Below, one piece after another: positions 1 through 64,000 of a stretch of DNA of 64,000 nt (positions are counted from its first letter, which is position 1; each line of letters starts with the position of its first letter). Both the position numbers and the translations under genes were made by a program. Source of the DNA: Agrococcus lahaulensis DSM 17612 (GTDB taxonomy: Bacteria; Actinomycetota; Actinomycetes; Actinomycetales; Microbacteriaceae); assembly GCF_000425105.1 (NCBI RefSeq), contig NZ_AULD01000006.1, positions 62,001-126,000 of the forward strand. Reading direction: 5' to 3'. The notes beneath the pieces are model-generated. The model made no database searches. It was not told the origin of the DNA and saw only the letters and a program-made list of their open reading frames with translations.

Positions 1-1237
<1,237 letters not shown>

Positions 1238-2638
1238 TCACTCGGCGGCGACGGCGGCGAGCGGTGCGATGCGCGCCGCGCGCCGGCCGGCGGGCACGCT
1301 CGTCGCCACGGCGACGGCGAGGCCGACGGCCGCGAGCGCGAGCGGCAGCTGCCACGGCAGCGACGGCGCGGTCGAGACGACGCCCTGCACCGACGAGAGC
1401 ATCGCGTGCGCGCCGATCCAGCCGTAGAGCGTGCCGATCGCGAAGCCGGTCGAGACCGCGACGATCGTGATCGCGCCCGCCTCGGCCAGCAGCATCGAGC
1501 GCGTCTGGCCGCGGCGGAGGCCGAGCGTGCGCAGCAGCCCGATCTCGCGGGTGCGGCGGCGCACCGACAGCAGCATCGAGGCGACGAAGCCGAGCACGCC
1601 GAGCAGCGCCGAGAAGCCGACGATGCCGGCGAGCACGCTCGTGACGCCCATGAGCACGTCGCGCAGCTGCTGCTGGAAGAAGGGGTCACGCTCGATCGTG
1701 TGGGCGGCCGTCGTGAGCGACGAGCCGGCCGCGATCATCATCGTGACGACCGCCGTCCCCGCGAAGAGCGAGAGCACGAGGGCCGACGTGCGGCCCGGAT
1801 GCGTCGCGAGCGTGCCCGCCGCGGCTCGCGCGGGCACGCTCCGGCCGAGCGCCCGCGACGCGAGCGCGACGAGCGGCGGGGCGATCGCCGGCGCGAGGGC
1901 GACGATCCCCGCCGTGCTCACGACGCCGCCGGCGAAGCCGATGAGCACGGCGAAGGGCGAGACGGGGCCGAGCAGCACCGCCGCGGCGAGCAGCACCGCG
2001 CCGGAGACGAGCGTGACGATGTCGCCGGTGCGGCGGCGCTCGACCGTCGTCTCGACATCGACGGCCGAGCTGCGGAGCGCCTCGAGCGGCGAGACGGCGA
2101 GCACCGAGCGGGTCGCGAGCATCGCGGCCAGCACGGCGGCGGCCGCGACGATCGCGGCGGGCACCGCGGCCCACGGCTCGACGGCCGGCAGGCCGCGCAG
2201 GTCGAGCCCCTCGGGCAGCGCCGCGAAGGCCTCGCTCGCGAGGACGGCGCCACCGACGCCGAGGGCCCACCCGGCGGCCGCGCCGCCGACGCCGACGAGC
2301 GCGAATCCGCCGAGCAGGCGTCGGCGCTCGGCGCGGGAGGAGGCGCCCAGCAGCCGGCGCAGCGCGATCTCGGCGCGCCGGTCCTCCACCGCGCCGGTGA
2401 GCGCCTGGCGGGTGACGATCGCGCCGACGACGATCGAGACGCCGATGAGCAGCGATTGGGCGAGCGCGAGCAGCAGCCGTCCGGTCTCGCTCCCGCCGAT
2501 GAGCGCCTCGCCGTAGAGCTGCAGGGCGGCGTGCTCGATGACGGTCGAGAGCGCGGTGCCGAAGCCCGCGGCGAGCGCGGAGACGGCGAAGGTGAGCCAG
2601 AGGCCGGACCGCGAGGCCCGGCGGTCGGTGCCGCTCAT
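1238..2638 (-). CDS. ABC transporter permease, FtsX/MacB type
   Basis: A 466-residue integral membrane protein built of two FtsX-like units. A TM segment lies near residues 13-35, further TM segments at about 55-80 and 105-135, and a second unit follows from about residue 275 with three more hydrophobic segments and a typical R-R-x-R-E-I-G-L-L-R-x-L-G coupling region near residue 365. This pattern is usual for permeases of MacB/LolCDE-like or bacitracin-type exporters. The start codon overlaps the stop of the upstream ATPase (ATGA at 2635-2638), so the two are translated together. Substrate is unknown; a lipid, peptide or antibiotic is typical. A NarL-type two-component system lies 1.2 kb upstream on the same strand. 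Confidence 0.85.
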   Translation of the reverse strand: MSGTDRRASRSGLWLTFAVSALAAGFGTALSTVIEHAALQLYGEALIGGSETGRLLLALAQSLLIGVSIVVGAIVTRQALTGAVEDRRAEIALRRLLGASSRAERRRLLGGFALVGVGGAAAGWALGVGGAVLASEAFAALPEGLDLRGLPAVEPWAAVPAAIVAAAAVLAAMLATRSVLAVSPLEALRSSAVDVETTVERRRTGDIVTLVSGAVLLAAAVLLGPVSPFAVLIGFAGGVVSTAGIVALAPAIAPPLVALASRALGRSVPARAAAGTLATHPGRTSALVLSLFAGTAVVTMMIAAGSSLTTAAHTIERDPFFQQQLRDVLMGVTSVLAGIVGFSALLGVLGFVASMLLSVRRRTREIGLLRTLGLRRGQTRSMLLAEAGAITIVAVSTGFAIGTLYGWIGAHAMLSSVQGVVSTAPSLPWQLPLALAAVGLAVAVATSVPAGRRAARIAPLAAVAAE

Positions 2639-3378
2639 CGGGCGGCCTCGAGCATGCGCTGGGCGACGGTCGCGGCGTCGGTCGCGGGCAGCTCCTCCTC
2701 GATGCGGCCGTCGCGGAGCAGCACGATCCGCTCGGCGCGCGCGGCGACCGCGGGGTCGTGCGTGACCACGACGATCGCCTGGCCGGCCGCGGCGCTCGCG
2801 ACGAGGATGTCCTGCACCTCGCGCGACGTCGCCGAGTCGAGCGCGCCGGTCGGCTCATCGGCGAGCACGATCGCGGGCCGCTGCGCGAGCGCGCGGGCGA
2901 TCGCGAAGCGCTGCTGCTGGCCGCCGGAGAGCTCGTGCGGGCGACGCTCGGCGAGCGCGGCGACGTCGAGGTCGTCGAGCAGCGCGGCGATGCGCTCGTG
3001 GTCGGGCGCGCGCCCCGCGAGCCGCGCGGGCAGCTTGACGTTCTCGAGCGCGGTGAGGCTCGGCACGAGGTTGAACGACTGGAAGACCACGCCCACCTCG
3101 TCGCGGCGCAGCGCCGTCAGCGCGTCGTCGTCGAGCCCGACGACCGAGCGGCCGCCGATGACGACGTCGCCCGAGCTCGGCGCGTCGAGGCCCGCCGCGA
3201 GGTGCAGGAGCGTCGACTTGCCCGAGCCCGACGGACCCATGACCGCGGTGATCGAGCCCGGCTCGATCGCGAGGTCGATGCCGTCGAGCGCCGTGACGGC
3301 GGCCGCGCCGGATCCATAGCGCTTCGTGACGCCGCGGAGCAGGAGCGCGTGCGAGTGGAGGGATGCGGTGCTGTGCAT
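2635..3378 (-). CDS. ABC transporter ATP-binding protein (MacB/LolD type)
   Basis: A 247-residue ATPase with Walker A G-P-S-G-S-G-K-S-T at residues 48-56, a Q-loop (V-V-F-Q-S-F-N-L-V-P), the signature L-S-G-G-Q-Q-Q-R, Walker B (I-V-L-A-D-E-P-T-G-A-L-D) and the switch His in V-V-T-H-D. The A-D-E-P-T-G-A-L-D stretch is characteristic of the MacB/FtsE/LolD branch. ATG 3378 is used; an in-frame TTG four codons earlier (3390) has no better ribosome site. It energises the permease at 1238-2638. The upstream gap contains two tandem GGATGATCC palindromes, possible operator sites. Confidence 0.88.
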   Translation of the reverse strand: MHSTASLHSHALLLRGVTKRYGSGAAAVTALDGIDLAIEPGSITAVMGPSGSGKSTLLHLAAGLDAPSSGDVVIGGRSVVGLDDDALTALRRDEVGVVFQSFNLVPSLTALENVKLPARLAGRAPDHERIAALLDDLDVAALAERRPHELSGGQQQRFAIARALAQRPAIVLADEPTGALDSATSREVQDILVASAAAGQAIVVVTHDPAVAARAERIVLLRDGRIEEELPATDAATVAQRMLEAAR

Positions 3379-3444
3379 GCTCCCAGTCAACGGCGCGGGC
3401 TCGCGCCCGTCGTCAGCCCCGGGCCGGAACCGGCGTCATCCCCC

Positions 3445-3469
3445 GGGATGATCCCCGCGGATGATCCGC
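3445..3469 (-). promoter_or_regulatory. tandem GGATGATCC palindromes upstream of the ABC exporter
   Basis: GGGATGATCCC (3445-3455) and GCGGATGATCCGC (3457-3469) are two adjacent palindromes 67-91 bases before the ATPase start. A related site, CGGAATCATCCGG (6147-6159), lies 48-60 bases upstream of the histidine kinase start. NarL/LuxR-type regulators bind such dyads. The link to the response regulator at 4238-4885 is an inference. Confidence 0.4.
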
Positions 3470-3480
3470 GCATCCGGCCG

Positions 3481-4224
3481 TCACGGATGCAGCCGCGCGA
3501 GCCGCTTGTCGAGCAGCGCCGCCATGCGCTGCGGGCGCTCGAGCGGCAGCCCGTGGCCCGCGCCCGGGACGATGCGCAGCTCGCTGCCGGGGTGCGCGTC
3601 GTGCAGCAGCCGGGCCGAGTCGCGCATGACCCGGCGCTCGGCGCCGCCGACGACCACGAGCGCGCTGCCGCCCTCGCCCCACCCGTCGGGCACCGAGAAG
3701 CGCAGGTTCTCCCCCACGCTCGCGACGAGCGTCGCGCGCGTGATCGCGGCGCTGCCCGCGAGGTACTCGGGCAGCAGCTCGTGCGGCACGAGCAGCTCGC
3801 GCGCCTGCAGCCGAGCGAACCACGGCATGCGCGCGAGCGGCGCGGTCAGCGCGAGCAGCCCGAGCGTCGCGCCCGCGAGCGGCAGCGGCGCCGCTTGCGC
3901 GCTCACCACGACCGCGTCGGCGACGAGCTCCGGCCGGCGGGCGGCGAGCAGCACCGCGAGCTGCGCGCCGAGCGAGAAGCCCGCGACCACCGCGCCGCCC
4001 GGCGCGCGCTCCTCGAGCAGCGCCTCGAGCGCGGCGAGCGTCTCGGCGTGCGAGCGGTAGGGGTCGGATGCGCTGCGCCCGTGCCCGGGGAGGTCCGGCA
4101 CGAGGGCGCGCACGGGGTGCCGCAGCGCGCCGAGCGTCGGCCGCCACATCCAGCCGCCCACGCCGCCGCCGTGCAGGAGCAGGAGCGGAGGGGCGCCGTC
4201 GGGCCCGGTCTCGTCGACGTGCAT
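3481..4224 (-). CDS. alpha/beta-fold hydrolase
   Basis: A 247-residue alpha/beta hydrolase of unknown substrate. The oxyanion-hole segment L-L-H-G-G-G is at residues 16-21, the D-L-P-G-H-G-R-S strand-turn at 44-51, and the nucleophile elbow G-F-S-L-G with Ser84 at 82-86. A late P-G-A-G-H-G-L-P segment supplies the catalytic His. No signal peptide is present, so it should be cytoplasmic. It follows the response regulator gene with a 13-base gap on the same strand and may be the last gene of the two-component operon. It could be an esterase, a lipase-like enzyme or a C-C hydrolase. Confidence 0.85.
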   Translation of the reverse strand: MHVDETGPDGAPPLLLLHGGGVGGWMWRPTLGALRHPVRALVPDLPGHGRSASDPYRSHAETLAALEALLEERAPGGAVVAGFSLGAQLAVLLAARRPELVADAVVVSAQAAPLPLAGATLGLLALTAPLARMPWFARLQARELLVPHELLPEYLAGSAAITRATLVASVGENLRFSVPDGWGEGGSALVVVGGAERRVMRDSARLLHDAHPGSELRIVPGAGHGLPLERPQRMAALLDKRLARLHP

Positions 4225-4237
4225 GCGGCCCGGCGCT

Positions 4238-4885
4238 TCAGCGCGACTCGCCCGCGAGCCCGTGCTCGTAGGCGAAGACGACGAGCTGCACGCGATCGCG
4301 CAGGCCGAGCTTGCCGAGGATGCGCGAGATGTGGGTCTTGACGGTCGCCTCCGAGACGAACTCGCTGCGGGCGATCTCGGTGTTCGACAGGCCCTTCGCG
4401 GCGAGCGCGAAGATCTGCCGCTCCCGCTCGGTGAGCTCGGCGAACGCGGCGGGCGCCGATTGCCGCTGGCGGCCGAAGGCCTTGAACAGCTCGCGCGTCG
4501 CGCTCGCCGCGACGACCTCGTTGCCCGCGTGCACGGTGCGGATCGCGGCGAGCACGAGCTCGGGCTCGGCGTCCTTGAGCACGAAGCCGGATGCCCCGGC
4601 GCGGATGGCTCGCGCGGCGGCCTCGTCGAGGTCGAAGGTCGTGAGCACGACGACCCGCACGTCGGGGCGCGCCCGCACGATGCGGTCGGTCGCCGAGATG
4701 CCGTCGAGCACGGGCATCCGCACGTCCATGAGCACGACGTCGGGCTGCTGCTCCTCGGCGAGCCGCACCGCTTGCGCGCCGTCGGCCGCCTCGCCGACGC
4801 ACTGCAGGTCGGGCTGCGACTCGATGAGCATGCGGATGCCGCTGCGGAACAGGGCCTGGTCGTCGACGATGAGGACGCGGATCAT
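4238..4885 (-). CDS. NarL/LuxR-family response regulator
   Basis: A 215-residue regulator with an N-terminal receiver domain (acidic pair D8-D9, phosphoacceptor D54 in L-M-D-V-R-M-P, conserved Thr in V-V-L-T-T-F, Lys in F-V-L-K-D) and a C-terminal LuxR helix-turn-helix (L-T-E-R-E-R-Q-I-F-A-L through the T-V-K-T-H-I-S recognition region). ATG 4885 is preferred over an upstream in-frame start at 4924, because it overlaps the kinase stop (ATGA at 4882-4885) and starts directly at the receiver fold. Partner of the kinase at 4882-6099. Likely targets are the nearby ABC exporter and its own operon, based on shared GGATGATYCC-like sites. Confidence 0.93.
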   Translation of the reverse strand: MIRVLIVDDQALFRSGIRMLIESQPDLQCVGEAADGAQAVRLAEEQQPDVVLMDVRMPVLDGISATDRIVRARPDVRVVVLTTFDLDEAAARAIRAGASGFVLKDAEPELVLAAIRTVHAGNEVVAASATRELFKAFGRQRQSAPAAFAELTERERQIFALAAKGLSNTEIARSEFVSEATVKTHISRILGKLGLRDRVQLVVFAYEHGLAGESR

Positions 4886-6099
4886 GCGATCCCCGCCGGG
4901 AACGCGGCGCGCACGCGGAACCACTCGTGCTCGATGCCCGTCCAGACATCGCCGCCCGCGAGCCGCGCCCGCTCGTGCATCCCGCGGACGCCGTGGCCGG
5001 CAGGTCCGGGCGCGGCGGCGAGTCGGTTGTGCACGTCGATCACGATGCCAGGTCCGACCGTCATGAGCCGCACGTGCACCGGCTGGTCGCGATCGCCGTG
5101 CCGGAGCGCGTTCGTGAGCGCCTCCTGCAGCATGCGGTAGGCGGCGATGTCGGCCGTGCGCGGCAGCGGGGGCCGCCCGCCCACCCGCTCGAGCCGCACG
5201 TCGAGGCCGCTGCCGCGCATCCGCTCGACGAGGGCGTCGACGTCGTCGAGCGAGGCGACGGGGTCGGGCGCCTCGCTGTGGCGCAGCTGCGCGAGCAGCA
5301 GCCGCACGTCACCGAGCGCTTGCTTCGCGGTGCCCGCGATCGTCTCGAGCGTCGCGTCCTTGACGGCAGGATCGGGCGTGTAGCGCGCGCCGTTCGCCTG
5401 CGCGATGACGACGGCGAGCGAGTGGGCGACGACGTCGTGCATGTCGCGGGCGAGGGCGGCGCGCTCCTCCTGCTCGGTCGCGCGGCGGCTCGAGACCTGC
5501 GCGACCTCGACGGCGGCCTCCGAGCGGGCGACGGAGGAGACGCCCCAGCCGATGAGGATCGTCATCGAGAAGAGCAGCATCGGCGGCACCCAGATGAACA
5601 CCGCGAACCGCAGCACCTCGTCGATGGGCACGAGCTGGCCGGGCGAGTAGCCCGCGAGGCCGCCGGTCGTCGTGATCCAGTAGGCCGCGAGCAGGGAGGC
5701 GACGAGCGAGAGCCCGGCGGCCGCGAGCCGGCCGGGCCAGCGGCAGAAGCGGCCGGCGGAGTAGAGCGGCACGAGCACCGCGAACCAGATCGGGAAGAGC
5801 GGCGCCGCGAGGGCGACGTGCACGGCGGCGAGCGCGACGAGCCCGGCGAGGGCGAGCACGGGCCAGCGGCGGCGCACGAGGATCGACGCGCCGATCGCCG
5901 CCGTCTCGATCGCGCACAGCAGCCAGTGCCAGCCCCAGTCGAAGAACAGCGCGCCGATGAGCAGCGTCGGCACGGCGAGCATGCCGAGCGTGACGGCCGC
6001 GATCACGCCGTCGACGCGGAGCGCGTCGCGGTCGAGCGCGGCGCGCGCGGGCGCCGGCTCGGCGGGCTGCGCGTCGGTCGCGATGGGGTCGGCGGTCAC
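4882..6099 (-). CDS. two-component sensor histidine kinase, HisKA_3 (NarL/DesK class)
   Basis: A 405-residue membrane kinase. Residues from about 30 to 190 contain five or six hydrophobic helices, so the sensor is membrane-embedded with no large extracellular domain. The dimerisation/phosphoacceptor region contains R-D-M-H-D-V-V-A-H-S-L with the phosphorylated His near residue 221. The ATPase part shows an N box (Q-E-A-L-T-N-A-L-R-H) and a G box (G-H-G-V-R-G-M-H-E-R). GTG 6099 is chosen because upstream in-frame sequence antisense to era is not protein-like and TACGCT (plus 6107-6112) lies 7 bases before it. Intramembrane-sensing kinases of this kind often pair with neighbouring ABC exporters and sense cell-envelope stress. 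That role is inferred. Confidence 0.9.
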   Translation of the reverse strand: MTADPIATDAQPAEPAPARAALDRDALRVDGVIAAVTLGMLAVPTLLIGALFFDWGWHWLLCAIETAAIGASILVRRRWPVLALAGLVALAAVHVALAAPLFPIWFAVLVPLYSAGRFCRWPGRLAAAGLSLVASLLAAYWITTTGGLAGYSPGQLVPIDEVLRFAVFIWVPPMLLFSMTILIGWGVSSVARSEAAVEVAQVSSRRATEQEERAALARDMHDVVAHSLAVVIAQANGARYTPDPAVKDATLETIAGTAKQALGDVRLLLAQLRHSEAPDPVASLDDVDALVERMRGSGLDVRLERVGGRPPLPRTADIAAYRMLQEALTNALRHGDRDQPVHVRLMTVGPGIVIDVHNRLAAAPGPAGHGVRGMHERARLAGGDVWTGIEHEWFRVRAAFPAGIA

Positions 6100-6146
6100 G
6101 CCTGCCAGCGTATGGCGGCGGGCGGATGCGTCGGCGTGCGCGGGCG

Positions 6147-6159
6147 CGGAATCATCCGG
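6147..6159 (-). promoter_or_regulatory. candidate operator CGGAATCATCCGG upstream of the kinase operon
   Basis: A 13-bp near-palindrome about 50 bases upstream of the kinase start. Read on the minus strand it contains GGATGATTCC, matching the paired GGATGATCC sites in front of the ABC exporter genes. It may be an autoregulatory site of the response regulator. Confidence 0.35.
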
Positions 6160-6189
6160 GAGGGGGACAACGGCGCCGCTCCTCCCCCG

Positions 6190-6274
6190 CTCGTCGAGTA
6201 GCGGCCGCAGGCCGCGTATCGAGACGGAGCAGCCGGGTCTCGATACGCCGCTGCGCGGGCTGCTCGACCAGCGG
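6190..6274. repeat. REP-like imperfect palindrome with GTATCGAGAC core
   Basis: Perfect inner arms GTATCGAGAC (6216-6225) and GTCTCGATAC (6237-6246) flank an 11-base spacer. The outer flanks (about 6191-6215 and 6247-6274) also match each other as diverged inverted copies, containing GTCGAGTAGC and its counterpart GCTGCTCGAC. The whole makes an 80-base foldback in the 272-base gap between the kinase operon and era. Dispersed palindromes with this core are familiar from Microbacteriaceae genomes, from memory. Only one copy is in this window. Confidence 0.6.
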
Positions 6275-6322
6275 AAGGCGGGCCCTCGAGACGCGCGCGG
6301 CCGAGCCGCGCGCTCCTCGGGC

Positions 6323-6375
6323 TTGAGTCCTCCGCGCTCAACGCGGCGTTGCCGCATTGAGCGCTGCGGACTCAA
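6323..6375 (-). terminator. nested hairpin at the 3' end of era
   Basis: Arms 6323-6341 and 6357-6375 pair over 19 positions with two mismatches (TTGAGTCC ... GGACTCAA at the base), and an inner GCGGC/GCCGC stem caps the loop. The era stop codon (6372-6374) lies inside the outer arm. It probably ends the long hrcA-era transcript. Confidence 0.6.
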
Positions 6376-7262
6376 AACCCGAAGCGGCCCAGCTGCTTCG
6401 GGTCGCCCTGCCACTCCTTCGCGACCTTCACGCGCAGGTCGAGGTGCACCTGGGTGCCGACGATGCGCTCGATCTCGCGCCGCGCATCCGCCCCCACCTG
6501 CCGCAGCCGCGAGCCGCCCTTGCCGATGATGATGCCCTTCTGGCTGTCGCGCTCGACCCAGAGGTTCGCGTAGACGTCGGTGAGCTCGCGGTCCTCGCGG
6601 CGCACGATGTCGTCGAGCGTCACCATGATCGAGTGCGGCAGCTCGTCGCGCACGCCCTCGAGCGCGGCCTCGCGGATGAGCTCGGCGATGCGCACCGAGA
6701 GCGGCTCCTCCGTCGTCGTCTCGGCCTCGTAGAGCGGCGGCCCCTCGGGCAGCAGCTCGACGAGCGCGTCGACGAGCACGTCGAGCTGGTGGCCCGCGAC
6801 CGACGACAGCGGCACGATCGCGTCCCACTCCCGCAGCTCGCTCACCGCGAGCAGCTGCTGCGCGACGCGCTCCTTCGAGGCGGCGTCGGTCTTCGTCACG
6901 ACGGCGACCTTCTTCGCGCGCGGGAAGCCCTCGAGCTGCTGGTCGATGTAGCGGTCGCCGGGCCCGAGCGGCTCGTCGGCCGGCACACACAGGCAGATGA
7001 CGTCGACGTCGCCGAGCGTCGTCTGCACGACGGCGTTGAGCCGCTTGCCGAGCAGCGTACGCGGCTTGTGCATGCCCGGGGTGTCGACGATGACGAGCTG
7101 CGCGTCGTCGCGGTGCACGACGCCGCGGATCGCGTGGCGCGTCGTCTGCGGCTTCGACGACGTGATCGCGATCTTCTCGCCCACGAGCGCGTTCATGAGC
7201 GTCGACTTGCCCGCGTTGGGCCTCCCGACGAAGGTGACGAATCCGCTCCGGTGCTCGCTCAT
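6372..7262 (-). CDS. era: GTPase Era
   Basis: A 296-residue Era GTPase, a membrane-associated factor that binds the 3' end of 16S rRNA and assists 30S maturation. It has G1 G-R-P-N-A-G-K-S (about 14-21), G3 D-T-P-G (about 62-65), G4 as T-K-T-D (about 126-129; N/T-K-x-D) and a C-terminal KH domain with G-I-I-I-G-K-G-G. The start ATG 7262 overlaps the stop of the CNNM gene (ATGA, 7259-7262). It is the last gene of the hrcA-to-era operon, next to ybeY, another 16S maturation factor. Confidence 0.96.
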   Translation of the reverse strand: MSEHRSGFVTFVGRPNAGKSTLMNALVGEKIAITSSKPQTTRHAIRGVVHRDDAQLVIVDTPGMHKPRTLLGKRLNAVVQTTLGDVDVICLCVPADEPLGPGDRYIDQQLEGFPRAKKVAVVTKTDAASKERVAQQLLAVSELREWDAIVPLSSVAGHQLDVLVDALVELLPEGPPLYEAETTTEEPLSVRIAELIREAALEGVRDELPHSIMVTLDDIVRREDRELTDVYANLWVERDSQKGIIIGKGGSRLRQVGADARREIERIVGTQVHLDLRVKVAKEWQGDPKQLGRFGF

Positions 7263-8536
7263 GCCTCGGCCTCCGCCGTCGTCTCGGCCTCGACGATGCG
7301 CGAGACCTCCATCTCGCCCGCGAGCCGGCCGCGGCCGTCGAGCGAGCGCACCTCGATGCGCAGCCCCGCGACGTGCACGACGTCGCCGACCTCGGCGATG
7401 CGCCCGAGCTCCTTCTGCACGAGCCCGCCGACGGTGTCGACCTCCTCGTCGTCGAGCGAGAGGTCGAAGAGGTCGCCGAGCTCGTCGATCTGCAGCCGCG
7501 CCGAGACGCGCCACGAGCCGTCGCCGACCTCGACGACCTCGCTGCGGCCCCGGTCGTGCTCGTCGTGGATCTCGCCCACGAGCTCCTCGACGAGGTCCTC
7601 GAGCGTCACGAGCCCGGCGATGCCCCCGTACTCGTCGACGACCATCGCGACGTGCACGCGATCGGCCTGCATGAGCGCGAGCGTGTCGTCGGCCTTCTTC
7701 GACTCCGGCACGAGCAGCGCGGGGCGCGCGAGCTCCTCGGCGGTCTCGGATGCGTCGGGCCGCCACGTGCGGGAGCGCACGACGTCGCGCAAGTACAGGA
7801 TGCCGAGGATCTCGTCGGTCGACTCCCCCACGACCGGCATGCGCGAGAGGCCGTTGTCGAGGAACTGCCGAAGCGCATCCTGCGCCGTGACGTCGCGCTC
7901 GACGACGATCATGTCGGGGCGCGGCACCATCACCTCGCGCACGAGCGTCTCGTTGAACTCGAAGATCGAGTGGATGAGCTCGCGGTCCTCGTCCTCGAGC
8001 ACGTCGCTCTCAGCGGCGGCGTCGACCATCGACAGCAGCTGCGCCTCGGTCGTGAACGCGGTCTCGCGCTGCCGGCCGGGCGTCACCTTCTCGCCCACGG
8101 TCGCGACGAGCATCGCGATGGGTCCCATGAGCACGCGCCAGAAGCGCAGGAAGCCGGCGGATGCGCGCAGGAGCGCGACGGCGTGCTGACGGCCGACGGC
8201 GCGCGGGCTCGTGCCGACGAGCACGAAGGAGACGACGATCATGACGCCCCCGGCGACGAGCAGCGTGATCCACCACTCGGTGACGAGCGAGTCGACCGCG
8301 AGGGCGACGAGCACCGCGGCGATCGTCTCGCACATGATGCGGCCGAACTGGAGCGTCATGACGTGGCCGCGCAGGTCGTCGGCGATCGCGAGCATCTTCC
8401 TGCCGCGGCGGGCGGCGACCGCCGCCTCCTGCAGCTCGGCGCGCGAGACGACGCCGAGCGCCGCATCGCACGCGGCGAGCCAGGCGCCGAAGACGATCAG
8501 CAGCCCTGCGACGACGAAGAGGACGACCTCGAACAT
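7259..8536 (-). CDS. CNNM/CorC-type hemolysin-family transporter with CBS pair
   Basis: A 425-residue protein starting at an ATG that overlaps the ybeY stop (TGATG). The N-terminal half is a DUF21/CNNM transmembrane domain (hydrophobic segments near residues 1-20, 55-80, 85-110 and about 135). Two CBS domains follow at about 200-340, including V-M-V-P-R-P-D and V-V-D-E-Y-G-G-I-A-G-L-V-T. A CorC_HlyC C-terminal domain follows, with V-D-T-V-G-G-L-V. Family members are linked to magnesium/cobalt efflux and stress. This gene is commonly found between ybeY and era in actinobacteria. The older name hemolysin C is misleading. Confidence 0.9.
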   Translation of the reverse strand: MFEVVLFVVAGLLIVFGAWLAACDAALGVVSRAELQEAAVAARRGRKMLAIADDLRGHVMTLQFGRIMCETIAAVLVALAVDSLVTEWWITLLVAGGVMIVVSFVLVGTSPRAVGRQHAVALLRASAGFLRFWRVLMGPIAMLVATVGEKVTPGRQRETAFTTEAQLLSMVDAAAESDVLEDEDRELIHSIFEFNETLVREVMVPRPDMIVVERDVTAQDALRQFLDNGLSRMPVVGESTDEILGILYLRDVVRSRTWRPDASETAEELARPALLVPESKKADDTLALMQADRVHVAMVVDEYGGIAGLVTLEDLVEELVGEIHDEHDRGRSEVVEVGDGSWRVSARLQIDELGDLFDLSLDDEEVDTVGGLVQKELGRIAEVGDVVHVAGLRIEVRSLDGRGRLAGEMEVSRIVEAETTAEAEA

Positions 8537-9012
8537 CAGCGGACGCGGCCGGGCGTGCCGCTGTCGGCCGCCTCGAACGCCGCGAGCAGCGTGTCCTGCA
8601 GCTCGAACATCTCGTCGCGCTCCGCCGGCTCGGCGTGGTCGAAGCCGAGCAGGTGGAGGAGTCCGTGCGTCGTGAGGAGCCGCAGCTCGGTCATGAGCGA
8701 GTGGTTCGCCTCGAGCGCCTGCTGCTGCGCCACCTCGGGGCACAGCACGATGTCGCCGAGCAGGCCGGCGGGCGCCGGCCGGTCGTGGCTGCCGGGCCGC
8801 AGCTCGTCCATCGGGAAGGAGAGCACGTCGGTCGGGCCGGGCTCGTCCATCCACTGGACGTGCAGCTGCTCCATCGCCGCGACGTCGACGAGCGCGATCG
8901 AGACGTCGGCGTCGGGGTGCACGAAGAGCTTCTCGAGGTGGTGCGCGACGAGCCGCACGAGCTGCGCCTCGTCGACCGACGCATCCGTCTCGTTCAGGAG
9001 GTCGATCGACAT
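8536..9012 (-). CDS. ybeY: rRNA maturation RNase YbeY
   Basis: A 158-residue zinc-dependent endoribonuclease of late 16S rRNA processing and 70S quality control. The metal site H-G-L-L-H-L-L-G-F-D-H matches the family pattern HGxLHLxGxDH near residues 115-125. The upstream T-D-V-L-S-F-P motif is also present. The start abuts the phoH stop at 9012 and its own stop overlaps the following CNNM start. Gene order phoH-ybeY-CNNM-era is conserved widely in actinobacteria. Confidence 0.96.
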   Translation of the reverse strand: MSIDLLNETDASVDEAQLVRLVAHHLEKLFVHPDADVSIALVDVAAMEQLHVQWMDEPGPTDVLSFPMDELRPGSHDRPAPAGLLGDIVLCPEVAQQQALEANHSLMTELRLLTTHGLLHLLGFDHAEPAERDEMFELQDTLLAAFEAADSGTPGRVR

Positions 9013-10025
9013 CAGTGCCGCCCCCGCCGCGAGTGGTGCGACTGCTGGCCCTGGCGGGCCTGCCGCGCCATGACCCGCTGGTCGTGCGCCGTGTAGGCGT
9101 CGACGATCTCGCCCACGAGCGTGTGGCGCACGACGTCGGCGCTCGTGAGCATCGCGAAGCGGATGTCGTCGATCTTGCCGAGCACCTGCTGCGCGACCTG
9201 CAGCCCCGAGGTGCCGGCGGGCAGGTCGACCTGGGTCGCGTCGCCCGTGACGACCATCTTCGAGCCGAAGCCGAGTCGCGTGAGGAACATCTTCATCTGC
9301 TCGGGGGTCGTGTTCTGCGCCTCGTCGAGCACGATGAACGAGTCGTTGAGCGTGCGGCCGCGCATGTAGGCGAGCGGGGCGACCTCGACGACCCCGGTCG
9401 CGAGCAGCTTCGGCACGAGCTCGGGATCCATCATCTCGTTGAGCGCGTCGTAGAGCGGCCGCAGGTAGGGGTCGATCTTGTCGGTGAGCGTGCCGGGGAG
9501 GAAGCCGAGCCGCTCGCCCGCCTCGACCGCGGGGCGCGTGAGGATGATGCGGTTGACCTCCTTGCGGTGCAGCGCCTGCACGGCCTTGGCCATCGCGAGG
9601 TAGGTCTTGCCGGTGCCGGCGGGGCCGATGCCGAAGACGATCGTGTGGGCGTCGATCGACTCGACGTAGGCGCGCTGGCCCTCGGTCTTCGCACGGATCG
9701 ACTTGCCCTTGCTCGTCAGGATCACCTCGCCGATCGCGTCGGCGAGGCTGCGCGACGTGTCCTGCCGCAGGATGCGGCTGCCCTCGGCGACCTCGGTCTG
9801 GCTGAGGGCCGTGCCCTGGCGCACGAGGTCGACGAGCTCCTGCACGAGGCGGCCCGCGACCTCGACGTCGTGCTCGGGGCCCCCGAGCGTGACGAGGTTG
9901 CCGCGCACCGCGACCCGCACGTCGGGGTGCTCGCGCTCGAGGCGCGTGAGGAGCCGGTCCTGCGGCCCGAGCAGCCGCACCATCTCGATGCCGTCGATCT
10001 CGATCGAACGGGTTGCGTCAGGCAA
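9012..10025 (-). CDS. phoH: PhoH-like ATPase (PhoH/YbeZ)
   Basis: A 337-residue P-loop ATPase with Walker A G-P-A-G-T-G-K-T (about 138-145), [15 protein letters not shown] and Walker B L-D-E-A-Q-N. It is thought to act with YbeY in RNA metabolism. The first credible start is TTG 10025, which has GAGGG seven bases upstream and overlaps the HIT-protein stop by eight bases. No ATG lies in the conserved N-terminal region before I-E-I-D-G-I-E-M. The product ends in a basic His/Arg-rich tail. Position between the HIT gene and ybeY supports the assignment. Confidence 0.93.
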
Positions 10026-10362
10026 GCGATCCCTCTCTGAGTGCGCCGGCGAGCACGTGCGCGTGCACGTGGAAGACGGTCTGACCGGCGAGCTCACCGG
10101 TGTTGAAGACGAGCCGGAAGTCGCCCTCGGCCCGCTCCCGGGCGATCGCCTGCGCGGCCTGCACCATCTCGGCCATGAGGTGGGGGTCGCCGGCGGCGAG
10201 CTCGACGACATCGCGGTACTGCGACGTCTTGGGCGTCACGACGACGTGCATGGGCGCTTGCGGCGCGATGTCGGTGAACGCGATGATGCGGTCGGTCTCG
10301 AGCACGATCTCCGCCGGGATCTCCCGCGCGACGATCCGCTCGAACACGGTGGGCTCAGCCAT
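10018..10362 (-). CDS. HIT-family nucleotide-binding protein
   Basis: A 114-residue histidine-triad protein of the HINT type, a purine nucleoside phosphoramidase-like fold. The triad H-V-H-A-H-V-L occurs near residues 96-102, and upstream elements I-A-F-T-D-I-A-P-Q-A-P-M-H match the family. ATG 10362 is placed 7 bases after TAGGCT (plus 10370-10375, minus strand), so this operon may have an internal leaderless promoter here. It is followed directly by phoH with an 8-base overlap. Confidence 0.93.
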   Translation of the reverse strand: MAEPTVFERIVAREIPAEIVLETDRIIAFTDIAPQAPMHVVVTPKTSQYRDVVELAAGDPHLMAEMVQAAQAIARERAEGDFRLVFNTGELAGQTVFHVHAHVLAGALREGSLA

Positions 10363-10387
10363 GGCAGTCAGCCTACCCGCGCCCCGC

Positions 10388-11113
10388 TCACCATCGCCCG
10401 AAGCGCAGCGAGAGGGCCGCGAGCCCGGCGAGACCGGCCGTCGAGGTGCGCAGCACGTGGTCCCCCATCCGCGCCCGCACCGCGCCGGCCGCGTCGAGCG
10501 CCTCGAGCTCGCCCGTGTCGATGCCGCCCTCCGGCCCGACGACGAGCAGCGCATCGCCCTCGAGCGGCACCTCGGCGATCGAGTCGGGTGCGGTCGGGTC
10601 GAGCACGACGAGCTGCCACTGCCCGGCGAGGCCCGCGAGCCCCGCGGTGTCGACGACGCCCGTCACCTCCGGCAGCCGCGCGCGGATGGCCTGCTTGCCC
10701 GCCTCCCGCACGATCCGACGCCAGCGCTCGAGCGCCTTGTCGCCGCGGTCGCCCTTCCACTGCACGACGCTGCGCCGCGCCTGCCACGGCACGATGACGT
10801 CGACGCCGAGCTCGGTGGATGCCTGCACGGCGAGCTCGGCGCGATCGCCCTTCGCGAGCGCCTGAGCGAGCGCGATGCGCGGGCTCGGCTGCGGCACCGC
10901 CTCGACGCGCTGGAGCACCACGTCGACGCCGTCGCGCTCGACGCGGTCGACGATCCCCTCGGCGAGCGTCCCGGCGCCGTCGCTCACGAGCACGCGCTCG
11001 CCGCGGCGCATGCGCGAGACGACGGCGGCGTGGTGCGCCTCCTCGCCCTCGAGCGTCACGATCGCGCCCGGCTCGGCGCCCGCGAGCGCGTCGTGCCAGT
11101 AGCAGTGCGCCAT
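10388..11113 (-). CDS. rsmE: 16S rRNA (uracil(1498)-N(3))-methyltransferase RsmE
   Basis: A 241-residue SPOUT methyltransferase that modifies U1498 of 16S rRNA. The family motif G-P-E-G-G-I-D-T-G-E-L-E and the late D-H-V-L-R-T-S-T-A knot segment are both present, and the N-terminal part has the PUA-like basic surface. The start codon overlaps the dnaJ stop (TGATG at 11111-11115). The dnaJ-rsmE order is typical of actinobacteria. Confidence 0.94.
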   Translation of the reverse strand: MAHCYWHDALAGAEPGAIVTLEGEEAHHAAVVSRMRRGERVLVSDGAGTLAEGIVDRVERDGVDVVLQRVEAVPQPSPRIALAQALAKGDRAELAVQASTELGVDVIVPWQARRSVVQWKGDRGDKALERWRRIVREAGKQAIRARLPEVTGVVDTAGLAGLAGQWQLVVLDPTAPDSIAEVPLEGDALLVVGPEGGIDTGELEALDAAGAVRARMGDHVLRTSTAGLAGLAALSLRFGRW

Positions 11114-12201
11114 CAGAGGCGCAGGCGGTCGCGCATCTTCGCGAACAGCCCCTGCTTGAAGTGCGCGAGCTGCGGTGCGGGCGCCTTCGTGCGGTCGCGG
11201 AGCTCGCGCAGCAGCTCCTCCGTGCGACGGTCGACGCGCTGCGGCGTGACCACCTGCACGCCGAGCCTGAGGTCGCCGCGACCGGCGCCGCGGAGGCGCG
11301 TGACGCCGCGCTCCCCGACCGTGATGACGTCGCCCGACTGGGTGCCGGGGCGCACCTCGACCTCGACGGGCCCGTCGATGCCCTCGATGGTGCTGCGCGC
11401 GCCGAGCACCGCGTCGGGGAACGACACCTCGAGGGTGCCGAGCAGGTCGTCGCCGTCGCGGGAGAAGACGTCGTGGTGGCGCACGTTGATCTCGAGGTAG
11501 AGCGTGCCCGCGGGCCCGCCTGCCTCGCCGACCTCGCCCTGGCCGGGCAGCTGGATGCGCAGTCCGGTGTCGACGCCCGCGGGGATGTCGACGGGGATCG
11601 TGCGCTCGGCGCGCACGCGGCCGTGGCCCGCGCACGTCGGGCACGGCTCGGGGATGATGCTGCCGTAGCCCTGGCACGCCGCGCACGGCTGCGACGTGAC
11701 GACGTTGCCGAGCAGCGACCGCACCTGCCGCTGCACGTGGCCGGAGCCGCCGCACATCGTGCAGCGCTGCAGGCTCGAGCCCGGCGCGGTGCACGCGCCG
11801 TCGCACGTCTCGCACAGCACGGCCGTCTGCACGCGGAGCTCGCGGTGCACCCCGAAGACGACGTCGGCGAGGTCGAGGTCGACGCGCAGCAGGCTGTCCT
11901 GCCCCGGCTGGCGCCGCGAGCGCGGACCGGCCGAGCGGCCGCCGCCGAAGAACTGCTCGAAGATGTCGCCGAAGCCGAAGCCCCCGGCACCGCCGAGCGA
12001 CGGCCCGCGGTCGTACTCCGCGCGCGACTGCGGGTCGCCGAGCACGTCGTAGGCGTGCGTGACGTCTTTGAAGCGCTCGGCCGCGTCCTCGCTCGGGTTG
12101 ACGTCGGGGTGCAGCTCGCGCGCGAGCCGACGGTACGCCTTCTTGATCTCGTCCTGCGTGGCGTCGCGCTCGACGCCGAGGGTCTCGTAGTGGTCGCTCA
12201 C
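11113..12201 (-). CDS. dnaJ: molecular chaperone DnaJ (DnaJ2 type)
   Basis: A 362-residue Hsp40. The J domain at 4-68 carries H31-P32-D33. A Gly/Phe-rich linker (about 68-90) is followed by a zinc-finger region with four CxxCxGxG-like repeats (C-E-T-C-D-G, C-T-M-C-G-G, C-A-A-C-Q-G, C-P-T-C-A-G), then the C-terminal substrate-binding domains. Location directly after hrcA marks it as the HrcA-controlled dnaJ2 of actinobacteria, not the one in a dnaK operon. It abuts hrcA (stop at 12202) and overlaps rsmE. Confidence 0.96.
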
Positions 12202-13215
12202 TCAGTCCTCGCTCAGCAGCCGCGTGAGGTAGCGCGCCACTGCGCGCACCGCGGCCATGTTCCCTGCGTAGTCCATCCGGGTCGGGCCCAGGACGCCCAC
12301 GTGCCCCTCGCTGCCGTCGGCCGTGTAGGTCGACGCGACGACGGCCGCCTCGCCGAGCGGCCCCGACAGCTCGCGCCCGATGCGGGTCGCGACCTCTCCC
12401 TCGGAGCCCATCTCGTCGAAGAGGCGCAGGAGCGTCACCTGCTCCTCGATCGCGTCGAGCACGGGCGTCACGGTGCCCTGGAAGTCTCGCTCCTCGCGCA
12501 CGAGGTTCGCGGCGCCCGCCATCACGATGCGGTCACCGCCGGCGCCCTGCAGCATCTCGGTGAGCGCCTGCGCGACCGCGCCGGTCGCGGCGGCGATGGA
12601 GGCGGGGGCGGATGCGGCTGTCGACGAGAGGCGCTGGACGGCCTCCGCGGGAGCGAGCTCGGCGATCGTCTCGGTGAACGCTCGACCGAGCACCGATGCC
12701 TGGTCGGGCTCGATGCGCTGGCCGACGTCGAGCAGGCGCTGCTCGACGCGCCCGGAGTCGAGGATGAGCACGGCGAGCACCTTCGACTCGGTGACCGCGA
12801 CGAGCTCGACGCGGCGCACGGCGCCGGGCCGCCGCAGCGGCACCTGCACGAGCGCGACCTGGTTCGTGAGGCTCGAGAGCAGGCGCGCGGTGCGGGCGAG
12901 CACGTCGTCGCGGTCGACCGACTCGTCGAGGAAGCGCGCGATCGCCTGGCGCTGCGCGGGGGTGAGCGGCTGCATGCGCTGCAGCCGGTCGACGAAGACG
13001 CGGTAGCCCTTGTCGGTCGGCACCCGCCCCGAGGACGTGTGCGGCGCGACGATGAGCTCCTCCTCCTCGAGGAGCGCCATGTCGTTGCGGATCGTCGCGG
13101 CGGAGACCCCGAAGGCGTGCCGCTCGACGATCGACTTCGACCCCACCGGCTCCCGCAGGGCGACGTAGTCCTCGACGATCGCCCGGAGGACCTCGAGACC
13201 GCGATCCGAGACCAT
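12202..13215 (-). CDS. hrcA: heat-inducible transcription repressor HrcA
   Basis: A 337-residue repressor of class I heat-shock genes. The N-terminal winged helix (V-G-S-K-S-I-V-E-R-H-A-F-G-V-S-A-A-T-I-R-N-D-M) and the family segment T-S-S-G-R-V-P-T-D-K-G-Y-R at about 60-72 are clear. GAAGGAG stands 6-7 bases before ATG 13215. A CIRCE-like dyad lies immediately upstream (13235-13261), so the operon is probably autoregulated. First gene of the eight-gene unit that ends with era. Confidence 0.96.
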   Translation of the reverse strand: MVSDRGLEVLRAIVEDYVALREPVGSKSIVERHAFGVSAATIRNDMALLEEEELIVAPHTSSGRVPTDKGYRVFVDRLQRMQPLTPAQRQAIARFLDESVDRDDVLARTARLLSSLTNQVALVQVPLRRPGAVRRVELVAVTESKVLAVLILDSGRVEQRLLDVGQRIEPDQASVLGRAFTETIAELAPAEAVQRLSSTAASAPASIAAATGAVAQALTEMLQGAGGDRIVMAGAANLVREERDFQGTVTPVLDAIEEQVTLLRLFDEMGSEGEVATRIGRELSGPLGEAAVVASTYTADGSEGHVGVLGPTRMDYAGNMAAVRAVARYLTRLLSED

Positions 13216-13234
13216 CCCGCGCTCCTTCCCCCTG

Positions 13235-13261
13235 CTGGCACTCTCCGATGCTGACTGCCAA
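13235..13261 (-). promoter_or_regulatory. CIRCE-like operator of hrcA-dnaJ
   Basis: On the minus strand TTGGCAGTC-N9-GAGTGCCAG matches the CIRCE consensus TTAGCACTC-N9-GAGTGCTAA with two differences per arm and the exact 9-base spacer. A -10-like TAGGAT (plus 13261-13266) immediately precedes it, so bound HrcA would cover the transcription start. The ATG lies 20 bases downstream. Confidence 0.8.
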
Positions 13262-13340
13262 TCCTACCGCGCTCCGGCGCGTCGCGCCCGATCGCTCACC
13301 CGTTCCCCAGGCGCCCGGGCGCACAATGGCCGTGCGGAAC

Positions 13341-13359
13341 GTCCGCAGAGCTCGCGGAC
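13341..13359 (+). promoter_or_regulatory. inverted repeat upstream of the DUF4870 gene
   Basis: GTCCGC and GCGGAC flank a 7-base spacer, 22 bases before the ATG. It could be an operator or part of a 5' RNA hairpin. No regulator can be assigned. Confidence 0.3.
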
Positions 13360-13380
13360 CATTCACGAAAGGCACTCCCC

Positions 13381-14199
13381 ATGTCCGACCCCAACGTGCC
13401 CCGCCGAGACGACCAGCACGACCCGGCCGACCCCTCCGTCGAGGGCTTCTCGGTCACCGACGAGCAGCACGCAGCCCCCAGCGCGCCCGCCGCTCCCGCT
13501 CTCGGCCAGCCGGCCGAGCCGTTCTCCGCCCCCGCGGCCGGCAGCGCGCCGGGCGCCCCTGGCCAGCCGGCGTTCAGCGCGGGCGGCGACGCCGGCCGCG
13601 ACTGGAGCCGACCGCACCCCGGCCAGCACGGCAGCGCCCCCTTCGACCAGCCCGCCAGCGGGCAGCCCGGGTACGGCCAGGGCGGCTACGGCCAGCCCGG
13701 CGGTCCGCAGCACGGCGCCCCCCAGTACGGGTCGCCGCAGCACGGCGCCCCCCAGTACGGGTCCCCGCAGTACGGATCGCCCCAGTACGGCGCCCCCGGT
13801 CAGCCGCAGTACGCGGCGGGCGCGCCCATGTCGCCCGTCGACGAGAAGAACGCCGGCATGTGGGGCCACCTCTCGGGCCTCTCGACGATCGTCACCGGCG
13901 GCTTCGGCGGCTGGATCGGCCCGCTCATCGTCTACCTCATCTACAAGGACCGCAGCGCCTTCGCCAGGCAGGAGTCGAAGGAGGCGCTGAACTTCGGCAT
14001 CTTCATGACCATCCTGGTCGTGGGCATCTGGGTGCTCGCGGTCCTCCTGGGCATCCTCACGTTCGGCATCGGCTCGATCCTCGGCGCCTTCTACTGGGTG
14101 CCGCCGCTGCTGCAGGTGATCTTCTCGATCATCGGAGGCGTGCGCGTCAACGCCGGAGGCTCCTACCGCTACCCGTTCAACTGGCGGCTCGTGAAGTAG
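13381..14199 (+). CDS. DUF4870 membrane protein with Pro/Gln/Gly/Tyr-rich N-terminal tail
   Basis: A 272-residue protein. Residues 1-150 are low complexity, rich in P, Q, G, A and Y, with repeats of the type Q-H-G-A-P-Q-Y-G-S-P. Residues 155-272 form a DUF4870 domain with three predicted TM helices (about 168-190, 205-235 and 240-260). GAAAGG lies eight bases before ATG 13381. The tail probably faces the cytoplasm, and the function is unknown. The gene converges on hemW with a 3-base gap. The tail-coding DNA holds near-identical 30-bp repeats (13708-13800) that could vary in copy number. Confidence 0.85.
   Translation: MSDPNVPRRDDQHDPADPSVEGFSVTDEQHAAPSAPAAPALGQPAEPFSAPAAGSAPGAPGQPAFSAGGDAGRDWSRPHPGQHGSAPFDQPASGQPGYGQGGYGQPGGPQHGAPQYGSPQHGAPQYGSPQYGSPQYGAPGQPQYAAGAPMSPVDEKNAGMWGHLSGLSTIVTGGFGGWIGPLIVYLIYKDRSAFARQESKEALNFGIFMTILVVGIWVLAVLLGILTFGIGSILGAFYWVPPLLQVIFSIIGGVRVNAGGSYRYPFNWRLVK
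13708..13800 (+). repeat. in-frame tandem repeats within the DUF4870 tail
   Basis: Three to four imperfect copies of a 15/30-bp unit built from CAGTACGG and GGCGCCCCC blocks encode Q-Y-G-S-P and Q-H-G-A-P steps. Unit length is a multiple of three, so changes in copy number would keep the frame. Confidence 0.65.
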
Positions 14200-14202
14200 G
14201 CC

Positions 14203-15408
14203 TCACGGCAGCAGGCGCCGCACGACGGCGTCGGCGAGCAGCCGCCCTCGCAGCGTCGGGACCACCCGGCCCGCGAGGGCGGCTCTGCCGTCGACGAGGC
14301 CCTCGGCCACGAGGCCCGCGACCGCGCGGCGCCCCTCGGCGTCGAGCACGTCGATCGCGAGCCCCTCGGCGATCCGCGACTCGAGCAGCACGCGCTCGAC
14401 CCGGCGCGTCTCGGCGTCGAGCACCTCGCGCGCGAGCGCGGGCGAGCTGCCCGCGGCGAGGCGATCGCGGTAGGCGGCCGGGTGCTTGACGTTCCACCAG
14501 CGCACGCCGCCCACGTGGCTGTGCGCGCCGGGCCCGAAGCCCCACCAGTCGTGCCCGCGCCAGTAGGCGAGGTTGTGCCGGGCGACCCTGTCGCCCCGCG
14601 CCCAGTTGGAGATCTCGTACCAGGAGTAGCCCGCCTGGCCGAGGGACGCATCCGCCGCCTCGTACATCGCGGCCTGCAGGTCGTCGTCGGGCGCCTCGAG
14701 CTCGCCCCGGCGGATGCGCCGCGCGAGGGCGGTGCCCTCCTCGACGATGAGCGCGTAGGCCGAGACGTGGTCGGGCGCCATCGCGACGGCCGCGTCGAGC
14801 GAGCGCTGCCAATCGGCGAGCGACTCCCCCGGCGCGCCGTAGATGAGGTCGAGGCTCACCTCGAGCCCCGCCTCTCGCGCCCACTCGACGACGAGCGGCA
14901 CGCGCTCGGGGTCGTGCGTGCGGTCGAGCGCCGCGAGCACGTGCGGCACCGCCGACTGCATGCCGATCGAGACGCGCGTCACGCCGCCCGCCCTCAGTTG
15001 CGCGAGACCGGCACGGTCGATGGAGTCGGGGTTCGCCTCGACCGAGACCTCCGCGCCGTCGGCGAGCCCGAACGCATCCGCCACGCCCTGGAGCATCGCG
15101 ACGAGGTCGCCCGAGGGCAGGAGCGTGGGCGTGCCGCCGCCGAAGAAGACGGTCTGCATTGGCCGGAGCGGACCGAGCTCGCCGAGCACCTCGCGCGCGA
15201 GGCGGATCTCGGCGGCGACGTCGCCCGGGTAGCCCGCGCGCGTCGCGCCGCGCAGCTCGTCGGCCGTGTAGGTGTTGAAGTCGCAGTAGCCGCACCGCAC
15301 CGAGCAGAACGGCACGTGGATGTAGGCGCCGAACGGCGCATCGGCCGCGGTGCCCTCGGGCAGCCGGCCGTCGGCGGGCGCCGCCTCGCCGTCGGGCAGG
15401 CGTCCCAC
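14203..15408 (-). CDS. hemW: radical SAM heme chaperone HemW
   Basis: A 401-residue radical SAM protein, formerly annotated as coproporphyrinogen III oxidase, that binds and delivers heme. The 4Fe-4S motif C35-x3-C39-x2-C42 and the following Y-C-D-F-N-T-Y are diagnostic, and G-G-G-T-P-T-L-L supplies the SAM-binding GGGTP. The C-terminal HemN_C domain is present. GTG 15408 follows the DUF1990 stop by one base, so the two are probably coupled. The lepA-hemW neighbourhood is typical across many bacteria. Confidence 0.94.
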   Translation of the reverse strand: MGRLPDGEAAPADGRLPEGTAADAPFGAYIHVPFCSVRCGYCDFNTYTADELRGATRAGYPGDVAAEIRLAREVLGELGPLRPMQTVFFGGGTPTLLPSGDLVAMLQGVADAFGLADGAEVSVEANPDSIDRAGLAQLRAGGVTRVSIGMQSAVPHVLAALDRTHDPERVPLVVEWAREAGLEVSLDLIYGAPGESLADWQRSLDAAVAMAPDHVSAYALIVEEGTALARRIRRGELEAPDDDLQAAMYEAADASLGQAGYSWYEISNWARGDRVARHNLAYWRGHDWWGFGPGAHSHVGGVRWWNVKHPAAYRDRLAAGSSPALAREVLDAETRRVERVLLESRIAEGLAIDVLDAEGRRAVAGLVAEGLVDGRAALAGRVVPTLRGRLLADAVVRRLLP

Positions 15409-15409
15409 G

Positions 15410-16045
15410 TCAGCGCACGTCGATCGAGCGCAGCACGTCCATGTAGCGGTCGTGGTACTTCGAGCGCAGCGCCTTCGAGATGGGCGCGCCGAGCTTCGCG
15501 TACCACGCCGCGTTGCGGACGATCGCGCGGAAGTGGAGGAAGACCGTCTCGTCCTCGGCGATCTCGATCGTGAAGCGCTCCTCGCCGGCCTCGGGGTGCC
15601 CCTCGAGCGAGCCGAGGATCACGCCGTGGCTGTCGGGCTCCTCCTCGACCGCGATGACGCGCATCGGGCCGTGGAACTGCATGCCGAGGAAGCGGATGCG
15701 CTGGTCGATCGAGTCGCCCGGCTGGAGGAACGGCTCGCCGTCGGGGCCGAAGTCCTGCTGCGGCTCGACGCTCGCGGCGCGCGTGGCCTCGCCGTCCTGG
15801 AAGCCGACCGGGCGGTAGACCGTGCCCTCCTCGGTGCCCACGACGTCGACCTCGATGCCTGCGAGCCGCTGCACCTTCCAGGTGCGCAGCGCCGCGACGG
15901 CGGCGTCGAAGCGCGGCCGGCCGTGGCCGATGCGCGCGCGCCGCTGCACGACCTCGAAGCCCTTCGGGGGGAAGCGCGTGAAGTCGAAGTGCGCCGTCGC
16001 GCCCACGGCGCCGTAGTTGGTCGAGCGCTCGCGGATGGGCTTCAC
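15410..16045 (-). CDS. DUF1990 family protein
   Basis: A 211-residue protein matching the DUF1990 family of actinobacteria and plants, with an N-terminal N-Y-G-A-V-G-A-T segment, the W[10 protein letters not shown] region and a late [12 protein letters not shown]. No catalytic motif is recognised. The GTG start overlaps the lepA stop (GTGA at 16042-16045), and the gene sits between lepA and hemW, which suggests co-expression. Function unknown. Confidence 0.85.
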
Positions 16046-17892
16046 TTCGCGTCCTTCTTCGACTCGCCGCTCGAGAGGGCGGCGATGAACGCCTCTTGAG
16101 GCACCTCGACGCGGCCGACCATCTTCATGCGCTTCTTGCCCTCCTTCTGCTTCTCGAGCAGCTTGCGCTTGCGGGAGATGTCGCCGCCGTAGCACTTCGC
16201 GAGCACGTCCTTGCGGATCGCGCGGATCGTCTCGCGCGCGATGATGCGCGCTCCGACGGCGGCCTGGATCGGCACCTCGAACTGCTGCCTCGGGATGAGG
16301 TCCTTGAGCTTGCCGGCCATGAGCACGCCGTAGGCGTAGGCCTTGTCGCGGTGCACGATCGCGCTGAACGCATCCACCTGCTCGCCCTGGAGCAGGATGT
16401 CGACCTTGACGAGGTCGCCCTCCTCCTCGCCGTCGAGCTCGTAGTCGAGCGAGGCGTAGCCCTGCGTCTTCGACTTCAGCTGGTCGAAGAAGTCGAAGAC
16501 GATCTCGCCGAGCGGCAGGCGGTAGCGCAGCTCGACGCGGTCCTCCGAGAGGTACTCCATGCCGCCGAGCGTGCCGCGGCGCGACTGGCACAGCTCCATG
16601 ATCGCGCCGACGTAGTCCTTCGGCGCGAGGATCGTCGCGCGCACCATCGGCTCGACGATCGAGTGGATCTTGCCCTCGGGGAACTCGCTCGGGTTCGTCA
16701 CGGTGTGCACGACGCGGTCCTCGGTCTGCACCTCGTAGACGACGCTCGGGGCTGTCGCGATGAGGTCGAGGTTGAACTCGCGCTCGAGCCGCTCGGTGAT
16801 GATCTCGAGGTGCAGGAGGCCCAGGAAGCCGCAGCGGAAGCCGAAGCCGAGCGCGACGGAGGTCTCCGGCTCGTAGACGAGCGCCGCATCCGACAGCTTG
16901 AGCTTGTCGAGCGCCTCGCGCAGCACCGGGTAGTCGCTGCCGTCGATCGGGTAGAGACCCGAGAAGACCATCGGCTTCGGGTCGGCGTAGCCCTTGAGGG
17001 GCTCGGTCGCCGGGGCGCGGAAGGTCGTGACGGTGTCGCCGACCTTCGACTGGCGCACGTCCTTCACGCCCGTGATGAGGTAGCCGACCTCGCCCGCGGC
17101 GAGCCCCTTCGCGGGCACGGGCTCGGGGCTCGAGACGCCGATCTCGAGCAGCTCGTGGCGCGCGCCCGTCGACATCATCTGGATCTGCTCGCGAGGCTGG
17201 AGCCGGCCGTCGACCATGCGCACGTAGGTGACGACGCCGCGGTAGCTGTCGTACACGGAGTCGAAGATCATCGCGCGAGCCGGCCCGTCGACGTCGCCCT
17301 GCGGCGCGGGGATCGTGCGCACGACGCGGTCGAGCAGCGCGTCGACGCCCACGCCCGTCTTGCCGCTCACGCGCAGCACGTCGTCGGGGTCGCCGCCGAT
17401 GAGGCCGGCGATCTCGGCCGCGAACTTGTCGGGGTCGGCGGCCGGCAGGTCGATCTTGTTGAGCACCGGGATGATCTCGAGGTCGTTGTCCATCGCGAGG
17501 TAGAGGTTCGCGAGCGTCTGCGCCTCGATGCCCTGCGCGGCGTCGACGAGCAGGATCGCGCCCTCGCACGCGGCGAGCGAGCGGCTCACCTCGTAGGTGA
17601 AGTCGACGTGGCCGGGGGTGTCGATCATGTTGAGCGCGAACGTCTCGCCGTCGACCTCCCACGGCATCCGGACGGCCTGGGACTTGATCGTGATGCCGCG
17701 CTCGCGCTCGATGTCCATGCGGTCGAGGTACTGCGCGCGCATCGAGCGGTCGTCGACGACGCCCGTGAGCTGCAGCATGCGGTCGGCGAGGGTCGACTTG
17801 CCGTGGTCGATGTGCGCGATGATGCAGAAGTTGCGGATGCTCGCGGGATCGGTCGAGGCAGGCTCGAGTGCCTTGGTCGCTCTGGGGCTCAC
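16042..17892 (-). CDS. lepA: elongation factor 4 (LepA)
   Basis: A 616-residue translational GTPase implicated in initiation and ribosome rescue. G1 A-H-I-D-H-G-K-S-T at residues 26-34, switch G-I-T-I-K-S-Q, G3 D-T-P-G-H, and G4 N-K-I-D are all present. The LepA-specific C-terminal domain ends with a basic Lys-rich run ([16 protein letters not shown]). GTG 17892 has GAAGGA five bases upstream. It diverges from rpsT, the usual arrangement in actinobacteria. Confidence 0.97.
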
Positions 17893-17968
17893 GGGTCCTT
17901 CTCGATGGGGGTCTCGATGGGGTGGTGCGGAATGGCCCATTCTCCCACAGCGGATGCGTCGGGCCGCG

Positions 17969-17998
17969 TTGCGACCGCGGGCCGCGCGCTGGTAGAGT
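17969..17998 (+). promoter_or_regulatory. rpsT promoter
   Basis: TTGCGA (17969-17974) and TAGAGT (17993-17998) are separated by 18 bases. The predicted start near 18005 leaves a 5' leader of roughly 105 bases before rpsT, long enough for autoregulation by S20, although no specific structure was identified. Confidence 0.6.
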
Positions 17999-18111
17999 CG
18001 TTCGTTGGCTTCCCCTTCTTCCGTGCGCCCGTCGCGCGAGGGCGGGTCGCGGCGGGGCTCTTGGGAGCGCAAGCCGCCGCCAACCATCTTCCGATCAGAA
18101 CAGGACCCCAC

Positions 18112-18372
18112 GTGGCGAACATCAAGTCGCAGATCAAGCGCATCCTCACCAACCAGAAGGCGACCGACCGCAACCGCGCCGTCAAGAGCGAGGTCAAGAC
18201 CGCTGTGCGCGAGGCGCGCAAGGCGATCGCCGCGGGCGACAAGGCCGTGGCGCAGGAGAAGGTCGCCATCGCGGCGCGCAAGCTCGACAAGGCCGCCTCG
18301 AAGGGCGTCATCCACAAGAACCAGGCCGCGAACCGCAAGTCGTCGATCGCGAAGCAGGTCGCCGCGCTCTGA
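18112..18372 (+). CDS. rpsT: 30S ribosomal protein S20
   Basis: An 86-residue basic, helical protein with the S20 pattern ([10 protein letters not shown] near the N-terminus and [13 protein letters not shown] at the C-terminus). It is a primary 16S rRNA binding protein of the 30S body. The start is GTG 18112, with AGGA seven bases upstream. It has its own promoter and a strong terminator. Confidence 0.98.
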
Positions 18373-18388
18373 TCGAGCCGCACACCTC

Positions 18389-18420
18389 GAAGGCGGGGGC
18401 CCCGACGGGCCCCCGCCTTC
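18389..18420 (+). terminator. rpsT terminator hairpin
   Basis: A perfect 14-bp stem (GAAGGCGGGGGCCC and its complement) with a CGAC loop starts 17 bases after the rpsT stop. No T run follows. Confidence 0.85.
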
Positions 18421-18432
18421 GTCGTCCCGCCC

Positions 18433-18784
18433 GAGTGTCGCCTCCCGCGCCCGAGTGGTCAACTCCGCGCTTGAGTTGTCAACTCCGCGCCTGAGTGGTC
18501 AACTGCGCGCCTGAGTGGTCAACTCCGCGGCTGAGTGGTCAACTCCGCGCCTCAGTGGTCGACTCCGCGCCTCCGTGGCGGCCGCGGTGATCGAGTGGCG
18601 GCCGCCGTGATCGAGTGGCGGTCTCCGGGATCGAGTGGCGGCCAACGGGAGGGGCCCGCTTCACCCGCGGGAGCCGCCGCTCAGCCGCGGAGGCGCCACT
18701 CACCCACGGAACGCGCCACTCACCTGCCGGACGCGCCACTCACCTGCCGGAGCCGCCACTCACCTGCGGGCGACGCCGCCACTC
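18433..18784. repeat. 20-bp-period tandem array with an orientation flip
   Basis: Eleven forward-facing units start at exact 20-base steps (18433, 18453 ... 18633). The typical unit is GAGTGGTCAACTCCGCGCCT; the rest of the unit drifts towards GAGTGGCGGCCGCCGTGATC. After a centre near 18650 (GGGGCCC) the core continues as its reverse complement, CCACTC, at 18697-18701, 18717-18721, 18737-18741 and 18757-18761, again 20 bases apart. The array fills the 422-base gap between the convergent rpsT and cyclase genes. Twenty is not a multiple of three and every frame differs, so it is not coding. It resembles an array of binding sites or a large foldback. No function is known to me. Confidence 0.9.
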
Positions 18785-18794
18785 GACGCGGCGA

Positions 18795-19466
18795 TCAGTC
18801 GAGGAAGGCGACCGCCCGCACCGGGGCGCCGTCGCCGGCGAGGCGCAGCGGGAAGAAGCCGACCCGCACCCGCGTCGGCAGCGCCTCGAGGCCCCGCACG
18901 TTCTCGACGATGAGGCCGTCGGCGCCGAGCACGACCTCGTGGACCGGGAACGACGCATCCGCCGTGCCCGTCGGGTCGGGGCTCAGCGTGTCGACCGCGA
19001 GCACCCGCATGCCGCGGCGCTGCAGCTCGAGGGCCGCATCCGCCGCCATCCCGGGGTGGCGCAGCGCCCGGTCGGTGCCGAAGTGCGCGGCCCAGCCGGT
19101 GTCGACGAGCACGATGGGCGGCACGCGCTCCGGCAGCGCTCCCGCTGCCTCGAGCCGGCTCCAGTCGTACACCTCGCCGTCTGCGAGCCCCGGCACGCGC
19201 ACGACGAGCGCCTCCCCCACGAGCTCGTCGAGCGCGACGTCGGCCATCGAGCGGCCGCCCTCGATCGAGTGCGAGGGGGCGTCGACGTGCGTGCCCGTGT
19301 GGGAGCCCATCCGGATGCGCGCGACGTCGACGCCGTCGGCGGTGACCGTGAGCGCGGGCTCGATCCGCACCGCGGGGTCGCCGGGGTAGACCTGCATCCC
19401 GTCGACGACGGGATGGCTCAGGTCGACGAGCGTGCCGCGAGCATCCCCCGAGGTGTCAGCGCGCAT
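18795..19466 (-). CDS. cyclase family protein (kynurenine-formamidase-like)
   Basis: A 223-residue metal-dependent hydrolase of the cyclase/KynB fold. The metal-binding motif S-H-T-G-T-H-V-D-A-P-S-H is present near residues 54-66, together with D-L-S-H-P-V at the N-terminus and a late V-D-T-L-S-P-D. Family members hydrolyse amides such as N-formylkynurenine or isatin, or cyclise substrates. ATG 19466 overlaps the permease stop by 11 bases. As last gene of the ureohydrolase/NCS1 operon it may act on a nitrogen-rich heterocycle or its ring-opened product. The substrate is an inference. Confidence 0.85.
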   Translation of the reverse strand: MRADTSGDARGTLVDLSHPVVDGMQVYPGDPAVRIEPALTVTADGVDVARIRMGSHTGTHVDAPSHSIEGGRSMADVALDELVGEALVVRVPGLADGEVYDWSRLEAAGALPERVPPIVLVDTGWAAHFGTDRALRHPGMAADAALELQRRGMRVLAVDTLSPDPTGTADASFPVHEVVLGADGLIVENVRGLEALPTRVRVGFFPLRLAGDGAPVRAVAFLD

Positions 19467-20832
19467 CCGCCGTCTCGGCCAGGTGCGGCACCGGCTCGGG
19501 CGCGCCCTTCGCGCGGCCCGGGAGCGAGAGCACGAGGTAGAGCACGAAGGTGACGACGAAGCTCGGCACGGTCGCGCCGAACGGCAGCGGCCACACGTAC
19601 GCCCAGGCGTAGGCGAGCGCCGCGCCCACGACCCACGAGCCGACGGCGATCCAGTTGACGCCGCCCGTGTACCAGTAGCGGCCCCCGCGCGCCTCGAGGA
19701 TGTCGGCGGTGTAGGCGCGGCGCTTGAGGAGGTAGTAGTCGACGATCATGATCGCGAAGACCGGCGCGAAGAGCGCGCTGATCGTGACGAGGAACGTCGT
19801 GAACTGGTCGAGCAGGCCGAAGAAGGTCGCGCCGATGATCGAGATGGCGCCGAGGATGAGCGCGCTCGCGAGGAACGGCACCCGCTTGCCCGGCAGCGCG
19901 TTCACGACCGTCGTGACCATGCCGTAGACGACCATCGTGTTGGTCGCCATGACCGAGAGGAAGATCGCGACGGCGAAGAGCGCGCCGAAGGGCTCGATGA
20001 TCGTCGTCGGGTCGAAGGCGACAGCCTCGCCGCCGCTCAGCACGACGTAGCCGATCGCGGTCGCGCCGACGGTCATCGCGGTGACGGTCGAGAGCGTGTA
20101 GCCGACGCCCGAGCCGATCGCGCCGCCCTTCGTCGTGCGGGCGAAGCGGTTGAAGTCGGCCGACAGGACGGTCCAGGAGATCGCGGTCGCGAGCACGACG
20201 TCGAACATCAGGCCGGGCGTGTAGAACGGCTCGGCGCTGCCCGGGATCGCCGCGAACTCGGCGGGCGTGAAGGTCGTGAACGCGGTGATGAAGACGTAGG
20301 CGGAGATCGCGAGGATGACGGCTGCGAACCACGGCTCGACGCGCGCGACGCCGGCGTGGCCGAAGATCGCGAGGATGACGACGATCGTCTGGCACAGCAC
20401 GGCGAAGATCACCGGGCTCGAGAAGCCGGTGAGCGTCTCGACGATGTAGTTGAGCGAGATGCCGGCGAGCATCGCCTGCACCCAGCTCCAGCCCATGAGG
20501 ATGACGAGGTTCGCGGCGGCGGGCAGCAGGCTGCCGCGGGTGCCGAAGGGGCCGCGCGTGAGCGCCATCGTCGGGAGGCCCGTGCGGGTGCCGATCGCGC
20601 CGATGAGCACGAGCACGCACGCGCCGAGCACCGTGCCGCCGACGATGAGGCCGAGCACGAGGCCGTAGGGCACGTCGGGCACGAAGAGCGTGCCCGTCAG
20701 CAGCGTCGTCACGACGAGGTTCGCCGCGAGCCAGATCATGAGCATGCGGCCGGACGAGTAGGTGCCGCGGACGGGACCGGCGTCGTCGGCGCTCGCCTCC
20801 AGTCGGCGTTCGAGGCGGGAGTAGAGCGACAT
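19456..20832 (-). CDS. NCS1-family nucleobase/allantoin-type permease
   Basis: A 458-residue transporter with about twelve hydrophobic helices and an NCS1 N-terminal region (segments G-R-M-L-M-I-W-L-A-A-N and M-G-W-S-W-V-Q). The family imports uracil, cytosine, allantoin, hydantoins or thiamine-like compounds with Na+ or H+. AAGGAG stands five bases before ATG 20832. It sits between an NTF2-like gene and the cyclase. The set suggests uptake and degradation of a ureide, guanidino or pyrimidine compound. Confidence 0.88.
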   Translation of the reverse strand: MSLYSRLERRLEASADDAGPVRGTYSSGRMLMIWLAANLVVTTLLTGTLFVPDVPYGLVLGLIVGGTVLGACVLVLIGAIGTRTGLPTMALTRGPFGTRGSLLPAAANLVILMGWSWVQAMLAGISLNYIVETLTGFSSPVIFAVLCQTIVVILAIFGHAGVARVEPWFAAVILAISAYVFITAFTTFTPAEFAAIPGSAEPFYTPGLMFDVVLATAISWTVLSADFNRFARTTKGGAIGSGVGYTLSTVTAMTVGATAIGYVVLSGGEAVAFDPTTIIEPFGALFAVAIFLSVMATNTMVVYGMVTTVVNALPGKRVPFLASALILGAISIIGATFFGLLDQFTTFLVTISALFAPVFAIMIVDYYLLKRRAYTADILEARGGRYWYTGGVNWIAVGSWVVGAALAYAWAYVWPLPFGATVPSFVVTFVLYLVLSLPGRAKGAPEPVPHLAETADAR

Positions 20833-20876
20833 CGGTCTCCTTCGACGGGTGGGGCTTGGGACGGGACTGGGAAGTG

Positions 20877-21284
20877 TCAGGCGAGCGGTGAGAGGTGCTC
20901 GTGCACGGCGACCAGGCGGTCGCCGTCCACGGCGAAGACGATCGACTCGCGCTCGCGGTACGACTCGCGGCCCTCCCCTGTCTCGACCGTCGTGTCGACG
21001 GTGTGGCTGAAGACGGCGCCGCCGGGCAGCGGCTGCACGAGCGGCTCGCTCGAGGCGCACGAGACGACGCGCCAGCCGCTCTCGACCCACGTGCTCCACA
21101 GCCGCTCGTACTCCGCGCGGCTGTCGAGCCGGCTCGGCTCGGTGTGGAAGACGAAGGATGCGTCGGGGCTGAAGAGCGCGAAGTAGCGCCCGCCGTCGGT
21201 GGCCGCGAAGGCGTCGACGATCGCGGCCGCGGCGGCCTCGACCTCGGCGGCGTCAGGCGTCCGCACTGCCGTCACCGGAGGCAT
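20877..21284 (-). CDS. nuclear transport factor 2-like (SnoaL/DUF4440) protein
   Basis: A 135-residue alpha+beta barrel protein with the SnoaL-like pattern: an N-terminal helix [17 protein letters not shown], then [10 protein letters not shown] and late beta strands. Function cannot be read from the fold. The start overlaps the ureohydrolase stop by 32 bases; a GTG at 21275 would reduce this to 23. It is in the same transcription unit as the ureohydrolase and permease. Confidence 0.75.
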
Positions 21285-22245
21285 CCGCCGTCGGCGCCAT
21301 CGCGCTCAGCAGCTCGTAGACGACGTGGCTCGCGGCGATCGCGGTGAGCTGGGCGTGGTCGTAGGCCGGGGCCACCTCGACGACGTCGGCGCCGACGATC
21401 TGCAGGTCGGAGAGCGCGCGCAGCATGCGCAGCAGCTCGCGGCTCGTGAGACCGCCGGCCTCGGGCGTGCCCGTGCCGGGCGCGTGCGAGGGGTCGAGCA
21501 CGTCGATGTCGATCGAGATGTAGAGCGGCGCGGAGCCGATGCGTGCGCGCATGCGCTCGATCGCGGCGGCGACGCCGTGCTCCTCGACGAACTCGCTCGT
21601 GACGACCGCGAAGCCGAGCCGCTCGTCGTCGACGAGGTCCTGCTTGTCGTAGAGCGGCCCGCGTGTGCCGACGTGCATGCTCGCGGTGAGGTCGATGAGC
21701 CCCTCCTCCGACGCGCGGCGGAACGGCGTGCCGTGGGTGATGGGGGCGCCGAAGTACGTGTCCCACGTGTCGAGGTGGGCGTCGAAGTGCAGCACCGCGA
21801 CCGGGCCGTGCTTCTTGGCGATGTCGCGCAGGAGCGGCAGCGCGATCGTGTGGTCGCCGCCGATCACGACGATGCGGTCGGCGCTCTCGTGCAGCGCGCG
21901 CGAGCCCGCCTCGATGTCGGCGACCGCCTCCTCGAGGTCGAACGGGTTCGCGACGATGTCGCCCGCGTCGGCCACCTGCTGCGCGCCGAAGGGGAAGACG
22001 TCCTGCGCCGGGTTGTAGGGCCGCAGCAGCCGCGAGGCCTCGCGCACGTGCGAGGGACCGAAGCGAGCACCGGGGCGGTAGCTCACGCCGCTGTCGAACG
22101 GCACGCCAGCGACGGCGATGTCGGCGCGCCCGACCTCGTCGAGCCGCGGCAGCCGTGCGAACGTCGCGATGCCGGCGAAGCGCGGGACCGCGCTCGCGTC
22201 GACGGGTCCACGCGGCGTGGAGGGACGATTCTCCGAGGGTTGCAT
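21253..22245 (-). CDS. speB: agmatinase/ureohydrolase family protein
   Basis: A 330-residue Mn-dependent ureohydrolase. Metal motifs are G-G-D-H-T, D-A-H-L-D-T and S-I-D-I-D-V-L-D-P with the following [11 protein letters not shown], which fits the agmatinase/guanidinobutyrase branch. ATG 22245 is used, not an in-frame start ten codons upstream that would run into the regulator's promoter region. First gene of a minus-strand operon (ureohydrolase, NTF2-like, NCS1 permease, cyclase) with a divergent XRE-cupin regulator. The exact guanidino substrate (agmatine, guanidinobutyrate, guanidine and others) cannot be told from sequence. Confidence 0.85.
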
Positions 22246-22282
22246 ATGAGACAACTTTCGATACGCTTCGTGCAACTAGTGT
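22239..22282. promoter_or_regulatory. intergenic control region between speB-like operon and XRE regulator
   Basis: The 98-base gap contains an inverted pair GTTGCA (22239-22244) and TGCAAC (22271-22276), and a direct repeat CAACT (22252-22256, 22274-22278). TAGTGT (22277-22282) is a plausible -10 for the rightward regulator gene. The dyad overlaps both transcription starts, as expected for an autoregulating XRE repressor. Confidence 0.45.
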
Positions 22283-22343
22283 CGTCACCGTACGCCTGAC
22301 CAGAAGCGTTCGTCAAGGCGAGAGAGCAGAAGCGAGGACCGGT

Positions 22344-22928
22344 ATGCGCCCCATCCACCCTGACGCGGACGAGAGCGCGATCGCGATCGGTGCGAAGCTG
22401 CGCTCCGCGCGCACCGCGCAAGGCATGTCGCTCAGCCAGGTCGCGGCGACGTCGGGCCTCTCGAAGGGCTTCCTCAGCCGCCTCGAGCGCGACGAGACGT
22501 CGCCGAGCGTCGCGACGCTCGTGCAGCTGTGCCAGGTGCTCTCGCTCCCGGTCGGCGCGCTCTTCGAGGAGCCGGACGTGCAGCTCGTGCAGTGGGCGGA
22601 CGCACCGCGCATCAACCTCGGCGGCGTCGGGGCGGACGAGCGCATGCTCTCGCCGCGCGGGCAGGAGCAGCTGCAGGTGCTCCGCTCCGAGCTCGAGCCC
22701 GGCGCGCACGGCGGGTCGGATCTCTACACGATCAGCTGCGAGGTCGAGGTGCTGCACGTCGTGGCCGGCGCGGTCGAGGTGCGCTTCGCCGACCGCACCG
22801 TGCTCGTCGGTGCCGGGGATGCACTGACGATGCCAGGCCGCGAGCCGCACACGTGGCGCGTGGCGGGCGACGAGCGGGCGGTCGCGATCTGGGTGCTCGC
22901 GCCGGCGCCCTGGAGCGGCTCCGCGTAG
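22344..22928 (+). CDS. XRE-family transcriptional regulator with C-terminal cupin
   Basis: A 194-residue regulator. A helix-turn-helix of the HTH_3 type spans about residues 18-72 (M-S-L-S-Q-V-A-A-T-S-G-L-S-K-G-F-L-S-R-L-E-R), and a cupin_2 domain spans about 110-190 (V-L-H-V-V-A-G-A-V-E-V and P-G-R-E-P-H-T-W-R-V). This HTH-cupin architecture is typical of PuuR- or SutR-like regulators of amine and nucleobase catabolism that bind a small ligand in the cupin. GAGGA lies five bases before ATG 22344. It probably controls the divergent ureohydrolase operon. Confidence 0.88.
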   Translation: MRPIHPDADESAIAIGAKLRSARTAQGMSLSQVAATSGLSKGFLSRLERDETSPSVATLVQLCQVLSLPVGALFEEPDVQLVQWADAPRINLGGVGADERMLSPRGQEQLQVLRSELEPGAHGGSDLYTISCEVEVLHVVAGAVEVRFADRTVLVGAGDALTMPGREPHTWRVAGDERAVAIWVLAPAPWSGSA

Positions 22929-22933
22929 CCGCC

Positions 22934-23917
22934 TCAGGCGCGCGCGGCGAGCTGCCGCACGAGCCGCTCGACCGCGTAGTGCGGGTCGCGCTCGGCGCCC
23001 TTCACGGCGTGGTCGGCGTGGGCGATCGCCTCGATCGCCTCGCACAGCGTCGCGTCGGTGTAGCCGCGCAGGTCCTTGCGGGCGTTCCTCACCTGCCAGT
23101 CCTGCATGCCGAGCTGCCGCGCCGCCTGCGAGTCGCCGCCGGCCGCGCCGGAGACCTTCGCGAGCTGCCGGAACCGCATCGCGAACGCCGCGACGATCGG
23201 CACCGGATCGGCACCGGTCGCGATCGCGTGCCGCAGCGTCACGAGCGCGGTGGCGACGTCGCCCGCGATCACGGCGTCGACGACGGCGAACGCGGTCGTC
23301 TCGACGCGGCCCGAGTAGTAGGTGCGCACCACCTGCTCGGTCACCTCGCCCTGCGTGTCGAGCGCGACTTGGCGCACCGCGTTCGCGAGCTCCGCGATAT
23401 CGGAGTGGAACGCATCCACGAGTGCGGCGATCGCGCCTGGCGTCGCCTCCCGCTCGAGCAGCCGCAGCTCGCCGCGCACGAACGGCACGAGCTCGTCGCG
23501 CTTGAGCGGCTGGCAGACCACCTCGATCGCGCCGGGCGTCTTGCGGATCGCGTCGAGCATCTTCTTGCCGCGCACCGTCGAGCCGTCGTGGCGGATGACG
23601 AGGGTCGTGCCGTCGACGGGCGCCGCGAGGTAGCGGAGGACGTCGGCGATGAGGGCGTCGGTCGCCTTCACGCCGTTCTCGACGCGCACGAGCCGAGGCT
23701 CGTCGAACAGCGAAGGGCTCGCGATGAGCTCGAGCGCGCCGTCGACGTACTGGCCGGCGTCGACGTCGTGGATCTCGAGCTCCGGATCCTCCATGAGCAG
23801 CAGCGCGCGCAGCCGCTGCATCGCGCGGTCGGCGAGGAACGACTCCTTGCCGAACACGAGCACGACCGGCGCGGGAGAGATCTGCTCCCAGCCGATCTTG
23901 GGGATGCTCGCTGCCAC
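22934..23917 (-). CDS. holA: DNA polymerase III subunit delta (HolA)
   Basis: A 327-residue clamp-loader delta subunit with the N-terminal A-P-V-V-L-V-F-G-K-E-S-F-L-A-D-R-A segment and the conserved R-L-V-R-V-E-N and G-S-T-V-R-G-K-K regions. The start is GTG 23917. TAGGCT (plus 23924-23929, minus strand) ends six bases before it, so the transcript is probably leaderless, and the TAG of that -10 box equals the stop codon of the adjacent comEC-tail copy. In related bacteria comEA-comEC-holA form one run; here a 0.66-kb islet separates them. Confidence 0.93.
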   Translation of the reverse strand: MAASIPKIGWEQISPAPVVLVFGKESFLADRAMQRLRALLLMEDPELEIHDVDAGQYVDGALELIASPSLFDEPRLVRVENGVKATDALIADVLRYLAAPVDGTTLVIRHDGSTVRGKKMLDAIRKTPGAIEVVCQPLKRDELVPFVRGELRLLEREATPGAIAALVDAFHSDIAELANAVRQVALDTQGEVTEQVVRTYYSGRVETTAFAVVDAVIAGDVATALVTLRHAIATGADPVPIVAAFAMRFRQLAKVSGAAGGDSQAARQLGMQDWQVRNARKDLRGYTDATLCEAIEAIAHADHAVKGAERDPHYAVERLVRQLAARA

Positions 23918-23925
23918 CCACCCAG

Positions 23926-23956
23926 CCTACGGCGGGCCGCCGACGCGCTCCGACCA
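23926..23956. repeat. left direct repeat of the comEC/holA islet
   Basis: Thirty-one bases identical to 24588-24618, in direct orientation and 662 bases apart. Similarity extends leftward into the holA start and rightward to about 24005 with substitutions. It marks the left boundary of the inserted segment. Confidence 0.85.
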
Positions 23957-24005
23957 GACGTGCACGACGGCCGCGTCCAGCGCGAGCGCGATCGTGCCGA
24001 GCTCG
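23926..24005 (-). pseudogene. remnant copy of the comEC 3' end next to holA
   Basis: The last 22-26 codons of comEC are found here a second time. Both copies end V-W-S-E-R-V-G-G-P-P-stop, and the preceding residues read G-T-I-A-L-A-L here against G-T-V-A-L-A-V in the intact gene. DNA identity is complete over 31 bases (23926-23956 against 24588-24618) and then falls, ending at about 24005. The rest of the gene is missing. Confidence 0.8.
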
Positions 24006-24157
24006 GATGGAGTTCCTGAGGGGCGGTCAAGTGATCGACTTCGGTCACCTCTACTCGTCGCGTCCACGATCATCGCGCTGAGCTCACGCTGTTGGATCAT
24101 GCTCTCGGGGAGCGCGAGCTCCGCTCGAATGTCGGCGCCGTCCCTTACTGTCATGCC

Positions 24158-24343
24158 ATGACTTCGCAGATCGATCTCGCCGGCATTTTCATTGACGGCT
24201 TCGCAAGCGTTCCGGCTCAGTTCGCCGCAATGTACGCCGCTGCCCCTGAGTCCTGGAACGCCGCCGGTCTCGGGTTGCTCGCGCTCGCCGGCGTTGCCTT
24301 CGTCGCTCGCCGCGCGCGCGGACGCTCGCTCCGATCGCATTAG
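24158..24343 (+). CDS. 61-residue hypothetical single-pass membrane protein in the islet
   Basis: The product is M-T-S-Q-I-D-L-A-G-I-F ... with one hydrophobic helix (about residues 36-51, A-G-L-G-L-L-A-L-A-G-V-A-F-V-A) followed by a basic tail R-R-A-R-G-R. TACTGT (24146-24151) lies exactly six bases before the ATG, the same leaderless geometry as other genes here, which argues for real expression. Base composition of the surrounding islet is visibly less GC-rich than its neighbours. No family is recognised; it might be a small membrane or toxin-like peptide. Confidence 0.55.
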   Translation: MTSQIDLAGIFIDGFASVPAQFAAMYAAAPESWNAAGLGLLALAGVAFVARRARGRSLRSH

Positions 24344-24550
24344 CTTCGGGCAAGCACGGCCGGACAGCCCCAGGAGTCGATTCGGTCGGTCGGCGCTCAC
24401 TTAGACCGGGCGCTCACGCCGACGCGGATCGAGTGCTGCTTTCGCGGAGTCGGCGAATCATCTATGCCGGCAGCGCCCCGCGGAGACGGGCGCGCTTCTC
24501 ACGGGATATCTGATGGCTGAGCTTGTGCTCGAGTCGCCGCGTCGGAGTTG
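24344..24550. other. islet sequence without a recognisable gene
   Basis: About 200 bases between the small ORF and the right repeat. No ORF with a start signal, RNA gene or strong hairpin was identified. Composition is more AT-rich than the flanks. Confidence 0.5.
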
Positions 24551-24587
24551 ACGTAGATCTTGAGGATGCTCGCTGACACGCCCCAGG
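24551..24587 (-). pseudogene. remnant copy of the holA 5' end next to comEC
   Basis: On the minus strand GTG-TCA-GCG-AGC-ATC follows TAGGCC with six bases between, mirroring the true holA start (GTG-GCA-GCG-AGC-ATC after TAGGCT). The encoded start V-S-A-S-I-L-K-I parallels M-A-A-S-I-P-K-I, after which similarity is lost. With the comEC-tail copy at 23926 this shows that the whole comEC/holA junction exists twice. Confidence 0.7.
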
Positions 24588-24618
24588 CCTACGGCGGGCC
24601 GCCGACGCGCTCCGACCA
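24588..24618. repeat. right direct repeat of the comEC/holA islet
   Basis: Identical over 31 bases to 23926-23956. It contains the stop and last codons of the intact comEC. Confidence 0.85.
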
Positions 24619-26787
24619 CACGCGCACGCCGCTGTCGTCGACCGCGAGCGCGACCGTGCCGCGCTCGTCGGTGCGGAGGGGCTGGCCGCCGGCCTCCCGC
24701 ACGAGCCGCAGGGACGCATCCGTCGGGTGCCCGTAGTCGTTCTCCCCCACGCCGACGAGTCCGACGGCGGCGCCGATGCGGCGGTAGAGCGCGGGCAGCT
24801 GGTCGGCGGAGCCGTGGTGCGCGACGACGACGACGGATGCGCGGGGCACGCCCGCGCGGAGAAGTCGCGACTGCGACTGCGCACCGAGGTCGCCGAGCAC
24901 GACGAGCTCGAGCCCGCCGCCCGGGGAGTCGATCGCGACCGCGACGCTCGCGTCGTTGCCTGGCTCCTCGTCGCCGATCGGCCAGAGCGCCTCGACGTGC
25001 AGCTCGCCGAGCGCCCACGCGTCGCCGCGCCGGGCCTCGTGCGTCGCGGCGCCGGCCGCGGCGACCTCGGCGACGAGCGACTCGGAGCGCTCGTCGACCG
25101 GGCCGTGGACGAGCAGCCCGACCCGGCCGAGCAGCGCGCTCGCGCCGCCCGCGTGGTCGACGTCGAAGTGGGTGAGCACCAGCAGGTCGACCTGCCGCAC
25201 GCCGAGTGTGGTCAGGCAGCCGTCGATGCGCGACGGCTCGGCGCCGGCGTCGACGAGCACGGTCGCCGCGCCGTGGCGCATGAGCGTCGCGCTCCCCTGC
25301 CCCACGTCGCACTGCGCGATGCTCCAGTCGGCGAGCGCGCCGAGCCGCACGCTCGGCCACGCCGCGGACCCGGCGACTACGAGCCCGATGGCGGCGGCGA
25401 TCGCGACACCGCGCGCGATCCGGCCGCGGGCCTGGCCGATGAGCACCGCAGAGAGCATGGCGGATGCGGCGAGCGCGCCCCAGGGCGCGACCGGCCAGGG
25501 CACCTGGGCGGCGGGCAACTGCTGCGCGACCATCGCGACCTGGGCGATCCAGGCGGCCGGGAGCCAGGCGAGCCACGCGAGGCCGATCGCGACCGCGGGG
25601 GCGAGCGGCGACGCGAGGCACGCCGCGAGTCCGACGACGGTGACGACCGGTGCGGCCGGGCCGGCGAGCAGGTTCGCGAGCACCGAGACGGCGCTCACGC
25701 TCGCGTCGAGGCCGACGAGCACCGGCAGGCACCACAGCTGCGCGGCAACCGGCACCGCGATGAGCGCGGCGATCGGCATCGGCAGCACCCGGGCGAGCGC
25801 CTCGGCTATCGGGCGCCCGTGCACGATGAGGCCGCACGTCGCGAGGGCGGAGAGCGCGAAGCCCGGGCTCGTCGCGAGGTGCGGCTGCACCGCGAGCACG
25901 AGCAGCACGGCGAGCGAGAGCAGCGCGACCGCGCCCGCTCGCCGGCCGGTGACGACGCCGACGAGCGCGATCGCCGCCATGGCCCCGGCCCGCACGACTG
26001 ATGGCTCGGGCGTGACCAGCACGACGAAGCCTGCGAGCGCAGCGGCGGCGACCGCGACGCGGACGGGTCGGCGAGCGCCGACCGCGGCGGCGAGCTGGAA
26101 TGCCGCGCCGACGACGATGACGCAGTTCGCGCCCGAGACGGCCGTCAGGTGGCTGAGGCCGGAATCGAGCATCGCCGCCCGCAGCGTCGCGCTCACCCGT
26201 CGCTCGTCGCCGATCGTGAGGCCCGGCAGCAGCTCGCCGCCCATGCCCGGCAGCTGCGCGGACGCCGCGAGCAGTCCGTCGCGGAGCGTCCCGGCCCACG
26301 ACGCCCAGTCGGCCGGCGCACCGACGTCGAGCGCGCCGCACGCGAGCAGCCAGCGCGAGCCGTCGAGCCACGCATCGCAGCGGCCGATCGCCGTCGCGCC
26401 GATCGCGAGCGGCGCATCCGGCGCGCGCAGCAGCATCGCGCTCCGCGCCGTGCGCGCACCGTCGCACCCGGTGACGACGACCTCGGTCGGCGGCGCCTCC
26501 CCGAGCAGCAGCAGCGCGAGCTCGTCGCAGCGATCGATCGCGCTCGAGGTTGCCGCGTCGGCGCCCGCGAGGAGCGGGCACGCGAGCGCCGCGCCGAGCG
26601 CGACGGTGCGCAGCAGCGCCGCCGTCCGCTCGCCTCGCCGCGCGACGAGGTGGGCGAGCAGCAGCCCACCGGCGGCGATCGCCGCGCACGCGATCGCCCC
26701 GAGTCCGAGCGCGACCGGGTGCGGACTCAGCACAGCGAGCGCGGCCCACGCGATCGCGACCGGCAGGGCGAGGCGCACATCGCGCAT
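24589..26787 (-). CDS. comEC: ComEC/Rec2 DNA-uptake channel protein
   Basis: A 732-residue polytopic membrane protein for transport of single-stranded DNA. The N-terminal part has hydrophobic segments and a DUF4131-like domain. The central competence domain (about 195-470) shows the family stretch L-S-H-L-T-A-V-S-G-A-N near 210. The C-terminal metallo-beta-lactamase-like domain (about 490-732) contains L-T-H-F-D-V-D-H-A-G-G and V-V-A-H-H-G-S. Both metal motifs are intact, so the protein is predicted functional. The start overlaps the comEA stop (TGATG). Its 3' end borders the islet with the duplicated junction. Confidence 0.92.
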   Translation of the reverse strand: MRDVRLALPVAIAWAALAVLSPHPVALGLGAIACAAIAAGGLLLAHLVARRGERTAALLRTVALGAALACPLLAGADAATSSAIDRCDELALLLLGEAPPTEVVVTGCDGARTARSAMLLRAPDAPLAIGATAIGRCDAWLDGSRWLLACGALDVGAPADWASWAGTLRDGLLAASAQLPGMGGELLPGLTIGDERRVSATLRAAMLDSGLSHLTAVSGANCVIVVGAAFQLAAAVGARRPVRVAVAAAALAGFVVLVTPEPSVVRAGAMAAIALVGVVTGRRAGAVALLSLAVLLVLAVQPHLATSPGFALSALATCGLIVHGRPIAEALARVLPMPIAALIAVPVAAQLWCLPVLVGLDASVSAVSVLANLLAGPAAPVVTVVGLAACLASPLAPAVAIGLAWLAWLPAAWIAQVAMVAQQLPAAQVPWPVAPWGALAASAMLSAVLIGQARGRIARGVAIAAAIGLVVAGSAAWPSVRLGALADWSIAQCDVGQGSATLMRHGAATVLVDAGAEPSRIDGCLTTLGVRQVDLLVLTHFDVDHAGGASALLGRVGLLVHGPVDERSESLVAEVAAAGAATHEARRGDAWALGELHVEALWPIGDEEPGNDASVAVAIDSPGGGLELVVLGDLGAQSQSRLLRAGVPRASVVVVAHHGSADQLPALYRRIGAAVGLVGVGENDYGHPTDASLRLVREAGGQPLRTDERGTVALAVDDSGVRVWSERVGGPP

Positions 26788-27365
26788 CAGAGCGTCACGA
26801 GCGGCGTGAGCGTCGCGAGCAGCGCCGGTCCGATGCCGGGCACGTCGTCGAGCTGCGCGAGGTCGGTGAACGGCCCGTGCTCATCGCGGTGGGCGATGAT
26901 CGCGAGCGCGAGCGACGGACCGACGCGCGGCAGCGACTCGAGCGCCGCCTGGTCCGCCTGGTTGAGCGACACGAGCCCGCCTGCCGCGACGCCGCTGCCC
27001 GGCGCGCCGGGAGGCGGGGCCGCGGCGGCCTCCTCGACGGTCGGCACGATGAGCTGCTCCCCGTCGACGACCGGCCGCGCGAGGTTCAGCGCACCGGGCG
27101 CCGCCTCGGCGCTCGTACCGCCGGCCCGCGCGAGCGCGTCGAGCACGCGCGAGCCGCTCTGCAGCCGGTAGACGCCGGGCCTGGCGACCGCGCCCTGCAC
27201 GTCGACGACGAGGTCCGATGCGGCCGTCGCGACGGGCTCCGCGACGATCGTCGCGGGAGCGGCGTCCTGCACCATGCGCTGCGCGACGCCGCCGGCGACG
27301 GCACCTAGCACGAGCAGCACCGCGGCCCCCGCGCCCAGCCGCCAGCGCGCATCCGTCCCGGCCAT
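26787..27365 (-). CDS. comEA: ComEA family DNA-binding competence protein
   Basis: A 192-residue membrane-anchored DNA receptor. An N-terminal TM anchor (about 10-28) is followed by an SLBB domain (about 52-110, V-D-V-Q-G-A-V-A-R-P-G-V-Y) and a Gly/Pro linker. Helix-hairpin-helix motifs lie at about 133-192 (L-N-Q-A-D-Q-A-A-L-E-S-L-P-R-V-G-P and L-D-D-V-P-G-I-G-P). It binds DNA outside the membrane and hands it to ComEC. Presence of both genes suggests competence machinery, although pilus genes are not in this window. Confidence 0.92.
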   Translation of the reverse strand: MAGTDARWRLGAGAAVLLVLGAVAGGVAQRMVQDAAPATIVAEPVATAASDLVVDVQGAVARPGVYRLQSGSRVLDALARAGGTSAEAAPGALNLARPVVDGEQLIVPTVEEAAAAPPPGAPGSGVAAGGLVSLNQADQAALESLPRVGPSLALAIIAHRDEHGPFTDLAQLDDVPGIGPALLATLTPLVTL

Positions 27366-27490
27366 CCGGGAACGGTAGGGCGGATGCGTCGGCGCTGGTG
27401 CCGGGGCAGGGAGCGTCTGTGGATCAGCGCGGCTTCGACACGGTCAGCGCGCTGCGCGCGCGGACCGGCTCAGCCAGCGGCCGGGTCGGG

Positions 27491-30034
<2,544 letters not shown>

Positions 30035-30146
30035 ATGGGCTCCTGGATGTCGTCGGCCGGAGTCGGCACGACGGCTTCCCAGTCTACGGGCGCTCGTGCG
30101 GAGGCGACGCGTGGCACAATCGGGGCAGCCGGAGGGAGGCCCAACG

Positions 30147-30626
30147 GTGCCGGAGTTCGAGAATCCGCCCGCGACGGTCGATGTGCCAGGCGTGCGCGTG
30201 ACGCGCATCGTCGCCGTCGACGCTGAGCGCGGCACGGTGTGGCGCTGCCTGACCGAGCCCGAGCTGCTCGCGCGCTGGCTCGGGGACATCGCCGCGTTCC
30301 CCGACGGCGTCGTCGCCGGCGCGACCGGCCGCTTCGCCTGGACGGGCGAGGTCGTGCTCGCCGCGCGCATCCGCGAGCTCGAGCCCGGCGCGCGCTTCGT
30401 CTTCGACTGGGCCGAGGGCATCCTCTCCGACAAGGCGTCGACGGTCGAGATGACCCTGCGCGACGTCGACGGCCAGACCCAGGTGCACCTCGTCGAGTCG
30501 GGGTTCCCGCTCGAGGGGGACGAGGCGTCGAAGCGCGAGTCGCTGCGCGCGCTCGCGGCGGGGTGGACGGTCGAGCTCGACGAGCTCGTCGACCTCGCCG
30601 AGCACCTCGAGGCGGCGAGCGACTGA
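30147..30626 (+). CDS. SRPBCC domain protein (AHSA1-like)
   Basis: A 159-residue START-like protein of the AHA1/SRPBCC superfamily ([17 protein letters not shown] and a late V-E-S-G-F-P helix). Such proteins bind hydrophobic ligands in a deep pocket. GTG 30147 has GGAGGGAGG eight bases upstream. It is clearly paralogous to both halves of the next protein. The ligand is unknown. Confidence 0.85.
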
Positions 30627-30627
30627 C

Positions 30628-30643
30628 GCAACTGGAGGGTTGC
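30628..30643 (+). promoter_or_regulatory. ArsR-type operator site 1 (GCAAC-N6-GTTGC)
   Basis: A perfect 5-bp dyad with a 6-base spacer that overlaps the -35 element (TTGCAC, 30640-30645) of the SRPBCC-arsR promoter. The same half-sites recur at 30674-30689. Confidence 0.6.
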
Positions 30644-30668
30644 ACTTCACGCGTCGCAGCCCTACCTT
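30640..30668 (+). promoter_or_regulatory. promoter of the tandem-SRPBCC/arsR operon
   Basis: TTGCAC (30640-30645) and TACCTT (30663-30668) are separated by 17 bases. The predicted start near 30675 lies inside operator site 2. The ribosome site AGGAGGA follows before ATG 30700. Confidence 0.65.
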
Positions 30669-30671
30669 GAC

Positions 30672-30691
30672 CTGCAACCGATCGATTGCAG
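30672..30691 (+). promoter_or_regulatory. ArsR-type operator site 2
   Basis: CTGCAACCGATCGATTGCAG is a 20-bp palindrome with a single mismatched pair. Its core GCAAC-N6-ATTGC has the same spacing as site 1, 46 bases upstream. It covers the predicted transcription start, so a bound dimer would block initiation. Confidence 0.65.
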
Positions 30692-30699
30692 GAGGAACC

Positions 30700-31647
30700 A
30701 TGTCGCACACCGAGCCTGCCGAGCACCGGCACGACGCCGAAGCGGCGATCGACGAGCCGCGCGCTCGCGTGACGCGCACGATCGCCGTGCGCGCCCCGAT
30801 CGAGGTCGTCTGGGAGTGCCTCACCGATCCCGCCTCGCTCGCCGACTGGTTCGGCGACAGCGCGACGTTCCCGGACGGCACCGGCGAGGGCGCCACGGGC
30901 TCCTTCGGCTGGAGCGACGCCGGCGAGTTCCCCGCGCGCATCGAGCGCGCCGAGGCCCCGCACGTCTGGGCGTTCCGCTGGGGCCGGCGCGGCGAGCCGC
31001 TCAGCGACGAGAGCAGCACGCTCGCGACCTTCACGCTCGAGCGGGTCGACGGCGGCACGCGCGTCACCGTGCTCGAGACCGGCTTCGAGCGGCTCGGCGA
31101 CGAGGTGGCCGTGCGCGCCGCGCTCGCCGACAACCGCGAGGGCTGGACCTCCGAGCTCGACGAGCTCATCGCCCTCATCGCCCGGCGCTGGACGCCCTCC
31201 GCGGTCGACCCGCTCGCCGGCACCATCACCCGCTCGCTCGACGTCCCCGCGCCCGTCTCGCTCGTGTGGCGGCACCTCACCGACCCGGCCTCGATCGAGG
31301 CGTGGTGGGGGCATCCCGCCGTCTTCCCGGGCGGTCTCCGCGAGGGCGTCACCGGCACGTTCGAGCACGAGGGCGAGCGGTGGCCCGTCGCGATCCGCGT
31401 GCTGCGGCCCGAGCGCACGCTCGCGTTCCGCTGGGGCGAGATCGGCGAGGCAGAGCCGGGCCCGACGGCGTGCGACGTGCGCTTCGACCTCGAGCCGCTC
31501 GGCGACGGCACGCGCGTCACGGTCGTCGAGTCCGGGTGGATGCGCGTGCCCGGCGACGTGCGCGACGACCGGATGCGCGGCAACGCGACCGGGTGGGAGA
31601 TGGTGCTCGACGGCTTGCGCCGGCACGTGCTCGAGGCCTCGCGGTGA
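30700..31647 (+). CDS. double SRPBCC domain protein
   Basis: A 315-residue protein with two AHSA1-like SRPBCC domains in tandem (about 20-160 and 170-315), each with the pattern V-W-x-x-L-T-D-P-A-S-x-x-x-W and a C-terminal helix. Each half resembles the single-domain neighbour at 30147, so the set arose by duplication and fusion. AGGAGG lies six bases before ATG 30700. The stop overlaps the arsR start (GTGA). Pairing of an SRPBCC protein with an ArsR repressor is a frequent actinobacterial module. Confidence 0.87.
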   Translation: MSHTEPAEHRHDAEAAIDEPRARVTRTIAVRAPIEVVWECLTDPASLADWFGDSATFPDGTGEGATGSFGWSDAGEFPARIERAEAPHVWAFRWGRRGEPLSDESSTLATFTLERVDGGTRVTVLETGFERLGDEVAVRAALADNREGWTSELDELIALIARRWTPSAVDPLAGTITRSLDVPAPVSLVWRHLTDPASIEAWWGHPAVFPGGLREGVTGTFEHEGERWPVAIRVLRPERTLAFRWGEIGEAEPGPTACDVRFDLEPLGDGTRVTVVESGWMRVPGDVRDDRMRGNATGWEMVLDGLRRHVLEASR

Positions 31648-31991
31648 GCGGAGCCATCGCCGCTCCCACGCAGCAGCTCGCGGCGCTCGCCGACGACACG
31701 CGCTGGGCGATCCTCGAGCTGCTCGGCAGCCGCGCGCGCTCCGCGAGCGAGCTCGCCGCCGAGCTGCCCGTCTCGCGGCAGGCGATCGCGAAGCACCTCG
31801 CGGTGCTCGAGGCGGCGGGCCTCGTCGAGTCGACCCGCGAAGGGCGCTCGGTGCGGCACCGCGCGATCGGCGCGAACCTCAGCGCGCTCGCCGACCGGCT
31901 CGACGCGATCGGGCGGCAGTGGGAGTCGCGCCTCGAGCGCGTCGCCCGCATGGCCGAGGAGCGCGCGGGCGCCGAGCGCGAGCGCGGCTGA
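31644..31991 (+). CDS. ArsR/SmtB-family transcriptional repressor
   Basis: A 115-residue winged-helix protein (A-L-A-D-D-T-R-W-A-I-L-E-L-L-G near the start, recognition region P-V-S-R-Q-A-I-A-K-H-L-A-V-L-E, and wing G-R-S-V-R-H-R). No Cys metal-site motif is present, in line with the non-metal subgroup coupled to SRPBCC proteins. GTG 31644 overlaps the preceding stop, so it is translationally coupled. The two GCAAC-N6-RTTGC dyads at 30628 and 30674 are its likely operators. Confidence 0.88.
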   Translation: MSGAIAAPTQQLAALADDTRWAILELLGSRARSASELAAELPVSRQAIAKHLAVLEAAGLVESTREGRSVRHRAIGANLSALADRLDAIGRQWESRLERVARMAEERAGAERERG

Positions 31992-32009
31992 GCCCGACCG
32001 CCGCGAGCC

Positions 32010-33299
32010 TCAGGCCGGCACGAGCGACGCGAGCATCGCCGCGGCCTTCACGTGCAGCTCCTCGACCTCGAACGCCGGCTCCGAGAGCGCGGTCACTCCC
32101 CCGCCGACGCCGATGTGAGCGCCCGCCGCATCGGCGACGACGGATCGGATGACCATCGCGAGCTGGCACGTCTCCCCCGCGACGATCCCGAAGCATCCGC
32201 TGTACACGCCGCGCGCAGCGCCCTCGAGCTCCTGCAGCAGCTCGACCGTGCGGCGCTTCGGCGCGCCCGTCATCGAGCCCGCCGGGAAGAGCGCGCGCAC
32301 GGCGTCGAGCGGGCCGACGCCCGGCAGCAGCCGCGAGCGCACGGTCGAGACGAGCTGGTGCACGGTCGGGTAGGTCTCGACCGCGAGCAGGGCCGAGACG
32401 TCGACCGATCCGGGCTCGGAGACCCGCTGCAGGTCGTTGCGGCACAGGTCGACGATCATGACGTTCTCGGCGCGCTCCTTCTCGCTCTCGAAGAGCTCGC
32501 GCGCGAGCGCCGCGTCGTCGTCGGCGCCGCGGCGGCGCGTGCCCTTGATGGGGCGGGTGGTCGCGACGCCGTCCTCGATGCGCAGGAAGGTCTCGGGGCT
32601 CGCGCTCGAGACCGTGACGCCCGCGATGCGCAGGAAGCCCCCGTGGTGCACGGGGCTCGCGGCGCGGAGCCGCGCGTGCGTCGCGACCATGTCGAGCGGC
32701 GGCGCCTCGATCGCGGTCGTGAGGCACAGCACGTAGGAGTCGCCGTCGCGGATGTGGTCGCGGCAGCGCTCGACCTTCGCGGCGTACGCGGCGTCGTCGT
32801 CGCGCCAGCGGAGGCTCGAGGCATCGATGCGCGCGCCCGTGGGGACGCGCGGCGCGGGCGGTGCGGGCAGCGACCACGGCTCGCCGTCGCGCGACTGCAG
32901 CTGCGCATCACCGCCAGAGACGACGATCCAGCGGTCGAGCAGGAGCCACGCCGCCTCCGGGAAGCGGCCGGCGGCGGGCTCGAGACCGAGCATCCGCACG
33001 CCCGCCTCGAAGCCGAGCCAGCCGACCCACGCGCCGGGGCTCGCCGCGCGCGCCGCCTCGAGCGCCGCGAGCGCGTCGCCCTCGACGGGGCGCCCGTCGA
33101 GCGTCGCGCGGCCGTCCTCCACGAGCAGCACGCGCGCCCCGGTGCCGATCACGTGATCGCCGCTCGACGAGGAGTCGAGCCACACGACGTCGCCGTCACC
33201 GGCCTCGAGCGCGGCGAACGCCGACTCGGGCGAGACGTCGATCGGGAGCGACCAGCGAGCGCCGAGGTGGGGCAGCAAGTGCCCAGAGGTCGCTGGCAT
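32010..33299 (-). CDS. pabB: aminodeoxychorismate synthase component I (PabB)
   Basis: A 429-residue chorismate-utilising enzyme for 4-aminobenzoate/folate synthesis. The discriminating motif is P-I-K-G-T-R-R-R-G; the Lys is typical of PabB, where anthranilate synthase has Ala. P-A-G-S-M-T-G-A-P-K and the metal-binding E in E-V-E-E-L-H-V-K are present. ATG 33299 is preferred over one three codons upstream, because TAGGAT (minus, plus 33307-33312) ends seven bases before it, giving a leaderless transcript. It diverges from pabC across only 12 bases. The glutaminase subunit PabA is not in the window. Confidence 0.93.
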   Translation of the reverse strand: MPATSGHLLPHLGARWSLPIDVSPESAFAALEAGDGDVVWLDSSSSGDHVIGTGARVLLVEDGRATLDGRPVEGDALAALEAARAASPGAWVGWLGFEAGVRMLGLEPAAGRFPEAAWLLLDRWIVVSGGDAQLQSRDGEPWSLPAPPAPRVPTGARIDASSLRWRDDDAAYAAKVERCRDHIRDGDSYVLCLTTAIEAPPLDMVATHARLRAASPVHHGGFLRIAGVTVSSASPETFLRIEDGVATTRPIKGTRRRGADDDAALARELFESEKERAENVMIVDLCRNDLQRVSEPGSVDVSALLAVETYPTVHQLVSTVRSRLLPGVGPLDAVRALFPAGSMTGAPKRRTVELLQELEGAARGVYSGCFGIVAGETCQLAMVIRSVVADAAGAHIGVGGGVTALSEPAFEVEELHVKAAAMLASLVPA

Positions 33300-33312
33300 A
33301 GGGTGCATCCTA
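33299..33312. promoter_or_regulatory. interlocked divergent leaderless promoters of pabB and pabC
   Basis: Rightward -10 TAGGGT (33299-33304) lies seven bases before the pabC ATG. Leftward -10 TAGGAT (plus 33307-33312) lies seven bases before the pabB ATG. Each -10 touches the other gene's start codon. The two start codons are only 12 bases apart, so RNA polymerase can hardly occupy both at once. Confidence 0.6.
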
Positions 33313-34088
33313 TGAGCGCCGAGCAGCCTGTCCGCGCCTGGACGACGGCGGGCTTCGCGCCCGTCGACGAGCCGATCGGCCAGGCCCTCGCGGCCGATTC
33401 GTGGCTCGTCGTCGACGGGCGCGTGCTCGCGTGGCAGCGGCACCAGCTGCGGTTCGCGGATGCGGTGGCACAGGCGGGCGGCGACCGTCTCGACGCGATG
33501 GCGGCCGTCCGGGGCGCCGTCGGGCTCGCGCCGGCCGAGGGCCGCTGGTCGCCGCGCGTCGACCTCACGCCGGCCGGCATCCGGCTGCGCATCCGGCCGG
33601 CGCCGGCGCCGAGCGATCGCGTCGACGTCGTCACCGCGTCGCGCGACCCGCGCCGCGAGCCGCTGCGGAAGGGGCCCGACCTCGAGGCGCTGCAGGCGCT
33701 CGTGGAGGAGGAGTCCGCGCGCGCGGGCCGCGACGTCGAGCCGATCCTGTGCACGGACGGGCTCGTCGCGGAGGGCGCGCGCTCTGCGCTGCTGTGGTGG
33801 CGGGACGACGTCCTGCACGTGCCGGCCGACCGCATCCCCCACATGGCCTCCGTGACCGCCGCCGTCATCGAGGAGGTCGCCTCCCTCGACGGCGTCGAGG
33901 TGCGGCGCGTCGCCGCACGGCCGGACGAGCTCGAGGGCGCCGAGGTGTGGCTCGCGAACGCGCTGCGCGGCATCCGCGGCGTCGCGGCGTGGCACGACGG
34001 ACCCGAGGTCGCGGCGCCCGCGCGCGTCGACGCGTGGCGCGCGCGGCTCGAGCAGCTGCGCACCCCGGTGACGGCGGGCCGCTCGTGA
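33312..34088 (+). CDS. pabC: aminotransferase class IV / aminodeoxychorismate lyase (PabC-like)
   Basis: A 258-residue PLP-dependent fold-type IV protein, assigned as 4-amino-4-deoxychorismate lyase mainly from its position beside pabB. L-C-T-D-G-L-V-A-E-G-A-R-S-A-L-L corresponds to the family segment around the substrate loop, and L-A-N-A-L-R-G-I to the conserved N-A-L-R-G. The catalytic Lys is probably in L-R-K-G-P-D-L-E. No Shine-Dalgarno precedes ATG 33312; TAGGGT sits seven bases upstream. The stop overlaps the DedA start (GTGA at 34085-34088). Confidence 0.82.
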   Translation: MSAEQPVRAWTTAGFAPVDEPIGQALAADSWLVVDGRVLAWQRHQLRFADAVAQAGGDRLDAMAAVRGAVGLAPAEGRWSPRVDLTPAGIRLRIRPAPAPSDRVDVVTASRDPRREPLRKGPDLEALQALVEEESARAGRDVEPILCTDGLVAEGARSALLWWRDDVLHVPADRIPHMASVTAAVIEEVASLDGVEVRRVAARPDELEGAEVWLANALRGIRGVAAWHDGPEVAAPARVDAWRARLEQLRTPVTAGRS

Positions 34089-34804
34089 TCGATGACGTCA
34101 TCGACGTCGTGCTCGAGGTCGTCGGCTCGATCGAACCGTGGCTGCGCACGCTGCTCGCGTTCATCGCGATGGCGCTCGAGACGAGCGTGCTGCTCGGGCT
34201 CTTCGTGCCGGGCGACACGGTCGTCATCATCGCGGCGCTCGCCGTCGAGGAGTGGCCGTGGTGGCTCGCCCTCATCGCCGCGACGGTGCTCGGCTCGATC
34301 GCCGGAGAGTCGATCGGCTTCGCGATCGGGCGCTGGCTCGGGCCCGCGATCGACCGCTGGCTCGCGAGGCGATGGCCAGCGGCGTCGAAGCGCTGGCGCC
34401 GCACCGAGCGCTACCTCGCGCGGCGCGGCGGCATCGCGATCTTCCTCTCGCGCTTCCTGCCCGTCGCCCACTCGCTCGTGCCGCTCATCGTCGGCGCCTC
34501 GCCGATGCCCTACCGCCGCTTCCTCGCCTGGACCGTGCCCGCGTGCGTGCTGTGGGCGACCGCCTACGCGAGCGCCGGCTGGGCCGCCGGCGGCAGCTAC
34601 CGCGAGCTCGCCGACGAGCTGCACGGCGCCGGCTACGTGCTCGTGGGCGTCATCGTGGCGTTCATCCTCGCCGTGTGGGGCGTCAAGCAGCTCATCTCGC
34701 GCCTCGAGGCGCGGCACATGCGCGACGAGGACGACGTCGACGGGGCGGCCGCGGATGCGGCCGACGGAGGCGCCGCCGACCGGCGCGCGGGCGAGGAGCG
34801 CTGA
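34085..34804 (+). CDS. DedA/SNARE-associated family membrane protein
   Basis: A 239-residue VTT-domain membrane protein with the family features G-L-F-V-P-G-D-T near residues 38-45, G-S-I-A-G-E-S-I-G-F, and F-L-S-R-F-L-P-V-A-H-S-L-V-P. DedA proteins flip lipid carriers such as undecaprenyl phosphate or phospholipids. The acidic C-terminal tail is Asp/Ala-rich and cytoplasmic. It starts at GTG overlapping the pabC stop. A second, divergent DedA paralogue is at 46350-47024. Confidence 0.88.
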   Translation: MIDDVIDVVLEVVGSIEPWLRTLLAFIAMALETSVLLGLFVPGDTVVIIAALAVEEWPWWLALIAATVLGSIAGESIGFAIGRWLGPAIDRWLARRWPAASKRWRRTERYLARRGGIAIFLSRFLPVAHSLVPLIVGASPMPYRRFLAWTVPACVLWATAYASAGWAAGGSYRELADELHGAGYVLVGVIVAFILAVWGVKQLISRLEARHMRDEDDVDGAAADAADGGAADRRAGEER

Positions 34805-34807
34805 GCG

Positions 34808-35452
34808 CTACGCGCCCTCGGCGAGCTGCGGCAGCGCCGCGACGATCCGCTCGCGCATGACCTCGACGCCGAGCTGCAGGTAGCGCGGGTCGCCGTCGGG
34901 GTCGTGCAGGAACGCGTAGGTGACGAGCGCGTCGAGCGCGCCGATCGCGAGCTCGAGCTCGTGCCGCTGCTCGTCGCTGAGCTCGATCTCCCAGCGCTCG
35001 CGCAAGTGGGCGGCCATGTCGTCGACGAAGGTCGGCGCGACCGGCGGCCGCTCCGTCGGGCCGAGGTCGAGCCCCTCCCCGCCGCGGAGCGACCGGAACG
35101 ACGGCACCGTGCGGAACGTCTCGACCATCGCGTCGACGACCGCCTCGATCGTCGCCATGAGCGACGGGTGCTCGGCGAGCAGCACGCGCTCGATCGCCAG
35201 CCGGATGCGCTCGAGGTTGCGCTCGGCGAGGGCCACGAGCACCGCGACGCGGTCGGGGAAGTAGCGGTAGACCGTGCCGATCGAGGCTCCGGCGCGCTCT
35301 GCCACGAGCGCGGTCGTGAGGTGCTCGATGCCGTGCTCGACGACGACCGCCGCCGCGGCGTCGAGGAGCGCCTCGATGCGCAGCGCCGCGCGCGCCTGCA
35401 CCGGCTCGTGGCGCACCGTGACGGAGGAGCCGCTGGCCTGACGATCGTTCAT
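34808..35452 (-). CDS. TetR/AcrR-family transcriptional regulator
   Basis: A 214-residue regulator with an N-terminal TetR helix-turn-helix (I-E-A-L-L-D-A-A-A-A-V-V-V-E-H-G through A-G-A-S-I-G-T-V-Y-R-Y-F-P-D). The ligand domain is of the TetR_C_8-like type with no recognisable specificity. ATG 35452 gives an N-terminal extension of about 20 residues before the helix-turn-helix. It converges on the DedA gene with 3 bases between stops and diverges from the HMCES gene. Targets unknown. Confidence 0.9.
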   Translation of the reverse strand: MNDRQASGSSVTVRHEPVQARAALRIEALLDAAAAVVVEHGIEHLTTALVAERAGASIGTVYRYFPDRVAVLVALAERNLERIRLAIERVLLAEHPSLMATIEAVVDAMVETFRTVPSFRSLRGGEGLDLGPTERPPVAPTFVDDMAAHLRERWEIELSDEQRHELELAIGALDALVTYAFLHDPDGDPRYLQLGVEVMRERIVAALPQLAEGA

Positions 35453-35500
35453 GCGCCCATGATGTCGCACCGGCGGCCCGAGCGGTGAGAGCATTTCCGC

Positions 35501-36193
35501 ATGTGCGGACGCTACGTCATGGCCACGCCCGCGAGTGATCTCGTGGCGCTGTTCGAGATCGACGAGCAGGGAGAGATCCCCGCGGCGAACTGGAACATCC
35601 CGCCGACGACGACCGTGCCCATCGTCGTCGAGCCGGCTCCGCGCGACGACTCGCCGCCCATCCGTCGGCTCGAGCCCGCTCGCTGGGGACTCGTGCCGTC
35701 GTGGGCCGACGACATGTCGGTCGGCGCCCGGGCGTTCAACGCGCGCGCCGAGACCGCCGCGTCGAAGCCGATGTTCCGCGACGCCGTCCGCGAGCGCCGC
35801 GCGCTCGTGCCCGCCGACGGCTGGTTCGAGTGGCAGAAGCGCGGCGAGTCGAAGACGCCGTTCTACATCCACGACGACCGTCCGCTGAGCTTCGCGGGCC
35901 TCTACGCCTGGTGGAGGCAGCCCGACGGCTCGTGGCTCCTCTCGACCACGATCCTCACGACGGCGGCGTCGGGCACGCTCGCCGACATCCACGAGCGCAT
36001 GCCGGTCGTCGTCTCCCCTGAGATGCGGGATGCGTGGCTCGACCCCGACGAGGACGGCGAGGCCGCGCTCGAGGCCGTCGTCGCCGAGGCGGGCGCGGTC
36101 GCCGAGTCGCTCGCGATGCACGAGGTGGATCGGCGCGTCGGGAGCGTGCGCGAGGAGGGTGCCTCGCTCATCGAGCCGGTGGCGAGTCGGTAG
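35501..36193 (+). CDS. SOS response-associated peptidase (HMCES/YedK family)
   Basis: A 230-residue SRAP-domain protein that forms a covalent thiazolidine adduct with abasic sites in single-stranded DNA and protects them. Catalytic Cys2 directly follows the initiator Met (M-C-G-R-Y). The other active-site elements are F-N-A-R-A-E-T, G-W-F-E-W and the H-E-R-M-P-V motif with the catalytic His. Processing of Met1 is expected. Its stop TAG forms part of a -10-like TAGGGT (36191-36196) for the next gene. Confidence 0.93.
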   Translation: MCGRYVMATPASDLVALFEIDEQGEIPAANWNIPPTTTVPIVVEPAPRDDSPPIRRLEPARWGLVPSWADDMSVGARAFNARAETAASKPMFRDAVRERRALVPADGWFEWQKRGESKTPFYIHDDRPLSFAGLYAWWRQPDGSWLLSTTILTTAASGTLADIHERMPVVVSPEMRDAWLDPDEDGEAALEAVVAEAGAVAESLAMHEVDRRVGSVREEGASLIEPVASR

Positions 36194-36229
36194 GGTCGAT
36201 CCCGACCGACGTCCCGGGAGGAGCCGCCC

Positions 36230-37267
36230 ATGGAGGAGCTGGTGCCGCTCGCCCGCATCCCCGAGCCGATCAAGCACGTCGCGGCGCGCGTCGAGGACTG
36301 GGTGCACGAGCACCGCGAGGCGGGGGCGCTGCGCGCCGGCCGGATGCCCGCGATCGTCACCTACCCCGGCTACGGCGGCGAGGGCTGGGTGCGCGTGCTC
36401 GCGCGCGTGCTGCTCGTCGAGCCCGGCGGTGAGCGTGGCGCCCTCTACGAGAACGTGCGCGGCTGGCGCTCGTTCACGTCGCTCGCCCTCAACGACATCG
36501 ACGTGATGATCGAGGCGGGCGGGGAGCGCCACGTCGTCACGGCCGATCGCGGCGGCCTCGTCGACGCCCGGGTGCCGATGCAGCTCGAACCCGGCTGGCG
36601 CGAGGTGACCGTCTCGGTCGCGGGCAGCGCGCCCGTCACCGCCCCCGTGTTCGTCGTCGATCCCGCGACGCGCTTCGGCGTCGTGAGCGACATCGACGAC
36701 ACCGTGATGGTGACGTCGCTCCCGCGGCCGCTCCTCGCCGCCTGGAACGCCTTCGTGCTCGACGAGCACGCGCGCTCCCCGGTGCCCGGCATGGCGGTGC
36801 TCTACGAGCGGATCGCGCAGCGGCATCCCGAGAGCCCCTTCATCTACCTCTCCACGGGCGCCTGGAACGCGGCGCCCGCGCTCACGCGCTTCCTCTCGCG
36901 CAACCTCTACCCCGCCGGCAGCATGCTGCTGACCGATTGGGGACCGACGCCCGACCGCTTCTTCCGCTCGGGCAAGGAGCACAAGCGCGCGCAGCTGCGC
37001 CGCCTCGCGCGCGAGCTGCCGCACGTGCGGTGGCTGCTCGTCGGCGACGACGGCCAGCACGACGAGGAGCTCTACGGCGAGTTCGCGAGCGCGCACCCCG
37101 AGCACGTGCGCGCGGTCGCGATCCGCGAGCTCTCGGCGCAGGAGGCCGTGCTCGCCGGTGGCCGCAAGCACGCCGACACGCGCTCGATGCACCCGTGGGT
37201 GTGGTCGTCGAACGGCGGCGGGCTCGCGAAGGAGCTCGGCGCCATCCCCGAGCTCGACATCCTGTGA
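36230..37267 (+). CDS. App1-like (DUF2183) phosphatase domain protein
   Basis: A 345-residue protein of the App1 phosphatidate-phosphatase-like family. The catalytic HAD-type motif D-I-D-D-T-V lies near residues 153-158 in V-V-S-D-I-D-D-T-V, followed by Y-L-S-T-G-A-W-N and a late L-V-G-D-D-G-Q-H-D. GGGAGGAG stands eight bases before ATG 36230, with TAGGGT (36191-36196) as its probable -10. It acts possibly on lipid phosphates; the bacterial substrate is unknown. The stop overlaps the Nudix start (GTGA). Confidence 0.88.
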   Translation: MEELVPLARIPEPIKHVAARVEDWVHEHREAGALRAGRMPAIVTYPGYGGEGWVRVLARVLLVEPGGERGALYENVRGWRSFTSLALNDIDVMIEAGGERHVVTADRGGLVDARVPMQLEPGWREVTVSVAGSAPVTAPVFVVDPATRFGVVSDIDDTVMVTSLPRPLLAAWNAFVLDEHARSPVPGMAVLYERIAQRHPESPFIYLSTGAWNAAPALTRFLSRNLYPAGSMLLTDWGPTPDRFFRSGKEHKRAQLRRLARELPHVRWLLVGDDGQHDEELYGEFASAHPEHVRAVAIRELSAQEAVLAGGRKHADTRSMHPWVWSSNGGGLAKELGAIPELDIL

Positions 37268-37698
37268 CCGCGGCACCGCCCGACCGCATCCGCGCGATCG
37301 CGATCGCGATCATCCGCGATGCCGCCGGCCGCCTGCTCGTGACGAGCACGGTCGATCCCATCACCGGCCGCACGCTCGCGCGGCCGCCGGGCGGCGGCAT
37401 CGAGCCGGGTGAGCTCGCCGCCGAGACGATCGTGCGCGAGCTCGAGGAGGAGCTCGGCCTCGTGGCGCGGGCTCCGCGGCTGCTCGGGGTGCTCGAGAGC
37501 GTCTTCGAGTTCGCCGGTCGCACGCTGCACGAGCACGTCTTCGTGCTCGAGGTCGAGGCGGCAGCGGATGCGTCGCTCCCCTCGGTCACGGACGCGGGCC
37601 ACCCGGTGTGGTGGCTCCCCGTCGAGCGCTTCCGCGACCCCGAGCTCGACCTCGTCCCCGCCGGCCTCCTCGAGCTCGTCGAGCAGGCGCAGGGCTGA
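37264..37698 (+). CDS. Nudix hydrolase
   Basis: A 144-residue Nudix protein. The Nudix box is complete: G-G-G-I-E-P-G-E-L-A-A-E-T-I followed by V-R-E-L-E-E-E-L-G-L, fitting Gx5Ex7REUxEExGU, at about residues 41-64. Substrate (mutagenic dNTP, ADP-ribose, NADH or other) cannot be assigned. GTG 37264 overlaps the phosphatase stop. Confidence 0.92.
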   Translation: MTAAPPDRIRAIAIAIIRDAAGRLLVTSTVDPITGRTLARPPGGGIEPGELAAETIVRELEEELGLVARAPRLLGVLESVFEFAGRTLHEHVFVLEVEAAADASLPSVTDAGHPVWWLPVERFRDPELDLVPAGLLELVEQAQG

Positions 37699-37736
37699 AC
37701 CCCTGCCCATGGCCGGCGGCACGGTACGGTGACGCC

Positions 37737-38243
37737 ATGGCCCAGCCGGAGCAGACAGGTCGCGAGCAGCCGCTCGAGCGGCGCCCGCAGCGCGCGACGT
37801 GGCGACGGGTCGCCCGCAAGGGAGCGCTCGGGGCGTCGGCGGTGATCGGCGCCGCGCTCGTCGCGATGCTCGTCGCGGCCGCGATCGGTCAGCGCTGGCT
37901 GCTCGCCATGCCGTCGCTCGGCATGCTCGCGCTCGGCCTCGGCGGGCTCATCGCGATCGCCGCGGCCGCCTTCGCGCTCCGGCGGATCGAGCGCTCCGGG
38001 ATCGATGTCGATCAGGGGCTCGAGCGCCGGCCGCCGCTCGCGGCGCGGTTCGTCGCATCGACCGCGATGCTCGCGCTCGGGGCGTCGGGCATCGGCTTCG
38101 GCGGACTCATGGTCGCGCTCACCGCGAGCCCGCGATCGATCCTCCCGCTGGCCATCGGCGTCGCGTTCTCCCTGGCGGCGCTCGTCCTGCTGTCGCGCGC
38201 GTCGCGCTCGCTGCGATCGGCGCCGACCGCCGCGCTCGGCTAG
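37737..38243 (+). CDS. hypothetical four-helix membrane protein
   Basis: A 168-residue protein with a basic N-terminus (about residues 1-28) and four hydrophobic helices (about 30-50, 55-80, 107-127 and 135-153). The ends carry Arg residues. TACGGT (37725-37730) is six bases before ATG 37737 with no Shine-Dalgarno, so it is probably leaderless. No family is recognised. It converges with the hypothetical gene at 38240, with a 4-base overlap. Confidence 0.7.
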   Translation: MAQPEQTGREQPLERRPQRATWRRVARKGALGASAVIGAALVAMLVAAAIGQRWLLAMPSLGMLALGLGGLIAIAAAAFALRRIERSGIDVDQGLERRPPLAARFVASTAMLALGASGIGFGGLMVALTASPRSILPLAIGVAFSLAALVLLSRASRSLRSAPTAALG

Positions 38244-38854
38244 CGCGCGAGCACCTCGCCGGCGCGCCCCGAGGCGCGCATCCAGCCACCGGCCGCGGTC
38301 ACTCGCACGGGAGCGTGGCCGAGGAAGCGCATCGCGACGAGCGCGGCCGCCTGGCCCGCGGTGAGGCCGCTCGGGTCCACCGGCCGCGCCCACACCGCTC
38401 GCTCCGCGCGTCGACGCACCGCCTCGCCGGGCGACGTCGGCAGCGCCGCCTCGACATCGGCGGCGGCCTGTGCGGCGAGCGCGCGGATCGTCTCGGGCGA
38501 GACATCGCCCGCGTGCGCCCACCCCGACCGAGGCGGTGAGACGGCGGCCCACGCGGGCCGGGTCACCGCATCCGGGATCTCCACATCCGCGCCGTCGCGA
38601 AGCGCATCGCGGAGCGCCGGCAGCGGCACCACGCCGTCGAAGCGCGCCGGCTCACGCATGCGCGACGCTCGCGCGACCAGGATCGTGGGCCCCGAGTCGA
38701 GGAGTCCGGCAGCCGCCGCCATGGGCGTCGTGAGGAGCGCGACGTCGCCGTCGGCGACGAGTCGCACCGTGCCGTCGCCGAACACGGCGGCGCGATCGAG
38801 CAGCAGGACGAGGTCGGCGCGCGCCCGTTCGTCGAGGGCGAGGATGGCGTGCAT
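38240..38854 (-). CDS. hypothetical protein sharing a promoter region with tesB
   Basis: A 204-residue soluble protein, Ala/Arg-rich, starting M-H-A-I-L-A-L-D-E-R-A-R-A-D. No domain is recognised. Codon use matches the neighbours, the frame is uninterrupted, and a -10 box TAGTCT (minus; plus 38864-38869) lies nine bases before ATG 38854, so it is likely real. The -10 overlaps that of the divergent thioesterase gene. Confidence 0.65.
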   Translation of the reverse strand: MHAILALDERARADLVLLLDRAAVFGDGTVRLVADGDVALLTTPMAAAAGLLDSGPTILVARASRMREPARFDGVVPLPALRDALRDGADVEIPDAVTRPAWAAVSPPRSGWAHAGDVSPETIRALAAQAAADVEAALPTSPGEAVRRRAERAVWARPVDPSGLTAGQAAALVAMRFLGHAPVRVTAAGGWMRASGRAGEVLAR

Positions 38855-38861
38855 GCGCTCC

Positions 38862-38870
38862 CTAGACTAG
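38862..38870. promoter_or_regulatory. overlapping divergent -10 boxes (CTAGACTAG)
   Basis: TAGACT (38863-38868, rightward to tesB) and TAGTCT (plus 38864-38869, leftward to the hypothetical gene) share five bases inside the pseudo-palindrome CTAGACTAG. Both fit TAnnnT. Confidence 0.55.
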
Positions 38871-38894
38871 GCGGCAGACCCCGAGAGGAACCGA

Positions 38895-39779
38895 ATGAGC
38901 GAGCGCATCCGCATCCTGCTGGAGACCCTGGACCTCGTCGACACCGGTGCCCGCACGGACGAGGACATCTTCACCGGCACGAGCCACCCGATGCCGCTCG
39001 GCCGGGTCTTCGGCGGACAGGTGATGGCGCAAGCCGTGGTCGCGGCGCAGCGGACGATCGCCGAGGACCGGTTCATCCACTCGGTGCACGGCTACTTCGT
39101 GCGGCCGGGCGACGTCGAGCTGCCGATCACCTTCGCGGTCGATCGCATCCACGACGGCCGATCGTTCTCGACGCGGCGCGTGCAGGCCTACCAGCACGGG
39201 CTGCCGATCATGTCGATGATCTCGTCGTTCCAGGACGTCGACCCCGGCCCGAGCTCGCAGCACCCGATGCCCGAGGGACTGCCGTCGCCCGAGGACCTGC
39301 CCTCCTCGGATGATCTGCTCGCGCCGTTCGCCGAGAACCCCTCGGCGCGGGCCGTGATCGCGCGGCCCTTCGACATCCGCCACGTCGAGGGGCCCGTCTA
39401 TCTGCCGGACCCCTCGCGCCCGCGGCACGGCAAGCAGCACGTCTGGATCAAGGCGAAGGACCGCCTCCCCGACGACGACGCGCTCCACCGCGCCGCGCTC
39501 GCCTACCTCTCCGACTACGCGATCCTCGAGCCGATCGTCCGCATGCACGGCGCCGCCTGGTCGACGCCGGGCCTCAAGGCCGCGAGCCTCGACCACGCCG
39601 TGTGGTGGCACCGGCGCGCCCGCGTGGACGAGTGGCTGCTGCTCGAGCTCGAGACGAGCTCGTCCGGCGGCGGCCGCGGACTCGGCCACGGCCACGTCTA
39701 CAAGGCCGACGGCACGCACGTCGCGACGATCGCGCAAGAGGGCATGGTGCGCGTGCCGGCCGAGGAGCAGCAGCGCTGA
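38895..39779 (+). CDS. tesB: acyl-CoA thioesterase II (TesB family)
   Basis: A 294-residue double-hotdog thioesterase that hydrolyses medium- and long-chain acyl-CoA. The N-terminal hotdog has V-F-G-G-Q-V-M-A-Q-A and F-I-H-S-V-H-G-Y-F-V-R-P-G. The C-terminal hotdog has A-A-L-A-Y-L-S-D-Y and L-D-H-A-V-W-W-H. GAGAGGA lies seven bases before ATG 38895. The stop overlaps the GNAT start (TGATG). Confidence 0.93.
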   Translation: MSERIRILLETLDLVDTGARTDEDIFTGTSHPMPLGRVFGGQVMAQAVVAAQRTIAEDRFIHSVHGYFVRPGDVELPITFAVDRIHDGRSFSTRRVQAYQHGLPIMSMISSFQDVDPGPSSQHPMPEGLPSPEDLPSSDDLLAPFAENPSARAVIARPFDIRHVEGPVYLPDPSRPRHGKQHVWIKAKDRLPDDDALHRAALAYLSDYAILEPIVRMHGAAWSTPGLKAASLDHAVWWHRRARVDEWLLLELETSSSGGGRGLGHGHVYKADGTHVATIAQEGMVRVPAEEQQR

Positions 39780-40354
39780 TGCCCGTGCGGCCGATCGCGC
39801 CCGCCGAGGCGATGCGCACGCTCCGCGGGGCACTGCCGCTGCGCACCGAGCGGGTCGTGCTGCGCACGCTCTCCCCCGACGACCTCGAGGCTGTGCGCGG
39901 CTACCGCAACGCCCCAGGGCAGCGCCGGTGGACCTACAACCGCGACCAGACCGAGGCGGAGCTCATGGCGTGGACGGCGGGCGGCGCGCCCGTGTTCCTC
40001 CGCGACGGCGACGCCGCGCAGCTCGGCATCGAGCTCGCCGGCGAGCTCGTCGGCGACCTCATGCTCCGCATCACGAGCCTCGGCAGCCGGCAGGCGGAGC
40101 TCGGCTGGATGATCGTGGCCGAGCAGCAGGGCAAGGGCATCGCGACGGAGGCTGCGCGCGCGGCGCTCGAGCTCGCGTTCGCGATGGGCGCGCATCGCGT
40201 CATCGCGCACCTCGATGAGCAGAACGTCGGCTCGCGGAAGGTCGCGGAGCGGCTCGGGATGCAGCTCGAGGCGCGCTTCGTCGATGACGAGGTCAATCCG
40301 GCGACGGGCGAGCTCGGCACGTCGCTCGTCTTCGCCGTTCGGCGACCGGCGTAG
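39779..40354 (+). CDS. GNAT-family N-acetyltransferase (RimJ-like)
   Basis: A 191-residue acetyltransferase of the acetyltransf_3 type with T-E-R-V-V-L-R-T-L-S-P-D-D at the N-terminus and the acetyl-CoA loop Q-Q-G-K-G-I-A-T-E-A (Q/R-x-x-G-x-G/A). N-V-G-S-R-K-V-A-E-R-L-G-M is the usual late helix. Substrate unknown; protein N-termini or small amines are typical. ATG 39779 overlaps the tesB stop. A double-hairpin element follows 18 bases after its stop. Confidence 0.9.
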   Translation: MPVRPIAPAEAMRTLRGALPLRTERVVLRTLSPDDLEAVRGYRNAPGQRRWTYNRDQTEAELMAWTAGGAPVFLRDGDAAQLGIELAGELVGDLMLRITSLGSRQAELGWMIVAEQQGKGIATEAARAALELAFAMGAHRVIAHLDEQNVGSRKVAERLGMQLEARFVDDEVNPATGELGTSLVFAVRRPA

Positions 40355-40372
40355 GAGTCGTAGCTGCGCAGA

Positions 40373-40433
40373 CCCCGGCCCGAGACGGGCCGGGGCGCTG
40401 GCGTCGCGGCGGAGGCCCGAAAGGGCCTCCGCC
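40373..40433 (+). terminator. double-hairpin element, copy A
   Basis: Hairpin 1 has arms 40373-40382 and 40386-40395 (CCCCGGCCCG, AGA loop). A 12-base linker CGCTGGCGTCGC follows. Hairpin 2 has arms 40408-40418 and 40423-40433 (GGCGGAGGCCC, GAAA loop). It follows the GNAT stop by 18 bases and faces mmsA, so it may end transcription from both sides. A second copy with compensatory stem changes is at 58055-58115 in inverted orientation. Confidence 0.8.
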
Positions 40434-40457
40434 CTCAGCTCCAGCGCGCCAGCGCGC

Positions 40458-42011
40458 TCAGTCGTGCTGCGGGAAGCCGAGGTTCAGTCCGCCGTGGCTC
40501 GGGTCGAGCCAGCGGCTCGTGACGACCTTCTCACGGGTGTAGAACTCGAACGCGTGCTTGCCGTAGGCCTTGCCCTGGCCGAAGATCGAGCGCTTCCAGC
40601 CGCCGAACGAGTGGTACCCGACCGGCACGGGGATCGGCACGTTGATGCCGACCATGCCGACCTGCACCTCGTTCTGGAACCGTCGCGCGGCGCCGCCATC
40701 GTTGGTGAAGATCGCGGTGCCGTTGCCGTACGGGTTCGAGTTGATGAGCTCGAGCCCCTCCTCGTAGCTCGCAACGCGCACGATCGAGAGCACCGGACCG
40801 AAGAGCTCCTCCTTGTAGGCGGCGGAGTCGGTCGGCACGTTGTCGATGAGCGTCGGCTTCAGCCAGAAGCCGTTCGGGTCGCCGTCCACCTCCGGGTCGC
40901 GGCCGTCGACGACGAGCGAGGCGCCGTCATCGGCGGCGGTCTGGATGTAGCCGGCGACCTTGTCGCGGTGCTGGCCGGTGATGAGCGGCCCCATGTCGTT
41001 GTCGCGCGTACCGTCGCCCGTGCGGATCCCCGCCATCTTCTCCTTGATCTTGGCGGCGAGCTCGTCCGCGATCGAATCGATCGCGACGACGACCGAGATC
41101 GCCATGCACCGCTCGCCCGCCGAGCCGAAGCCCGCGTTGACGGCCGCGTCGGCGGTGACGTCGAGGTCGGCGTCGGGCAGCACGAGCATGTGGTTCTTCG
41201 CGCCCCCGAGCGCCTGCACGCGCTTGCCGTGCTTCGAGCCCGTCTCGTACACGTACTCGGCGATCGGCGTCGAGCCGACGAACGAGATGGCCTGGACCTC
41301 GGGATGCGTCAGCAGCGTGTCGACAGCCTCCTTGCCACCGTGCACGACGTTGAGCACGCCGTCGGGCAGGCCCGCCTCCTGGAACAGCTCGGCGATGAAG
41401 ACCGACGCCGAGGGGTCCTTCTCGCTCGGCTTGATGACGACCGCGTTGCCCGCGGCGAGCGCGACCGGCGCGAACCACAGCGGGATCATGGCCGGGAAGT
41501 TGAACGGGCTGATGATGCCGACGACGCCGAGCGGCTGGCGCAGGGAGTAGACGTCGACGCCGGTCGAGGCGTTCTCGGAGTACTCGCCCTTCGTCAGCAG
41601 CGGGAACGCGGTCGCGAGCTCGACGACCTCGATGCCGCGCGCGATCTCGCCGAGCGCGTCGGAGTGCACCTTGCCGTGCTCGCGCGTGACGATCGCGGCG
41701 AGCTCGTCCTTGCGCGAGACGATGAGCTCGCGGAAGCGGAACATGATCGCCTGGCGCTTCGCGATCGAGAGGTCGCGCCACGCGGGGAACGCCGCGCTCG
41801 CCGCCGCGATCGCCTCGCCGACCTCGTCGGCGTCCGCGAGCGGCACCTGGGAGACGGGCGTGCCGAGCGCCGGATTGAAGACGGGCGCGGTCTCGCCGGC
41901 GCCCTGACGGCGCTGCCCGTCGATGAAGTGCGGGATGCGATCCGGGCCGCTCGGGTCGTCCTTCACCTCGTCGGTGATCTGCACCTCGGGCTCGACGGCG
42001 GTGTCGGTCAT
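40458..42011 (-). CDS. mmsA: CoA-acylating methylmalonate-semialdehyde dehydrogenase
   Basis: A 517-residue aldehyde dehydrogenase that converts (methyl)malonate semialdehyde to propionyl- or acetyl-CoA in valine, myo-inositol or beta-alanine breakdown. The catalytic Cys lies in F-G-S-A-G-E-R-C-M-A-I-S, where MmsA enzymes read G-x-R-C-M-A/A-I-S. The signature I-S-P-F-N-F-P-A-M-I-P-L-W is also present. No iol or mms partner genes are adjacent. GGAGG-like bases precede ATG 42011. Confidence 0.9.
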   Translation of the reverse strand: MTDTAVEPEVQITDEVKDDPSGPDRIPHFIDGQRRQGAGETAPVFNPALGTPVSQVPLADADEVGEAIAAASAAFPAWRDLSIAKRQAIMFRFRELIVSRKDELAAIVTREHGKVHSDALGEIARGIEVVELATAFPLLTKGEYSENASTGVDVYSLRQPLGVVGIISPFNFPAMIPLWFAPVALAAGNAVVIKPSEKDPSASVFIAELFQEAGLPDGVLNVVHGGKEAVDTLLTHPEVQAISFVGSTPIAEYVYETGSKHGKRVQALGGAKNHMLVLPDADLDVTADAAVNAGFGSAGERCMAISVVVAIDSIADELAAKIKEKMAGIRTGDGTRDNDMGPLITGQHRDKVAGYIQTAADDGASLVVDGRDPEVDGDPNGFWLKPTLIDNVPTDSAAYKEELFGPVLSIVRVASYEEGLELINSNPYGNGTAIFTNDGGAARRFQNEVQVGMVGINVPIPVPVGYHSFGGWKRSIFGQGKAYGKHAFEFYTREKVVTSRWLDPSHGGLNLGFPQHD

Positions 42012-42062
42012 GGGGCTCCTCCTCGGGCGGCGACGTTGCCCCGCCAGCCTACCGGCGGCGCG

Positions 42063-42518
42063 TCAGCGGCGGCGGAACGCGATCGGCTCCTCGAGGTACG
42101 GCGCCCAGGCCCCGCGCTCCGCGTCCGTGAGCCGACGCGGTCGGCCCGTGGACGCATCCAGCATGACCACCGTCGTCGTCGCCCGCGCGTACAGCTCGGC
42201 GCGGTCGGGCGAGCGCACCTCGTAGCAGACGAGCATGCTCGCGCCGCCCATCTGCCCGATCCACGTGTCGACGATGAGCGGCTCGCGGTGGTGCGGGATC
42301 TGGCCGAGGTACTCGGCCTCCTGACGGGCGATGACCGTGATGCTCGTCGCCCCGTGGCCGGCGTCGATGATCGCGGTCGCCGGCGAGCCCTCCGGCCCGC
42401 CGGCCCAGAAGGCGGCGACGCGCGCCTCCTCGAGGAGCGTCAGGAGCGATGCGTTGTTGACGTGCCCGTAGGCGTCGAGGTCCGACCAGCGGACCGTCAC
42501 CGGCACCGCGAGGCGCAT
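42063..42518 (-). CDS. acyl-CoA thioesterase (4HBT hotdog family)
   Basis: A 151-residue single hotdog protein of the 4-hydroxybenzoyl-CoA thioesterase type. The family signature V-R-W-S-D-L-D-A-Y-G-H-V-N-N-A lies at residues 9-23 with the catalytic Asp. Physiological substrate unknown. The start overlaps the ettA stop (TGATG at 42516-42520), an arrangement common in actinobacteria. Confidence 0.9.
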   Translation of the reverse strand: MRLAVPVTVRWSDLDAYGHVNNASLLTLLEEARVAAFWAGGPEGSPATAIIDAGHGATSITVIARQEAEYLGQIPHHREPLIVDTWIGQMGGASMLVCYEVRSPDRAELYARATTTVVMLDASTGRPRRLTDAERGAWAPYLEEPIAFRRR

Positions 42519-44200
42519 CAGTCCCTCGTGAGCTTCCGGTACGCCGAGCGGTGGGGCTTGGCCGCGTCCGGCCCGAGGCGCTCGATCTTGTTCTGCTCGT
42601 ACGCCTCGAAGTTGCCCTCGAACCAGTGCCAGTTCGCCGGCTCCTCGTCGGTGCCCTCGTACGCGAGGATGTGCGTCGCGATGCGGTCGAGGAACCACCG
42701 GTCGTGCGTGATGACGACGGCGCAGCCGGGGAACTCGAGCAGCGCGTTCTCGAGGCTGCCGAGCGTCTCGATGTCGAGGTCGTTCGTCGGCTCGTCGAGC
42801 AGCAGCAGGTTGCCGCCCTGCTTGAGGGTGAGCGCGAGGTTGAGGCGGTTGCGCTCGCCGCCGGAGAGCACGCCGGCCTTCTTCTGCTGGTCGGGCCCCT
42901 TGAAGCCGAACTGCGAGACGTAGGCTCGGGACGGGATCTCGACGTTGCCGACCTGGATGTAGTCGAGGCCCTCGGAGACGACCTCCCACAGGTTCTTGTT
43001 CGGGTCGATGTTCGCCCGGCCCTGGTCGACGTAGCTGAGCTTGACCGTCTCGCCGATCTTGAGCGAGCCGCCGTCGAGCGGCTCGAGCCCGACGATCGTC
43101 TTGAACAGCGTCGTCTTGCCGACGCCGTTCGGGCCGATGACGCCGACGATGCCGTTGCGGGGCAGGGTGAACGAGAGCCCGTCGATGAGCTTGCGGTCGT
43201 CGAAGCCCTTCTCGAGGTCGTTGGCCTCGAGCACGATCGAGCCGAGGCGGGGGCCCGGCGGGATCTGGATCTCCTCGAAGTCGAGCTTCCTGGTGCGCTC
43301 GGCCTCGGCGGCCATCTCCTCGTAGCGGGCGAGGCGCGCCTTCGACTTCGCCTGGCGGCCCTTCGCGTTGGAGCGCACCCAGTCGAGCTCCTCGGAGAGG
43401 CGCTTGGCGAGCTTCGCGTCCTTCTTGCCCTGCACCTGCAGGCGCTCGGCCTTCTTCTCGAGGTAGGTCGAGTAGTTGCCCTCGTAGGGGTAGAGGCGGC
43501 CCCGGTCGACCTCGCAGATCCAGCCCGCGACGTGGTCGAGGAAGTAGCGGTCGTGCGTGACCGCCATGACGGCGCCGGGGTACTTCGCGAGGTGCTGCTC
43601 GAGCCACAGCACGCTCTCCGCGTCCAGGTGGTTCGTGGGCTCGTCGAGGAGCAGCAGGTCGGGCTTCTCGAGCAGGAGCTTGCACAGCGCGACGCGGCGG
43701 CGCTCGCCGCCGGAGAGGTTGGTGACGGGCCAGTCGCCCGGCGGGCAGCGCAGCGCGTCCATCGCCTGCTCGAGCTGCGAGTCGAGGTCCCACGCGTCGG
43801 CGGCGTCGATCTCCTCCTGGAGCGTGCCCATCTCGGCCATGAGCGCGTCGAAGTCGGCGTCGGGGTTCGCCATCTCGGCGGAGATCTCGTTGAACCGCGC
43901 GATCTTCGCCGTCAGGTGGCCGAAGGCCTCCTGCACGTTCTCGAGCACCGTCTTCGACTCGTCGAGCTCGGGCTCCTGCATGAGGATGCCGACGGAGTAG
44001 CCCGGCGTGAGCTTCGCGTCGCCGTTGGACGGCGTGTCGAGGCCGGCGATGATCTTCAGGATCGTCGACTTCCCCGCACCGTTGGGTCCGACGACGCCGA
44101 TCTTCGCGCCCGGCAGGATCGCGGTCGTCACGTCGTCGAGGATCACCTTGTCGCCCACCGTCTTGCGGGCGCGCACCATGGAGAAGATGTACTCGGCCAT
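42518..44200 (-). CDS. ettA: energy-dependent translational throttle protein EttA (ABC-F)
   Basis: A 560-residue ABC-F protein with two nucleotide-binding domains and no TM segments. Walker A motifs are G-P-N-G-A-G-K-S-T (about 37-45) and G-P-N-G-V-G-K-T-T (about 355-363), each followed by L-S-G-G-E-R-R/N-R and an E-P-T-N-H-L-D or E-P-T-N-D-L-D Walker B. The short arm domain and P-site tRNA interaction linker (K-A-K-S-K-A-R-L-A-R-Y-E-E) match EttA. It binds the ribosomal E site and gates elongation by ATP/ADP ratio. TAGACT (plus 44207-44212, minus strand) is six bases before ATG 44200, so it is probably leaderless. Confidence 0.95.
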   Translation of the reverse strand: MAEYIFSMVRARKTVGDKVILDDVTTAILPGAKIGVVGPNGAGKSTILKIIAGLDTPSNGDAKLTPGYSVGILMQEPELDESKTVLENVQEAFGHLTAKIARFNEISAEMANPDADFDALMAEMGTLQEEIDAADAWDLDSQLEQAMDALRCPPGDWPVTNLSGGERRRVALCKLLLEKPDLLLLDEPTNHLDAESVLWLEQHLAKYPGAVMAVTHDRYFLDHVAGWICEVDRGRLYPYEGNYSTYLEKKAERLQVQGKKDAKLAKRLSEELDWVRSNAKGRQAKSKARLARYEEMAAEAERTRKLDFEEIQIPPGPRLGSIVLEANDLEKGFDDRKLIDGLSFTLPRNGIVGVIGPNGVGKTTLFKTIVGLEPLDGGSLKIGETVKLSYVDQGRANIDPNKNLWEVVSEGLDYIQVGNVEIPSRAYVSQFGFKGPDQQKKAGVLSGGERNRLNLALTLKQGGNLLLLDEPTNDLDIETLGSLENALLEFPGCAVVITHDRWFLDRIATHILAYEGTDEEPANWHWFEGNFEAYEQNKIERLGPDAAKPHRSAYRKLTRD

Positions 44201-44204
44201 GCCC

Positions 44205-44621
44205 TCAGTCTACGGTGACGATCTCGCCCACCAGGCACCGGCCGCCGCCGAGGGCGTCAGCGCGCAGCGCCGTCGCCTCCCCCTCGCCGACCTGGCCGAG
44301 CAGGCACGACTCGCCCCGCCGCACGGCGACTTCGAGGAAGGTCACGGGCTCGCCGAGCGAGTCGAGCTCCCGGGTGCGCTCGATCGCCGAGCGCTCGAAG
44401 CCGGCCGCCTCGAGCGCCGCGACGAGCGCGGCAGGATCGGCGGGCGAGTGCCCCTCGAGCGCCGCGCGGAACGCCTCGAGCTCCGGATCGGTCGCTGCAT
44501 CGACCTGCCCGCCGCCCTGCGCGTCGGACGGCGACGGCGCCGGTACGGGCGAGGGCTCCTCGGCCGCGCAGCCGACGAGTGCGAGGACGCCGACGAGCGC
44601 GACTGCCGCGAGCTGGCGCAC
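44205..44621 (-). CDS. hypothetical lipoprotein (DUF6993-like)
   Basis: A 138-residue secreted lipoprotein. The signal peptide (about 1-17) ends with a lipobox L-V-G-C, so Cys18 should be lipidated. A Pro/Ser-rich linker leads to a small domain with two Cys (E-S-C-L-L-G-Q and G-R-C-L-V-G-E) that could form a disulfide. The layout resembles the DUF6993 family of Microbacteriaceae, from memory. Its stop is five bases from the ettA start region on the same strand. Role unknown. Confidence 0.75.
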   Translation of the reverse strand: MRQLAAVALVGVLALVGCAAEEPSPVPAPSPSDAQGGGQVDAATDPELEAFRAALEGHSPADPAALVAALEAAGFERSAIERTRELDSLGEPVTFLEVAVRRGESCLLGQVGEGEATALRADALGGGRCLVGEIVTVD

Positions 44622-44696
44622 GCGCCCTCCTCCGATGCGTGACGGGACGACGCGCTCAGTCTAGGAGGGCGAGGTCACTCGAACCGCGCGAACCGC

Positions 44697-44846
44697 TCAG
44701 AGCACGGCGCGCTTGCCGCGGCGCACGCGGCCGGCGAGCGAGACGACGAGCCTCGCGAGCACCGCGCTGATCGCGTCGATCGCGAGCAGGGATGCGGTCG
44801 CGATCGCGAAGACCAGCACGAGGAAGACGACCATCAGCCATGCCAC
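44697..44846 (-). CDS. 49-residue hypothetical membrane protein
   Basis: The product runs V-A-W-L-M-V-V-F-L-V-L-V-F-A-I-A ... with one TM helix (about 3-26) and an amphipathic, basic C-terminal end (R-V-R-R-G-K-R-A). GTG 44846 has GGAGG seven bases upstream, supporting translation. No family known. Confidence 0.55.
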   Translation of the reverse strand: MAWLMVVFLVLVFAIATASLLAIDAISAVLARLVVSLAGRVRRGKRAVL

Positions 44847-44916
44847 CGGTGGACCTCCTCGCCTGCGCCTCGTCGTCAGGCTATCCGCACGCGTCGTCGC
44901 GCGCCGCGGTGCGGGT

Positions 44917-45408
44917 TCAGAACGGCGCCTCGGGGTCGAGCACCGGCATCCCCCACTGCTCGCCGCCACCGGTGGCGAGCACCGGCTCGGGCGGCTCCGC
45001 CGCCGACGGCTGAGCATCGAGCGAGGCGCCTGCGTGATCGCCCCGCTGCTCGGCGTCGTCGCGCGGCCTCCGCTCGCGCGACGTCGGGCTGACGCGCATC
45101 GAGTGGCCGATGTGGTCGGCGCGGATCTTCACGCTCGTGCCGCGCCGCTCGCCCGACTCCCACTGATCGACCTTGAGCCGGCCGAGCACGACGACGACGT
45201 CGCCCTTGCGGACGGACGTGATGACGTTCCGGGCGAAGGCGCCCCACGCCTCGACCGTGAACCAGTTGGTGTGGGCGTCGACCCAGTCGTCGCCATCCTT
45301 GCGACGCGACTTGCAGCCGATGCGGAACTCGGCGACCTGGTCGCCGGCGACGGACTTCAGGATGGGGTCGGTGCCGATGGAGCCGACCACGGAGATTGCT
45401 TCGCTCAT
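44917..45408 (-). CDS. ssb: single-stranded DNA-binding protein (paralogue)
   Basis: A 163-residue SSB with an N-terminal OB fold (S-V-V-G-S-I-G-T-D-P-I-L-K, W-F-T-V-E-A-W-G, R-N-V-I-T-S-V-R-K-G-D). A disordered linker leads to an acidic tip ending L-D-P-E-A-P-F, close to but not identical with the canonical D-D-D-I-P-F. Not beside rpsF/rpsR, so it is probably a second SSB, used in repair or transformation. No promoter box is obvious. Confidence 0.9.
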   Translation of the reverse strand: MSEAISVVGSIGTDPILKSVAGDQVAEFRIGCKSRRKDGDDWVDAHTNWFTVEAWGAFARNVITSVRKGDVVVVLGRLKVDQWESGERRGTSVKIRADHIGHSMRVSPTSRERRPRDDAEQRGDHAGASLDAQPSAAEPPEPVLATGGGEQWGMPVLDPEAPF

Positions 45409-45475
45409 GCCGGCGAGGATGCACCGGAGCGCGCCAGTCGCGGGCGCCTCGAGGAGCCGCCTGTGGAGAACGGCG

Positions 45476-46000
45476 TCAGCCGCGCAGGTACTCCGCGAAG
45501 CCCGCGCGGATCTTGTTCACCTTCGGCGCTGCGACGGCGAGGCAGTAGCCCTGCGTCGGGTTCTTCGCGAAGAAGTCCTGGTGGTGCTCCTCGGCGTCGT
45601 AGAACTCGCCGAGCGGCTCGAGGGTCGTGACGATCTCGCCCGGCCACCACTCGCCCGCCCGAGCGATGGCGGCCTCGAAGCGCTCGCGCTCGGCGTCGTC
45701 GCGGTAGAACATGGCGGAGCGGTACTGCGTGCCGATGTCATTGCCCTGGCGGTTGAGCTGCCGCGGGTCGTGCATCGTGAAGAACATGTCGAGCACGACC
45801 TCGGTCGGCAGCCGCTCCTCGTCGTAGACGACCTTCACGGCCTCCGCGTGACCCGTGGTCCCGGTGCACACGAGCTCGTAGCTCGGGTGCGGCACCGAGC
45901 CACCCGTGTAGCCCGACACGACGTCGTCGACACCGTCGACGACGCGGTAGGCGGCGTCGAGGCACCAGAAGCAACCACCGGCCAGCACGATCTCCTGCAT
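45476..46000 (-). CDS. msrA: peptide-methionine (S)-S-oxide reductase MsrA
   Basis: A 174-residue repair enzyme for oxidised methionine. The catalytic motif G-G-C-F-W-C-L-D sits at residues 8-15, and the family segments G-Y-T-G-G, G-T-T-G-H-A-E-A and D-I-G-T-Q-Y-R-S follow. TACGCT (plus 46007-46012, minus strand) is six bases before ATG 46000 without a Shine-Dalgarno, so it is probably leaderless. Monocistronic. Confidence 0.96.
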   Translation of the reverse strand: MQEIVLAGGCFWCLDAAYRVVDGVDDVVSGYTGGSVPHPSYELVCTGTTGHAEAVKVVYDEERLPTEVVLDMFFTMHDPRQLNRQGNDIGTQYRSAMFYRDDAERERFEAAIARAGEWWPGEIVTTLEPLGEFYDAEEHHQDFFAKNPTQGYCLAVAAPKVNKIRAGFAEYLRG

Positions 46001-46088
46001 GCCGCCAGCGTAGCGGCGCGCGCTGTGCGATCCCGATGTGGGCGGCCGCCCGTAGCGTCGCAGGCAGGAAGGAAGGAAGGAGCACGCC

Positions 46089-46340
46089 ATGGCCATCATG
46101 TCGACCGCCCAGCGGCGCACCGCCCCGCACGCACCGCACGTCGCGACCAAGCGCGTGCGCGACGACCTCTGGAGGGTCGTCAGCGCATCCGGACTCGCCC
46201 TCGGCTACATCGCGCGCGCCGACGGCGCGCACGGGCCGGCATTCGAAGCTCGCCGGCTGGTGCCCGGCGGCACCGCGATGCTGCCGATCGGCCAGTGCTG
46301 GTCGCTCGACGACGCGCTCGCGTGCTTCACCGGCCCCTGA
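46089..46340 (+). CDS. 83-residue hypothetical protein
   Basis: A small soluble protein (R-D-D-L-W-R-V-V ... G-L-A-L-G-Y-I-A-R-A-D-G). No family is assigned with confidence. TAGCGT (46053-46058) may be its -10. The ribosome site is embedded in a (GGAA)3 repeat at 46067-46080 followed by GGAG, eight bases before ATG 46089; repeat slippage could change translation. Confidence 0.7.
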   Translation: MAIMSTAQRRTAPHAPHVATKRVRDDLWRVVSASGLALGYIARADGAHGPAFEARRLVPGGTAMLPIGQCWSLDDALACFTGP

Positions 46341-46349
46341 CGCGCGTCG

Positions 46350-47024
46350 TCACTCGCCCGAGAGCAGCGGCTTCCCCTCCTTGCGGTTCTGCAGCATCCG
46401 GTGCACCACGAACCACACGAGCACGACGATCACCAGGCCGATCACGACCCACTGCAGCCAGTCCATGTAGGGCTCGATGACGTGGTAGTTCCGGCCGAGG
46501 AAGACGCCGACGAGGATGAAGATGGTGTTCCAGATCGCCGAGCCGACGAGCGTCAGGCCGAGGAAGAGCAGCACCGGCATGCGCTCGATGCCAGCGGGGA
46601 TCGAGATGAGGCTGCGGAAGATCGGCAGGAAGCGACCGAAGAGCACCGTCTTCCAGCCGTGCTTCGCGAACCACGCGGTCGTCTTGTCGATGTCGCTCGA
46701 GCGGACGAGCGGCATCTTGCGCGCAATGGCCGCGAGCCGGTCGTGGCCGAGCCAGCGGCCGAGCAGGTAGAGCACGAGGGCGCCGACCACGGAGCCGATC
46801 GTCGTCCAGATGATGGCCTCGGCCACGGTGAAGGCACCCTGCGCCGCGCTGAAGCCCGCGAGCGGCAGGATGACCTCGCTCGGGATGGGCGGGAAGAGGT
46901 TCTCGGCGGCGATCGCGACGGCGGCGCCGGGAGCGCCGATGGCGTCCATGAGCCCGACGGCCCAGCCGGCGACGCCGCTCAGCTCGTCGGAGGGCTGGGT
47001 GGACTGCAGGATCGTCGGGAGCAC
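46350..47024 (-). CDS. DedA family membrane protein (second paralogue)
   Basis: A 224-residue VTT-domain protein with P-P-I-P-S-E-V-I-L-P near residues 46-55 and F-G-R-F-L-P-I-F-R-S-L-I-S-I-P-A-G. These features place it in the YohD/YngC-like DedA subgroup, unlike the paralogue at 34085. GTG 47024 follows TAGGCT (plus 47031-47036, minus strand) by six bases, so it is probably leaderless. Likely a lipid-carrier flippase. Confidence 0.9.
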   Translation of the reverse strand: MLPTILQSTQPSDELSGVAGWAVGLMDAIGAPGAAVAIAAENLFPPIPSEVILPLAGFSAAQGAFTVAEAIIWTTIGSVVGALVLYLLGRWLGHDRLAAIARKMPLVRSSDIDKTTAWFAKHGWKTVLFGRFLPIFRSLISIPAGIERMPVLLFLGLTLVGSAIWNTIFILVGVFLGRNYHVIEPYMDWLQWVVIGLVIVVLVWFVVHRMLQNRKEGKPLLSGE

Positions 47025-47078
47025 CCCGACAGCCTACGGTCGTCGATCGGGTCGACCCATCAGGGAAGGGGCCGGATG

Positions 47079-47151
47079 CGCCCCCGGCGGGAGTCGAACC
47101 CGCGACAAAAGGATTAGAAGGCCTCTGCTCTATCCGCTGAGCTACGGGGGC
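47079..47151 (-). tRNA. tRNA-Arg (anticodon TCT)
   Basis: A 73-base cloverleaf: acceptor GCCCCCG paired with CGGGGGC, D arm GCTC/GAGC, anticodon loop CTTCTAA (TCT), and T arm GCGGG-TTCGACT-CCCGC. One mismatched pair closes the anticodon stem next to the loop. CCA is not encoded. It reads AGA codons, rare in this GC-rich genome. Confidence 0.95.
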
Positions 47152-47218
47152 CCGATCAATCTACCGGGAGCTCGAGCGGGACCCGATCTAGTGGCGGCGC
47201 CGGTGGCAGAGTAGGTCG

Positions 47219-48088
47219 GTGAGCATCCTCGCCCGAGACCGGAGCACCGCAGCGCGGCTACGGGACGGCGATCGCGTGGTGACCGAGCGGATCGGCTCGC
47301 TGCACCGGGGCACGCCGATGCTCGAGTGGGGCTCCATCACGAAGACCGTGACAGCCGCGATCGCCGCGCGGCTCGCCGAGGCCGGCGAGCTCGACCTCGA
47401 TGCGCCCGTCGCCACGCTCCTGCCGGCGACGCTGCTCCCCGACGCCGTGACCGTCCGCACACTGATCGAGCACACGTCCGGGCTCCCCCGCGTGCCCGTC
47501 GGCATGACCGACCCGCTCGACCCCTACGCCCCCTTCACGACCCAGCGCTTCGACGCGGAGGTCGTGCCGACGCTCGCCGCACGGCGACGCGAGCCGAAGC
47601 GCGCGCCGGAGTACTCGAACCTCGGCTACGCCGTGCTCACCCGTGCGCTCGAGGACCTGACCGACGAGTCGTGGTGGCAGCTCGCTCGCTCCCGCGTGCT
47701 CGAGCCGCTCGGAGTGGTCGACGTCGCCGTCGACCCGCCTGCCGAGCGACGCCCGGTCGTGCGCGCCTGGAGCGGCGCCCCGCGAGCGCAGTGGACGATG
47801 CACACCGGCCCCTTCGTCGGTGCCGGCGGGCTCTGGGGAACCTTCGACGCGCTCGAGCGATACGCGAGCGCTGCGGTGCGGCACGCGGGGGCGGATGCGT
47901 GGGCACCCGGCTGGCAGGTCTCCGGCACCGTGCGCTGGCACAACGGTCACGTGCGCGACTCGGGCTCCTTCGTGGCCGTCGACACCGCATCCGACCGCGT
48001 CGTCACCGTCCATACCCTCGGCCGCTTCGCCGGCACCGCCGACCGCGTCGCGCGGCGACTCGTGCGCCGCGACCGCTGCGGCGGCTGA
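47219..48088 (+). CDS. serine hydrolase of the beta-lactamase/transpeptidase-like family
   Basis: A 289-residue class C-like serine hydrolase. The nucleophile is in W-G-S-I-T-K (SxxK) near residue 40, and the Tyr motif is E-Y-S-N (YxN). The later L-G-Y and H-N-G-H segments correspond to the third motif region. No signal peptide, so it may be cytoplasmic, as in many esterase-like members. The GTG 47219 start is the earliest plausible; an ATG occurs later, at 47320. Not evidence of drug resistance. Confidence 0.82.
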   Translation: MSILARDRSTAARLRDGDRVVTERIGSLHRGTPMLEWGSITKTVTAAIAARLAEAGELDLDAPVATLLPATLLPDAVTVRTLIEHTSGLPRVPVGMTDPLDPYAPFTTQRFDAEVVPTLAARRREPKRAPEYSNLGYAVLTRALEDLTDESWWQLARSRVLEPLGVVDVAVDPPAERRPVVRAWSGAPRAQWTMHTGPFVGAGGLWGTFDALERYASAAVRHAGADAWAPGWQVSGTVRWHNGHVRDSGSFVAVDTASDRVVTVHTLGRFAGTADRVARRLVRRDRCGG

Positions 48089-48128
48089 CGCGGTCGGGTG
48101 CCCGGCTGCGGCATGCCAGGCTGGGGGC

Positions 48129-48770
48129 ATGCCCGGCGCACTCCTGTTCGACATGGACGGCACGCTCATCGACTCCGAGCCGCTCTGGCACGACGAGATG
48201 CGGGCCTTCGCGCGCGTGCAGGGCATCGAGTGGACCGCTGAGGACGCGCACTGGACGACCGGGCGGCCGATGGTCGAGTGGGCCGACCGGATGCGCGAGC
48301 GCGGCGTGACCATGGAGCGCGCGTCGATCATCGCCACCGTCGCGGGCGCCGTGGCCGCCGCGGTGCGCGAGGAGACGCCGTGGCTGCCCGGCAGCGTCGC
48401 CCTGCTCGAGCGCGTCGCCGAGGCGGGCGTGCCCGCCGCGCTCGTCACGAACGCGACGCGCGAGAACGCCGAGGCGCTCCTGCGCGCCGCGCCGACGGGT
48501 GCGCTGCGCTTCGCCATCACGGCCGACGACGTCGAGCGATCGAAGCCCGACCCCGAGCCGTACGCGCTCGCCGCCCGTCGTCTCGGTGCCGACGCATCCG
48601 CGAGCATCGCCTTCGAGGACTCGAGCAGCGGCGCGCGCTCGGCGGCCGCGGCGGGCGCCCGCCTCTGGTTCCTCACGACGCAGCTGACCGCGTCGCCGGT
48701 TCCGGCGGAGCGCACGATCGCGACGCTCGCCGACGTCGACGCCGAGGCCCTCTTCGCCCGGCTGGGCTGA
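48129..48770 (+). CDS. HAD-superfamily hydrolase (beta-phosphoglucomutase-like)
   Basis: A 213-residue HAD phosphatase. Motif I is F-D-M-D-G-T-L-I-D-S at residues 7-16, motif II is V-T-N-A-T near 100, and the Lys and acidic residues are in S-K-P-D-P-E and F-E-D-S-S-S-G. It belongs to the group that includes sugar-phosphate phosphatases. CAGGCT stands six bases before ATG 48129, a near match to the leaderless -10 pattern. Confidence 0.9.
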   Translation: MPGALLFDMDGTLIDSEPLWHDEMRAFARVQGIEWTAEDAHWTTGRPMVEWADRMRERGVTMERASIIATVAGAVAAAVREETPWLPGSVALLERVAEAGVPAALVTNATRENAEALLRAAPTGALRFAITADDVERSKPDPEPYALAARRLGADASASIAFEDSSSGARSAAAAGARLWFLTTQLTASPVPAERTIATLADVDAEALFARLG

Positions 48771-48800
48771 GCGCCGACGGGCCGCCCGTAGACTCGGCGT

Positions 48801-49424
48801 GTGGCTGCCGCTGACCGGATCGTCTGGATCGACTGCGAGATGACGGGTCTCGACCCCACGGTCGACGAGCTCGTCGAGGTGGCGGTCGTCGTCACCGACT
48901 TCGAGCTGCAGGTGCTCGATCCGGGGCTGCAGGTCGTCATCAAGCCGTCGGCGGCGGCGCTCGAGCAGATGAGCGACTTCGTGCGCCAGATGCACGCGAC
49001 GAGCGGCCTCGACGTCGAGCTCGAGGACGGCGTCTCGCTCGCGGAGGCCGAGCTGCTCGTGCTCGAGTACGTGCAGCGCTTCGTGCCGCTCGAGCGCTCC
49101 GCGCCCGTCGGCGGCAATACGATCGGCACCGACCGCATGTTCCTCGCGCGCTACATGCCGGCGCTCGACGGCTTCCTGCACTACCGCTCGATCGACGTCT
49201 CGAGCATCAAGGAGCTCTCGCGCCGCTGGTTCCCGCGCGCGTACTTCCAGAGCCCCGAGAAGGCGGGCGGCCACCGCGCGCTCGCCGACATCCTCGAGTC
49301 GATCCGCGAGCTGCGCTACTACCGGCGCGCGGTGTTCACGGATGCGCCGGGTCGCTCGAGCGAGGAGCTCCAGGCGATCGCGGCCGACGTCGTCGAGGGC
49401 TTCGGCGAGCACCTCAGCAGCTGA
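48801..49424 (+). CDS. orn: oligoribonuclease
   Basis: A 207-residue DEDDh 3'-5' exonuclease that degrades nanoRNAs and pGpG. Exo I is W-I-D-C-E-M-T-G-L-D (about 9-18), Exo II lies in the G-T-D-R-M-F-L region, and Exo III is H-R-A-L-A-D-I (about 160-166). GTG 48801 follows TAGACT (48789-48794) by six bases, so it is probably leaderless. Confidence 0.96.
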   Translation: MAAADRIVWIDCEMTGLDPTVDELVEVAVVVTDFELQVLDPGLQVVIKPSAAALEQMSDFVRQMHATSGLDVELEDGVSLAEAELLVLEYVQRFVPLERSAPVGGNTIGTDRMFLARYMPALDGFLHYRSIDVSSIKELSRRWFPRAYFQSPEKAGGHRALADILESIRELRYYRRAVFTDAPGRSSEELQAIAADVVEGFGEHLSS

Positions 49425-49495
49425 CACACCGTCCCGCCGATGTCGTGCGGGCGCCGCGGATGTCGTATGCTGTCATGGTTGCGCTCGCGCACATG

Positions 49496-49568
49496 GTGGG
49501 TATAGCTCAGTTGGTAGAGCGCCTCGTTGTGGTCGAGGAGGCCGCGGGTTCAAGCCCCGTTACTCACC
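49496..49568 (+). tRNA. tRNA-His (anticodon GTG)
   Basis: Acceptor GTGGGTA pairs with TACTCAC (one G-T pair), followed by discriminator C. The anticodon loop contains GTG within T-T-GTG-G-T and the T arm is GCGGG-TTCAAGC-CCCGT. G at 49495 would be the template-encoded G-1 typical of tRNA-His. TATGCT (49466-49471) is its probable -10. CCA is not fully encoded. Confidence 0.95.
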
Positions 49569-49574
49569 CACGCG

Positions 49575-49607
49575 GAAGGCCCGGAGGATCATGTCCTCCG
49601 GGCCTTC
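49575..49607 (+). terminator. terminator hairpin after tRNA-His
   Basis: A perfect 14-bp stem GAAGGCCCGGAGGA with a 5-base loop starts seven bases after the tRNA end. It may also serve the convergent DUF3253 gene. Confidence 0.85.
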
Positions 49608-49623
49608 GCTCGTCCCTCGCGCG

Positions 49624-49914
49624 TCACGCCGGCTCGTCCGCCGCTCCCGGCGGGCGCACGAGGCGGATGCGGATGGGTCCCCTGGCGCTGTCGAGGTCGA
49701 CGACGGCACCGCGCTGGGTCACCTCGACGGCGCCCTGGGCCGCGAGCCGCCTCGCGGCGTCGCGCGCCGCGTCCATCTGCGGTCGCCAATCGGTTTCGTC
49801 GCGACCCGCGACGGCCTTCGCCGCATCGCTCGGGCAGATCGTCGCTCCCTCGCGGCGCTGCGCGAGGAGCTCGAGGATCGCCGACGCCATCGGATCGTCC
49901 TGCGCGTGCGCCAT
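49624..49914 (-). CDS. DUF3253 domain protein
   Basis: A 96-residue protein with the DUF3253 pattern: I-L-E-L-L-A-Q-R, then T-I-C-P-S-D-A-A-K-A-V, W-R-P-Q-M, R-R-L-A-A-Q-G-A-V-E-V-T-Q-R-G, and G-P-I-R-I-R-L. It looks like a small winged-helix-like fold. Function unknown, although the T-I-C-P-S-x-x-A motif is strongly conserved in the family. Confidence 0.85.
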   Translation of the reverse strand: MAHAQDDPMASAILELLAQRREGATICPSDAAKAVAGRDETDWRPQMDAARDAARRLAAQGAVEVTQRGAVVDLDSARGPIRIRLVRPPGAADEPA

Positions 49915-49947
49915 GCCGCCAGTGTGTCGGGCGGCGCTGGGGGTCGG

Positions 49948-50796
49948 CTAGGAGACTGCGTGCTCCGGCGGCAGGATCTGGCCGATGGGCTCGCGCTTCT
50001 CGGCCTGGAAGCGGTCCTCCGTGCGCCCGAGTGCCCAGTAGCCCGAGAGCGAGACCTGCGAGCGCTCGAGGCCGCGGCGCACGAGCAGCTCGTCGCGGAG
50101 CGCCTTCATCGACTCGCGCTCGCCGTGGGCGAAGACCTGACCGCGACCGGCGGGCAGCTCGAGCGCCGCGGTCTGCTCGGCGAGCAGGCCGACGGTCTCG
50201 GCGCTCGCCTCGCCGCGGTGCAGCCACCGCACCTCGAAGCCGTCGGGAGCCGAGAGCGGGAGCTCCTCCGACGCATCCCGCACCTCGATGAGCGCGACGC
50301 CGCGAGCGGTCGCCGGGAGCGCCTCGACGCTGCGCGCGATCGCAGGGAGCGACGACTCGTCACCCAGGAAGAGGTGCCACGCGGCGGTCTCGTCGGGGGC
50401 GAAGGCACCGCCCGGGCCGCCGAACACGACGCGCTCCCCCGGCTGCACGCGGGCGGCCCACGGGCCCGCGAGGCCCTGGTCGCCGTGCACGACGACGTCG
50501 ATGGCGAACGAGTCCTCGGCGACGGTGCGCACCGTGTAGGTGCGCGTGACGGGGAGGTCGTCGGGCGCGAGCGACTCGCGGAGCGCTGGGATGTCGTAGG
50601 GCGGCTCGAGGCCGAGCTCGGGCTTGACGAACCAGATCTTCACGTACGCGTCGGTGAAGGCGTTGGGCGAGAAGCTCGCGAAGCCGTCGCCGCCGATCCA
50701 CAGCCGCACCATGCTCGTGGCGATCCGCTCGGTGCGGATGACCTCCATCACATGCTGCGGGCGATTGGGACGAGGGGGGCGGCCGGGGTTGCTCAT
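49948..50796 (-). CDS. siderophore-interacting protein (ViuB-type ferric reductase)
   Basis: A 282-residue FAD-dependent reductase of the SIP family. The FAD-binding segment is V-T-R-T-Y-T-V-R (R-x-Y-T/S), followed by D-V-V-V-H-G-D-Q-G-L-A-G-P-W-A and the C-terminal SIP domain (F-L-G-D-E-S-S-L-P-A-I, F-A-H-G-E-R and a final G-Y-W-A-L-G-R-T-E). It releases iron from ferric siderophores in the cytoplasm. TACCGT (plus 50807-50812) lies 10 bases before ATG 50796. No siderophore import genes are adjacent. Confidence 0.92.
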   Translation of the reverse strand: MSNPGRPPRPNRPQHVMEVIRTERIATSMVRLWIGGDGFASFSPNAFTDAYVKIWFVKPELGLEPPYDIPALRESLAPDDLPVTRTYTVRTVAEDSFAIDVVVHGDQGLAGPWAARVQPGERVVFGGPGGAFAPDETAAWHLFLGDESSLPAIARSVEALPATARGVALIEVRDASEELPLSAPDGFEVRWLHRGEASAETVGLLAEQTAALELPAGRGQVFAHGERESMKALRDELLVRRGLERSQVSLSGYWALGRTEDRFQAEKREPIGQILPPEHAVS

Positions 50797-50880
50797 ATCG
50801 CTCTCGACGGTATCAGCGAGGGTGCGCGGGGCAGGGCTCGGTAGGCTCACGATGAGTGTGCAGAGGGGGGGGCGGTCACG

Positions 50881-51225
50881 GTGCTCGAGCTGGACCACGA
50901 CGCGTTCGAGGCGCTCGTGACCGACGTGCTCGACGAGCTGCCCGACGAGATGGTCGAGGGCCTCGACAACGTCGTCTTCCTCGTCGAGGACGAGCACCCC
51001 GAGGAGGACCTCCTCGGCATCTACGAGGGCGTCGCGATCACGGAGCGCGGCCAGTACGGCTTCGGCGAGCTGCCCGATCGGATCATGGTCTACCGGCTCC
51101 CGCACCTCGACTCCACGGACTCGCTCGAGGAGCTGCGGGCCGAGGTGCGGACGACGATCGTGCACGAGATCGCGCACTTCTACGGCATCGACGACGAGCA
51201 GCTGCACGAGCTGGGCTGGGCGTAG
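50881..51225 (+). CDS. minimal zincin metallopeptidase family protein
   Basis: A 114-residue protein with H-E-I-A-H-F-Y-G-I-D-D-E-Q-L-H-E-L-G-W at its C-terminus. It contains HExxH and a downstream third ligand, the hallmark of the zincin-like DUF1025 family. GTG 50881 follows a G-rich stretch; an upstream ATG at 50852 is out of frame. An eight-G run upstream is a possible slippage or sequencing-error site. Substrate unknown. Confidence 0.88.
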   Translation: MLELDHDAFEALVTDVLDELPDEMVEGLDNVVFLVEDEHPEEDLLGIYEGVAITERGQYGFGELPDRIMVYRLPHLDSTDSLEELRAEVRTTIVHEIAHFYGIDDEQLHELGWA

Positions 51226-51243
51226 CCGTCCTCCGCGTCGCGA

Positions 51244-52881
51244 TCAGAACGGCAGCGGTGGCGCGTTCTGGTCGTCGTCGACCGCGCGGCTCGCCGGACT
51301 CCCGTACCAGTCGCGAAGCGTGACGGGATCGGGCTCGGGCCAGGTCGTCGGATCGTCCCAGCGGCCGAGGCGATCGAGCGCTGCGCGCTGATCGGCTCGC
51401 CGCTCAGCGCGGGTGCGGGTGGGCGGTCTCGGCTTCGTGCGCGGCATGTCGGTGAACACGGGCCCGACCGGCTCGGGCAGGTCGTCGATCACCTGCCCGA
51501 GCGGTGACGTCCAGCGCAGCACCCCGTGCGGCAGCTGCTCGACGGACCAGCGGGAGCTGTGCTTGAGCACGTGATCGCGACGGCAGACGAAACCGAGGTT
51601 GTCGAGGCTCGTCGCGCCGCCCTCCGCCCACGCGAGGGTGTGGTCGAGGTCAGCGCGGCGGGCTGGATGCGGGCAGCCGGGTGCTCGGCAGCGCTGATCG
51701 CGCCCGAGCAGGACGTGCCGCTGCGCGGCGCTCGGCGTGTAGGAGTCGACCGTGACCGCGACACCGGTCACCGGGTCGGTGAAGAGCCGCAGCCACCGCG
51801 GCGCCTCCCCCGCCAGGCGGCGGGCGGTCTCGAGATCGACGATCACCTTCCCGTCGAGCATCGCCGGGAAGCGGTGCCCGGCCGCCTCGGCCTCCGCCGC
51901 CGTGCCGTCGAAGCACAGCGCGTCCGCGGGGATCGCGATCATCGGCTTGACCCGAATGCCGGAGGTGCCGTGCAGGTCCTCCGGCACCACGCCGGACAGC
52001 AGCAGCTCCTGGAACGCATCCGCCCGGAACTGGTCGAACGAGCGAGGATCCTCCTTCGGCTTCCCCCGCGCGGCCTGCGTCAGCCGATCGTGCACCGCAT
52101 GCGCCTCCAGCGCCGGCAGGAACGCGTACAGGTGCGCCATCCCGTCACCCGCATCCGTCACCTCCACCCGCCGCCGCTGCCGGGCGGTGTCGTGCCGGAT
52201 CTGCAGCGGCGTCGAGAGCGCGTCGTTGACGACCTGCTTCGCCTTCGCCCGGAGCCTCGCGGTGCTCGTGCGCTCGGCGAGGTCGACGAGCTCGGCGACG
52301 ACCCGGTCGCGATCGACCGACGTGACGGTCGCGTCCTCGCGCAGCGCGCGGGTCTCGGCCTCGATGATCCTCAAGTGGCTCGTGGTGATGCGCCCCTCGG
52401 CGGCAGCCTCGTGCGCGGCGGAGAGCTCGCGGACGATCGTCCACGCATCCGTCATGTGCCGCTCGACCGTCGGATTCGTCAGACCGAGCTCGACCGCCGC
52501 GAACGACGCGATCTCGCGCACCATCGCGCTCGTGTCGCCCGGCTGGTCGATCATCCGCTGCATGTGCTCGGCGAGCAGCGCTCGCCGCCGGCCCTCGAGC
52601 CGCGCCGACTGCGCCTCGATCGCCGCGAGCTCAGCGACGAATTCCTGGTCGAGCCGCAAGCGCCGCTGCGCCGCCGACTCCGGCGCTCTCGGCAGCGGCG
52701 GGATCGGCGCACCCCGCTCGGCCGCGGCCTCGACCTGCTCCGCCGACATCGCGGCCACCTGCGCCGACAGCTCGACGAGGAACGCACCGAGCTCCGCATC
52801 CGCCGCGATCTCTGCAGCCGAGCGCGGCTCGAGCGGGAGCGCCTCGAGCGCCTCCGCTCCGCTGCCGGGCTCCGACTCCAT
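51244..52881 (-). CDS. HNH endonuclease with DUF222 domain
   Basis: A 545-residue protein of the DUF222/HNH family, abundant and multicopy in actinobacteria. The long helical DUF222 region (about 60-390) precedes an HNH/McrA-like nuclease with C-R-A-P-G-C (first zinc pair), D-L-D-H-T-L-A-W (catalytic D-H) and C-R-R-D-H. ATG 52881 has GGGGAGA upstream; an ATG nine codons earlier is possible. These genes behave as dispensable, possibly mobile or defence-linked cargo, but the role is unproven. Confidence 0.88.
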   Translation of the reverse strand: MESEPGSGAEALEALPLEPRSAAEIAADAELGAFLVELSAQVAAMSAEQVEAAAERGAPIPPLPRAPESAAQRRLRLDQEFVAELAAIEAQSARLEGRRRALLAEHMQRMIDQPGDTSAMVREIASFAAVELGLTNPTVERHMTDAWTIVRELSAAHEAAAEGRITTSHLRIIEAETRALREDATVTSVDRDRVVAELVDLAERTSTARLRAKAKQVVNDALSTPLQIRHDTARQRRRVEVTDAGDGMAHLYAFLPALEAHAVHDRLTQAARGKPKEDPRSFDQFRADAFQELLLSGVVPEDLHGTSGIRVKPMIAIPADALCFDGTAAEAEAAGHRFPAMLDGKVIVDLETARRLAGEAPRWLRLFTDPVTGVAVTVDSYTPSAAQRHVLLGRDQRCRAPGCPHPARRADLDHTLAWAEGGATSLDNLGFVCRRDHVLKHSSRWSVEQLPHGVLRWTSPLGQVIDDLPEPVGPVFTDMPRTKPRPPTRTRAERRADQRAALDRLGRWDDPTTWPEPDPVTLRDWYGSPASRAVDDDQNAPPLPF

Positions 52882-52948
52882 GCCCCGATTCTCCCCGGCA
52901 CCACCCACATGCGAGGGGCCGGAGCGAGCGGCTGTGGACGGCCGCGAC

Positions 52949-53416
52949 TCAGGTGCGGATGACCTCGTCGGCGAGCGCCGCGGGATCGTTCGCGGCGACG
53001 TGGGCGTCCTCCTGCTCGCGCCATAGCGTCCACCACGAGTCCTCGCCGTCGCGCGCGAGCGCGCGGGCGTGCCGCACCTCCTCCGGCGCCTCGAGCCACA
53101 GCGCCCGGTCGGCGTGCTCGCGCGACTGCAGCGTGAGCGAGCCGCAGCCCTCGACGATGAGCGGCTCCCCCGGCTGGGCGCGATCCTCGGCGCCCCAGTC
53201 GCCGACGGCCCAGTCCCACCGACGCCACACCGCCGTGCGACCCGCCGCGAGCGGCGCGAGGATGCCGCGCTCGAGCAGCCGGGAGCCGGTCGCGAGGCCG
53301 TGCCAGCCCGCGTAGAGGTCGTCCATGTGGATGACCCGCGCGCCCGTCTCGGCCGCGAGCCGCGCGGCGAGCTCGGTCTTGCCGGCGCCGGAGCGCCCGT
53401 CGATGATCGTCAGCAT
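52949..53416 (-). CDS. P-loop kinase-like protein at the end of the ykoEDC operon
   Basis: A 155-residue small-molecule kinase/uridine-kinase-like protein. Walker A is I-D-G-R-S-G-A-G-K-T (about 5-14), M-D-D-L-Y near residue 33 is a typical substrate/base region, and L-I-V-E-G-C-G-S is the Walker B-like strand. The ATG overlaps the ykoC stop (TGATG), so translation is coupled to the TPP-riboswitch-controlled transporter. A phosphorylating role for imported thiamine or pyrimidine precursor is inferred from position only; a general nucleoside-kinase-like ATPase is the alternative. Confidence 0.75.
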   Translation of the reverse strand: MLTIIDGRSGAGKTELAARLAAETGARVIHMDDLYAGWHGLATGSRLLERGILAPLAAGRTAVWRRWDWAVGDWGAEDRAQPGEPLIVEGCGSLTLQSREHADRALWLEAPEEVRHARALARDGEDSWWTLWREQEDAHVAANDPAALADEVIRT

Positions 53417-54174
53417 CACGCCCCCTCCCACACCGGCGAGAACGATCCTGCCGCGAGCGAGACGCCGAGCGCGGTCGCCGTCACGGCGACGACGAGCAGC
53501 ACGAGCACGCCGTCGCGCCACCCGAGCGTCGACTGCCTCGCCCACGTGCGCTCCGGGCCGCCGAACCCGCGCGCCTCCATCGCGGTCGCGAGCGTGCCGC
53601 CGCGCCGCAGCGCGACGACGAGCAGCGCGAACGCCGCTTGCAGCGACCGCCGCACGACGCCCGTGTCGCCGAGCCCGCGCGCTCGCCGCGCGAGCGAGAT
53701 CTGCCGCCAGTCCTCCCCGAGCACGCCGAACAGCCGCGTGCCCGCGAGCGCGGCGAGCACGAACCGGTGCGGCAGCCGGGCGACCTGCGCGAGCCCGTCG
53801 GCGAGCCGCGTCGGGTCGACGCCGACGAGCGCGACGAGCGTCGGCACGCCGATCGCGAGCACGCGCAGGCCGATCGCGAGCGCGAGCTCGATCGAGCGGT
53901 CGCTGATGACCGCGAGCCAGATCTGGGCGTGGATGCGTCCGGCCGGCTCGGCGTAGAGGAGCATGCTCACGGCCGAGAGCGGTGCCGCGACGAGGAGCGG
54001 CCACGAGCGACGGACGACGGTGCGGGGGCCGATCCCGACGCTCGCGAACACGATCGCCCACGCGGCGAGCGCGACGGCAGCCGTGACGACGTCGATCGTG
54101 AGCAGCATGGGGATGGAGTAGAGCACCGCGGCGACGATGGGCGTGACGGGGTTCACCCGCTCGAGCGCCCTCAC
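53416..54174 (-). CDS. ykoC: ECF transporter T component (YkoC/EcfT)
   Basis: A 252-residue membrane protein with four to five hydrophobic segments in the N-terminal 130 residues, one near the C-terminus, and the EcfT coupling motifs A-R-R-A-R-G (about 187-192) and A-x-E-A-R-G-F (about 218-223). It links the S component to the ATPases. GTG 54174 overlaps the ykoD stop (GTGA). Confidence 0.9.
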   Translation of the reverse strand: MRALERVNPVTPIVAAVLYSIPMLLTIDVVTAAVALAAWAIVFASVGIGPRTVVRRSWPLLVAAPLSAVSMLLYAEPAGRIHAQIWLAVISDRSIELALAIGLRVLAIGVPTLVALVGVDPTRLADGLAQVARLPHRFVLAALAGTRLFGVLGEDWRQISLARRARGLGDTGVVRRSLQAAFALLVVALRRGGTLATAMEARGFGGPERTWARQSTLGWRDGVLVLLVVAVTATALGVSLAAGSFSPVWEGA

Positions 54175-55613
54175 GCGGCACCCAGCCGGAGCACGCGATC
54201 GCCGAGCACGCGCTCGACGTCGGCGTCGTGCGTCACCGCGACCACGGCGCATCCGTCGTCGTCGACCAGCGACGCGATGAGCCGCACGAGCTCCTGCCAC
54301 GTGCGGCGATCCTGCCCGAAGGTCGGCTCGTCGAGCACCATCACGCGGGGCGCGGGCGCGAGCACCGTCGCGACCGAGAGCCGCCGCTGCTCGCCGCCCG
54401 AGAGCGTGAAGGGGTTGACGTCGGCGAGGTGGTCGAGCCGCAGCGCCGCGAGCAGCGCGTCGACGCGATCGCGCACCTCGGCATCCCCCCGGCCGAGCGC
54501 CCGGAGCCCCGCCGCGACCTCGTCGCGCACGCGCGCGGCGACGAACTGGTGCTCGGGCTGCTGGAACACGGTGCCGATGCGGGTCGCGAGCTGCTTCGGC
54601 CGCCAGCGGACGGGTGCCTCGGCCGCCACGTCGCCGCGCAGCTCGCTCGTGGCGCGCACCTCGCCCCCGACCGGCGGCAGGAGCCCCGCGAGCGTGAGCG
54701 CGAGGGTCGACTTGCCGGCGCCGTTGGGGCCGGTGACGACGAGCGCCTCGCCAGCGCGCACCCCGACATCGACGGGCTCGTGCACCGCCTCATCCGCGCG
54801 GCCGGATCGCAGCCCGTCGGCGACGAGCAGCGCTGGACCGCTTGCGCGGCGCTCGCGCGCGACGTCCACGGGCAGCCCCGGCACCCACACGCCGCCCGCC
54901 GCGAGCGGCTCGGCGTGCACCTCGAGCACCGCGTGCGGCGAGCCGTCGGCCGCGACTCCCCCGCCCGGCGCGAGCACGACGACGCGGTCGACGACCGGGA
55001 GCCAGGTCTCGACGCGGTGCTCGACGACGACGAGCGTCGCGCCGGTGTCGGCGGCGACGCGAGCCACCGCATCCCGCACCTCGACGACGCCGACGGGATC
55101 GAGGTTCGCGGTCGGCTCGTCGAGCAGGATGAGGCCGGGACGCATCGCGATGACGCCCGCGAGGGCGAGCCGCTGCCGCTGCCCGCCCGAGAGCGCCGCC
55201 GTCGAGCGGTCGAGGTCGACATCGAGGCCGACCGCGACGAGCGCGGCCCGCACGCGCGACCAGATCTCCTCGCGCGGCACCGCGAGGTTCTCGCAGCCGA
55301 ACGCGACGTCGTCGCCGACGCGCGACATGATCGTGTTGGCCTGCGGGTCCTGCAGGACGAGGCCCGCGAGGCCGCGCCGGCTCGACGGGTGGGCGCCGTC
55401 GACGAGCAGCTCGCCCGCCTCGTCGCCCTCCTCATCGCCACCGAGCACGCCCGCGAGCGCGGCGAGGAGCGTCGACTTGCCGGCGCCCGAGGGTCCGAGC
55501 AGCAGCACGCGCTCGCCGGGCTCGACGTCGAGGTCGAGGCCGGCGAGCACGGGCGCGGGCCGACCGGCGTGCTGCCAGCCCCACCCCCGCGCGCGGATGC
55601 GCGAGCCGGTCAC
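54171..55613 (-). CDS. ykoD: ECF transporter double ATPase (YkoD/EcfA1A2 fusion)
   Basis: A 480-residue fused pair of ABC ATPases. Walker A motifs are G-P-S-G-A-G-K-S-T (about 41-49) and G-P-N-G-A-G-K-S-T (about 300-308); signatures are A-L-S-G-G-Q-R-Q-R and T-L-S-G-G-E-Q-R-R; Walker B motifs are L-L-D-E-P-T and V-L-D-E-P-T. The E-Q-R-R-L and Q-E-P/Q-P-E-H-Q-F features match ECF ATPases. GTG 55613 overlaps the ykoE stop. It powers uptake of thiamine or its pyrimidine precursor. Confidence 0.93.
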   Translation of the reverse strand: MTGSRIRARGWGWQHAGRPAPVLAGLDLDVEPGERVLLLGPSGAGKSTLLAALAGVLGGDEEGDEAGELLVDGAHPSSRRGLAGLVLQDPQANTIMSRVGDDVAFGCENLAVPREEIWSRVRAALVAVGLDVDLDRSTAALSGGQRQRLALAGVIAMRPGLILLDEPTANLDPVGVVEVRDAVARVAADTGATLVVVEHRVETWLPVVDRVVVLAPGGGVAADGSPHAVLEVHAEPLAAGGVWVPGLPVDVARERRASGPALLVADGLRSGRADEAVHEPVDVGVRAGEALVVTGPNGAGKSTLALTLAGLLPPVGGEVRATSELRGDVAAEAPVRWRPKQLATRIGTVFQQPEHQFVAARVRDEVAAGLRALGRGDAEVRDRVDALLAALRLDHLADVNPFTLSGGEQRRLSVATVLAPAPRVMVLDEPTFGQDRRTWQELVRLIASLVDDDGCAVVAVTHDADVERVLGDRVLRLGAA

Positions 55614-56233
55614 CGGGAGCGCGAGCGCCCCGAGGCGAACCGGTTGAGCACGCCCGTCGCGGCGAGCGCCCGCGTGAGGAGCCAGCCGACGACGCCGGCG
55701 AGGATCGCGCCCGAGACGGCGATGCAGCCGAGGTAGATCGCGAGGAACTCGGCGCTCTTCGCGAGGTTGCCGGAGGTGAACAGCTCGAGCACGTAGGCGC
55801 CGATCGCGGCGCCGACGCCCGCGAGCATCGCGACGGGCAGACCGAAGCGGCGGTAGGCGAAGAGCAGGAAGACGAGCTCGGCGCCGAGGCCCTGCGCGAT
55901 GCCGGCGTAGACGGTCTCGATCACCCACTGGCTGCCGAGCAGCATCGAGACGGTCGCGGCGAGCAGCTCGACGAAGAGCGCCGCGCCGGGCTTCCGGATG
56001 ATGAGCCCGCCGAGCACGCCGCCGAGCAGCCAGATGCCGACGGCGAGCCCGCCGAAGCCAGGGGTGAGCGCGTCCATGGCGTTGAACCAGACGCCGCCGA
56101 CGGCGTTCCAGAGGACGAAGATGAGGCCCGTCGCGACGCCGAGGACGGCGGCGACGACGATGTCGACGACGCGCCAGCGGCCGATGCGGCGGCGCCCGGT
56201 CGACGAGGCGGATGCGGTGGGTGGAGTGGTCAT
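55610..56233 (-). CDS. ykoE: ECF transporter S component (YkoE family), thiamine/HMP uptake
   Basis: A 207-residue membrane protein with about five or six helices (starting V-V-D-I-V-V-A-A-V-L-G at about residue 23) and W-N-A-V-G-G-V-W-F-N near 43-52. It fits the YkoE type of substrate-binding subunit for thiamine-related compounds. A TPP riboswitch lies directly upstream (56267-56358). ATG 56233 gives the conserved length. The gene heads the ykoE-ykoD-ykoC-kinase operon. Confidence 0.92.
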   Translation of the reverse strand: MTTPPTASASSTGRRRIGRWRVVDIVVAAVLGVATGLIFVLWNAVGGVWFNAMDALTPGFGGLAVGIWLLGGVLGGLIIRKPGAALFVELLAATVSMLLGSQWVIETVYAGIAQGLGAELVFLLFAYRRFGLPVAMLAGVGAAIGAYVLELFTSGNLAKSAEFLAIYLGCIAVSGAILAGVVGWLLTRALAATGVLNRFASGRSRSR

Positions 56234-56266
56234 GCAGTGCCCTTCTCGGTGGAATGGCACGGGTAG

Positions 56267-56358
56267 GTGTCCTCCCTGCGCTGGCATGATCCAGATCAGG
56301 TTTGACGGTCGAAGGCTTCGGCCTTCCTCTCAGCCCGGCGCACCGGACTCCCGTGTCG
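56267..56358 (-). ncRNA. TPP riboswitch (THI element)
   Basis: On the minus strand the element shows the hallmarks of the THI box: GGGAGTCC near the 5' side, GCTGAGAGGAA (binding the pyrimidine ring), the ACCTGATCTGGATCATGCCAG block and a closing GCGCAGGGAG. It precedes ykoE by about 35 bases. GTGCC (plus 56256-56260) and GGCAC (plus 56237-56241) downstream can form a hairpin that would enclose the GAGAAGGG ribosome site, suggesting translational control when TPP is bound. Confidence 0.95.
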
Positions 56359-56410
56359 CCAGCCAGTGTAGCCCGAGGCGCCGCTCGCGGCGCGCGCGTA
56401 GGCTCGACGG

Positions 56411-57172
56411 ATGCAGCACATCGGATCCTTCGTGGCCATCGGCGACAGCTTCACCGAGGGCGTCGGCGACGAGCTGCCCGACGGCTCCGTGCGCGGCTGG
56501 GCCGACTTCGTCGCCGCCGGCCTCGCGACCGCCCAGGGCGCGCCCGTGCGCTACGCGAACCTCGCCATCCGCGGCCGCAAGCTCGGCCAGATCCTGCACG
56601 AGCAGCTCGACGCGGCCATCGCGCTGCGCCCCGACGCGATCAGCATCAACGGCGGCGGCAACGACATCCTCCGGCCGAAGGTCTCGATCGACCACGTGGG
56701 TGAGCGGCTCGCCGATGCCGCGCACCGCATCGCGGCCGCGGGCATCCGCCCCATCATGCTCTCGGGCGGCAACCCCTCGGGCGTCATGCCGATCGGCGCC
56801 GTCATGCAGCGCCGCGGCGACGCGCTCGCGCGCGCGGTCGTCTCGCGCGTCGCCGACCTCGACGCGCCCTACGTCGACAACTGGTCGGACGTCGAGCTGC
56901 GGAGCCCCCGCTTCTGGTCGCGCGATCGGCTGCACCTCAACGCCGCCGGGCACGCGCACGTCGCCCGCAACGTGCTGCGCGCGCTCGGGCACCCCGCGCC
57001 CGAGTCGTGGCGCGACCTCGCCGCGATCTCGACGGCCGAGGGCCGCCGCGACGTCGCCTACTACCGCGAGTTCGTGCTGCCGTGGCTCGGCCGCCGCTTC
57101 ACGGGCCGCTCCTCCGGCGACGGGCGCGACCCGAAGCTGCCGGGCTTCGTCGAGGTGCCGCCGATCGCCTAG
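56411..57172 (+). CDS. SGNH/GDSL hydrolase family protein
   Basis: A 253-residue esterase of the SGNH fold. Block I is A-I-G-D-S-F-T-E-G (Ser at about residue 13), block III is G-G-N-D near residue 79, and the late D-R-L-H-L-N supplies Asp/His. No signal peptide. TAGGCT (56399-56404) is six bases before ATG 56411, so it is probably leaderless. Its TAG stop shares the tetranucleotide CTAG (57169-57172) with the stop of the convergent DUF3097 gene. Confidence 0.93.
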   Translation: MQHIGSFVAIGDSFTEGVGDELPDGSVRGWADFVAAGLATAQGAPVRYANLAIRGRKLGQILHEQLDAAIALRPDAISINGGGNDILRPKVSIDHVGERLADAAHRIAAAGIRPIMLSGGNPSGVMPIGAVMQRRGDALARAVVSRVADLDAPYVDNWSDVELRSPRFWSRDRLHLNAAGHAHVARNVLRALGHPAPESWRDLAAISTAEGRRDVAYYREFVLPWLGRRFTGRSSGDGRDPKLPGFVEVPPIA

Positions 57173-58023
57173 CCGCCCGAGTGGCCCGTCGTCACGAAGT
57201 CGATGAGCTCCTCGACGCGGGCGAGCAGGGCCGGCTCGAGGTCGTTCCAGTCGCGCACGCGGCCGCGGATGCGCTGCCATGCGCGCGCGACGTCCTCCTG
57301 GGAGCCGTGCGGCATCCCGAGCCGCTTGAGCGTGCCCTGCTTCCAGTCCTCGCCGCGCGGCACGTCGGGCCAGCGCTCGATGCCGAGCCGCGCGGGCTTC
57401 ACGGCTTGCCAGATGTCGATGAACGGATGCCCGACGATGCGCACGTGCGCGGCGTGCGGACCGCGCTCGACGGCCTGGGCGATCCTGGTCTCCTTCGAGC
57501 CGGGCACGAGGTGGTCGACGAGGATCCCGAGGCGGCGCGTCGCGCTCGGCGCGAACTCCGCGACGATGCCCGCGAGGTCGTCGACGCCGTGGAGCGGCTC
57601 GACCACGACGCCCTCGACCCGCAGGTCGTGGCCCCACACCTGCTCGACGAGCTCGGCGTCGTGGGTGCCCTCGACGAGGATGCGGCTCGGGAGCGCGACG
57701 CGCGCCTTGAGCCCCTCGACAGCGCGGGAGCCCGACGCCGTGCGAGTCGGCGCGCTCTTCTCGACCGCGGGCGGCACGAGCTCGACCTCGACGCCCTCGA
57801 CGAGGAAGCCGCGGCCGAGCGGGAACAGCCGCACCTTGCCGCGCCGATCCTCGAGCTGCACGTGGCCCGCCTCGATGCCGACGACCGCGCCGACGTAGCC
57901 GTCGTGCCGCTCGAGGACGAGCTCGCGCTCTGCCGCGACCTGCTTGGGCGGCGGGGGCTTCCTGGCCGCCTTCGCCTCCGGCGAGAGCACGTCGCCGCCC
58001 CACGAGTCCCAGTCGATCAGCAC
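57169..58023 (-). CDS. DUF3097 family protein
   Basis: A 284-residue protein of the actinobacterial DUF3097 family. It has an N-terminal small beta domain (D-G-Y-V-G-A-V-V-G-I ... V-R-L-F-P-L-G) followed by a Toprim-like segment (I-L-V-E-G-T-H-D-A-E-L-V-E, I-L-V-D-H-L-V-P-G-S-K-E). These acidic motifs suggest a metal-dependent nuclease or primase-like fold; this is inference. GTG 58023 follows TACGAT (plus 58031-58036, minus strand) by seven bases, so it is probably leaderless. Confidence 0.87.
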   Translation of the reverse strand: MLIDWDSWGGDVLSPEAKAARKPPPPKQVAAERELVLERHDGYVGAVVGIEAGHVQLEDRRGKVRLFPLGRGFLVEGVEVELVPPAVEKSAPTRTASGSRAVEGLKARVALPSRILVEGTHDAELVEQVWGHDLRVEGVVVEPLHGVDDLAGIVAEFAPSATRRLGILVDHLVPGSKETRIAQAVERGPHAAHVRIVGHPFIDIWQAVKPARLGIERWPDVPRGEDWKQGTLKRLGMPHGSQEDVARAWQRIRGRVRDWNDLEPALLARVEELIDFVTTGHSGG

Positions 58024-58054
58024 TCGATCGATCGTACCGCGCGGTGGAGCTTGG

Positions 58055-58115
58055 GGCCGAGGCCCTTTCGGGCCTCGGCCGCGACCCCAGCGCCGCGGCC
58101 CGTCTCGGGCCGCGG
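58055..58115 (-). terminator. double-hairpin element, copy B
   Basis: Read on the minus strand it begins 11 bases after the LLM gene stop. Hairpin 1 is CCGCGGCCCG with an AGA loop (plus arms 58093-58102 and 58106-58115). A 12-base linker CGCTGGGGTCGC follows. Hairpin 2 is GGCCGAGGCCC with a GAAA loop (plus arms 58055-58065 and 58070-58080). Same 61-base length, loops and linker as copy A at 40373-40433, but the stems differ by paired substitutions. Confidence 0.8.
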
Positions 58116-58126
58116 TCCGCAGCCCG

Positions 58127-59161
58127 TCAGCCGCGGAGGCGCGCGACCGCCTCGAGCGTCGCGAGGTCGCCCTGCACGAGGATGCGCGTGACGACCGACT
58201 CCTCCCAGCGCTCGAGCCCGTCGCGCACGCGCTCGATCGGCCCGACGAGCGCGATCTCGTCGACGAGCCGCGTCGGCACCGCCGCGATCGCCTCGGCCTT
58301 GCGGCCCGCGAGGTAGAGCTCCTGGATCTCGGCGCACTCCGCCTCGAACCCGAGCCGCGCGACCGCGTCGTAGTGGAAGTTCGCGCCCTTCGCGCCCATC
58401 CCGCCGACGTAGAGCGCGATCATCGGCCGCACCCGGTCGGCCGCCGCCTCGACGTCGGCGTCGACGACGATCGGCACCGGCACCGAGACCTCGAAGCGAT
58501 CCGCGGGCGGCAGCGCCGCGTCGCGCTTCGCGAAGCCCTCCTCGAGCAGCGCGCGCGAGGCGGCGTCCTGCGCGGGCGAGAACAGGAACGGCAGCCAGCC
58601 GTCGGCGATCTCGGCCGCGAGCGCGGTGTTCCTCGGCCCCTCGGCGGCGAGGTGGATGGGGAGGTGCTGCCGCAGCGGGTGCAGGGTCGAGATGAGCGGC
58701 TTGCCGAGCCCCGTCGTGCCCTCGCCCGTGAGCGGCAGGGGCAGCTGCGGGCCGGGCGCCGTGACGGGCGCCTCGCGCGCCATGATGCTGCGGAGGATCG
58801 CGACGTACTCGCGCGTGCGGGCGAGCGGCTTGGGGAACGGCTGGCCGTACCAGCCCTCGACGACCTGCGGCCCGCTGACGCCGAGCCCGAGGATGACGCG
58901 TCCGCCCGAGAGGTGGTCGAGCGTCATCGCCGTCATCGCCGTCGACGCGGCCGTGCGCGCCGAGAGCTGCGCGATCCCGGTCGCGAGCTGCACGCGCGAG
59001 GTCGCGGCACCCCACCACGCGAGCGGGGTGAACGCATCCGACCCGTACGCCTCCGACGTCCAGATCGAGTCGAAGCCGAGCCGCTCCGCCTCCTGCACCG
59101 CCTCGAGCGCCCCCGCGGGCGGCGCCGCCTTCCAGTAGCCGAGCATGTAGCCGAAGTCCAT
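58127..59161 (-). CDS. LLM-class F420-dependent oxidoreductase
   Basis: A 344-residue luciferase-like TIM-barrel flavin/F420 enzyme. Typical elements are G-F-D-S-I-W-T-S-E near residue 33, L-G-L-G-V-S-G-P-Q-V-V-E-G-W-Y-G and a P-I-H-L-A-A-E-G-P-R segment. The family transfers hydride from reduced F420 to diverse substrates. CAGGAT stands six bases before ATG 59161. A second LLM gene diverges from it at 59248. The substrate is unknown. Confidence 0.9.
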   Translation of the reverse strand: MDFGYMLGYWKAAPPAGALEAVQEAERLGFDSIWTSEAYGSDAFTPLAWWGAATSRVQLATGIAQLSARTAASTAMTAMTLDHLSGGRVILGLGVSGPQVVEGWYGQPFPKPLARTREYVAILRSIMAREAPVTAPGPQLPLPLTGEGTTGLGKPLISTLHPLRQHLPIHLAAEGPRNTALAAEIADGWLPFLFSPAQDAASRALLEEGFAKRDAALPPADRFEVSVPVPIVVDADVEAAADRVRPMIALYVGGMGAKGANFHYDAVARLGFEAECAEIQELYLAGRKAEAIAAVPTRLVDEIALVGPIERVRDGLERWEESVVTRILVQGDLATLEAVARLRG

Positions 59162-59247
59162 GGCCCCATCCTGCCCACCGCCGCCCCGCGCATCCGCTCG
59201 CTTGTGCCGGATGCACGAGCGGCACGCCGCTTCCGTAGGCTCGCCCC

Positions 59248-60177
59248 ATGGACTTCCGCATCTTCACCGAGCCCCAGCAGGGCGCCTCCTACGACGAGCT
59301 GCTCGCGGTCGCGCTGCGCACCGAGCAGCTCGGCTTCGACGGCTTCTTCCGCTCCGACCACTACCTCCGGATGGGCGACGGCGACCCCGGCTACGGGCCG
59401 ACGGATGCGTGGACGACGCTCGCGGGCCTGGCGCGCGACACCGAGCGAGTGCGGCTCGGCACGCTCGTCTCGTCCGTCACCTACCGGCTCCCCGGCATCC
59501 TCGCCGTGCAGGTCGCGAACGTCGACGCGATGTCGGGCGGCCGCGTCGAGCTCGGCCTCGGCACCGGCTGGTTCGAGCAGGAGCACCGCGCCTTCGGCAT
59601 CCCCTTCCCCGAGCGCCGCTTCGACCTGCTCGAGGAGCAGCTCGCGATCGTGACGGGGTTCTGGCAGACGCCCGCGGGCGCGCGATTCTCGTTCGACGGC
59701 GACCACTACCGCCTCGAGGACTCCCCCGCGCTCCCGAAGCCCGTGCAGGAGCGCATCCCCGTGATCGTCGGCGGGCTGGGCGCGAAGCGCACGCCACGGC
59801 TCGCCGCGCAGTTCGGCGACGAGCACAACCTCTCGTTCCCGCCGTTCGAGCGCATCCGGCCGCTGTTCGCCGCGCTCGATGAGGCGATCGAGCGCGAGGA
59901 GCGCGAGCGCCCGGTCGTGCGCTCGGTCGCGCTCGTCGCGTGCGTCGGCGACGACGAGGCGACGTTCCGGCGACGGGCGGATGCGATCGGTCGCGACCCC
60001 GAGGAGCTGCGCGAGCACGGCGTGGCCGGCTCGCGCGCCGAGGTGGAGGACCTGCTCGGCCGCCTCGCCGACGACGGCGTCGAGCGCGTCTACCTGCAGG
60101 TGCTCGACATGACCGACCTCGACCACCTGGACGAGCTCGCCTCGTTCGCGGGCGTCGCCGCTCCCGTCGCGGGCTGA
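59248..60177 (+). CDS. LLM-class F420-dependent oxidoreductase (TIGR03560-like)
   Basis: A 309-residue luciferase-like protein (D-F-R-I-F-T-E-P-Q-Q-G-A at the start, L-G-F-D-G-F-F-R-S-D-H-Y near 31-42, and G-L-G-T-G-W-F-E-Q-E-H). It belongs to the same superfamily as the divergent neighbour but a different subgroup, so not a recent tandem copy. TAGGCT (59236-59241) is six bases before ATG 59248, so it is probably leaderless. Substrate unknown. Confidence 0.9.
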   Translation: MDFRIFTEPQQGASYDELLAVALRTEQLGFDGFFRSDHYLRMGDGDPGYGPTDAWTTLAGLARDTERVRLGTLVSSVTYRLPGILAVQVANVDAMSGGRVELGLGTGWFEQEHRAFGIPFPERRFDLLEEQLAIVTGFWQTPAGARFSFDGDHYRLEDSPALPKPVQERIPVIVGGLGAKRTPRLAAQFGDEHNLSFPPFERIRPLFAALDEAIEREERERPVVRSVALVACVGDDEATFRRRADAIGRDPEELREHGVAGSRAEVEDLLGRLADDGVERVYLQVLDMTDLDHLDELASFAGVAAPVAG

Positions 60178-60191
60178 GACGCGGCGGCACG

Positions 60192-60225
60192 CGGAAGGGG
60201 GCTGCCAGCAGGCAGCCCCCTCTCG
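60192..60225. terminator. hairpin between convergent LLM and GlsB genes
   Basis: GGGGGCTGCC and GGCAGCCCCC pair around an AGCA loop at about 60196-60220, between the LLM stop (60177) and the GlsB stop (60242). It may serve both directions. Confidence 0.7.
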
Positions 60226-60241
60226 TGCGTCGCGACGGCGG

Positions 60242-60514
60242 TTATGCCGTGGTGCGACCGCGGTTCTTGGTGATCAGGCCCCAGATGAGGAGCACGATGA
60301 TCGAGCCGCCGATGGCCAGCAGCCACGTCGACAGGTCCCAGAACTCCTCGATGCCGACGCCGAAGATCATCGAGCCGATCCAGCCGCCGAGCAGCGCTCC
60401 GACGACGCCCAGGATCAGCGTGACGATCCAGCCGCCGCCCTGTCGGCCGGGGAGGATCAGCTTGGCGATGGCACCGGCGATGAGGCCGAGGACGATCCAA
60501 CCGAGAATGCCCAT
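60242..60514 (-). CDS. GlsB/YeaQ/YmgE family stress-response membrane protein
   Basis: A 90-residue membrane protein with three Gly-rich hydrophobic helices (about 3-20, 28-50 and 62-82) and the family pattern W-I-V-L-G-L-I-A-G-A-I-A-K plus G-G-W-I-V-T-L-I-L-G-V-V-G-A-L-L-G-G. AGAAGGGA precedes ATG 60514. Members are induced by envelope or general stress; the mechanism is unknown. Confidence 0.92.
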   Translation of the reverse strand: MGILGWIVLGLIAGAIAKLILPGRQGGGWIVTLILGVVGALLGGWIGSMIFGVGIEEFWDLSTWLLAIGGSIIVLLIWGLITKNRGRTTA

Positions 60515-60599
60515 AGTGTGGTCCCTTCTCTCTGCAGCGGTGCAAGGGTTTCACTCCGCCGAGCCCCGCCTGTGCGGAACTGGAGACAACACTCGCGCA

Positions 60600-60621
60600 G
60601 GTTCCTGGGAGGTTCCTGGGC
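60600..60621. repeat. 11-bp tandem duplication upstream of the GlsB gene
   Basis: GGTTCCTGGGA is followed directly by GGTTCCTGGGC. On the minus strand this gives two GGAACC boxes about 85-105 bases before the GlsB start. GGAAC is reminiscent of an ECF-sigma -35, but no correctly spaced -10 is visible. Confidence 0.5.
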
Positions 60622-60630
60622 TCTACCTGA

Positions 60631-62142
60631 CTAATCCACAGCCCGCTGGAGGACGATCTCCCGCACTCGTGCGGCGTCGGCCTGGCCGCGCATCGCCTTC
60701 ATGACGGCGCCGATGACCGCGCCGGCGGCCTGCACCTTGCCGTCGCGGATCTTCTGCAGCACGTCGGGCTGGCTCGCGAGCGCCTCGTCGACCGCCGCGA
60801 CGAGCGCCGACTCGTCGGTGACGACCTTGAGCCCGCGCGCCTCGACGACCTCGGCGGGAGCGCCCTCGCCGGCGATGACGCCCTCGAGCACCTGCCGCGC
60901 GAGGCGGTCGGTCAGCGCGCCCTCGTCGACGAGCGCCTGCAGCTGCGCGACGTGCTCGGGCTCGACGAGGCTCGACGCCTCGACGCCCTGCTCGTTCGCG
61001 AGCCGGGCGATCTCGCCGGTCCACCACTTGCGCGCGGCCTGGGGCGCGGCGCCCGCGACGACCGTCGCCTCGACGAGGTGCAGCATGTCGCCGTTCACGA
61101 CGTCCTGGAACTCGAGGTCGGTGAACCCCCACTCGGCCTTGAGCCGGCGGCGGTGCGCGACGGGCTGCTCGGGCAGCTGCGAGCGCAGCTCCTCGACGAG
61201 CGCGCGGCTCGGCGCGAGCGGCAGCAGGTCGGGCTCGGGGAAGTACCGGTAGTCGTCGGCGTCCGACTTCGGCCGGCCGGGGCTCGTCGCGCCGGTGTCC
61301 TCGTGCCAGTGCCGCGTCTCCTGCACGATCGTGCCGCCCGCGGCGAGGATCGCCGCCTGCCGCTGGATCTCGTAGCGCACGGCGCGCTCGACCGAGCGCA
61401 GCGAGTTGACGTTCTTCGTCTCCGTGCGGGTGCCGAGCGCCTCCTGGCCGCGGGGCCGCAGGCTCACGTTCGCGTCGCAGCGCAGGTTGCCGCGCTCCAT
61501 CCGCGCCTCGGAGATGCCGAGCGAGAGCACGATGTCGCGGATCGCCGCGACGTAGCGCTTCGCGATCTCGGGCGCGTCGTGCTCGGCGCCGAAGATGGGC
61601 TTCGTGACGATCTCGACGAGCGGCACGCCCGCGCGGTTGTAGTCGACGAGTGAGTACTCCGCACCCTGGATGCGGCCGGTCGAGCCGCCGACGTGCGTGA
61701 GCTTGCCCGCGTCCTCCTCCATGTGCGCGCGCTCGATCGGGATCGAGACCTGCCGCCCGTCGGCGAGCTCGATCTCGACGGCGCCGTCGAACGCGATGGG
61801 CTCGTCGTACTGCGAGATCTGGTAGTTCTTCGGGGTGTCCGGGTAGAAGTAGTTCTTCCGCGCGAACCGGCACGACTGCGCGATCTCGCACCCGAGCGCG
61901 AGCCCCAGCGAGATCGAGTAGCGCACGGCCTCGGCGTTCACGACCGGCAGGCTCCCCGGGAGGCCGAGGCTCAGCGGGTCGACGAGCGTGTTGGGCGCGG
62001 CGTCGTGGAAGTCCGGATGCGCGGGGTTGGGCGCGGCGGAGAACATCTTCGTGCGCGTGCCGAGCTCGACGTGCACTTCGAAGCCGAGCACGGGCTCGAA
62101 GCGCTCGAGCGCCTCGTCGAAGTCCATCAGCTTGTCCTTCAT
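60631..62142 (-). CDS. gatB: Asp-tRNA(Asn)/Glu-tRNA(Gln) amidotransferase subunit GatB
   Basis: A 503-residue tRNA-binding and kinase subunit of GatCAB. The N-terminal cradle domain has G-F-E-V-H-V-E-L and the [12 protein letters not shown] signature. The C-terminal helical and YqeY-like tail is complete ([15 protein letters not shown]). ATG 62142 overlaps the gatA stop (ATGA). Last gene of gatC-gatA-gatB. It is needed to make Gln-tRNA when glutaminyl-tRNA synthetase is absent. Confidence 0.97.
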
Positions 62143-63665
62143 CGGGCGCCTCCTGCGAGCTCGGGTGCCTTGGTGGCGAGGATGCCGCCCCAGCGCTGCG
62201 CGAGGAGCGCCTCGATCGCGGCGCCTGCCCGGTAGAGCCGCTCGTCCTCGAACATCGGCGCGAGCAGCTGCAGTCCGACGGGCAGCCCGTCGTCGCCGAG
62301 GCCCATCGGCAGCCCCATGCCGGGGATGCCCGCGAGGTTCGCCGGGATCGTCGTGATGTCGTTGACGTACATCGCGAGCGGGTCGTCGAGCTTCTCGCTG
62401 AGCTTGAACGCCGTGGTCGGCGCAGCGGGGCTGATGAGGATGTCGGCCTGCTCGAACGCGGCGTCGAAGTCGCGCTGGATGAGCGTGCGCACCTTCTGCG
62501 CCGAGCCGTAGTAGGCGTCGTAGTAGCCCGCGGAGAGCGCGTAGGTGCCGAGGATGATGCGGCGCTTGACCTCGGTGCCGAAGCCGACCTCGCGCGTCGC
62601 GGCCATGACGTCCTCGACCGTCTGCCCGGCCTGCTCGACCCGCAGCCCGAACCGCACCGAGTCGAAGCGCGCGAGGTTGCTGGATGCCTCCGCGGGGAGG
62701 ATGAGGTAGTACGCGGCGACCGAGTACGCGAACGACGGGCACGACACCTCGACGACCTCAGCCCCCGCATCCGTCAGCACCCGCACGGTCTCCTGGAAGC
62801 GCGCCTGCACGTCAGCGGCGATGCCCTCGGAGTCGAGCTCCTTGACGACGCCGACCCTGACGCCCGCGAGGTCGCCCCTCGACGCGCCCTCGCGCGCCGC
62901 CGCCGCGAACGACGGCCACTCGCGCTCGAGGCTCGTCGAGTCGAGCGGGTCGTGGCCGCCGATGACGTCGTGGATGAGCGCCGAGTCGAGCACGGTGCGG
63001 GTCACGGGGCCGACCTGGTCGAGGCTCGAGGCGAGCGCGATCGCGCCGTAGCGGCTCACGCCGCCGTAGGTCGGCTTCATGCCGACCGTGCCCGTGACGG
63101 CCGCGGGCTGCCGGATGGAGCCGCCGGTGTCGGAGCCGAGCGCGAAGGGCGCCTCGAACGCCGCGACCGCGGCCGCCGAGCCGCCGCCCGAGCCGCCGGG
63201 GATGCGCTCGAGGTCCCACGGGTTCCGGGTCGGGCCGTAGGCGGAGTGCTCGGTCGACGAGCCCATCGCGAACTCGTCCATATTCGTCTTGCCGAGCGCG
63301 ACGAGGCCGGCGTGCCCCAGGCGGGCGACGACGGTCGCGTCGTAGGGCGGGATCCAGCCCTCGAGGATGCGCGAGCCCGCGGTCGAGGGCATGCCGACCG
63401 TGCAGAGCACGTCCTTGATCGCGACTGGGGCGCCGGCGAGCTCGTGGAGCTCCTCACCGGCGGCGCGGCGCTCGTCGATCGCCCTCGCCTGCTCGAGCGC
63501 GGCCTCGTTGACGTGGAGGAAGGCGTGCACGTCGCCGTCGACCTCGGCGATGCGGTCGAGGTGGGCCTGCGTCGCCTCGACCGACGAGACCTCGCCGCTG
63601 CGCAGGAGCGCCGCGAGCTCATGGCCCGCGAGGCGGGTGAGATCCCCGCTCTGTGCCTGCTCCAT
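62139..63665 (-). CDS. gatA: Asp-tRNA(Asn)/Glu-tRNA(Gln) amidotransferase subunit GatA
   Basis: A 508-residue amidase that releases ammonia from glutamine for GatB. The Ser-cisSer-Lys triad is recognisable: Lys in V-A-I-K-D-V-L (about 81), cis-Ser in [10 protein letters not shown] (about 155) and nucleophile Ser in [10 protein letters not shown] (about 180). ATG 63665 overlaps the gatC stop (TGATG); a GTG one codon earlier is also in frame. Confidence 0.97.
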
Positions 63666-63964
63666 CACTGCTCCTCCCCCAGGATCGCCGAGACGCGGAA
63701 GCGCTCGCCGTCGTGGCTCGGGGCGCCGGCGAAGATCTGCTCGGCCGAGAGCGTCTCGCCGACGACGTCGTCGCGCATGACGTTCGAGAGCGGCACGGGG
63801 TGGCTCGTGGCGGGCACGTCGGGGCCGGCGATCTCGCTCACGGTCGCGATCGCGTCGACGATCGCGGACAGCTCGCTCGTGAGGCTCGTCACCTCGTCGT
63901 CGGTGAGCGCGATGCGAGCGAGTCCAGCCAGGTGCTGGACGTCGTCGCGGGTGATCTCGGACAT
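63665..63964 (-). CDS. gatC: Asp-tRNA(Asn)/Glu-tRNA(Gln) amidotransferase subunit GatC
   Basis: A 99-residue belt subunit that wraps the GatA/GatB interface. The family pattern [13 protein letters not shown] near residues 8-21 and the C-terminal A-P-S-H-D-G-E-R-F are present. GAGGAGA lies five bases before ATG 63964. First gene of gatCAB; its promoter would lie at or beyond the window edge. Confidence 0.95.
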
Positions 63965-64000
63965 GCGTCTCCTCGTCGGCAGCGGGGGTTCGCCCTCGAT

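Follow-up and report, generated by a model that had tools for sequence, protein, structure and literature searches.

Introduction

REP sequences and REPINs are described as short palindromic motifs, often in inverted pairs, which are mostly extragenic and lie between convergent or co-directional genes. In the REP/RAYT systems they are accompanied by a linked enzyme gene, which is flanked by the repeats and is said to co-evolve with them (PMC3733652, PMC8266576). Among nucleases, the EDxHD homing endonuclease I-Bth0305I seems to form a dimer on a target site of nearly 60 bp (PMC3943268), VsrA, a DUF559 protein of Caulobacter, is reported to cause an SOS response when cells lack the methyltransferase ScmA (PMC12907096), and the MTES_1575 domain has been described as a novel Vsr-type REase in a paper on HEPN (PMC3710099). 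AbiEi antitoxins, in turn, are described as binding inverted repeats in their own promoters (PMC7319586).

The window analysed here is a stretch of 64,000 nucleotides from Agrococcus lahaulensis DSM 17612, and it contains an array of 20-bp units which belongs to a family of similar arrays in the genus. Like REP sequences, the Agrococcus arrays are dispersed, mostly extragenic and often made of inverted pairs, and as in REP/RAYT systems there is an enzyme gene flanked by the repeats. This is so for 16 of 16 genes of what we call clade A. More widely, among 64 homologues there are 40 whose 400-bp flanks share an exact inverted word of at least 14 bp, and among 177 control genes from the same loci there are 2; the 64 include orthologues, which are not independent. 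The linked enzyme is however a DUF559/Vsr-like nuclease and not a Y1 HUH transposase like that of the RAYTs, and a search of the linked gene alone (34 members) gave no match to the Y1 family. The units moreover follow each other in tandem at 20 bp, in arrays that reach about 44 copies, and their doublets show no covariation that would suggest hairpin recognition. Without a Y1 transposase as their linked enzyme, the arrays are not members of the REP/RAYT systems. We think it rather probable that the dispersed arrays belong to a gene that is single-copy and vertically inherited and that encodes an AbiEi-like and DUF559/Vsr-like nuclease, in a REP/RAYT-like arrangement with an unrelated enzyme, and that the window array is a gene-less (“solo”) member of this dispersed family of inverted tandem arrays.

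The array in the window

Table 1. Features around the array, in positions of the window.
Feature	Position	Strand	Evidence
rpsT (ribosomal protein S20), left convergent neighbour	18112..18372	+	Pfam PF01649, 1.8e-27
GC-rich palindrome 3' of rpsT, likely rpsT terminator, outside the array	18388..18421	.	sequence reading
Forward half, eleven 20-bp units with GAGTGG-type core	18433..18652	+	sequence, TRF, core count
Centre GGGGCCC with degenerate reverse cores at 18657 and 18677	18653..18695	.	sequence
Reverse half, CCACTC cores at 18696, 18716, 18736, 18756 and 18779	18696..18784	-	sequence, TRF, core count
Putative cyclase, right convergent neighbour	18795..19466	-	Pfam PF04199, 5.5e-29

A reading made from the sequence only had described eleven units with a GAGTGG-type core at exact 20-base steps, followed after a GGGGCCC centre by at least four units with the core CCACTC, and this two-sided, non-coding layout in the intergenic gap between rpsT and the cyclase gene is borne out (Table 1). 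The forward units start at 18433, 18453 and so on to 18633, and ten of the eleven have at most one mismatch to the core; when the 428-bp segment between rpsT and the cyclase gene was shuffled 2000 times by dinucleotides, the best register had at most 3 such cores. In the reverse half the first four exact cores are 20 bp apart and the fifth follows after 23 bp, and the two degenerate cores adjoin the centre. The test is weaker for this half, where the 4 cores in register, all exact, are equalled in 3 of the 2000 shuffles if one mismatch is allowed. A register of 5 reverse-type cores that read CAACTC lies inside the forward units and is separate from the reverse half. TRF gave periods of 20 for the array. 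Over the window as a whole there are 19 core pair matches against 8.8 +/- 2.8 expected, and the array holds 15 of them, three of these in the CAACTC register.

The cores had been said to be constant while the other 14 bases drift. This holds only in part, as the 14 bases consist of related sub-blocks and do not drift freely: forward units 2-7 closely resemble TCAACTCCGCGCCT, a CGG type is seen in units 8-11 (in units 8-10 CGG stands directly after the core and GATC at the end), and unit positions 13-15 (CCG) and 17 (G) are nearly invariant. Units 2-7 also contain, at 18460-18565, a second register of CAACTC/CGACTC, so that each of them is itself an imperfect dyad (GAGTGGTCAACTC), and other motifs of the array family look similar to this dyad.

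The two neighbours are confirmed as a convergent pair, and the sequence-only reading was right to see neither a promoter nor a coding repeat in the array. A sigma-70 promoter scan found 0 promoters, and a coding repeat was rejected, as none of the 47 arrays listed in our placement sample contains a called gene (one overlaps a gene end by about 20 bp).

The array family and its placement

The window's own genome (G000) has about a dozen such arrays, placed on contigs C1, C2 (three), C3, C5, C7 (two) and C8, with further places of the GAGCGG type on C1 and C3 (two). A pattern of three GAGTG repeats matches 19 of 60 relatives, namely 18 of 24 genomes of the genus (own genome included) and 1 of 36 others. 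The sequence-only reading had been staked on similar arrays being found in related genomes, and arrays of the GAGTGG or GAGCGG type do occur in 16 of the 24 Agrococcus genomes; among its candidates a repeat element without a name came closest, now that a family of such arrays has been found.

Pairs of the form GAGTGG-N14-GAGTGG number 16-92 in 15 of the 24 genomes and 0-4 in the other nine. The eight genomes without a clade-A gene have 0-1 of them and 2-6 GAGCGG pairs, the latter at about the level of the reversed-pattern control there. The ninth, G006, has 4 GAGTGG pairs and 53 GAGCGG pairs, which means that its arrays persist with a changed core. By our reading the reversed-pattern control counts for the GAGTG and GAGTGG searches are probably inflated, as GTGAG also occurs in arrays. 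The GAGTG matches in G021 (2) and G009 (5) were rejected as arrays of the clade-A type; four inspected loci are GACTGGTCACTCGT-type arrays or their complement, some with a GAGTGGTC variant.

The longest run, about 44 near-identical GACTGGCGGCTCCCGTCGCT units at G012:C1:1554920-1555807, is probably a recent expansion. Several contigs end in or beside arrays (G011:C5 and C7, G019:C5, C7 and C16, G000:C7), and array counts in draft genomes are therefore lower bounds. A search for relatives in viral contigs gave 2 weak partial matches. In a genome of another family (G054), six tandem GAGTGGGACGTCCGCACGSC units with one inverted partner were seen (L001:1501-1650, on C2), with no DUF559 gene beside them. 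None of the four DUF559 genes found in that genome carries the motif, and its GAGTGGGACG array is linked to none of them.

Placement was studied in 47 arrays among those listed in eight genomes, which are a part of the total in these genomes; 46 have at least three units. Neighbouring genes were called by a codon-position score and not by a trained gene finder. It had been proposed to check whether such arrays lie between convergent genes, and there they are enriched, but this is no rule. The gene pairs around the 46 solo arrays are 24 convergent, 20 co-directional and 2 divergent, compared with 36, 221 and 60 among 317 other neighbouring pairs of the same loci (Fisher p 1.2e-9 for convergence, or 6.5e-9 against the 157 pairs with gaps of at least 50 bp). 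The forward half comes first in 34 of the 34 two-sided arrays of the sample; one array of G006 outside it (L005) has a mixed order of halves.

It had also been asked whether the position on the chromosome is special. The arrays of G001 are clustered (p ~0.007), and 22 of 30 loci of the doublets of G021:C1 (described below) lie within 1.1-2.2 Mb, one third of the chromosome (Rayleigh p ~0.002); the arrays of G017 show no significant clustering, and a bias in relation to the terminus is uneven from genome to genome. Sites where a nucleoid or replication protein would act as a bridge or a barrier, as proposed earlier, would fit the 20-bp period and the uneven placement in two of these genomes, but not the third. 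The motifs also differ between species and 8 of the 24 genomes have no GAGTGG-type arrays, and a variable, often absent repeat argues against a housekeeping role, which predicts conservation. We found nothing in favour of an organiser or barrier, and of all explanations weighed here this is the one to which we give the least credence. Sites for some binding protein, as the sequence-only reading also had it, are on the other hand plausible.

The linked nuclease gene

A gene of some 300 amino acids is enclosed by a forward and a reverse array in both G000 (L065) and G022 (L010). Pfam assigns it to MTES_1575 (~5e-6, below the curated cut-off) and DUF559 (~2e-5, above the cut-off). We define clade A as homologues with at least 59% identity to the own-genome copy, and its gene is present in 16 of the 24 Agrococcus genomes, intact in 15. 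G006 is a natural case of gene loss: at G006:C1:216615-217492 the gene is broken into two overlapping fragments, one with a TGA, and arrays of the GAGCGG type persist. In the eight genomes without clade A the best identities to the G022 protein are 55, 51, 51, 51, 37, 33, 33 and 32%. Homologues with at least 60% identity to the G022 protein are single-copy and are intact in exactly the 15 genomes with at least 16 GAGTGG pairs. Arrays of either type thus go with the clade-A gene in 16 of 16 genomes and occur in 0 of the 8 without it, a split that has a chance of 1.4e-6 if the genomes are independent; they are related, so p-values of this kind overstate their independence.

Array units stand on both sides of the clade-A gene in 16 of 16 genomes, although G008 and G017 have only 2-3 units on each side, and G000 and G019 have only that number on one of the two. 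The GAGTGG units mostly face inward to the gene from both sides, G017 being a departure, and the broken gene of G006 (L195) still has 13 forward units to the left and 7 reverse units to the right. The linked gene lies on contig C5 of G000, outside the window, which is why the sequence-only reading had no nuclease in it.

The locus is conserved as well. Four upstream neighbour families are identical in 15 of the 16 clade-A genomes, and in G000 the contig ends there. PolA is encoded downstream in 16 of 16, with a thioesterase called in between in 9 of 16. The order in G012 is an NAD(P)-type oxidoreductase (which we read as the glutamate-synthase small subunit), pyruvate kinase, an ANTAR response regulator, the nuclease gene, the thioesterase and PolA. 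Of the eight other genomes, three (G009, G023 and G021) carry a copy at this polA locus that has diverged (44-47%), and the conservation of the locus, diverged copies included, indicates that the gene is vertically inherited there. Directly past the reverse array at the contig end of G000:C5 there is an IS3-type integrase fragment (L065:7139-7453; rve_3, 1.9e-13).

Homologues with E <= 1e-30 are found in 169 of 299 Microbacteriaceae genomes. The inverted words of at least 14 bp in the flanks are shared out by group as follows: 13 of 16 clade-A genes, 12 of 16 other Agrococcus copies of 42-60% identity, 4 of 7 Agrococcus copies below 42% and 11 of 25 in other genera, which leaves 24 of the 64 homologues without a shared inverted 14-mer in their 400-bp flanks. 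The Agrococcus copies of 29-38% identity that we examined have no tandem arrays of this kind. Taken together, the linkage of gene and arrays is well supported.

The protein has an AbiEi-like N-terminus and a DUF559/Vsr-like nuclease domain related to the EDxHD homing endonucleases. Among the 34 proteins that were aligned, out of 62 of full length, 33 match MTES_1575 and 30 match DUF559 (E <= 0.01), and 16 columns are invariant, including E192, D224, E235, Y236, H241 and D250; by our reading the invariant residues would correspond to the EDxHD motif. PDB matches were 3hrl (1.2e-5) and 3r3p, a “mobile intron protein” (0.025), which we take to be I-Bth0305I. The PADLOC model of AbiEi matches the N-terminus in L222 (2e-9) and L181 (2.5e-4), with no match in L206.

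The likeness to I-Bth0305I lies in the nuclease domain and in the invariant E/D/H/D residues, and the target of nearly 60 bp that is described for this enzyme is close to the 55 bp of the doublets below (PMC3943268). Unlike the EDxHD homing endonucleases, our gene is free-standing in an intergenic gap with no interrupted target gene seen, and it remains at a fixed locus with many gene-less arrays across the chromosome. It lies in neither an intron nor an intein, and is for that reason not a classical homing endonuclease. It has the DUF559 PD-(D/E)XK domain in common with VsrA, but VsrA is tied to a cytosine methyltransferase motif, and the available part of its description mentions no repeats (PMC12907096). 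The AbiEi-like N-terminus, seen in two of three proteins, recalls the AbiE type IV toxin-antitoxin systems, but here it is fused to a nuclease domain, and no AbiEii nucleotidyltransferase toxin was found among the five polA-locus neighbours in G012; the gene order is similar in other genomes.

The N-terminus leads to the strongest alternative, in which the arrays would be operators. The AbiEi-like domain would autoregulate its gene through the flanking motifs, and the dispersed arrays would be by-products, extra binding sites for titration or regulation, with no nuclease action. The promoter binding described for AbiEi antitoxins (PMC7319586), the PADLOC matches and the inverted motifs beside the genes all agree with this. 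We nevertheless consider it unlikely, as the units stand on both sides of the gene, the 3' side included, only 2 of the 46 listed solo arrays lie between divergent genes, where promoters would be, and the nuclease residues are invariant. Autoregulation alone does not explain homogenisation across sites either.

Different genes, different motifs

Several diverged genes have other motifs at their flanks, and these motifs are dispersed mainly in the same genome or in sister genomes. At the polA locus of G021 the gene stands between GATTGGCCACTT-type units, with GATTGGCCACTTCCTGCGG in its flanks; of this motif there are 27 copies (at most 2 mismatches) in G021, 20 in G009, 2 in G008, 1 in G023 and 0 in 20 genomes; one of the G009 copies is directly beside the polA-locus gene of that genome. 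At a second locus, c21/c25, where a gene was seen in G021, G009 and G023 (32 homologues placed), the gene of G021 has GACTGGTCGCAGTTGCACC-type units at its flanks. Of GACTGGTCGCAGTTGCACC (at most 2 mismatches) there are 79 copies in G021, 12 in G009, 10 in G023 and 1 in G018, and none in 20 genomes. In G009 and G023 the c21/c25 genes themselves have GACTGGTCACTCGT-type and GACTGGCCACGAACGG-type repeats beside them. The matching of motif to gene is thus only partial, with GACTGGTCGCAGTTGCACC present in G009 and G023 although their own locus genes have other flanks. Further repeats, of 32 bp, flank the genes G006b and G010c, and repeats of 31 bp are found at the polA-locus gene of G023. In another genus, the gene of G326 has GAGTGCGCAACTCGCGG at both flanks, and the motif recurs at 11 further loci of that genome, three of which are inverted pairs (at most 1 mismatch each); a search of ten other genomes gave a single copy in one.

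Much of this is organised as doublets. In G021, 26 of 30 adjacent forward and reverse copies are exactly 36 bp apart and form an inverted doublet of 55 bp, the 17-bp middle of which occurs in either orientation (15 and 11 of the 26). All 13 centres of two-sided arrays in G017 and G008 measure 55 or 35 bp, and 21 centres in G000, G001, G004, G011 and G012 measure from 24 to 329 bp. This suggests that doublets may have come first and that the arrays would be expansions of them.

The 55-bp doublets fold well. For the window array the fold is better than that of all 100 shuffles (z -3.2), and this, together with the enrichment between convergent genes, is what could be said for elements that act in RNA, where transcribed arrays would form hairpins that stabilise or terminate convergent transcripts. 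Covariation in the 26 doublets of G021 does not exceed that of shuffles (both sides changed in 2 pairs, 1.9 expected), which speaks against a hairpin-selected RNA or DNA and fits better with recognition of the double strand. A scan for T-tract terminators found none inside the window array; its only match was inside rpsT, and the palindrome 3' of rpsT was without a match. The Rfam scan gave no family at gathering score, the sole match being RF00106 upstream of the array, with 21.3 bits against 47. As rpsT already has its own hairpin, and as the linked gene would be left unexplained, we find a role in RNA very improbable.

Concerted evolution of the arrays

The site between the cyclase gene and rpsT is occupied in the window, in G001, G018, G004 and G012, and in L071, L072 and L073, where the contig of L072 ends within the array. 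In L078 the gap has no such array, and in L077 the region is rearranged and there is no rpsT. At the orthologous gaps that were compared there were no clean empty sites and no target-site duplications, as features of MITE or foldback elements, and several orthologous sites are shared. The gap in L206 and L200 was rejected as an empty site, as there is a different motif there. A distant DUF559 gene directly after a cyclase homologue was observed in a Microbacterium MAG (L080:10731-11657). It was rejected as an ancestor of the window site, because its flanks share only an inverted 12-mer, with no long inverted repeats, and there is no rpsT in the locus.

Units are more alike within a genome than at the same site in different genomes. 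Their similarity is 0.702 between different sites of one genome (50 pairs), 0.617 when one site is compared between genomes (73 pairs) and 0.604 for pairs that share neither (373 pairs), with L073 counted as G014 and sites with fewer than three units dropped; the first two differ with p=1e-4, and with p=0.005 for solo arrays only. The arrays thus show concerted evolution. Between the solo units and the units that flank the gene in the same genome the similarity is 0.739 against 0.596 expected (permutation p=5e-5, over the 15 genomes with a solo locus in the set, which is all but G022). The own flanking units are the best match for the solo arrays in 8 of the 15 genomes, the second in 3 and the third in 1, but only the fifth in G018 and the ninth in G016 and G004. 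In one gap that is orthologous between G021 and G009, the two genomes have different motifs, each of which matches the flanks of the gene next door.

Homogenisation as such could be the work of ordinary recombination. The arrays would then be minisatellites in 3' gaps, shaped by RecA-dependent recombination and slippage, and the nuclease gene would merely sit in one of them. The strong differences in copy number, the pure run in G012 and the intergenic position of all examined arrays are what one would expect. We see this as less likely even than the operators, as it leaves the units on both sides of every clade-A gene unaccounted for, together with the other motifs beside diverged genes, whether at different loci or in another genus, which are dispersed in the same genomes. 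The doublets of fixed length (55 bp in G021, 55 or 35 bp in G017 and G008) are unlike minisatellites, and so is the constant order of the halves, apart from the one mixed array of G006.

A proposed mechanism

The explanation that we prefer is thus one in which the linked nuclease acts on the arrays. The protein would recognise a motif of about 20 bp, probably as dimers on inverted pairs, and its nuclease would nick or cut the arrays. Repair from other arrays would then copy unit sequence between sites and alter the copy number, and such copying could keep the family uniform within a genome while species diverge. The arrays would be an old, tolerated population of repeats, either selfish or domesticated. 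Binding and cutting by the protein, and homogenisation driven by it, are what we infer from the sequences. Among the arguments against this explanation are that ordinary recombination between the repeats could homogenise them, with the protein adapting, and that G006 has kept its arrays with a broken gene.

On balance we lean, by a little, towards a new class of intragenomic elements, in which each AbiEi-DUF559 nuclease of the Microbacteriaceae would have a motif of its own and drive the concerted evolution of its cognate sites. These sites would be 55-bp doublets that expand to 20-bp tandem arrays across the chromosome, the nuclease and its motif would co-evolve, and the whole would be kept by vertical descent. 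The literature that was searched, which is mostly non-subscription, gave no report that ties DUF559 or MTES_1575 nucleases to dispersed repeats.

Conclusions

The sequence-only reading of the window is partly supported: its description of the array largely holds, and the results suggest that behind it is an apparently undescribed partnership of an enzyme and its repeats, which keeps the repeats alike within each genome. The protein family is common in Microbacteriaceae, and we found no described role for it in repeats. REP/RAYT systems pose the problem of how a single-copy enzyme and a scattered population of repeats stay together, and if these nucleases act on their cognate repeats they would be a second, independent solution to it, the system reinvented with a homing-type nuclease. 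Natural pairs of enzyme and motif with diverging specificity would then allow a direct test of concerted evolution by targeted breaks.
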